Below are positions 1 to 26,023 of a DNA stretch of 26,023 nt, piece after piece. A program made the position numbers and the translations under genes. Where the stretch lies: positions 1-26,023 of the IMG/VR virus record IMGVR_UViG_3300044695_002934, one strand, 5' to 3'. Within the stretch, counting starts at the first letter, position 1. Each line of letters opens with the position of its first letter. This stretch comes from a virus. The notes under the pieces were generated by a model, which saw only the letters and a list, made by a program, of their open reading frames with translations, was not told the DNA's origin and made no database searches.

Positions 1-2706
1 ACCCTAGCACGCAAGGCTAGCGAATCGGCACGTTTGAAGGTGCTGCAACGCCAGCTTGAACGTGGCCAGGAGTTGCTAGAAAAGCATCTCAAGGAGCAGT
101 ATGGAACGGCGGTTGATAAATTGCTTGAACGCTATCAATCAAAGCGGGATTCAAGCGGGCGAATCTCCGGCAAGATTCTTTCCACAGCTACGGAACAGGT
201 GGACTATGCTGCCGAGTTCTTGGAGTTGAGCGAGTCTGAACAGGAGGAAAGGCAAGACGCTCTCGAAACCAGAATTGAAAAAGCAAAGGATGCCGAAGAT
301 GTTCAGGACGCACTTACAAAGCTAGGCATTGCTCGCTTGTTTGAAGTCTGGGATACAAAAGACTCTGCATCCCGCGAGTCTGCTTTCTTGTGGCTAAACG
401 AGACGATTGAGCAGGGCAAGCAAGGCAAAAAGCTGTTGGATGAAGAACGTAAAGCGTTTCTCGATGACATGCGCCAGAGTGGGCAAGCGTCAATTCTGCA
501 AGGTGACGAGTTGAATGCTGCCGTGGCTGACAATCTCACGAATCTGAACAAGAAGGTGATGCGTCGCGCCCTGCTGGGTATGCGTGGAGTTTTGTCAGAG
601 TCTCTGTGGACTACCCTCCAACGTCTTGAATTGATCTTTGGCGAAGACTCTAAAATCTTGGATTACTTTGCGGGCAAGATCATCAATGCGGCGAATCTTT
701 CAACCGACATCAAGCGTCTTGTGGAGTCTCAGAAAAAAGACGCGCTAACGGTTATTTTTAATTCTGACAGTAAGTTTCAACACGCTCGCGGCATCGCTGA
801 ATTGCAGAAGCTCAAAGACTCGGGAATTATGATTTCCAAAGTCACAAAAAAGGAAATTAAGCTAGACATAGACACGCTGACAAAGCTCGCTGACGGCACG
901 ATGGACGCGAAGACGGCAGGGCTTGAACAGGCCGAGGTTGACGCCGCGCTTGAAGAGTTTGCTGCTAACGCACGCAAGCGCACGGTGACAATTGAGAAAG
1001 TGACTAGCAAAGCCGCGCCAACGTCTCGCAGGATGTCGGAGACGCAAGGCATTCAGTGGTGGCTATGGTCGATGCAGGATGCGAGTCGCAAGCAAATGGA
1101 GCGCGATGGCTGGGACGCTGACAGTTTCGCACAGCTTGAAGAATTCCTTTCGCCAGAGGCTAAAGCGCTGGGACGGTGGATTTCTGGCAGCTATCAAGAT
1201 GCGGCTGGCATGATTGATCCGATTTATCGTAGGCTGTTTAATGCACCACTTCCGCGCATTAAGAACTATTCACCGATCTATAGGCGCAACATGAACGCGG
1301 GCGGAGAGGTGATGGACTTGGACAGTTCAGACATGAATAGCGGCTTAGCTGCTGGCTTTACAAAGTCCCGCGTGAATACGACGGCTTCACTTGTGGAGAG
1401 TGACGCGCTTGCCGTGTTCTTGGCTCACTGGGAAAACGTCTCTCATTGGGTGGCGCACGCTGAAATGATGCGGGATATGAAGGCTATCTTGTTGGATAAG
1501 GACACCGCCGTGGCAATCCGCCAGAAAAAGAGTGAGGGTTATCTGCAACGGCTGAAGCAAGACATCAGCACGATTGAAAAGAACGGCACGAACAGTGCAA
1601 ACGAGCTTGTGAATATGTCGCGTTTCTGGCGCTGGCTTATGCAGTATCGAGCTTATAAGGGATTAGCGTTTCGTATTTCGCCCATTATCAAACAGACTCC
1701 GGCGCTGCTGAATCCACTCTTGGCTGACGTGCCTGCCCACAATTACATGATGGGACTTTCTCGCGCATTTATTGAGCCGCAGGCATTTGCTAGTGAAGTT
1801 TCCGCAATGTGGAAATCTGACATCATCCGCCGTCGTATTGAGTCAGGTTTCTCCGCTGAATCTCGCGTTGCGATGCAGGGTTCAAGCATGACCGGATCTC
1901 AAGCCATTCTTGCTATGCAAGCAGGCATGATGCCGATGGGCATGGTTGATGGTGGGTGGACTGCCCTGGGCGCTGCTATTTCCTTTGATTATTATCGGCG
2001 CGGATACATGCGTGAAAACCCGCAGATGACGCCAGAAATTGCAAATGCCAAGGCCATCGCACGTGTTGAAAAGATGATTGCTACATCGGCGCAACCTTCC
2101 GATGTTTATGCCCGCGCTCTTTACGAGCGTTCTGGCAATCCGTTTATGCGTTCAATGTCAATGTTCGTGTCTGACCAACGCAAGGCTCTTGCGGTTGAAC
2201 TAATGGCAATTCGCAAGCTGGCAACGGGCAAATCTAAAAACAAATCGCTGGACGTTCAGCGGGCGTTTGTCGCTCACATTGTACAAGCCGCCGTTTCGCA
2301 GGTAATGGCTGGTGTGATTGCCTCGCTACTAGGTGACGATGAAGATCGTGATCGCGAGTGGAGCACAGATCAGTGGACGCTTGCGCTTACACTTGGCCCT
2401 GTAAATGGGCTATTTGTGCTTGGTCGATTGATTGACAAAGTAGGGCGTTCATTGCTTGGCCTTCGCGTATTTCCTTCCGATGACCTTGCAAGCAAAACGG
2501 CAAACGATCTTCTTCGTGGTGGTAAAAACATGGATGAGCTTTTTAGTCCTAATAATTCAGAAGAATTTATAGATGCGTTAGATTCGCTTTCTACCGCTGC
2601 CGCTGCTGGCGCATCTGCCGTCATTGGCCCCGCTGCTGGCGCTGTCGATGTCAGCGCTAACGTGCTACGCGAAGCTCGCAAAATTCAAGATCGGCTAAGT
2701 GAGTAA
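1..2706 (+). CDS. Large internal virion / polyvalent protein, C-terminal part (5'-partial)
   Basis: The frame is open to the left edge of the window, so this is the last 901 codons of a longer gene. A TTG at 34 is an internal codon, not a convincing start. The first third is highly charged and helix-forming (long K/E/Q-rich stretches, about 34-1000), and a Trp- and Met-rich middle follows. Near the C-terminus there are hydrophobic Ala/Gly-rich stretches (about 2270-2335, 2385-2440 and 2580-2650) that could contact a membrane. This composition and its size fit the very large proteins of podovirus-like phages that are ejected with the DNA or carry several activities (large polyvalent proteins). 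I recognise no catalytic motif in the visible part. The 3' end overlaps the last codons of the convergent minus-strand gene by 22 bases. The role is inferred from architecture only. Confidence 0.6.
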   Translation, partial: TLARKASESARLKVLQRQLERGQELLEKHLKEQYGTAVDKLLERYQSKRDSSGRISGKILSTATEQVDYAAEFLELSESEQEERQDALETRIEKAKDAEDVQDALTKLGIARLFEVWDTKDSASRESAFLWLNETIEQGKQGKKLLDEERKAFLDDMRQSGQASILQGDELNAAVADNLTNLNKKVMRRALLGMRGVLSESLWTTLQRLELIFGEDSKILDYFAGKIINAANLSTDIKRLVESQKKDALTVIFNSDSKFQHARGIAELQKLKDSGIMISKVTKKEIKLDIDTLTKLADGTMDAKTAGLEQAEVDAALEEFAANARKRTVTIEKVTSKAAPTSRRMSETQGIQWWLWSMQDASRKQMERDGWDADSFAQLEEFLSPEAKALGRWISGSYQDAAGMIDPIYRRLFNAPLPRIKNYSPIYRRNMNAGGEVMDLDSSDMNSGLAAGFTKSRVNTTASLVESDALAVFLAHWENVSHWVAHAEMMRDMKAILLDKDTAVAIRQKKSEGYLQRLKQDISTIEKNGTNSANELVNMSRFWRWLMQYRAYKGLAFRISPIIKQTPALLNPLLADVPAHNYMMGLSRAFIEPQAFASEVSAMWKSDIIRRRIESGFSAESRVAMQGSSMTGSQAILAMQAGMMPMGMVDGGWTALGAAISFDYYRRGYMRENPQMTPEIANAKAIARVEKMIATSAQPSDVYARALYERSGNPFMRSMSMFVSDQRKALAVELMAIRKLATGKSKNKSLDVQRAFVAHIVQAAVSQVMAGVIASLLGDDEDRDREWSTDQWTLALTLGPVNGLFVLGRLIDKVGRSLLGLRVFPSDDLASKTANDLLRGGKNMDELFSPNNSEEFIDALDSLSTAAAAGASAVIGPAAGAVDVSANVLREARKIQDRLSE

Positions 2707-2969
2707 ATATAAGCAAGCAGAGATTTAAGCCTGTCAATCTCGACGGCCTGTTGTTGGATGGTTTGCACGTCTCGGGCTGAGGCTGCAAGGTGTGCCTCGG
2801 TGCGTTCGCGGAGACGCTCTAAAAGCTCGGCGTTGGCTGTTAGTGCTGCGTCTCGCTCGCGTTCAAGTTTGCGTGCGAATTCAGAGGATACTGTGCAATA
2901 CGGAGGCATCATTCCGGGTTGAGGGAAAAATGTCATGCCATCAGTTTCAGGTGTTGGTGTGTCGCTCAT
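2685..2969 (-). CDS. Small phage accessory protein, MSDTP family (copy 1)
   Basis: A 94-residue protein starting MSDTPTPETDG, followed by a FARKLERERDAAL segment and a long heptad-like helix (ERLRERTEAHL...QAVEIDRL), which suggests a coiled coil. The start, a block near residue 30 (FAR[KQ]LERE) and the coiled-coil tail match the next gene upstream, so the two look like diverged tandem duplicates. Small proteins with an MSDTPRTDA-type N-terminus are common hypotheticals in phages and metagenomes, and no function is known to me. It is the last gene of the minus-strand operon. Its ATG overlaps the upstream stop (ATGA), which implies translational coupling. Its 3' end runs into the end of the large virion gene on the other strand. 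Confidence 0.75.
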   Translation of the reverse strand: MSDTPTPETDGMTFFPQPGMMPPYCTVSSEFARKLERERDAALTANAELLERLRERTEAHLAASARDVQTIQQQAVEIDRLKSLLAYIYSLSRS

Positions 2970-3226
2970 GGTGTGATAAATGGTTGGAGTTTGGCGAGGG
3001 CAAGATGAACAGATTCCATTGTTTCCGATTCTCGTTCAATGTCGCTGTTATTGCGTGTAAAGATTGGTTGAACGATCAGGTAATTTAAGCACTTGCGTAA
3101 AGCCAAGTCGGCATCGCGTATGGCTTTGGTTGACTCGTTGAGTTCGCGTTCAAGTTGTCGGGCAAAGTCAACACTAACTCGACCTGTGCCAAACTGCGCT
3201 GCGTCTGTTCTCGGTGTATCGCTCAT
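2966..3226 (-). CDS. Small phage accessory protein, MSDTPRTDA family (copy 2)
   Basis: The longest open frame starts at 3277, but the ATG at 3226 is chosen because it gives the family N-terminus MSDTPRTDAA and lies 14 bases after the upstream stop. This gives 86 residues. The FARQLERELNESTKAI helix parallels FARKLERERDAAL in the neighbouring downstream gene. Predicted to be mostly helical, with no signal peptide or membrane segment. Members of this family are widespread hypotheticals in tailed phages, and the function is unknown. It is part of a six-gene minus-strand run with coupled starts. Confidence 0.75.
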   Translation of the reverse strand: MSDTPRTDAAQFGTGRVSVDFARQLERELNESTKAIRDADLALRKCLNYLIVQPIFTRNNSDIERESETMESVHLALAKLQPFITP

Positions 3227-3240
3227 GTTGTAATAAAGAG

Positions 3241-3531
3241 TTAAGGTTTGGCAAAAGCTGCGTATTTTTCCATCCACTCGTTGGCTCGCGGCCAGCTCTC
3301 CTTGTGGTGGTCGAGTGCGTCCATATAGAGCACCTGAATGATCTTGTGCGCCTCCCTGATAGCCTCGCGCATCGCCTGAATCTCCTCAGCCGGATCAACC
3401 ATGCCAGCGCAGGCGTTGACGCATTCTGCTATTCGGCGCTCATCTCCAGCGCTGCCGTTGCGAGTTAGCGCAAGATCGAGGTCGTAGTAATAATTCCACG
3501 GCTCGCCGTAGTCGGGTGTTGGTGTGTTCAT
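3241..3531 (-). CDS. Phage hypothetical protein with RRIAECVNACAGM motif
   Basis: A 96-residue protein. The segment ERRIAECVNACAGMVDP near residues 32-48 resembles a signature often seen in small phage proteins (RRIVACVNACAG...), which I know only as conserved hypotheticals. The N-terminal part (YGEPWNYYYDLDLALT) is aromatic-rich, and the C-terminal part is helical and charged. The ATG overlaps the stop of the upstream gene (ATGA at 3528-3531). It ends in TAA, 14 bases before the MSDTPRTDA gene. No enzymatic motif is visible. The conserved motif makes it a real gene rather than a chance frame. Confidence 0.75.
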   Translation of the reverse strand: MNTPTPDYGEPWNYYYDLDLALTRNGSAGDERRIAECVNACAGMVDPAEEIQAMREAIREAHKIIQVLYMDALDHHKESWPRANEWMEKYAAFAKP

Positions 3532-3839
3532 GGCTGTTCTCCTTTCGAGAATTCATAGGCTTCTATGGCTGCAAAAGCAGTAGGCAAAGGGTTATTGCCT
3601 TCGTGCTTTTGCCATAAATATTCGTCACCGAACTGGAACCTTCGGTCTTCATATTCCTCTGTGATTAAAGCCAAGGCATTTGCCAGCTTATCTATCATCA
3701 CAGATTGAGCCTTAATAGTCGCCATGTCTTCCGCTCGCAGGTTGGCCAGTTTTAGAGCTAGCTCTGCAAGCTCGTCATACTCCTGTTGCTCGACTAATTG
3801 AATGAGTTGGTCACCGTCCATATAAGGGTAAGTTTTCAT
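3528..3839 (-). CDS. Small hypothetical protein, acidic, helical
   Basis: A 103-residue protein from ATG 3839 (MKTYPYMDG). A TTG nine bases earlier could also be used, but the ATG overlaps the upstream stop as ATGA, the rule in this operon. The sequence is acidic and helix-rich, with a central block LANLRAEDMATIKAQSVMID that looks like a short coiled coil. The remainder contains YEDRRFQFGDEYLW. I do not recognise the family. It belongs to the minus-strand accessory island and is probably co-transcribed from the promoter near 4572-4600. Confidence 0.65.
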   Translation of the reverse strand: MKTYPYMDGDQLIQLVEQQEYDELAELALKLANLRAEDMATIKAQSVMIDKLANALALITEEYEDRRFQFGDEYLWQKHEGNNPLPTAFAAIEAYEFSKGEQP

Positions 3840-4216
3840 TGTTTCCAAAGTTTGAGGGTTAGGCCGAGAGCTTCACAGCGTTGGGCTGCAATGGCGTTGG
3901 CAAGCTCATAGCCAGCAACCTCGAAAGTTGGTCGTCCGTCAGCTAAACAAGCTCGCAACCTATATTCATATTCAGCGAGCATAAGTGTTGTGGTGAGTTT
4001 CTGAGAGACAAAATCATGCACCGCGTTGAGGTCGTTGAAGTAGTCGGGAACTCCATAAACACCACATGAATTAGGATAGCATTTTCTCCATTCAGTTCTG
4101 GCAGCGTCGGTAAACACGCAACCCGCTGCCTTTGTTTGGCTTGGAATAAATGGGACATCTATAACCTGTAAACCGCCAGCCTCAGCCAGCTTGATTCGTT
4201 TTTCTTCTTGGGTCAT
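3836..4216 (-). CDS. Phage ABA-sandwich-domain-like protein
   Basis: A 126-residue protein. The middle block VPDYFNDLNAVHDF and the C-terminal block ANAIAAQRCEALGLTLKLWK match the layout of the small phage protein family with an ABA sandwich fold, where a PDYLNDLNAMHE-like segment is followed by an A(T)AxQRAEAFL...WK end. That family is common in tailed phages and its job is not known to me. The N-terminus (EEKRIKLAEAGG) is helical. Two Cys occur in CYPNSCG. Both ends share ATGA overlaps with neighbours, so it sits firmly in the operon. The family call rests on motif memory, not a search. Confidence 0.6.
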   Translation of the reverse strand: MTQEEKRIKLAEAGGLQVIDVPFIPSQTKAAGCVFTDAARTEWRKCYPNSCGVYGVPDYFNDLNAVHDFVSQKLTTTLMLAEYEYRLRACLADGRPTFEVAGYELANAIAAQRCEALGLTLKLWKQ

Positions 4217-4467
4217 TTCGCTGCCTCCCAGATGGTGAGGATTTGTTGGAGCTTATCAAAAGCGTTTCTTCCGTTAAAACTCAAGTCTCTGTTACTTGCG
4301 TAAGCATGGGTTGTTACTTGATTTTCTTGAATGAAGGCTATTATTTCCAGTCCTTCCACAGCCACCAGCAAACACTCCACCGTCGCTGCCGAGACGTTCA
4401 TATAAGTCTTCGACAGTTCAATGAACTCGCGGAGTTCGGCTTTTAGTTGTTCTAGTTGTGGTTTCAT
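4213..4467 (-). CDS. Small helical protein, first gene of the minus-strand operon
   Basis: The ATG at 4467 is chosen (84 residues, starting MKPQLEQLKAELREFIEL). The open frame extends further up, but that extension would run through the terminator hairpin and leader RNA. The element AATCATCAC lies immediately before this ATG, as it does before five other non-coupled starts in the window. The N-terminal 30 residues look like an amphipathic helix or coiled coil, and the rest has mixed composition. No family recognised. It is the first translated gene after the structured leader, so its expression should depend on read-through of that leader. Confidence 0.65.
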   Translation of the reverse strand: MKPQLEQLKAELREFIELSKTYMNVSAATVECLLVAVEGLEIIAFIQENQVTTHAYASNRDLSFNGRNAFDKLQQILTIWEAAK

Positions 4468-4484
4468 GTGATGATTTTTAAAAC

Positions 4485-4515
4485 AAAAAGGCCGACTCGG
4501 GCAAGGAGTCGGCCT
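4485..4515 (-). terminator. Intrinsic terminator/attenuator upstream of the minus operon
   Basis: Read on the minus strand, a perfect 10-bp stem AGGCCGACTC / GAGTCGGCCT (4515-4506 and 4498-4489) with a 7-nt loop (4505-4499) runs directly into TTTTTG then TTTT. This is a textbook rho-independent terminator on that strand; on the plus strand no T-run follows. It lies between the likely promoter (4600-4572) and the first gene (4467), so it would work as an attenuator or as the 3' end of a short RNA. Confidence 0.8.
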
Positions 4516-4566
4516 AATGCGGTTCATCGCAAGTTGGACGGTCACGCCTTGCCCGCGAGAACCATT
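4489..4566 (-). ncRNA. Candidate structured leader RNA or small RNA with kissing-loop potential
   Basis: On the minus strand, transcription predicted to begin near 4566 gives an RNA whose first element is a 9-bp stem GGTTCTCGC / GCGA-T-GAACC (4563-4555 with 4530-4521, one bulged T). Its loop contains GGGCAAGG (4554-4547). The next element is the terminator hairpin, whose loop plus closing base reads CCTTGCCC (4506-4499), an exact 8-nt complement. The two loops could kiss, or the upstream element could compete for the terminator. I recognise no known riboswitch or sRNA family here. This is seen in sequence; function is inferred. Confidence 0.6.
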
Positions 4567-4571
4567 TCCCT

Positions 4572-4600
4572 TTTATTGATCGGATTCCTCATCGCGTCAA
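4572..4600 (-). promoter_or_regulatory. Likely sigma70-type promoter for the minus operon
   Basis: On the minus strand, TTGACG (4600-4595) is followed after 17 bases by AATAAA (4577-4572), giving five and four matches to the -35 and -10 consensus. The expected start, near 4566, falls just before the first stem of the leader RNA. Its -35 lies 12 bases from the -35 of the divergent plus-strand promoter. Confidence 0.55.
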
Positions 4601-4612
4601 ATTAAAATGAGT

Positions 4613-4640
4613 TTGCTTTTAATCGCATTTGTGAGAATCT
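4613..4640 (+). promoter_or_regulatory. Phage promoter, TTGC / TGTGAGAATCT type
   Basis: TTGCTT, then 16 bases, then GAATCT, with TGTGA directly before the -10 (extended -10 form). The same 11-mer TGTGAGAATCT, with TTGC at identical spacing, occurs in front of the capsid gene at 25527-25554. The predicted start falls within a few bases of the ATG at 4647, so the transcript may be leaderless. Confidence 0.6.
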
Positions 4641-4646
4641 GGCGAC

Positions 4647-4913
4647 ATGACTCTGAACCGAGAACACTCCTCTAAGGGCTACAAGATTAACGCTGGCACC
4701 TCAACCGTGACTTATAATTTCTACGGGTTCACGGTTCTCGCCGAAACTGTAATCAATGCCATTACTGCTCCAACTGGCGGAGGCATTGAGAACAACGCAT
4801 ACGACGGCGACGAAGCTGGGCTTGCTGGTGTCACGTTGCCAGTTGGTTATTATCCAATTCGCGGAAGTGCGATTGATTTGACCTCCGGCACAGTCATCCT
4901 TTGGACTGAATAA
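4647..4913 (+). CDS. Small virion-associated protein (hypothetical)
   Basis: An 88-residue protein rich in Thr, Gly and aromatic residues, with alternating hydrophobic beta-strand-like stretches (GTSTVTYNFYGFTVLAE; SGTVILWTE). No signal peptide or transmembrane helix. It is the first gene after the promoter at 4613-4640 and heads the tail-fibre gene group, which suggests a small tail or capsid-decoration component. No SD is visible, and the ATG lies only six bases after the -10, so translation may be leaderless. I do not recognise a family. Confidence 0.7.
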   Translation: MTLNREHSSKGYKINAGTSTVTYNFYGFTVLAETVINAITAPTGGGIENNAYDGDEAGLAGVTLPVGYYPIRGSAIDLTSGTVILWTE

Positions 4914-4915
4914 AT

Positions 4916-5284
4916 ATGCCTGCCATGTGCCTCAGCTTAAATTTGCCATGCGGCGTAGCTGATCGCACGTTGACACCTCCGACCGTTGCGCCAGTGCTAA
5001 CGGTTACGGCAAATTTAGGTAGCACTACGGCACAACTTGAATGGACGGCTAGCGACAAAACAAGTTCTTCAAGCTTCATATATTATCTTTATAGAAATAC
5101 AGGATCAGCACCTACTCCTGGAGTTGATTCTCCGATTGTATCTCTTGCAGGGTCAACTTTGACTAGTGAAGATAATGTTATTTTAGCCGCAGGCGAAACT
5201 TACTATTACATCATCGTGCCTAGCAATTCCGCAGGTGATGGACCTGCTAGCAACGTTGTCGAAATAATATTACCAGGAATATGA
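4916..5284 (+). CDS. Fibronectin type III domain virion protein
   Basis: A 122-residue protein that is almost entirely one fibronectin type III-like beta-sandwich from about residue 20 on. The layout is PPTVAPVLTV, TTAQLEWTAS, a YYLYRNTG strand, then GETYYYIIVPSNSAGDGPASNVVEI, which carries the classic [Y-x-Y-x-V-x-A/S-x-N-x-A-G-x-G-x-x-S] end of FN3 repeats. Such domains decorate phage tails and capsids and are thought to bind cell-surface carbohydrate or matrix. The start is 2 bases after the preceding stop, and the stop overlaps the next start (ATGA). Confidence 0.8.
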   Translation: MPAMCLSLNLPCGVADRTLTPPTVAPVLTVTANLGSTTAQLEWTASDKTSSSSFIYYLYRNTGSAPTPGVDSPIVSLAGSTLTSEDNVILAAGETYYYIIVPSNSAGDGPASNVVEIILPGI

Positions 5285-5418
5285 ACGCGCTTTCTCTCGG
5301 ACTTCCTTTTGGCATTTCTCCACCGACTTCGGCTCCTCCGCCGGGCACGTGGATACTTGCAGCTAATACTTGGGATGATACCGGTGTTTGGCTAGACTCT
5401 GAAACTTGGAACGATTAA
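5281..5418 (+). CDS. Trp-rich 45-residue mini-protein in the tail group
   Basis: The frame starts with the ATG that overlaps the FN3 stop and encodes 45 residues. The second half has evenly spaced tryptophans: W24, W31, W37 and W43 within TWILAANTWDDTGVWL and ETWND. Similar short 'W..D/S...W.D' proteins sit beside tail-fibre genes in other phages, where they are hypothetical structural proteins. The Pro-rich linker (PPTSAPPPG) precedes the Trp-rich part. Support is the coupled start, the regular pattern and the exact fit between two genes (3 bases to the next ATG). Confidence 0.6.
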   Translation: MNALSLGLPFGISPPTSAPPPGTWILAANTWDDTGVWLDSETWND

Positions 5419-5421
5419 CAT

Positions 5422-7149
5422 ATGCCCATTGGAACTATAACAAACGGCGAATCGGGTTCATCCGTAAGGGCGAAACTCAACAGCGTTATTTCTGCAACTA
5501 ATTCGGCGCCTACGGACTACGCTACAGCCGCACAAGGCGCTACCGCTGACACGACGGCTAGCAGCCTTTCTTCGCACGTTGGAAACACAAGCAACCCGCA
5601 CAGCGTAACCAAGTCGCAAGTCGGCCTCGCTAACGTAACAAACGACGCGCAAACTATTGCGTCAATCGTGCCAAATACCGCGCCAAGTGCAGGCCAGGTC
5701 TTAGTTGGCAACGCAGGCGGCACAGCTTACGCGCCAGTCTCCGCTTCGGGAGACGCTACGCTTGCAAGCACTGGCGCTCTGACATTGGCAACGGTTAACA
5801 ACAATGTTGGCAGTTTCGGCAGTGCCACGGCAGCGCCAGCGGTTACGGTTAATGCCAAGGGACTTGTGACGGCAGTTTCAACGAATACGATCACGCCCGC
5901 AGTTGGCAGCATCACAGGACTGGGCACTGGCGTTGCTGCGGCGCTTGCTCAAAACGTCACTGGCAGCGGCAGCATCGTTCTTGGGACATCGCCAACGCTA
6001 ACAACTCCTGCATTAGGAACGCCATCCAGCGGCACACTAACAAGTTGCACTGGGCTTCCGTTGAGCACTGGCGTCACTGGGACTTTGCCAATCGCAAACG
6101 GCGGCACAGGTCAAACGGCGCAAACAGCGGCATTTGACGCGCTTGCTCCAACCACGACCAAAGGCGATTTGATTGTTCACAACGGCACTGACAACATCCG
6201 CGTGGCAGTTGGCGGCACTAATGGTCACGTTCTTACGGTGGACAGCGCAGAGGCCAGTGGCGTGAAATGGGCTGCTAGCGGTGGCGGTGGCGGCGGCGGT
6301 GGCGGCGGTGGAAGCGGCCCTGACGTTCAGCTTTACACAGCCGACGCAACTTGGACGAATCCAAGTCCATCCACAGCCAAGCGCGTTTTTGTGCGTCTTG
6401 TTGGAGGTGGCGGTGGCGGTGGTTCAGGGCGTAAAGGTTCTGTTGGTGTAACACGTTGCGGCGGCGGTGGTGCTGCCGCTGGCGCAGTTGTGGAGTTCTG
6501 GGCGCTCACAACTGAATTAGGTTCCACAGAGTCTGTTGTAGTTGGTGCAGGTGGCACAGGTGGCGCGGCTCAAACAGTATTCACCAACGGGAACCCAGGC
6601 GTAGCTGGGGGCAATACTAGCTTTGCCTCAACAATCGCCCGAGGAGGTGAAAATGGTTCTGGTGGTTCTTCGAGTAGTGGTGGCGCTGGCGGGACTCTTT
6701 CTGGCGGTTCATGTATTGGTTTGCTTGTCGTAAACACTGCTGCGGGCGGTGCTGCTGGTGCCAGTGGAGCAGCCGGAGCGTCATCGGCGGCAGTTAATTT
6801 CATGGCCCCAACCGGAGGCGGCGGCGGTGGCGGATTAAACGCATCAAACGTAAACACTACAGGCGGTGCTGGCGGTGCTATGGGTGCAGCGGCAGCAGTC
6901 ACATCGCTTGCAGGTGGCACAGCGGGAGCATCTGGCGGTGGCGCTGGCGGCAACGGAACAGCAGGCCGAGGTTCAGGCACTGGTGGTGGCGGCGGCGGCT
7001 CAAACAGTGCAGGAGCGGGTGGCGCAGGCGGTAATGGTGGTGGCTTTGGCGCAGGCGGCGGCGGTGGAGCGGCTGGAACCGATGGTATTGGAGACTCAGG
7101 CGCTGGTGGAAATGGCGCTCAAGGCTATGCTTTAGTTATCACTTTCTAA
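5422..7149 (+). CDS. Tail fibre protein with Gly-rich C-terminal domain
   Basis: A 575-residue protein. The N-terminal part (about 1-120) has a trimeric-fibre look, with the phage-fibre phrase [19 protein letters not shown] near residues 57-75. The middle (about 120-280) is a Ser/Thr/Gly/Ala repeat region, with phrases such as [13 protein letters not shown] typical of fibre shafts. After a run of 11 glycines (around residue 285) follows a domain starting [14 protein letters not shown] and ending in a poly-glycine body and a hydrophobic [10 protein letters not shown] tail. This is the arrangement of the glycine-rich adhesin tips of phage fibres. The role is receptor binding. The ATG lies 3 bases after the upstream stop, and no SD is visible. 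Confidence 0.85.
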
Positions 7150-7150
7150 T

Positions 7151-7540
7151 ATGAAACGAATCGCTCACATCGACGGAACTACGATCATCAATGTTTCTTT
7201 GGCATTTAATGACGCGCCATTGGCACCGAATACCATGCTAGAAAGCGATGCTATTGCTGCTGGTTATACTTACAAAAGCGCCACTGAAACACAGCCAGCC
7301 GTCGTTTCCATGCGGAGCTTTCGTGAGGCTTGCGGGCGTGACCTTACAATCAGAATTAGCGCTTACGTTGCCAGTATTGAGGACGCGAATGAACGATTTA
7401 AAGCTCAAACTGATTTTGAGTTTGCGACTACGGTTTCACGCGCTCATTTCCGCGTTTCGCAGATTGCTTCAGCTTTGGGCAAGACTGAATCCGAGATCGA
7501 CGAAGTGTTTGCTTTGGCTCAACAGTTAGACTTAAATTGA
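7151..7540 (+). CDS. Tail-fibre-associated hypothetical protein
   Basis: A 129-residue protein one base after the fibre stop. The N-terminal half (MKRIAHIDGTTIINVSLAFNDAP) is strand-like. The C-terminal half (VASIEDANERFKAQTDFEFATTVSRAHFRVSQIASALGKTESEIDEVFALA) is helical. Position directly after a fibre gene suggests a fibre assembly or fibre-attached protein, but no signature of a chaperone family is recognised. No signal peptide or membrane helix. Confidence 0.65.
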   Translation: MKRIAHIDGTTIINVSLAFNDAPLAPNTMLESDAIAAGYTYKSATETQPAVVSMRSFREACGRDLTIRISAYVASIEDANERFKAQTDFEFATTVSRAHFRVSQIASALGKTESEIDEVFALAQQLDLN

Positions 7541-7543
7541 CTT

Positions 7544-7711
7544 ATGCAAGACAATCACCTCACTCCCTTTATCGGTTCGCTAATCGCCTTTGCAAGCACG
7601 GTGACGAGTCTTGCAGAGATCGAAGTTTGGTTGAAGCTGAGTTCTCTAGCAGTCGGAACTTTGGCTGGCATTCTAGGCTGCATTTCAGCAATCAATAACC
7701 TCCGCAAGTAA
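7544..7711 (+). CDS. Small membrane protein, holin candidate 1
   Basis: A 55-residue frame from ATG 7544, 3 bases after the upstream stop. Residues 8-24 (PFIGSLIAFASTVTSLA) and 35-50 (LAVGTLAGILGCISAI) are both apolar enough to be membrane segments, with a charged EIEVWLK hinge between and a basic NNLRK end. Two short membrane helices plus a positively charged tail suit a class II holin. The gene is followed by two more tiny membrane proteins and by an endolysin about 1.3 kb later. There is no family match that I can name. Confidence 0.6.
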   Translation: MQDNHLTPFIGSLIAFASTVTSLAEIEVWLKLSSLAVGTLAGILGCISAINNLRK

Positions 7712-7712
7712 T

Positions 7713-7889
7713 ATGAAAAAGAACATCTTCAAAAACTGGAAAACTACCCTCGCTGGAATCTTTGGTTTTGCATCCGTAGTGGTGCCTGTCGTGTTGCCAC
7801 AATATGCGCCAATCGCTCATCAGGTGACGGCTCTTGCTGTTAGTCTTGGGCTGATTGTAGCCAAGGACGGCGACAAAAGCGGACTGTAA
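7713..7889 (+). CDS. Small membrane protein, holin-like candidate 2 (NWKTTLAG type)
   Basis: A 58-residue frame starting one base after the previous stop. MKKNIFKNWKTTLAGIFGF opens it, residues 14-28 and 38-50 are hydrophobic, and it ends AKDGDKSGL. The combination of an NWKTTLAG start and a (G/L)xxAKDGDKSG end is a recurring pattern of small phage and prophage membrane proteins near lysis genes. They are usually annotated only as hypothetical or holin-like. Together with its neighbours it probably controls membrane permeabilisation. Which of the three small proteins is the true holin cannot be told. Confidence 0.65.
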   Translation: MKKNIFKNWKTTLAGIFGFASVVVPVVLPQYAPIAHQVTALAVSLGLIVAKDGDKSGL

Positions 7890-7894
7890 TCGTT

Positions 7895-7987
7895 ATGACC
7901 GTTCTGACCGTTACTCTAGGCATTTTATTTGCTTTGGTAGCGGTTGGATCACTCGCTATTATTGCACTATTTTTTCACGATCTATGA
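7895..7987 (+). CDS. Thirty-residue single-span membrane peptide
   Basis: ATG 7895 to TGA 7987 encodes 30 residues, of which about 24 (VLTVTLGILFALVAVGSLAI and onward) form one continuous hydrophobic helix ending FFHDL. The stop overlaps the start of the metallophosphoesterase gene (ATGA), so it is coupled to a real gene. It could be an antiholin, a holin partner or a small spanin-like piece; no lipobox is present. Evidence is composition and position only. Confidence 0.5.
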   Translation: MTVLTVTLGILFALVAVGSLAIIALFFHDL

Positions 7988-8967
7988 CTAAAGCTGATAT
8001 CGTTAGATCGTATCTTAAGCGTTTTCCAGAAACGGAAAACCTTACGCTTGCTAAAATCTTGCATAAGGAATTGCCCACGGTTTTTATGTCGCCCGAATCG
8101 GCTCGCGATACTATAAGAAGACTTCGGGGGGCCAAAGGGTTTTATCACAACAAACACGCTGTGGATAAAACTATGTTTAAGCCCCTTGGCTGGCAGAAGG
8201 ATGTGATACCTAAAACGCTCGCAAGAACACGGGAGCCAATCGTTTTGAGCGGGGCCTTGAAGGTGCTGATCCTATCAGACATCCACATTCCCTACCACGA
8301 CGAAGTTGCCGTTGCCGCTGCTATCGCTCACGGCAAAAAGAAAAAGCCGGACGTGATTATTCTCAACGGTGACATCGGTGATTTTTACGGCGTATCACGT
8401 CACGACAAAGATCCGCGGCGCTCGCTTGCGGATGAGCTTGATGCAATCCGCCAGTTCCTTTTCCACCTTCGAAAACAATTCCCAAACGCCCGCATATTCT
8501 ATAAGATTGGAAACCATGAAGCGAGAATGGAAATGTTTCTGGTTAAGAATGCGCCCGTGCTTCTCGGCGTGTCAGACTTCGAGCTTCCCGTGCTGCTGAA
8601 ATTTGATGAGTCGAGGATCGAGCTTGTGCCATCGCTAACGCTTATTCGACTTGGTAGCCTGCCGATTTATCACGGGCACGAATTGCCGCAGGGTATGAGT
8701 TCACCTGTAAATCCAGCGCGAGGGATCTGGATGCGTGTGCAAGAGTCGCTTATTTGCGGGCATTGGCATCGCACTAGCGAGCACACTGAAAGCACGGGGC
8801 TAAACAAAAAGCTCTCATCCTGTTGGAGCACTGGGTGTCTTTGCGACCTGACGCCGGATTACGCCATCGTGAACCGTTGGAATCACGGATTCGCTTGGGT
8901 GGAAACGCAATCCGATGGCAATTACGAGGTGACGAATCACAAAATCATCAACGGGAGGGTTTATTAA
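7984..8967 (+). CDS. Metallophosphoesterase (calcineurin-like) with N-terminal helical domain
   Basis: A 327-residue protein. The five metal-binding motifs of the calcineurin-like phosphoesterase superfamily are all visible: D99-I-H101, G129-D130-x-x-D133, G176-N-H178-E179, H230-G-H232 and G259-H260-x-H262. These bind two metal ions and hydrolyse phosphate esters. The first ~85 residues (DIVRSYLKRFPETENLTLAKIL...SPESARDTIRRLRG) look like a helix-turn-helix region and precede the catalytic domain. The substrate is unknown; DNA ends, nucleotides and protein phosphates are all possible. It lies between tiny membrane genes and the endolysin, an unusual neighbourhood for a nucleic-acid enzyme. A Cys pair (CWSTGCLC) follows the last motif. 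Confidence 0.85.
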   Translation: MTKADIVRSYLKRFPETENLTLAKILHKELPTVFMSPESARDTIRRLRGAKGFYHNKHAVDKTMFKPLGWQKDVIPKTLARTREPIVLSGALKVLILSDIHIPYHDEVAVAAAIAHGKKKKPDVIILNGDIGDFYGVSRHDKDPRRSLADELDAIRQFLFHLRKQFPNARIFYKIGNHEARMEMFLVKNAPVLLGVSDFELPVLLKFDESRIELVPSLTLIRLGSLPIYHGHELPQGMSSPVNPARGIWMRVQESLICGHWHRTSEHTESTGLNKKLSSCWSTGCLCDLTPDYAIVNRWNHGFAWVETQSDGNYEVTNHKIINGRVY

Positions 8968-9510
8968 ATGAAAGCTGTCTGCCTAGATCCTGGCCACGGA
9001 ATGAGCAATCGGCGCGCAGGTGCTTATGATCCTGGCGCTTGTGCTTTCGGTAAAAAAGAAGCCGAGATTGCGATGGACTGGGTTAACGAGCTGCGCGTCA
9101 TCTTGCAAGCTCGCGGGCACAAGGTTGTCAGAACTCGAATCAACGGCAGCGATCCCGCGCCAGTTGGCGAGCGTGCTGGCATCGCGGAAGAATACGGCTG
9201 CGACATTATGATAAGCATCCACTGCAACGCTGCAAACGGCTCGGCAAATGGCACAGAGACGTTTTACCGTGGCGAGTTTAACAAAGAGCTGGCTTCAAAA
9301 ATCAACGCGGCTTTATGCGCCTCTCTTGGCACCAAATCGCGGGGCGTTAAAACTGAAAGCGCAAGCCAGCATTCAAGGCTTGCCGTCATGGCTTTCCAAC
9401 CGTGTTTTCTCATCGAGCTTGGATTTATCGACAACGCTGGCGATCTTGAAAAGATGATTGATCCCGTGCGAAGGCTGGCAGCTTGCGAGGCCATTGCTGA
9501 ATTGCTATGA
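8968..9510 (+). CDS. N-acetylmuramoyl-L-alanine amidase endolysin (Amidase_3)
   Basis: A 180-residue protein that is essentially one Amidase_3 domain. It cuts the bond between N-acetylmuramic acid and L-alanine of the peptidoglycan stem. Likely zinc ligands are H10 (in LDPGHG), E31 or E33, and H85 (SIHCNA), with the catalytic glutamate E150 in FLIELGFIDN. There is no signal peptide and no cell-wall binding domain, so release to the wall would need a holin; candidates lie just upstream. A clear SD (GGAGGG at 8953-8958) precedes the ATG. The stop overlaps the next small membrane gene (ATGA). Confidence 0.92.
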   Translation: MKAVCLDPGHGMSNRRAGAYDPGACAFGKKEAEIAMDWVNELRVILQARGHKVVRTRINGSDPAPVGERAGIAEEYGCDIMISIHCNAANGSANGTETFYRGEFNKELASKINAALCASLGTKSRGVKTESASQHSRLAVMAFQPCFLIELGFIDNAGDLEKMIDPVRRLAACEAIAELL

Positions 9511-9632
9511 GGCGTGCAATTTGGCCTTACGGTTTCTATTTTTTGGCCGTCTATTGTTTTGGATTTGTGTATGGAACAGCCCTGTTCAGCCTTGTATGGT
9601 TTATTCAGCTTGTTATCGAATGCGCCGACTGA
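9507..9632 (+). CDS. Forty-one-residue membrane protein after the endolysin
   Basis: ATG 9507 overlaps the amidase stop. The peptide MRRAIWPYGFYFLAVYCFGF... has a basic start, an aromatic-rich hydrophobic core (residues 5-37) and an acidic end (ECAD). This fits a single membrane-spanning segment or a tight hairpin with N-terminus inside. The stop overlaps the next start (ATGA), so it sits in a coupled series. A role in lysis (antiholin or spanin-like) is possible by position. No family recognised. Confidence 0.5.
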   Translation: MRRAIWPYGFYFLAVYCFGFVYGTALFSLVWFIQLVIECAD

Positions 9633-9787
9633 TGAAAATCCCTTTTGGATGGAAGCTCTACAATGGGCCGAAAGACTGGCGCTTAATTAAAGGCGCTAAA
9701 TTCTGGGACGCGGCTCAATTACGTTGGCGCAAGATATGCGGCGGCGCGTTTGCAACTGGTGACGGGCCTATTATTGTGAAATCATGA
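9632..9787 (+). CDS. Small basic protein, Trp-rich
   Basis: ATG 9632 shares an ATGA overlap with the preceding gene. The 51 residues are basic and Trp-rich (MKIPFGWKLYNGPKDWRLIK...FWDAAQLRWRK) with a glycine-rich end (GGAFATGDGP). No membrane segment. Longer versions of this frame starting at 9458 overlap the amidase and are not supported. Function unknown. Both ends are coupled to neighbours, which is the main evidence that it is expressed. Confidence 0.5.
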   Translation: MKIPFGWKLYNGPKDWRLIKGAKFWDAAQLRWRKICGGAFATGDGPIIVKS

Positions 9788-9987
9788 CCGACTGGCAACG
9801 CATCGCAGATCATTTCAACGCAACGGCAAAATGCCGACGGCTCAAAACGGCACAGCCTAAAGTAAGCCATGAGCCGGGATGCACGTTTGTTGAATGCCAG
9901 CATAATAAGTGCGTTTGCAGAATGAACGATCACGGTGATGAGCCGCTTAGTTCTTTCCTTGCTAAGTGGCAAAATAGGCACGGGTGA
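9784..9987 (+). CDS. Small Cys-rich protein, possible zinc-binding
   Basis: A 67-residue protein from ATG 9784 (ATGA overlap). Four cysteines cluster in GCTFVECQHNKCVCRMNDH (C-x4-C-x4-C-x-C) with a following His, which could form a small zinc site, although the spacing is not that of a family I know. The N-terminus MTDWQRIADHFNAT is helical. It ends before a 73-base gap that contains a likely promoter. Function unknown. Confidence 0.6.
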   Translation: MTDWQRIADHFNATAKCRRLKTAQPKVSHEPGCTFVECQHNKCVCRMNDHGDEPLSSFLAKWQNRHG

Positions 9988-10007
9988 AAAGATTTCTACT
10001 TTTACAC

Positions 10008-10036
10008 TTGCGCGAGTTTGGCGCGTGTGATTAGAT
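10008..10036 (+). promoter_or_regulatory. Possible promoter for the recombination operon
   Basis: TTGCGC, then 17 bases, then TTAGAT, with TGTGA immediately before the -10 (extended -10). The TTGC plus TGTGA layout resembles the two near-identical promoters at 4613-4640 and 25527-25554, with one base more spacing and a different -10. It lies in the only gap between the lysis and recombination genes (9988-10060), about 25 bases before the RHH gene. Confidence 0.4.
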
Positions 10037-10060
10037 GCGTTGTCATCACGACATCATCAC

Positions 10061-10243
10061 ATGAAAACGCTAAAAATTAGCGAGACATTGCACTCGCAAC
10101 TACGTATCAACGCAGCCAATCAAGGCTGTAGCCTTCAGTCCCTCGCTGAGGGATTTATCACCAATGGCATTGCAGATTTGCTTAAACGCAAGCAGGCCGC
10201 AACCGGAAACCCTCTACGCCTTCGGAAAGGATCGGCAATATGA
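10061..10243 (+). CDS. Small ribbon-helix-helix-like DNA-binding protein
   Basis: The ATG at 10061 is chosen over an upstream GTG-type extension at 10040 because it follows the CATCATCAC element and gives a clean 60-residue protein. MKTLKISETLHSQLRINAANQGCSLQSLAEGFI has the strand-helix-helix pattern of ribbon-helix-helix proteins (KTLKIS strand, then HSQLRINAANQG and SLQSLAEGF helices), as in Arc/ParD-type regulators. It ends in a basic tail (KRKQAATGNPLRLRKG). First gene after the possible promoter at 10008-10036, so an autoregulator of the recombination operon is plausible. The stop overlaps the next start. Confidence 0.6.
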   Translation: MKTLKISETLHSQLRINAANQGCSLQSLAEGFITNGIADLLKRKQAATGNPLRLRKGSAI

Positions 10244-10566
10244 ACGACTTAACTCCATGGCTTGACTCCATCAACGAAGGTCCGCGCAAGCGTGCATTCT
10301 TCGTTACAATCTTTCGCAAGCTGGAAGACCTCGGATTTACTTTAAGAAATCCTGACGCAATCAACGGCGGCTATCGTCTGGAGTTCCGCAGCGACTCCAG
10401 TTTTACCTGGGTTATCGCAGACCGTCATATGTCTTGGCCCGTGGCTGGCGAAGATCCCGGCATTCAGCTTTATTCTGAAAATGAAGCGTGGGAAGCATCA
10501 TTCCGCGCTCGGACTCCAGTTCAACTTGCACTTGATGCAATCGAATACCTTACCGCTAATGAATAA
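10240..10566 (+). CDS. Hypothetical protein between RHH regulator and recombination genes
   Basis: A 108-residue protein with an ATGA-coupled start. The composition is globular: PRKRAFFVTIFRKLEDLGFTL, then GYRLEFRSDSSFTWVIADRHMSWPV, then a helical end VQLALDAIEYLTANE. The aromatic and basic content would allow nucleic-acid contact, but there is no recognised motif. Its stop overlaps the start of the next gene. It is conserved in frame with neighbours only by context, and I do not recognise a family. Confidence 0.6.
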   Translation: MNDLTPWLDSINEGPRKRAFFVTIFRKLEDLGFTLRNPDAINGGYRLEFRSDSSFTWVIADRHMSWPVAGEDPGIQLYSENEAWEASFRARTPVQLALDAIEYLTANE

Positions 10567-10792
10567 TCTATCCTCATTCCATTTCCGCTCCGGCATGGGC
10601 GACCGTGTAACCGACAACCGCGCACAGTGGCACCTCAAGATGGATGACCACATCCGCGCAAACTCTCCACGCCAGCGCAGGCTAGAAGCGGAGCGCCGCT
10701 TTCTTCTTGCTCGCTACCACGAAACATTTTCAGCCATTGCAGGCGGCATCCTGCTGGTTGTTATTATCCTCTGCCTCGCATTCATCGCTTAA
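10559..10792 (+). CDS. Small C-terminally anchored membrane protein
   Basis: ATG 10559 overlaps the preceding stop (ATGAATAA), giving 77 residues. The first ~57 are basic and polar (DRVTDNRAQWHLKMDDHI, SPRQRRLEAERRFLLARYHE). Residues 58-77 (AIAGGILLVVIILCLAFIA) form a single strong membrane helix reaching the C-terminus, so it is a tail-anchored protein with the basic part in the cytoplasm. A tail-anchored protein in the middle of a recombination operon is unexpected. It might tether DNA or a replication complex to the membrane, or act in superinfection exclusion; this is inference. Confidence 0.6.
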   Translation: MNNLSSFHFRSGMGDRVTDNRAQWHLKMDDHIRANSPRQRRLEAERRFLLARYHETFSAIAGGILLVVIILCLAFIA

Positions 10793-10804
10793 CATCATCA
10801 CACT

Positions 10805-11722
10805 ATGTCATCACAACTTACTACTACCGCTAAACCATCTGCGCTTGCCACCATGGCAGGCAAGTTCAACGTCGATCCCGCCAAGCTGCTTGGCACGCTC
10901 AAGAATACCGTCTTCAAAGGCGCGTCCGACGACGAGCTTATGAGCCTTGTCATTGTCGCCAACGAGTATGGATTGAATCCGCTCACAAAGGAAATCTACG
11001 CATTTCCAGCTAAAGGCGGCGGCATTGTTCCAGTCGTGTCCATTGACGGCTGGCTGCGTATGATGAATGACCATCCTCAATTTGACGGCATTGAGTTTCA
11101 GTTTACTGAAAACGACGGCAAGCTCATTTCATGCACCGCGCTTATTCATCGCAAAGATCGCAAGCATCCAACTAGCGTCACTGAATACTTAGCTGAATGC
11201 CGTCGTAACACCGACCCGTGGAAGATGGAACATCGCATGTTGCGACACAAAGCAACCATCCAGTGCGCTCGCGTGGCGTTTGGTTTTAGCGGCATCACCG
11301 ACGAAGATGAGGCTGAGCGTATCGGCATGGCTCGCGATGTAACGCCAAAAGCTACCGACTCCAAGCTCTTCAAGCCGAAAACTCCCACGCCGGAGGAATG
11401 CCCGCAACCTCCGCCATACAAATCTCTGGCTCAGTCAGAGGCCGCATCCTCGCCCAAGTGTGCATTGACACATGGGTTTAATACAAATGAGGGTGCGGAA
11501 TCCTTTTCTCTAAGCGATGAACCGCCGTCGCAGGTTGAACAAATCGCCGCCAAGCTCGCAGTGGCTGGCATTAAATGGTCTGAAGTTCACGGCGTTATGG
11601 CAGATCAAGGCCTCGCCGATCCTGAGTTTGTGCCGCTGCCCGAAGCTGCAGCTGACGTTTTGACGAGCTGCCTTGCGCAGTTTGACGCAATCGTTAAGCT
11701 CGTGAAAGGAGGTCAGCCATGA
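10805..11722 (+). CDS. bet: Phage recombination protein Bet (RecT/Redbeta superfamily single-strand annealing protein)
   Basis: A 305-residue protein. The core, residues ~25-170, carries the Bet signature: NTVFKGASDDELMSLVIVAN, EYGLNPLTKEIYAFP, VSIDGWLRMMNDHPQFDG, then a CTALIHRKDR strand and WKMEHRMLRHKATIQCARVAFGFSGITDEDEA. Such proteins bind single-stranded DNA and anneal complementary strands in homologous recombination and in processing of replication ends. The C-terminal third is a variable, Pro/Ser-rich linker plus a small helical tail. It overlaps the nuclease gene, its expected exonuclease partner. The start follows a CATCATCAC element. Standard length for the family is ~260-300. Confidence 0.9.
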   Translation: MSSQLTTTAKPSALATMAGKFNVDPAKLLGTLKNTVFKGASDDELMSLVIVANEYGLNPLTKEIYAFPAKGGGIVPVVSIDGWLRMMNDHPQFDGIEFQFTENDGKLISCTALIHRKDRKHPTSVTEYLAECRRNTDPWKMEHRMLRHKATIQCARVAFGFSGITDEDEAERIGMARDVTPKATDSKLFKPKTPTPEECPQPPPYKSLAQSEAASSPKCALTHGFNTNEGAESFSLSDEPPSQVEQIAAKLAVAGIKWSEVHGVMADQGLADPEFVPLPEAAADVLTSCLAQFDAIVKLVKGGQP

Positions 11723-12891
11723 GCTACGTCAATCCATTCCAAAACGTGCCTAGTGCGTCAAAACTTCATCGCGTGCTAGAATGCCCAGGCTCTCATCAAG
11801 CTGAGTTTGCAGCGCCCCCAATTGAGGAGGATACTACCGAGGCCAATATTGGGAACGAAGTTCACGCTATTCTTGCCGGCGAACTGACTGAAGACAATGC
11901 AAGCGTCGAGGCTGTGCAAACGGCTGAGATGTGTGAACGCCAGGTTTGCAGTTTGCTTGCAGAGTGGGGCCACGATGACAAGAATAGGCTGAGTGAGAAA
12001 CGCTACGGGCTTACTCGCCTAGGCGGAGTCGTGGAAGTCACCGAGTTTACAAAAGCTGACGTGATATTCACCGGGCAGTTTGACCGGCTCTATATCTCCG
12101 GCACTCACGGTTTTCTCATCGACTTTAAAAGCCTGCGCGGCGATCACGCCACGGCAATCGAGAATCCGCAGCTTATGAGTTTGGCCGTCTTAGTGGCGAA
12201 AAAGCACAAGCTGACTGACGTGCGTGTTGCGCTTGTCCAGCCTATGAAAGGCAAGCCGACAACGGCGGACTTCAACGCTAACGGTTTAAAGCTTGCGGAG
12301 TCGTGGCTTTTCGCCGCTCTTGATGCCGAGATGGAAGCTGGGCCTGATGATTTGCGGGCTGGCGATTGGTGCAAATATTGCAAAGCTCGCTACGGATGCC
12401 GTAAGTTTCAAGAAGCAGCTATTCAGGAGGTCGAAGCTATCGAGCCTGCTACCATTGCAGGCATGGACGGCGAGACACAGAGAAAGGCCATGTGGGCGCG
12501 CGCGTTGGATCTTCCCGCCGCTCGTCTTGCATCTGCGATGAATGGGCTGGCAATGGTCAAACGCTACGTTGCCGCCATCGAGGGCGTGGCAAAAGTGCGG
12601 GCTGAAAACGATCCCGAGTTCCAGCAGTTCTTTACGCTGCGAGAAAAAAAGGGGCGGCGCTCAATCACCGACGTTACAAAAGTCTTTGCTGCATGTGAAG
12701 CTTACGGAGTTACCGCTGAGCAGTTTACCGCGCTTTGCTCAATCGGTCTTGGAGACGTTAAGCAACTTCTCAAAGATGCCACGCACTCAAAAGGCAAGGC
12801 GCTCGACAATCTTCACGATGCAGTCTTGACGGGTGCCGTGGAAATGGGCAAAGCTAGCGTGGAACTCGTTCCTGCAGGTCAGTTGGAATAA
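11719..12891 (+). CDS. PD-(D/E)XK exonuclease, Cas4/RecB-like (DUF2800 type)
   Basis: A 390-residue protein. Motifs of the PD-(D/E)XK nuclease fold are visible: H49 in GNEVHA, D122 in GQFDRL, D135-F-K137 in LIDFKSLRG, then Q151. C22 near the N-terminus and C218, C221 and C227 (WCKYCKARYGC) match the four-cysteine 4Fe-4S arrangement of Cas4/AddB-like nucleases. Expected role: resect double-stranded DNA ends to make 3' tails for Bet, with which it overlaps (ATGA). A strong SD (AAGGAGGT at 11706-11713) lies inside the end of bet. After ~residue 235 the protein continues with a helical domain without obvious motifs. Confidence 0.85.
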   Translation: MSYVNPFQNVPSASKLHRVLECPGSHQAEFAAPPIEEDTTEANIGNEVHAILAGELTEDNASVEAVQTAEMCERQVCSLLAEWGHDDKNRLSEKRYGLTRLGGVVEVTEFTKADVIFTGQFDRLYISGTHGFLIDFKSLRGDHATAIENPQLMSLAVLVAKKHKLTDVRVALVQPMKGKPTTADFNANGLKLAESWLFAALDAEMEAGPDDLRAGDWCKYCKARYGCRKFQEAAIQEVEAIEPATIAGMDGETQRKAMWARALDLPAARLASAMNGLAMVKRYVAAIEGVAKVRAENDPEFQQFFTLREKKGRRSITDVTKVFAACEAYGVTAEQFTALCSIGLGDVKQLLKDATHSKGKALDNLHDAVLTGAVEMGKASVELVPAGQLE

Positions 12892-12915
12892 CGAAACATC
12901 ATCACTATCATCACA

Positions 12916-13884
12916 ATGAATATCTTAGATCAATCCTCCGGCGAAGGCTGGAGCTTATACAATGCCGATTGCGTGGAGCTTGCTAGCTCAATGCCTGACA
13001 ATTCAATCGACCTGAGCGTTTATTCGCCACCGTTCGCTAACCTTTACATTTATTCGGACTCGGTAGCCGATATGGGAAACTGCGCGGATGACTCCGAGTT
13101 TTTTGAGCAATATAAGTTCCTGATTCGTGAGAAGTTGCGCGTTACCGTTCCGGGACGTCTCACTGTCATTCACTGCAAAGATCTTCCTGCTTATTTTGGC
13201 AGCGATGGCTACGCAGGTTTGCGAGACTTTCCCGGTGACATCATCAGGGCGCATGAAGCCGAGGGCTGGAATTTTCATTCCCGCGTTACGATATGGAAAT
13301 GCCCAGTCACAGAGCGCGAACGCACGAACAACAACGGGCTGCTTCATAAGTCAGTCCTTCGAGATCAATCGCAACTCCGGCAAGGCATGGCCGATTACCT
13401 TATCATCATGCGTAAGCCACCACTTGAAGGCATGATGTCAACAAAGCCAATCTCTCGCGGAGGTTTTGCTGGTTACATCGGCGACGCTGACCTCGATCCG
13501 CGCAAGGAAGGTTGTTATCATCCTTCACCATATTCACGCAATACGGTTGCAGCGGTGGACTCCATTAACATTTGGAGGCGTTACGCTGAGCCGGTATGGT
13601 GGGACGTTGATCAACAGGACGTGCTTAATTTCAAGATCGCCAAGTCTAGCAAGGACGAAAAGCATATCTGCCCTTTGCAGCTTGGCGTAATTCGGCGTTC
13701 TATTCAACTTTGGAGCAATCCTGGCGATGTGGTATTTTCTCCGTTCACGGGCATTGGCAGTGAAGGCGTTTGCGCCGTTGAGATGGGCCGGAAGTTTATC
13801 GGCTCCGAATTGAAGCCAGAGTATTACGAACACGCTAAAGGCTTTCTCGCTGCTGCCTCAGCTCAACCGGAGTTTATGCTATGA
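12916..13884 (+). CDS. DNA methyltransferase, beta-type, SPPF catalytic motif
   Basis: A 322-residue protein. The catalytic motif S37-P-P-F40 (YSPPFANLYIYS) comes first and the AdoMet-binding F277-x-G279-x-G281 (FSPFTGIGSEG) comes at the C-terminus. This is the beta-class order of amino-methyltransferases. SPP[F/Y] is more often seen in N4-cytosine enzymes, but adenine N6 cannot be excluded. The phrases NLY.YS.S..DMGN, HSRVTIWK.PVTERERT and HICPLQL..IRR belong to a family that usually occurs as a pair with the helicase encoded next. The stop overlaps the helicase start (ATGA). The likely function is modification of phage DNA, possibly against host restriction; the target site is unknown. Confidence 0.85.
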   Translation: MNILDQSSGEGWSLYNADCVELASSMPDNSIDLSVYSPPFANLYIYSDSVADMGNCADDSEFFEQYKFLIREKLRVTVPGRLTVIHCKDLPAYFGSDGYAGLRDFPGDIIRAHEAEGWNFHSRVTIWKCPVTERERTNNNGLLHKSVLRDQSQLRQGMADYLIIMRKPPLEGMMSTKPISRGGFAGYIGDADLDPRKEGCYHPSPYSRNTVAAVDSINIWRRYAEPVWWDVDQQDVLNFKIAKSSKDEKHICPLQLGVIRRSIQLWSNPGDVVFSPFTGIGSEGVCAVEMGRKFIGSELKPEYYEHAKGFLAAASAQPEFML

Positions 13885-15239
13885 ATTATCACGATTTCCT
13901 CAACTCCAAGAAGCTCATGCCTGCTTCCATGCCGATTAATCACAGCGGCATTCATAAGTCGCTTTTCCCGTTTCAAAAGAAAGTTGCAGAGTTTTCCCTT
14001 GAGAAAGGCCGCTCTGCTTTGTTCCTCGATACTGGACTCGGCAAGACCATCACTCAATGCGAATGGGCGCGGCACGTTCCCGGCGAGGTGCTTATTGTAG
14101 CACCGCTGGCGGTGGCAAGCCAGACAGTCAAAGAGGCACAAAGTCGTCTTGGCATGGATGTCGTTTATTCAAAAGATGGCATTGTTTCCAGCCGCGTCAC
14201 GATCACGAACTACGAGCGTCTTGATAAATTCGACTGCCGTCGTTTCGCTGGCGTCGTGCTCGATGAAAGCTCAATCCTCAAGGGCTTCATGGGCAAGACG
14301 AAGCAGCTTCTTTGTGATCAGTTTAGTGATACTAAATACCGACTAGCCTGCACCGCTACGCCAGCGCCTAACGATCACATGGAGCTTGGCAACCATTCAC
14401 AGTTCCTCGGCGTGATGCCATCGACTGAAATGCTAGCTCGCTGGTTTATCAATGACCCGTCAAAAGTGGGCGTTTATAAGATTAAAGGCCACGCCGAAGC
14501 TGACTTTTGGGCATGGGTAGGAAGCTGGGCCGCGTGCGTCTCGATGCCTTCCGATCTGGGCTTTGAAGATGGCGCTTATATTTTGCCCAAGCTCCAAACT
14601 CACACTCATACGGTTAACACTCCAATGCAGGCGGGTGATGAGGGCGAGTTGTTTATGATGCCCACATCATCGGCAACGGACTTGCACAAAACAAAGCGGC
14701 TCACGTTGAAAGAGCGGTGCGGCCTTGCTGCTGAATTGGCAAACTGCACAAGTGAAGCGTCTCTTGTTTGGTGTGAATCGAATGATGAAAGCGAGTTGTT
14801 GGCAAAGCTAATTCCTGATGCTGTGGAGGTAAAGGGATCTGATTCGATTGATGCTAAGGAGGATAGGATGAATGCTTTCAGCGAGGGCCGCGCTCGCGTG
14901 CTGATTAGCAAGCCGTCCATCTGTGGATTTGGGATGAACTGGCAACATGCAAGTCACATGGTATTTGCGTCCATTAGCTACAGCTACGAGTCGTTTTATC
15001 AGGCAATCCGGCGCGAGTGGCGATTTGGTCAAACGAGGCCGGTCAATGTTCACGTCGTCATATCCGATGCAGAGCTTCCCGTCTGGCGCACGATTGAGCG
15101 CAAGGCAGGGCAACACGATCAGATGAAGAAGGCTATGGTCAAGGCCATTATGGGAGGGCAGGGAACGTCAACAAAGCTAGCTTATCATGGCCGAGCTGTT
15201 GCTCAAATGCCGTCATGGCTGCAAGGGAGGGTAGCATGA
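13881..15239 (+). CDS. SNF2-like superfamily 2 helicase, partner of the methyltransferase
   Basis: A 452-residue protein. Q32 in FPFQKKV, Walker A D50-TGLGKT56, motif II D128-E-S (VVLDESS), motif III T158-ATP, and a motif VI-like QAIRREWRFGQTRPV near the C-terminus place it in SF2/SNF2-type DNA translocases. The VIAPLAVASQTVKEA and ELGNHSQFLGVM stretches are typical of the phage and prophage homologues that accompany a beta-class methyltransferase. DEAH reads DESS, which is the normal variant in this group. The likely function is ATP-driven remodelling or unwinding of DNA. Overlaps with both the methyltransferase and the VRR-NUC gene suggest a co-expressed complex. Confidence 0.85.
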   Translation: MNYHDFLNSKKLMPASMPINHSGIHKSLFPFQKKVAEFSLEKGRSALFLDTGLGKTITQCEWARHVPGEVLIVAPLAVASQTVKEAQSRLGMDVVYSKDGIVSSRVTITNYERLDKFDCRRFAGVVLDESSILKGFMGKTKQLLCDQFSDTKYRLACTATPAPNDHMELGNHSQFLGVMPSTEMLARWFINDPSKVGVYKIKGHAEADFWAWVGSWAACVSMPSDLGFEDGAYILPKLQTHTHTVNTPMQAGDEGELFMMPTSSATDLHKTKRLTLKERCGLAAELANCTSEASLVWCESNDESELLAKLIPDAVEVKGSDSIDAKEDRMNAFSEGRARVLISKPSICGFGMNWQHASHMVFASISYSYESFYQAIRREWRFGQTRPVNVHVVISDAELPVWRTIERKAGQHDQMKKAMVKAIMGGQGTSTKLAYHGRAVAQMPSWLQGRVA

Positions 15240-15604
15240 AAGCTCCGTCATATTCCGAACACGTTGAGCAACGCGCGTTAGTGGCCTGGGCTACGATCCA
15301 AAGTAAAACAATCCACGAGCTTGCGTCATTGTTTTCGGTGCCAAACGGCGCGCACGTTTCAAAGGCGCAGGCAGGCAAGCTGAAATCTGAAGGCTTGAAA
15401 GCTGGCGTTCCTGATTTGTTTTTGGCGATTCCTCGTCACGGCTATTCAGGAATGTTTATTGAAATGAAGCGCGTTACAGGCGGCATTGTTTCGCAGGCGC
15501 AGAAAGAATGGCATCGCAGGTTGTCGGATAACGGCTATTTAGTCGTGGTCTGCCGAGGCTTTGATGCCGCAAAACTAGAAATCCTTAACTACTTAAAACC
15601 ATGA
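15236..15604 (+). CDS. VRR-NUC domain nuclease (Holliday-junction-resolvase-like)
   Basis: The ATG at 15236 is chosen because it has a GGGAGG site upstream and overlaps the helicase stop. An open extension to 15215 is not needed. The 122 residues form one VRR-NUC fold: E11 near the N-terminus, N37-G in SVPNGAH, GVPDLFLA with D60, E76-M-K78 in FIEMKR, and a helix SQAQKEWHRRLSDNGYLVVVCRG. This family contains structure-specific nucleases acting on branched DNA. It probably removes junctions during replication or packaging. Coupled to the SSB gene by ATGA. Confidence 0.88.
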   Translation: MKAPSYSEHVEQRALVAWATIQSKTIHELASLFSVPNGAHVSKAQAGKLKSEGLKAGVPDLFLAIPRHGYSGMFIEMKRVTGGIVSQAQKEWHRRLSDNGYLVVVCRGFDAAKLEILNYLKP

Positions 15605-15972
15605 AAAAACTAAACATCTCAATCAACCTGCTCCAACTCCAGGGAGCATGCAAAGCAACAATCAAGGGCGAGGATTGCGTTGTGATCCGCATCGCTAAGA
15701 GCAGGGCCAAGCCACACCAAAACGGCAAGGTTTATCTGAATCTAGAAGCCATCTCGAACAAGAACGGCGAGGACGACTACGGCAACACGCACTTTGTCGC
15801 TGAGCCATCAACCAAAGAGGAGCGAGAAAGCGGAGCCGCTAAGCTGCCGATCATCGGCAACGGCAAGGAGTGGAGCAACGAAGGCCATCAATCGCAAGCT
15901 CGCCCGACTCGGCAGGTTGCAAAGGCCGCTCCCTCGCCATTAGAAGACGATGGCGGAGAAATTCCGTGGTAA
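15601..15972 (+). CDS. Single-stranded DNA-binding protein-like, acidic IPW tail
   Basis: A 123-residue protein with an ATGA-coupled start. The N-terminal ~75 residues (ISINLLQLQGACKATIKGEDCVVIRI...GKVYLNLEAISN) form a strand-rich OB-fold-like region. A low-complexity linker follows. The acidic C-terminal end LEDDGGEIPW mirrors the D-D-x-I-P-F tail of bacterial and phage SSB, the part that recruits partner proteins. The match is by architecture plus tail, so the call is good but not proven. Located between VRR-NUC and the replication initiator, as expected for a replication-fork protein. Confidence 0.7.
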   Translation: MKKLNISINLLQLQGACKATIKGEDCVVIRIAKSRAKPHQNGKVYLNLEAISNKNGEDDYGNTHFVAEPSTKEERESGAAKLPIIGNGKEWSNEGHQSQARPTRQVAKAAPSPLEDDGGEIPW

Positions 15973-16046
15973 TTGTTCTTTTGATTTTCTCAAATCTGAT
16001 AAACTGAGACGCCGGGTAAAGGATTGGAACCCTCTGGCAATTATAC

Positions 16047-16124
16047 AATGATCATTCAAACATTAATCCTTCAATCCTGCCGTCGGGGCGCTTTTTCATT
16101 GGGCGCGTTCCAACTCGACGGCAG
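16047..16124 (+). promoter_or_regulatory. Control region before the replication gene: palindrome and leader hairpin
   Basis: The 166-base gap 15973-16138 holds a perfect palindrome AATGATCATT (16047-16056) overlapping a -10-like TATACAAT. Downstream is a large inverted repeat, CTGCCGTCG (16077-16085) with CGACGGCAG (16116-16124), enclosing GCGC/GCGC (16088-16091 and 16103-16106). A weak promoter is likely here, but no good -35 was found. The hairpin ends four bases before the GAGGG site (16129-16133), so it could control translation. Confidence 0.5.
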
Positions 16125-16138
16125 AGTTGAGGGATTTT

Positions 16139-16837
16139 ATGTTTATGAGAATACGAACCATTAAGCCTGAATTTTGGATGCACGAAGGATTGTGTAGTAA
16201 GTCTGAGTTCACTCGATTACTTGCCATTGCTCTGCTCAACTGGGCAGACGATGAAGGATACTTCCTAGCCAATCCAGTGCTGATTCGTGGACAGGTCTTT
16301 CCATTCTTGGAGGATTCCACGAAGATTCCAAGAGCACTCCAAGACCTTTCCAGCGTAGGGTGGATTGACCTGGGCAAAGATGATCAAGGAAGGTCTATTG
16401 GTAAGATTAAGAACTTTGCTAAGCATCAAAGGGTGGACAAGCCGAATCCAAGTAAACTCAAGGCTTCCAGCGTATTCCAAGAAGACTCCAAGAATGATCT
16501 TGGAATGATCTTGGAGGACTCCAAGGAGGAAGGGAAGGGAAAGGAAGGGAACAAGGAAGGGAAAGTATATCCTTCGGATTGGGAAGGTTTTGAGGAATTT
16601 TGGACAGCATACCCAAGAAAGACCGCTAAATCAGACGCTCTGGAAGCATGGAACAAAATCAAACCAGATCTCATTACCGTTCTTAATGTTTTAGACTGGC
16701 AACGTAAGTCTGAAGACTGGACTAAAGATTCAGGACAATACATTCCATATCCTGCAAGTTACTTGAACTCGAAACGCTATGAGGACGAGAAACCAAAACC
16801 GAAAGCTCAACCAATCCGCCCTCAATCATGCTTATGA
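16139..16837 (+). CDS. Replication initiator / helicase loader (O- or DnaD-like)
   Basis: The ATG at 16139 is used because GAGGG lies five bases upstream, giving 232 residues. A second ATG at 16145 would start MRIRTIKPEFW, the usual opening of this family. The N-terminal domain has IRTIKPEFW...LLAIALLNWADDEGYF, a winged-helix pattern seen in phage replisome organisers. After a charged linker (EDSKEEGKGKEGNKEGK) comes the DnaT/DnaD-like end, FEEFWTAYPRKTAKSDALEAWNKIK... and GQYIPYPASYLNSKRYEDE. It would bind the origin and load the DnaB helicase encoded next, which it overlaps. Its own coding sequence contains the candidate origin repeats. Confidence 0.82.
   Translation: MFMRIRTIKPEFWMHEGLCSKSEFTRLLAIALLNWADDEGYFLANPVLIRGQVFPFLEDSTKIPRALQDLSSVGWIDLGKDDQGRSIGKIKNFAKHQRVDKPNPSKLKASSVFQEDSKNDLGMILEDSKEEGKGKEGNKEGKVYPSDWEGFEEFWTAYPRKTAKSDALEAWNKIKPDLITVLNVLDWQRKSEDWTKDSGQYIPYPASYLNSKRYEDEKPKPKAQPIRPQSCL
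16306..16525 (+). repeat. Iteron-like array: nine TCCAAG / CTTGGA motifs within the replication gene
   Basis: TCCAAG occurs at 16327, 16338, 16447, 16476, 16487 and 16520, and its inverse CTTGGA at 16306, 16499 and 16510. Five of these, from 16476 on, are spaced 11, 12, 11 and 10 bases apart (about one helical turn). Counting from 16139, they fall in all three reading frames and both orientations, so they are not a by-product of the encoded peptide. A purine-rich run (16526-16565) and TATAT follow. This resembles an origin placed inside an initiator gene, as in lambda O. Confidence 0.65.
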
Positions 16838-18108
16838 ACATGCCAGTATCACATGAGGCTGAATCATCGCTTCTCTCATGCCTCCTACAAGATCCAGTCA
16901 ATCGAATCGGAGAGGCTAGAAATACACTTAATGTTTCAGCTTTTGATCTTGAAAAGCACAGGCGTATTTTTACCGCTCTTATTGCCTTTTACGACATAGG
17001 CACGCCAATTGACCCTATTCTTCTGGCTAATCATTTCCGGGAAAAGGGAGAGCTTGAGCAAATTGGCGGAGCTGCTTATATCACAGAGCTTTATTGTTTC
17101 GTTCCGTCGCCTGTCCATTACCTGCAATACAAGCGCATTGTTCAAGACAAGTATCTCGCTCGGTGCCATATCGAAGCGCATTCCAAAGCACTGGCCATAT
17201 TCCAAGATTCAAGCATTAGCATCGCTAACGCGATTGAGCAGGCTCAGGAAGCGCTGGAATCCGTGGCAAAGTCAACAATCCGCAAACTGTCACGGGTAAC
17301 ATTGAAAACGGCAATGGATCAAACGATGGACGAGATCCAGGAACGAATGAGCAAAGGGGGCGCATTAGCAGGATTCACAACTGGGTTTGATACGATGGAC
17401 AAGAAATGCGGAGGACTTCAGAAAGGCCGTGTCACTGTATTTGCGGGCCTGCCTTCCGACGGTAAAAGCGCTATCATGCAAAACTGCGCGAGAAATGCGC
17501 TGAGATCAGGCGCCAGAGTGGCTTGGTATTCGCTAGAAATGCCGATTACAGAGCAGACGTTGCGAATATTGAGCGAAGACAGCGGCGTTGATAATGCCTC
17601 GCTTTACAATGGCCTAATGAGTCGAGGTCAGCAGGATATGCTTATGCGGTCAATTCGTGAGCTTTCAGACCTAGGTTGTGATTTGATCGACACCGACAAT
17701 GCCACGGCATCAGACATCTTGGCCGACATCGAACAAGGCGGCTACGATTTAGCCGTCGTTGATTATCTCCAGTTGCTTGAGGAAGAGGGACGCAAGGGCG
17801 CAACTCGGGAAGAAATCGTTTCCAGCGTATCCAGACGCATGAAGAATGCAGCACGTCGCAGTGGTTGCCACATCCTCACAGCTTCACAGCTAAACGATTA
17901 CGGTAAATTGCGCGAGTCTCGGGCTATTGGTCAGAATGCTGATAGCGTGTTCATTATTTCAAAAGTTGAGGTTGATGGCGTATCAGACGAAACTCAGCGA
18001 AGATTGTATTGTGACAAAAACCGAGGCGGCGCACGCAATTGGACAATTCCACTGGCATTTTCAGGGCCTACCTTTACTTTCAAAGAAATCAGAGAAGACT
18101 TTAATTGA
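16834..18108 (+). CDS. dnaB: Replicative DNA helicase, DnaB family
   Basis: A 424-residue protein. Three ATGs are possible (16828, 16834 and 16840). The one at 16834 forms the ATGA overlap with the upstream stop, as at most junctions here. N-terminal DnaB domain: SHEAESSLLSCLLQDP, LANHFREKGELEQIGG. RecA-like C-terminal domain: GFDTMDKKCGGLQKGRVTVFAGLPSDGKS with Walker A at 205-212, E235 in WYSLEMP, Walker B D310 in VVDYLQLLEE, and ASQLNDYGKLRESRAIGQNADSVF. It unwinds DNA at the fork and interacts with the initiator. Length close to the bacterial family (about 450). Confidence 0.93.
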   Translation: MNMPVSHEAESSLLSCLLQDPVNRIGEARNTLNVSAFDLEKHRRIFTALIAFYDIGTPIDPILLANHFREKGELEQIGGAAYITELYCFVPSPVHYLQYKRIVQDKYLARCHIEAHSKALAIFQDSSISIANAIEQAQEALESVAKSTIRKLSRVTLKTAMDQTMDEIQERMSKGGALAGFTTGFDTMDKKCGGLQKGRVTVFAGLPSDGKSAIMQNCARNALRSGARVAWYSLEMPITEQTLRILSEDSGVDNASLYNGLMSRGQQDMLMRSIRELSDLGCDLIDTDNATASDILADIEQGGYDLAVVDYLQLLEEEGRKGATREEIVSSVSRRMKNAARRSGCHILTASQLNDYGKLRESRAIGQNADSVFIISKVEVDGVSDETQRRLYCDKNRGGARNWTIPLAFSGPTFTFKEIREDFN

Positions 18109-18109
18109 T

Positions 18110-18496
18110 ATGCCAGCACTAAAAAACCTTAAGCATGAAGCATTTGCACAAGCAGTGGCGCTAAGCACGCCAGCGGCTAAGGCTTATCGTGATGGCTGGA
18201 ATTGCACGCCAGAGTCAGCCGAAACTGCCGGACCTCGATTGGCTAATCGTGTTGAGGTGATGTCTAGGATTGAAGAATTGCGGGCAAAAGTGGCCGAAAA
18301 AGCCGATCGCAAGTTTGATATGAGCAAAGACAAATGGCTTGAAAGGCTGGCTAGAATTGCCGCATCTGCCGAGGAGGTGGCCGACTTTTCAGCCGCTACG
18401 GGGGCTTTGCGCGAGATTGGCAGAGGCGCCGGCCATTATGCTCCTGAGAAGGTTGAGCATTCGGGCGCTACTGAAATTGTGATTCGCAAACTGTGA
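18110..18496 (+). CDS. Terminase small subunit
   Basis: The ATG at 18110 is chosen (128 residues, one base after the DnaB stop); the longer open frame from 17927 lies inside dnaB. HEAFAQAVALSTPAAKAYRDGWNCTPESAETAGPRLANRVEVMSRIEELR is the characteristic helix-turn-helix N-terminal core of phage small terminases. Helical coiled regions (about 60-115) follow for oligomerisation, and the C-terminus ends in a strand EIVIRKL. It recognises the packaging site and stimulates the large subunit. The GTGA overlap with the next gene implies coupling. Confidence 0.88.
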   Translation: MPALKNLKHEAFAQAVALSTPAAKAYRDGWNCTPESAETAGPRLANRVEVMSRIEELRAKVAEKADRKFDMSKDKWLERLARIAASAEEVADFSAATGALREIGRGAGHYAPEKVEHSGATEIVIRKL

Positions 18497-19197
18497 GCAT
18501 TGAAATCAAAAAACTGCACTGGGCTCAGATCATGGCGCGAGACGTGAAGCGAAAACTCATGGTCATGCCATCAAACAACTCTAGTGCCATCGTGCATTAT
18601 TGGGCAGGGAGGCATGAAGGTAAGATTGGTTGGTTAGTCGGGCCATCTGCGATGAAAAAAACAAAACTTAGGCCGTGGATGCCATTTGCCCTTGATAACG
18701 ATGCTTTTGCTAGTTGGACAACTGGCCGAGAGTGGAGTGAGGAAGCCTGGTTGGCGATGCTGAACAACGTGCGAGATCAAAAGCTGAATCCTCGTTGGGT
18801 GCTTGTGCCTGACGTGGTGGCAGACCGTGAGTCGACATTGGCTAAATGGGAGAAATACGCACCTGTTGTAGCTCGTTACGGATGGCCTTTAGCGATAGCG
18901 GTTCAGGATGGAATGACTCCTGATGACATTCCAACAAATGCTGAAGTGGTGTTTATTGGCGGGACAACTGAGTGGAAATGGCGTTCATTGCCTATGTGGG
19001 CACAGACTGGGATTCGTGTCCATGTTGGTCGAGTCAATGAGGTCGAGCGTCTTCATATATGCGAGCGTTGGCGTGTGGAGTCTGTGGATGGCACAGGCTG
19101 GATGCAAGGCACCGAAAACGGCAGACAAGCTAGAGCATTGGGTCAATGGTTAGAGGGTGACGCATTGCCTCACAAGGAGCTAAGTTTAGCAATATGA
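18493..19197 (+). CDS. DpdA / tRNA-guanine transglycosylase-like protein
   Basis: A GTG start at 18493 overlaps the TerS stop (GTGA). The 234 residues show motifs in the order of DpdA-type transglycosylases, which place 7-deazaguanine bases in DNA: FALDNDAF (D68-N-D70), VPDVVADRESTL (D107), AVQDGMTPDD (Q138-D-G), VFIGGTTEWKW (G156-G-T-T-E), VHVGRVN (177-182) and SVDGTGW (197-203). DNDAF corresponds to the DSGGF-like active-site region of TGT. The TGT zinc cysteines are not seen. No preQ0 synthesis genes (folE, queD, queE, queC) lie in this window, so a host precursor would be needed. Alternatives: a catalytically inactive TGT-fold protein used in packaging. Confidence 0.6.
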   Translation: MSIEIKKLHWAQIMARDVKRKLMVMPSNNSSAIVHYWAGRHEGKIGWLVGPSAMKKTKLRPWMPFALDNDAFASWTTGREWSEEAWLAMLNNVRDQKLNPRWVLVPDVVADRESTLAKWEKYAPVVARYGWPLAIAVQDGMTPDDIPTNAEVVFIGGTTEWKWRSLPMWAQTGIRVHVGRVNEVERLHICERWRVESVDGTGWMQGTENGRQARALGQWLEGDALPHKELSLAI

Positions 19198-20495
19198 CCA
19201 TTGAACTCCCACACCGATTCAACCCGCGTGATTACCAGCTTCCCATGTGGAGGGCTATGGATACTTATAAGCGGTGTTTAATGGTTTGGCATCGCCGATG
19301 TGGTAAGGATAAAATGTGCCTCAATCGACTCATTACCAAAGCTGTAGAAAAGCCGTGCAACCTAGCTTATTATTTTCCAACGGCAGCACTAGGACGCAAG
19401 GCTTTATGGACTAACGTGGACGTGACTAATGGAATGCGCGTCATCGACCACATACCGAAGGAACTGCTCGCTAAGCCTCCGAATCAAACGGACATGCGAA
19501 TCGAGCTAATCAACGGCTCAACGATTCAGATTCTGGGCACTGACAACCTGGACGTTGTGGGCGGCAACTACTACGGCGTTGTGTTCTCGGAGTTTCAGAA
19601 TCAGAATCCGCTGGCGTGGGATTACACGCGCCCGATTCTGGCAGAAAACGGCGGCTTCGCTTGGTTCAACGGCACGCCTCGCGGAGAAAATCACTTCTTC
19701 GACATGCTCAAGATGGCTAAAACAAACGAGTCTTGGTTCACCCAGGTTCTGAGCGTTGAGGATACCGGAGCCATCACGCTGGCACAGATTGACGAGGAAC
19801 GACGATCTGGAATGTCTGAGCCGCTAATCAGACAGGAGTTCTATTGTGATTTCAACATTGCCAACGAGAACGCAATCTATGGCCGATACATGACGGCAGC
19901 GGCAGCAGAGGGCAGGATTGGAGAGTTCCCGATTGATGGACGTTCGCCGGTTCACACGTTCTGGGATTTGGGCGGGCCGCGCAATACAACGGTGTGGTAT
20001 GGTCAACGCTCGGCATTCGGGCATTTCCGCTGGATCGACTGCGACATTGGCCTTCCGCTCACGATTCAGGAGCGATGCGCACATATGGCCGCGAAGGGTT
20101 ACAACTACGGAAAACACTTCATGCCGCACGATGCACGCCAAACGCAGCGCAACGGCGTGACATTTGAGAGCGATGCCATTGCAGCAGGATTCAAAAACAT
20201 TGTCGTTGTGCCTGTGATCCCTGACGTGTGGCAGGGCGTCGATTACGTCATGGGCCTAATGCCTACGTTTGAGTTCCGCATCCCAGCTTGTGAGATGGGC
20301 GTCAAAGGACTCAAAGCTTACGAGTCCGCGCCTGATTCATCAAGCGGCATTGTTCGCAACGTCCCGCTTCACACGTGGGCATCTCACGTCGCTGACGGCG
20401 TGCGAACCATGGCAGAGGCAGATCGTTTAGGCTTGATTCCCGGATACAATAGTCCAGAATCGCCGCGCAGACGCCAGGAATGGCAGCAGACTTAA
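19194..20495 (+). CDS. terL: Terminase large subunit
   Basis: A 433-residue protein with an ATGA-coupled start. ATPase domain: Walker A-like H33-RRCGKD39 (VWHRRCGKDKM), motif II hydrophobic strand ending S132-E133 (YYGVVFSEFQ), and coupling motif FNGTPRG (158-164). C-terminal RNase H-like nuclease: D258 in HTFWDLGG, D-A in FMPHDARQ, and HVADGVR near the end. It pumps DNA into the procapsid through the connector and cuts concatemers. The P-loop ends in D where T or S is usual; this GKD form is also found in other phage terminases. The sequence AAGGAG (19174-19179) is a possible SD, about 14 bases upstream. Confidence 0.92.
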   Translation: MTIELPHRFNPRDYQLPMWRAMDTYKRCLMVWHRRCGKDKMCLNRLITKAVEKPCNLAYYFPTAALGRKALWTNVDVTNGMRVIDHIPKELLAKPPNQTDMRIELINGSTIQILGTDNLDVVGGNYYGVVFSEFQNQNPLAWDYTRPILAENGGFAWFNGTPRGENHFFDMLKMAKTNESWFTQVLSVEDTGAITLAQIDEERRSGMSEPLIRQEFYCDFNIANENAIYGRYMTAAAAEGRIGEFPIDGRSPVHTFWDLGGPRNTTVWYGQRSAFGHFRWIDCDIGLPLTIQERCAHMAAKGYNYGKHFMPHDARQTQRNGVTFESDAIAAGFKNIVVVPVIPDVWQGVDYVMGLMPTFEFRIPACEMGVKGLKAYESAPDSSSGIVRNVPLHTWASHVADGVRTMAEADRLGLIPGYNSPESPRRRQEWQQT

Positions 20496-20516
20496 TCATC
20501 ATCACATCATCATCAC

Positions 20517-20813
20517 ATGTTACACAACGCAGTAGATTTCAGCTCCGTCACCGATTGGAACCAAACAAACGAGGTAATCGCTAAGCAGCTTGGTTGCTGT
20601 GAAAAGACAGTCACTAAGTTCAGGCGTAAACTAGGATTGCCAAGAGCGCCGGATAAGACGACACGCACGAGGCTTAAAGAGCAGTTGCCACAAATCAGTG
20701 ATCGAGCTTGGGAAACGCATTCAAACTGGGCCATCTCTAAGATTCTGAAATGCAGCGAAAGCGCTGTTCAGGTCTATCGCCTGCACAACTTCAAGCCCAG
20801 ATTCAAGAAATGA
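20517..20813 (+). CDS. Small helix-turn-helix DNA-binding protein
   Basis: A 98-residue protein starting right after a double CATCATCAC element (20496-20516). Two helix-turn-helix-like units are visible: TNEVIAKQLGCCEKTVTKFRRKLGL (about 18-42) and NWAISKILKCSESAVQVYRLHNF (about 70-92). Tandem HTH units in a tiny protein suggest a transcription regulator or packaging or late-gene activator. Basic throughout. It heads the structural gene block that follows the terminase. The stop overlaps the next start (ATGA). Confidence 0.7.
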   Translation: MLHNAVDFSSVTDWNQTNEVIAKQLGCCEKTVTKFRRKLGLPRAPDKTTRTRLKEQLPQISDRAWETHSNWAISKILKCSESAVQVYRLHNFKPRFKK

Positions 20814-21136
20814 CGCCATTTCAAGAAGCCTACGATCTAGCCAAAGAGCTAGGCATTAACTTTAACGACATGATGAAAGAGCATCTGACGGACGGCTATG
20901 TCTTTTGCTCGCCTGACTGTTTCATCTGCGCGTTTGATACGAGTCGAGACTACGGCGATTACTCAGAGCTTGCCGTTTTTGTGACGCTGGCCGTGGGCAA
21001 TCTTGATTATTTTGTCAGCATTGACCCGCTAAAAGACAAGCGCAAATGGCTAGGATTTTGCCGCGAGCACAATGGAGAGACGCATTGGATTCCATATCAA
21101 CGATTGAGAAAAAGGCTTGCGACTTCTCAAAAGTGA
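20810..21136 (+). CDS. Hypothetical protein in the head-gene block
   Basis: The ATG at 20810 is used (ATGA overlap; 108 residues). A longer frame from 20750 overlaps the HTH gene and is rejected. MTPFQEAYDLAKELGINFNDMMKEHLTDGYVFCSPDCFICAFD has helices and a Cys-rich CSPDCFIC segment, followed by strands (YSELAVFVTLAVGNLDYFVSI). It has the look of a small phage protein seen beside portal genes, where it is hypothetical. No catalytic motif. Function unknown. Confidence 0.65.
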   Translation: MTPFQEAYDLAKELGINFNDMMKEHLTDGYVFCSPDCFICAFDTSRDYGDYSELAVFVTLAVGNLDYFVSIDPLKDKRKWLGFCREHNGETHWIPYQRLRKRLATSQK

Positions 21137-21153
21137 GAGAGAATCGCTCAATT

Positions 21154-21435
21154 ATGGGAGGCAGTCCAAAACCACAGAAACCCAAAGCGCCACCGCCTAC
21201 GCCTGCGCCAGTTCGTGCTGACTCGGCTGACGGAGAGCAGGCCAGCACAGCCGCTTATCGTCGCATGGGCCTTGATAAAACAATCAATCCAATGAATCCG
21301 CTGGCACCAAAAACGGCGCTCGGCTCAATCGGTGCGCTTGGTTCTGGCGGTGAAGGCGTAATGATTAACACGCGAGCACCTAAGCCGAAGTCCACTAATA
21401 TCGGCGGGTTTATGACTCAATTCCCATCTCGCTAA
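21154..21435 (+). CDS. Pro-rich small structural protein preceding the connector
   Basis: The ATG at 21154 gives a 93-residue protein starting MGGSPKPQKPKAPPPTPAPV. A longer frame from 21046 runs through the previous gene. The N-terminal third is a Pro/Lys-rich linker. The rest (AAYRRMGLDKTINPMNPLAPK, GSGGEGVMIN) is small and flexible. Genes with an MGG-x-PKP start beside T7-type connector genes are common and are thought to be small virion or assembly proteins, but the function is not settled. GAG-rich sequence (GAGAGAGAA at 21135-21143) lies upstream and may serve as SD. Confidence 0.65.
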   Translation: MGGSPKPQKPKAPPPTPAPVRADSADGEQASTAAYRRMGLDKTINPMNPLAPKTALGSIGALGSGGEGVMINTRAPKPKSTNIGGFMTQFPSR

Positions 21436-21436
21436 T

Positions 21437-23119
21437 ATGAACGACGAAGGCACGGAGCAAACAAAGAAGTGGCTTAGCTGTTATCAGCGGCTGAAGGATC
21501 AGCGCGTGTCGACTCAAGATCAAATTTGGCAGGACATCGCCAACTACGTAAGCCCGCGCAAGGCAGGCATTACAGAAAAGCGATATATGCCGGATAGTAA
21601 CAAGGAGGCGCAAATCTACGACGCGACTGCTACCGACTCCGTGCAGCGCGCCGTATCTGCTTACACGTCATGGACAACTCCGGCGTCTCAACCATGGATT
21701 TCGCTGAAGCCTAATCTGAAGCTGAAAAATGACGACTCTGTGAAAGGTTGGCTCTCGGAGTGCTCGCAGATTCTCAATCAAGAGGTGAACAGCCGTAGCA
21801 ACTTCCAACTCGAGCGCCTTGAATCCGTAGCCGACCTTTGGAATTTTGGCACAACTGCCATTTTCTCCGAGATGGGCGAGGGCAATCGACTGCGCTTTGA
21901 AAAGATCAAGATTGGCACCTACGTCTTTGAGCTTGATCCATTCGGCAAATGCTACCGATTCATCCGCGAGTTTGAACTAACGGCAGAGCAGGCACGTCAG
22001 CAATTCGGCGAAGACAATCTTCCCAAGGTCATCAAAGACTGTTTTCAGGGCGATTACAGCAAAGGAAAGAGCTTCACATTCATTCACATCGTCGAGCCTC
22101 GCGAGCCTTCCAAGGTTGGCGCATACGGATACAACATCAAGACGCGCAAGAAGTATGTCTCGGCCTACGTCGAGATGTCGTCAAAGAAGATGGTTCAAGA
22201 AGGCGGTTACGACGGGTTTCCTTTTACCGTTGGCCGTTACTTGTCCTATGACGCAATGATTGGCTCCACTGGATGGGGCTACGGTCCAGGGTTTGCCATT
22301 CTGCCAGAAGCTCGCCAGCTCAATTTCATCCAGCAAATGATGGACGTGTTTGCGGAGAAGCAAGTCTTTCCTCCGATGCTTGTGCCTGACACGTTTGAAG
22401 GAAGTCTCAAAACGGCAGCACGGGCGCTGAATTATTACCCTTCCGGCATGGGGCCTGAAAGTGTTTATCCTGTGCCGGTCACAGGTGAATGGAGCGTTGC
22501 TTTGGAACGTGTGCGTATGCGTCAAGACATGATCAAGCGCCTTTGCTCGCTCGATATGTTCCAGATGTTTGCCAGCATTGACCGCGAGATGACTGCTTAT
22601 GAAGTGGCACAACGTGCCGGTGAAAAACTGGACACTGTGGGGCCTATCTATCACCGCGACGTAAGAGAGACGATTGAGCCGCATCTACGCCGTGCCTTCG
22701 AGCTTTGCGCTGAGAATGGCTTGCTTCCACCACCTCCACAAGAAGCCTATGAGCTTGTCGGACGTGGCTTTGTGCAAGTCGCCGATCCAGAGATTGCGCT
22801 CACGTCACGCCTTGCAATGGCGATTGATAGCTGGAACGCTCGCGGCGCCGATGAAGTCATGCAGACGGCCGCTTCGATTGCTGCCATTGATCCTACGGTT
22901 ATGGACAATATCGACACAACTTTTTACATCCGCGAGAAATCAAGGCTCGTTGGTGCTCCTGAAGGGCTGCTCCGCAAGCGTGAAGATGTCGAGGCTATTC
23001 AGCAACAACGCGCACAGGCACAGCAAATGCAGCAAGCGGCCATGATGGCGAAAGAAATGGGCAGCGCTGTAAATAGTGCTGGCGGTATTGACAAAGTGAA
23101 GGAATTAGTCGGGGCGTAA
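21437..23119 (+). CDS. Head-to-tail connector (portal) protein, T7 gp8-like
   Basis: A 560-residue protein. N-terminal KKWLSCYQRLKDQRVSTQDQIWQDIANYVSPRKAG plus YDATATDSVQRAVSAYTSWTTPASQPWISL form the helical start of the bacteriophage head-to-tail connecting family. The middle includes ARQLNFIQQMMDVFAEKQVFPPMLVPD and SASIDREMTAYEVAQRAGEKL-like stretches, which build the ring core. A C-terminal acidic/Gln-rich tail (QQQRAQAQQMQQAAMMAK) follows. Twelve copies would form the vertex ring through which DNA enters. Size matches the family. Starts one base after the preceding stop with no clear SD. Confidence 0.9.
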   Translation: MNDEGTEQTKKWLSCYQRLKDQRVSTQDQIWQDIANYVSPRKAGITEKRYMPDSNKEAQIYDATATDSVQRAVSAYTSWTTPASQPWISLKPNLKLKNDDSVKGWLSECSQILNQEVNSRSNFQLERLESVADLWNFGTTAIFSEMGEGNRLRFEKIKIGTYVFELDPFGKCYRFIREFELTAEQARQQFGEDNLPKVIKDCFQGDYSKGKSFTFIHIVEPREPSKVGAYGYNIKTRKKYVSAYVEMSSKKMVQEGGYDGFPFTVGRYLSYDAMIGSTGWGYGPGFAILPEARQLNFIQQMMDVFAEKQVFPPMLVPDTFEGSLKTAARALNYYPSGMGPESVYPVPVTGEWSVALERVRMRQDMIKRLCSLDMFQMFASIDREMTAYEVAQRAGEKLDTVGPIYHRDVRETIEPHLRRAFELCAENGLLPPPPQEAYELVGRGFVQVADPEIALTSRLAMAIDSWNARGADEVMQTAASIAAIDPTVMDNIDTTFYIREKSRLVGAPEGLLRKREDVEAIQQQRAQAQQMQQAAMMAKEMGSAVNSAGGIDKVKELVGA

Positions 23120-23128
23120 TCATCACAC

Positions 23129-23410
23129 ATGACACCATCATCACCTGAGCTACTGACGCCGCTCACTGCCGACGAAAAGAAGGACGTGTTAAAAGCCGCT
23201 CTTCGACTCTTCGACAAGCCGGATTTTCAGCTAGTTTTCCGCTCACTCAACGCAGACGTGGGCGGTATTCTTAATCCCGCTTTCGAGCAAGGCGGCGATG
23301 TAGTTAAAGCAGCATTCCGAGAAGGGCAGAAAGAGCCGCTTCGATGGCTATTTACGATGCACCTAAAGGGCATTCCAGAAACCGAAAAACCGCAAGAACA
23401 AGAAACATGA
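23129..23410 (+). CDS. Small hypothetical protein after the connector
   Basis: A 93-residue protein, started by an ATG that follows TAATCATCACAC, another instance of the recurrent leader. Its own codons 2-5 also contain CATCATCAC. Sequence: acidic and helical, TADEKKDVLKAALRLFDKPDFQLVFRSLN, then GGDVVKAAFREGQKEPLRWLFTMHLKG, ending in Lys/Gln/Glu. This suggests a small cytoplasmic helical protein that may be a chaperone or head-joining factor. No family recognised. The stop overlaps the next start. Confidence 0.65.
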   Translation: MTPSSPELLTPLTADEKKDVLKAALRLFDKPDFQLVFRSLNADVGGILNPAFEQGGDVVKAAFREGQKEPLRWLFTMHLKGIPETEKPQEQET

Positions 23411-23634
23411 CTGAAAAAAAACTCACATTTAGAGAATTCGCATTATCTAACCTGACGCTATCCGATCTTTCGAGGTCTGAGATTGTAGCGTTGTTAGAGG
23501 ATAAACAAATGACATCCGCCGTGTATGTCGCAGTTCAGTCTGAACTCATTAACAGGATTTCAGCGCCTAATCGTGCGAATTTTATGACAGGAGAATTGAA
23601 CCCACTGCTACTAAAGGAAATTGACAGATTATGA
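23407..23634 (+). CDS. Small hypothetical protein
   Basis: The ATG at 23407 (ATGA overlap) gives 75 residues. MTEKKLTFREFALSNLTLSDLSRSEIVALLEDKQM looks like a short N-terminal helical hairpin. The C-terminal half contains VYVAVQSELINRISAP and NRANFMTGELNPLLLKEIDRL. The upstream extension from 23344 is out of frame with the previous gene and not needed. No motif recognised. Coupled at both ends, and therefore likely translated together with its neighbours. Confidence 0.6.
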   Translation: MTEKKLTFREFALSNLTLSDLSRSEIVALLEDKQMTSAVYVAVQSELINRISAPNRANFMTGELNPLLLKEIDRL

Positions 23635-24023
23635 TCACGATCACACCAGACAATCAAATTGACCGCGACGGCGAGATAATCGGCAATATCATTGGCAATA
23701 TCGCATGGATGAACGCCAAGCCAGCGCCGCGCATCATTGGGCAAATCCGCCAAGTCGCAGGCATTGAGGGCCTTACTTTTGAAGTCGCCGAAGCGCCAAC
23801 TGTTAACGAATCCTTAACTGTTGAACCAATTTCCGCGCCGGAGGTTGTCGGTAATCCGTCGGCGTCGGAGCCTGCCGCTAGTTGTGATGATCTAGCGGCA
23901 GGCATTACTTTTGCTATCGGCTTTGAGTGGGGCACACCCGGCACGCAATACTTTGCGCGATGCTTTGTTAATCATTACGGCAACGACGCTTACTCGCAAT
24001 TCTGCAAAGCTAACGGCATTTAA
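23631..24023 (+). CDS. Hypothetical protein with short internal repeat
   Basis: A 130-residue protein with an ATGA-coupled start. The N-terminal part contains a short repeated unit (EIIGNIIGNIAW), visible in DNA as CGGCAATATC/TGGCAATATC. A Ser/Pro/Thr/Val-rich acidic linker (ESLTVEPISAPEVVGNPSASEPA) and a C-terminal globular part with two Cys (FARCFVNHYGNDAYSQFCKANGI) follow. The linker-plus-globule layout might indicate an accessory head or scaffold protein. No family recognised. Confidence 0.6.
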   Translation: MITITPDNQIDRDGEIIGNIIGNIAWMNAKPAPRIIGQIRQVAGIEGLTFEVAEAPTVNESLTVEPISAPEVVGNPSASEPAASCDDLAAGITFAIGFEWGTPGTQYFARCFVNHYGNDAYSQFCKANGI

Positions 24024-24031
24024 TCTTTCTT

Positions 24032-24871
24032 ATGGAAACCGAAACCACACCACCACCGGCGGACAACGCATTGCAAACGCAAGCAGCGACCACAACTGAA
24101 ACGACGACAACGCCAATCGAGGCAGTACCTTCTACGGTAACGCGGCCTGATTACATTCCTGAAAAGTTTTGGGATGCGCAGAAGGGCGAGCCAAAGGTTG
24201 ACCAACTAGGCGCTTCTTATCTTCAGCTTGAAAAAGCTTTCGGCGCTAAATCGCAGGCTCCAAAAAAACCTGGGGCCGACGCATCGCCAGAGGATCAGGC
24301 CAAGTATTATGCCGATCTTCGCAAGTTTACCGGAGCGCCTGAGAAGCCGGAAGACTATGGCATCAAGGCACCTGACAACCTTCCTGAAGGCGTTGAATGG
24401 AATGCTGAATTAGCCGGAAAAGCTGCGGGCATTGCTCACAAATACGGCGTGCCACCGGAAGCGCTGCATGAATTGATTAATCTCAATAATGAGAATATCA
24501 GCAGCATTGTGGCAAAATCTGAGTCGGCTCAAAAAGAGCAGGTTGAAGCAATGGTTGCTGAACTCAATGCCGAATGGAAAGACGACGCCAAGAACAACTG
24601 GCAGCGTGCAAACCGTGGAGCGATTGCAATGGGCGTCGATTTGGAAGCCAGTGGACTGGGTAACAATCCGCACTTTATCCGTGCAGCTTTGCGCTTTGAT
24701 GAGATGATCAGCGACGACAAGGGGCTGGTTAGTTCTGAAAGTCAGGCTACTTACAAAGAACAAATGGATCGCATCCAAAAAGGTGACGATTTCACTGGCA
24801 AGAATGGGCCGGAAGCTCAACAGGCAGCGCTGGCAAAGCTAAAAGGATTGTTTGAGGCTTCTCAGCGCTAA
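24032..24871 (+). CDS. Capsid scaffold protein
   Basis: A 279-residue protein in the position expected for the scaffold, just upstream of the capsid. Thr/Pro/Gln-rich disordered start, then PDYIPEKFWDAQKGEPKVDQLGASYLQLEKAFGAK, the recurrent phrase of podovirus-like scaffolds (yiPEKFWd...g..d...L..SY..LEk). This is followed by KPEDYGI, a helical middle (KYGVPPEALHELINLNNENI, QVEAMVAELNAEWKDD), a globular part (NWQRANRGAIAMG) and a basic, Gln-rich C-terminus. It would line the procapsid during assembly and leave before DNA fills it. No protease motif is visible. Confidence 0.8.
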   Translation: METETTPPPADNALQTQAATTTETTTTPIEAVPSTVTRPDYIPEKFWDAQKGEPKVDQLGASYLQLEKAFGAKSQAPKKPGADASPEDQAKYYADLRKFTGAPEKPEDYGIKAPDNLPEGVEWNAELAGKAAGIAHKYGVPPEALHELINLNNENISSIVAKSESAQKEQVEAMVAELNAEWKDDAKNNWQRANRGAIAMGVDLEASGLGNNPHFIRAALRFDEMISDDKGLVSSESQATYKEQMDRIQKGDDFTGKNGPEAQQAALAKLKGLFEASQR

Positions 24872-24873
24872 TT

Positions 24874-25509
24874 ATGCGAAACGTAAATTGCCCAAAAGCT
24901 AGGGTGTATATTCGTTGTGATGCCTTTGGCGGATCGGTAAATGAATATGAACCGGCATGGCTCGTATCTGTGCGGGCCATGCGTAATAGGCCTTTATGCT
25001 TTCAAGTTTGGGTTGATAAATATGCGGCTTGTTACGACAAAGTTCCGCCGCATTGCGTGTTCTGGTTTGAACCGGACGAAGACGACAAGCCTAATTTGCC
25101 GCTGCATAAAGTGCAGATGTGGGAATGCCTTTCCGGCTCCATCGAAGTCTGGCGTAAAGATCAATTAGCGGATGTGCCTGTGCTAATCAATTTAGGCAAA
25201 GGATTTGCACCCGCTAAAGGTCATTACTGGTTCACCATCGACTATTTGCCAGAAGGTCAATCCTCTGGAATGTTTGACATCGGAGATGCCGAGCTACTTG
25301 AGGAGCACAAAGAAGCCAACGTAATAAAACTGGAAAACGGACAACTGGCCATTTACCCGAACAATCGCATCAAGTGGCTACCGGTTTCGCTGACTGGAAA
25401 AGACGCTGCATCAGCGATTCCGGACTGGGACGCTGCCACCAATGCGCAATGGGATGAAAGCTGGATGGATTCCGACGAGATTTTAGGAGATGCAAAGTGG
25501 GCTTATTAA
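24874..25509 (+). CDS. Unrecognised protein between scaffold and capsid
   Basis: A 211-residue protein starting two bases after the scaffold stop. It has a beta-rich, aromatic composition (YEPAWLVSVRAMRNRPLCFQVWVDKYAACY; KGHYWFTIDYLPEGQ) and an acidic, Trp-rich C-terminus (PDWDAATNAQWDESWMDSDEI). Four cysteines are spread through the first 100 residues. Its place between scaffold and capsid suggests a head decoration, head-completion or assembly role, but no known family comes to mind. No signal peptide or membrane helix. It ends 189 bases before the capsid ATG. Confidence 0.6.
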   Translation: MRNVNCPKARVYIRCDAFGGSVNEYEPAWLVSVRAMRNRPLCFQVWVDKYAACYDKVPPHCVFWFEPDEDDKPNLPLHKVQMWECLSGSIEVWRKDQLADVPVLINLGKGFAPAKGHYWFTIDYLPEGQSSGMFDIGDAELLEEHKEANVIKLENGQLAIYPNNRIKWLPVSLTGKDAASAIPDWDAATNAQWDESWMDSDEILGDAKWAY

Positions 25510-25526
25510 TTGGCGTCATTTTGCGC

Positions 25527-25554
25527 TTGCATCTTTTCTCAGATGTGAGAATCT
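25527..25554 (+). promoter_or_regulatory. Capsid-gene promoter, TTGC / TGTGAGAATCT type
   Basis: TTGCAT, 16 bases, GAATCT, with TGTGA in front of the -10. TGTGAGAATCT is identical over 11 bases to the element at 4630-4640, and TTGC starts exactly 17 bases before it in both. Placed in the largest intergenic gap of the window, about 140 bases before the capsid ATG. The long leader that follows looks structured. Confidence 0.6.
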
Positions 25555-25559
25555 AGGGT

Positions 25560-25698
25560 AACAACGGCCCCGCAAGGATAAGCTGTATGCCGGACATAGG
25601 CCCGCAAACAGCGGAGAACCGAAGAACCGGGAAGACACGATACTTCCTCAGTCGCTCACAAGGGCGGCTCAACTTCACCTCTCTAATTCCCTGCCAAT
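25560..25698 (+). promoter_or_regulatory. Long structured 5' leader of the capsid gene
   Basis: Between the promoter and ATG 25699 lie about 140 bases without an obvious SD. Visible stems are GCTGT/ACAGC (25582-25586 with 25608-25612), enclosing GCC/GGC, and GGAAG/CTTCC (25630-25634 with 25643-25647, 8-nt loop). CCGC/GCGG and GGCC/GGCC can pair alternatively. A 41-codon frame (25587-25712) crosses the capsid start; I do not call it a gene. Confidence 0.4.
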
Positions 25699-26023
25699 AT
25701 GGCTACTATTGATACCTTCTACCCAACGATGTTCCAGACATCGTTCGACCAAGTTCTACAGCAGATGGACTCCCGTTTGCTTGGCTCCATTACTCGCGCC
25801 GATTTCACCGGCAAAAAGAAATGGTTCAACCTCCTGAATGACAGCGAGGCGCAAGACATCCTTACTCGTAAGGGCGACACTCCAGACGGCGAGTTTGACG
25901 GCTCCAAGTATTGGCTCACCCAACGTCCGAAGGAAAAGGTTACGACCTTTGACGAATGGGACAAGCATTTCCTTGGCACCATCGTTCTGCCAACTTCTGA
26001 CGAAGTTCAAAGCCACGCGATGG
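25699..26023 (+). CDS. Major capsid protein (3'-partial)
   Basis: The frame begins MATIDTFYPTMFQTSFDQVL and stays open to the window end (108 codons seen). The opening aromatic segment, ADFTGKKKWFNLLN and LTRKGDTPDGEFDG resemble capsid proteins of podovirus-like phages that follow a scaffold gene. The position after scaffold and connector, the strongest promoter motif of the window and a long leader all fit the most abundant virion protein. The fold (HK97-type) is inferred; the lattice-forming core lies beyond the window. Confidence 0.8.
   Translation, partial: MATIDTFYPTMFQTSFDQVLQQMDSRLLGSITRADFTGKKKWFNLLNDSEAQDILTRKGDTPDGEFDGSKYWLTQRPKEKVTTFDEWDKHFLGTIVLPTSDEVQSHAM

Follow-up and report, generated by a model that had tools for sequence, protein, structure and literature searches.

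Covarying kissing loops in a mobile 5ʹ leader cassette of related phages, a putative transcription attenuator

On the minus strand of a 26-kb IMG/VR contig (26,023 nucleotides, called the window here), we found an RNA module of about 95 nt that is shared by a family of uncultured phages and in which two loops pair, that of a first stem-loop, P1, and that of a terminator-like hairpin, T. The module is best explained as the extreme 5ʹ terminus of a single phage transcript, and the pairing of its two kissing strands, k in P1 and kʹ in T, probably contributes to the choice of RNA polymerase between termination and read-through. The structure of the module is near certain. The portal protein of the window is 29-31% identical to that of Pelagibacter HTVC010P-type podophages; a glycine-rich, low-complexity, tail-fibre-like protein of 575 aa is encoded at 5422-7149 (+).

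The original prediction had described a promoter, a bulged 9-bp stem, a 10-bp hairpin and an exact complement between the two loops, and all of these were recovered at the same minus-strand positions. The elements of the leader in the window are as follows.

4600-4595, minus strand: -35 hexamer TTGACG, read from the sequence
4577-4572, minus strand: -10-like hexamer AATAAA after a 17-nt spacer, read from the sequence
4563-4521, minus strand: first stem-loop P1, GGTTCTCGC (4563-4555) with GCGATGAACC (4530-4521), 9 bp with one bulge
4554-4547, minus strand: GGGCAAGG, the stretch complementary to the terminator loop, from the sequence
4554-4548, minus strand: kissing strand k, GGGCAAG, with the complement running on to 4547, from the sequence and covariation
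4536-4548, minus strand: conserved box GGCGTGACCGTCC (family consensus GGNGUGAUCCGNCC), from (near-)invariant columns of alignment A1
between 4521 and 4515, minus strand: P1-T linker GCATT, from the sequence
4515-4489, minus strand: terminator-like hairpin T, 10 bp, AGGCCGACTC (4515-4506) with GAGTCGGCCT (4498-4489), loop CTTGCCC, from the terminator scan
4505-4499, minus strand: T loop CTTGCCC, the 7-nt kissing partner kʹ, from the sequence and covariation
4481-4489, minus strand: U-tract TTTTTGTTT, a U-rich tail directly 3ʹ of T
4213-4467, minus strand: first small gene behind the leader, 84 aa, with its ATG at 4467-4465

In the window, k and kʹ are separated by 42 nt of the same strand, and CUUGCCC in the T loop exactly complements GGGCAAG in the P1 loop. 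Hairpin T was ranked first by a terminator scan of positions 3000-6000 and is directly followed on its 3ʹ side by TTTTTGTTTT; a GC-rich hairpin with a U-tract is thus placed between the promoter and the first gene, as in leaders of the attenuator type. The first gene starts 22 nt after T, as originally predicted, with its ATG at 4467. Action of the terminator on the plus strand was rejected, as there is no U-tract in that direction. The predicted TTGACG/AATAAA promoter was found, and its -35 hexamer is kept in two diverged relatives (L018 and L019), but it matches the consensus at only 9 of 12 positions and its -10 hexamer lacks the final T, which is why a simple promoter scan does not list it. 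We presume that this promoter is used, with a predicted transcript start at about 4563-4567; the promoter scan found no consensus promoter between T and the ATG. The 181-nt leader folds better than its shuffled versions (z = -3.5). In the unconstrained minimum-energy fold of the window leader the GGG of GGGCAAGG is buried in an extended P1, indicating that the open kissing loop competes with P1 extension. The conserved box is, by its constancy, a candidate site for binding of a factor or ligand. We also noticed the motif TCATCAC immediately before several gene starts without a clear Shine-Dalgarno sequence (window 10054, 12908, 20510 and 23120 on the plus strand, 4474 on the minus strand), where it is a possible initiation signal.

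Pattern scans of related phage contigs yielded about 23 distinct members with 14 distinct k/kʹ pairs. Since the first scans fixed AGGCCGAC/GTCGGCC, the constancy of the T stem in them is partly due to selection. The k/kʹ letters were fixed only in the exact-terminator search, and two other scans fixed one edge base. Where a scan left both T and the kissing letters (apart from one edge base) free, all full-length modules recovered still had complementary pairs, and where it was anchored on the box or the downstream RNA it brought up T stems and loops not met before, with the pairing still kept. As the sequences are related, member counts are not independent events, and it is safer to rely on how many distinct pairs there are. 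With a covariance model, one full-length module per record was found in 23 of 25 records, the weaker second hits being the antisense of the same hairpin. A pattern scan of genome contigs gave no convincing member among the matches listed. BLAST gave no match in cultured phages for either the leader region or the downstream RNA, and none in plasmids. A host search through 388 genomes of the phylum sampled, centred on an Opitutae genome, gave no strong match; lacking a positive control, this is a weak test.

Each of the 14 distinct pairs comprises 6-8 nt and is fully complementary. The strand k reads GGGCAAG, GUGGAGC, GUUGCAG, AUUGCAG, CUGAGAAA, UGUGCGAA, GUGCAAG, GUGAUGG, GUGCUAG, CUAGCGG, UGUGCGA, CUGGUAG, GGACUAG or GUAGAAG, and every time the complement is present in the T loop; the first different but complementary pair that we met was GUGGAGC/GCUCCAC, in L017. 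All 12 distinct loops tested pair with their own partner over 6-8 nt, with a pairing sum of 85, compared to at most 73 in 100,000 permutations. In 21 manually registered sequences, k and kʹ were paired in 147/147 cells, with two-sided changes at all seven positions; the register of this count was set by hand, and the permutation and MAFFT tests are independent of it. In an unfitted MAFFT alignment the k/kʹ covariation score was 0.521, versus 0.175 +/- 0.034 for shuffled alignments (reached by 0 of 500), and at most 0.233 when the register was slid. Duplex energies averaged -9.2 kcal/mol for own partners versus -2.2 for crossed ones. The T-stem covariation score was likewise reached in 0 of 500 shuffles, and differing T-stem sequences occur in L290, L291, L296, L302 and L303. 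P1 was paired in 140/147 cells with compensatory changes at three of seven positions (21 relatives, manual alignment). RNAalifold missed P1 on the plain alignment, owing to misplacement of the 3ʹ arm of P1 by MAFFT; the P1 count therefore comes from sequences registered by hand, a procedure biased towards the structure.

As judged from this covariation, k pairs with kʹ and the T hairpin is paired, and the k-kʹ pairing is real because about 14 loop sequences each keep an exact complement. The original prediction had proposed that the two loops kiss and had named a lack of covariation as grounds against it; on inspection, relatives change both loops complementarily. The complement spans the 7-8-nt T loop and hardly enters the 9-11-bp stem. 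Ending approximately at the loop edges, it indicates loop-loop pairing rather than an antiterminator that replaces the stem, so that in the final fold the kiss and T can coexist, and competition between them would be confined to the folding process. In the members dissected the P1-T linker is 5-6 nt. A GC-rich stem of 9-11 bp followed by a U-rich tail is present in every member compared, although in many of them the U-tract is interrupted (CUCUUUG), making a weaker terminator. The tail is kept also where the 5ʹ flank of the members differs; pairing of the flank sequence CAAAUA with the tail CUCUUUG was rejected, because the tail stays when the flank changes.

The exact terminator of the window was found in four other contigs (L009-L012), in which the leader is nearly identical and the first gene is different. 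Among these five window-clade phages, the stem-loop and terminator had no variable column in 75, compared to 37 in 290 upstream, and the promoter region (-98 to -50) had two in 48. The sequence past the ATG is largely unalignable, and the gene or the gene order behind the leader differs. With a constant leader in front of changing sequence, the leader belongs to the promoter and not to a gene. In the window the minus-strand region 2685-4467 is an array of small genes opposite to the surrounding ones; L009-L012 have such genes exchanged and in another order behind the same leader. Two diverged relatives, L018 and L019, have TTGACG at the same place, just upstream of an 88-aa gene (minus strand), and no module; their small genes resemble those of the window by eye. 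Since they keep the promoter and similar small genes without the module, the module is a separable insert. Two gene-bound explanations were rejected. Gene-specific feedback is contradicted by homologues of the first gene without the leader directly upstream, and a leader peptide by the frame ORF 4213-4545, which in the window is open through the leader into the first gene, is not conserved and is shifted in other clade members by length differences just before the ATG.

In most members the module is followed by a covarying noncoding RNA, so that the window clade has the minority arrangement. Clustering of the downstream sequences gave about eight mutually non-homologous noncoding stretches, besides the changing protein genes of the window clade. 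The largest group, with 12 members, is a noncoding RNA with a 3ʹ domain of about 215 nt, in which 18 of 45 predicted pairs have compensatory changes.

L142:5901-6116 (plus strand), L103:822-1033 (plus strand), L289:6031-6244 (minus strand) and others: 3ʹ domain of the noncoding RNA, behind the module

This RNA had no match in Rfam (L103 and L142 regions at permissive E-values, 14 loci at the gathering score), and it is apparently undescribed. In L152 a tRNA-Met (CAT) gene (4979-5052, plus strand) is embedded in one of its stems, and other members, e.g. L138 and L295, seem to carry other inserts at the same arms. One member, L296, combines a window-like module with the noncoding RNA, which suggests either loss of the RNA from the window clade and placement of small genes behind the module, or the reverse. 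Comparison of the contigs shows that the module moves as a unit between the promoter and changing downstream sequences. What had not been predicted is the mobility of this 5ʹ cassette and its usual place in front of noncoding RNAs instead of a single fixed gene.

Of the two roles first considered, an attenuator and a terminated small RNA, the former is now the better supported by inference and the latter remains its rival. We regard it as somewhat better than an even chance that the module is a cis-acting attenuator working, by analogy, like the guanidine-IV riboswitch; we infer termination, attenuation, its sign and any factor involved. P1 would fold first. As the 5ʹ arm and the loop of T emerge, k could seize kʹ before the 3ʹ arm of T is made, and the kissing complex would slow or reshape the terminator hairpin, letting the polymerase pass; without the kiss, T would form and transcription would stop at about 4485. 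The balance may be set by a factor or ligand at the box, or by the speed of the polymerase. Alternatively, the sign could be opposite, with the kiss strengthening T. In the window the module would gate a set of small genes, and in most relatives a structured noncoding RNA. The lowest-energy secondary structure of the window, which buries part of k in P1, speaks against an attenuator, and so do the interrupted U-tracts of many members.

A less likely explanation is a structural 5ʹ domain, in which T is not a working terminator and the module caps and stabilises the downstream noncoding RNA or joins its fold, serving as an mRNA 5ʹ cap in the window clade. Such a domain would equally show base-pair covariation. 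The covarying noncoding RNA behind most members, the frequent interruption of the U-tract and the use of kissing loops by large phage RNAs such as ROOL and GOLLD (PMC12286853) are consistent with it. However, every member has retained the U-rich tail after T, and a module that fronts unrelated downstream sequences as well as protein genes is not part of one fold.

We consider it unlikely that the module is an autonomous short RNA, with most transcripts ending at T and a product of about 80 nt acting in trans via its loops, the loop sequence giving specificity between phages. The strong terminator of the window in the terminator scan would fit, as would the near-identical contigs L163 and L303, whose loops differ with the pairing kept: they are identical at 98/98 positions upstream and 245/249 downstream and at only 82/97 in the module, where the two contigs have a different k, kʹ and T stem, all of them still paired. 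Cassette recombination could, however, account for this pair. With both partners on one RNA and a linker of 5-6 nt, pairing within the molecule is favoured, and genes starting 22 nt after T mean that read-through must occur. In L136 and L290 the flanks are 98-99% identical and the module 91%, with compensated changes, and L295 has an L017-type module within L138-type surroundings. Such loop diversification reflects either cassette exchange or selection for distinct loops. It is a rather improbable, speculative extension that the module serves phage self-recognition: the mobile 5ʹ cassette would carry a rapidly diversifying kissing code, its short RNA would act in trans on phages of the same kind (superinfection or copy sensing), and it would also gate the new class of phage noncoding RNA. 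An ordinary terminator with a chance complement is hardly credible: a single 7-nt match in a short leader is not very rare alone, but the k/kʹ covariation (permutation, cell count and MAFFT-alignment score) excludes it.

The original statement that no named family has this arrangement holds against Rfam 15, in which the module had no match at the gathering score and the window at E <= 10 gave only unrelated chance hits; literature searches brought up no such element either. The put antitermination sites of phage HK022 likewise form two stem-loops in the leader RNA shortly behind a promoter; put is not itself directly followed by a kissing terminator, and its likeness to the module was compared via Rfam only. 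In ColE1 RNAI/RNAII, the loops have seven nucleotides and are fully complementary, and their sequence diverges with the pairing kept, as in the module. The earlier comparison with this type does not hold further, since RNAI/RNAII pair as two antisense RNAs from opposite strands, whereas k and kʹ are on the same strand of one transcript. ROOL and GOLLD are phage-encoded structured noncoding RNAs with kissing loops and tRNAs nearby (PMC12286853). The tRNA-Met within the downstream RNA of L152 resembles them; this RNA differs in having no Rfam match and in being shorter (about 400-500 nt), and in the window clade the module occurs without such an RNA.

The module is thus a structured RNA family outside Rfam 15, supported by covariation, in which the terminator loop itself would be the regulatory contact, and it marks the start of an apparently undescribed phage noncoding RNA. 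Its natural, mutually distinct loop pairs offer a test of kissing-loop control over intrinsic termination, and, with both loops varying between near-identical contigs, the question of trans-specificity can be put to a direct test. By analogy, its closest relative in design would be the guanidine-IV (mepA) riboswitch and not RNAI/RNAII. This riboswitch also has two hairpins in succession; the kissing loop that joins them impedes full formation of the terminator stem and favours read-through (PMC11611296). No Rfam covariance-model match of the guanidine-IV family to the window element was found, and the module differs in its varying kissing letters (14 versions), its box GGNGUGAUCCGNCC and its phage context. 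The geometry is the same, and in the module the kiss between the first hairpin and the terminator hairpin is backed by covariation.
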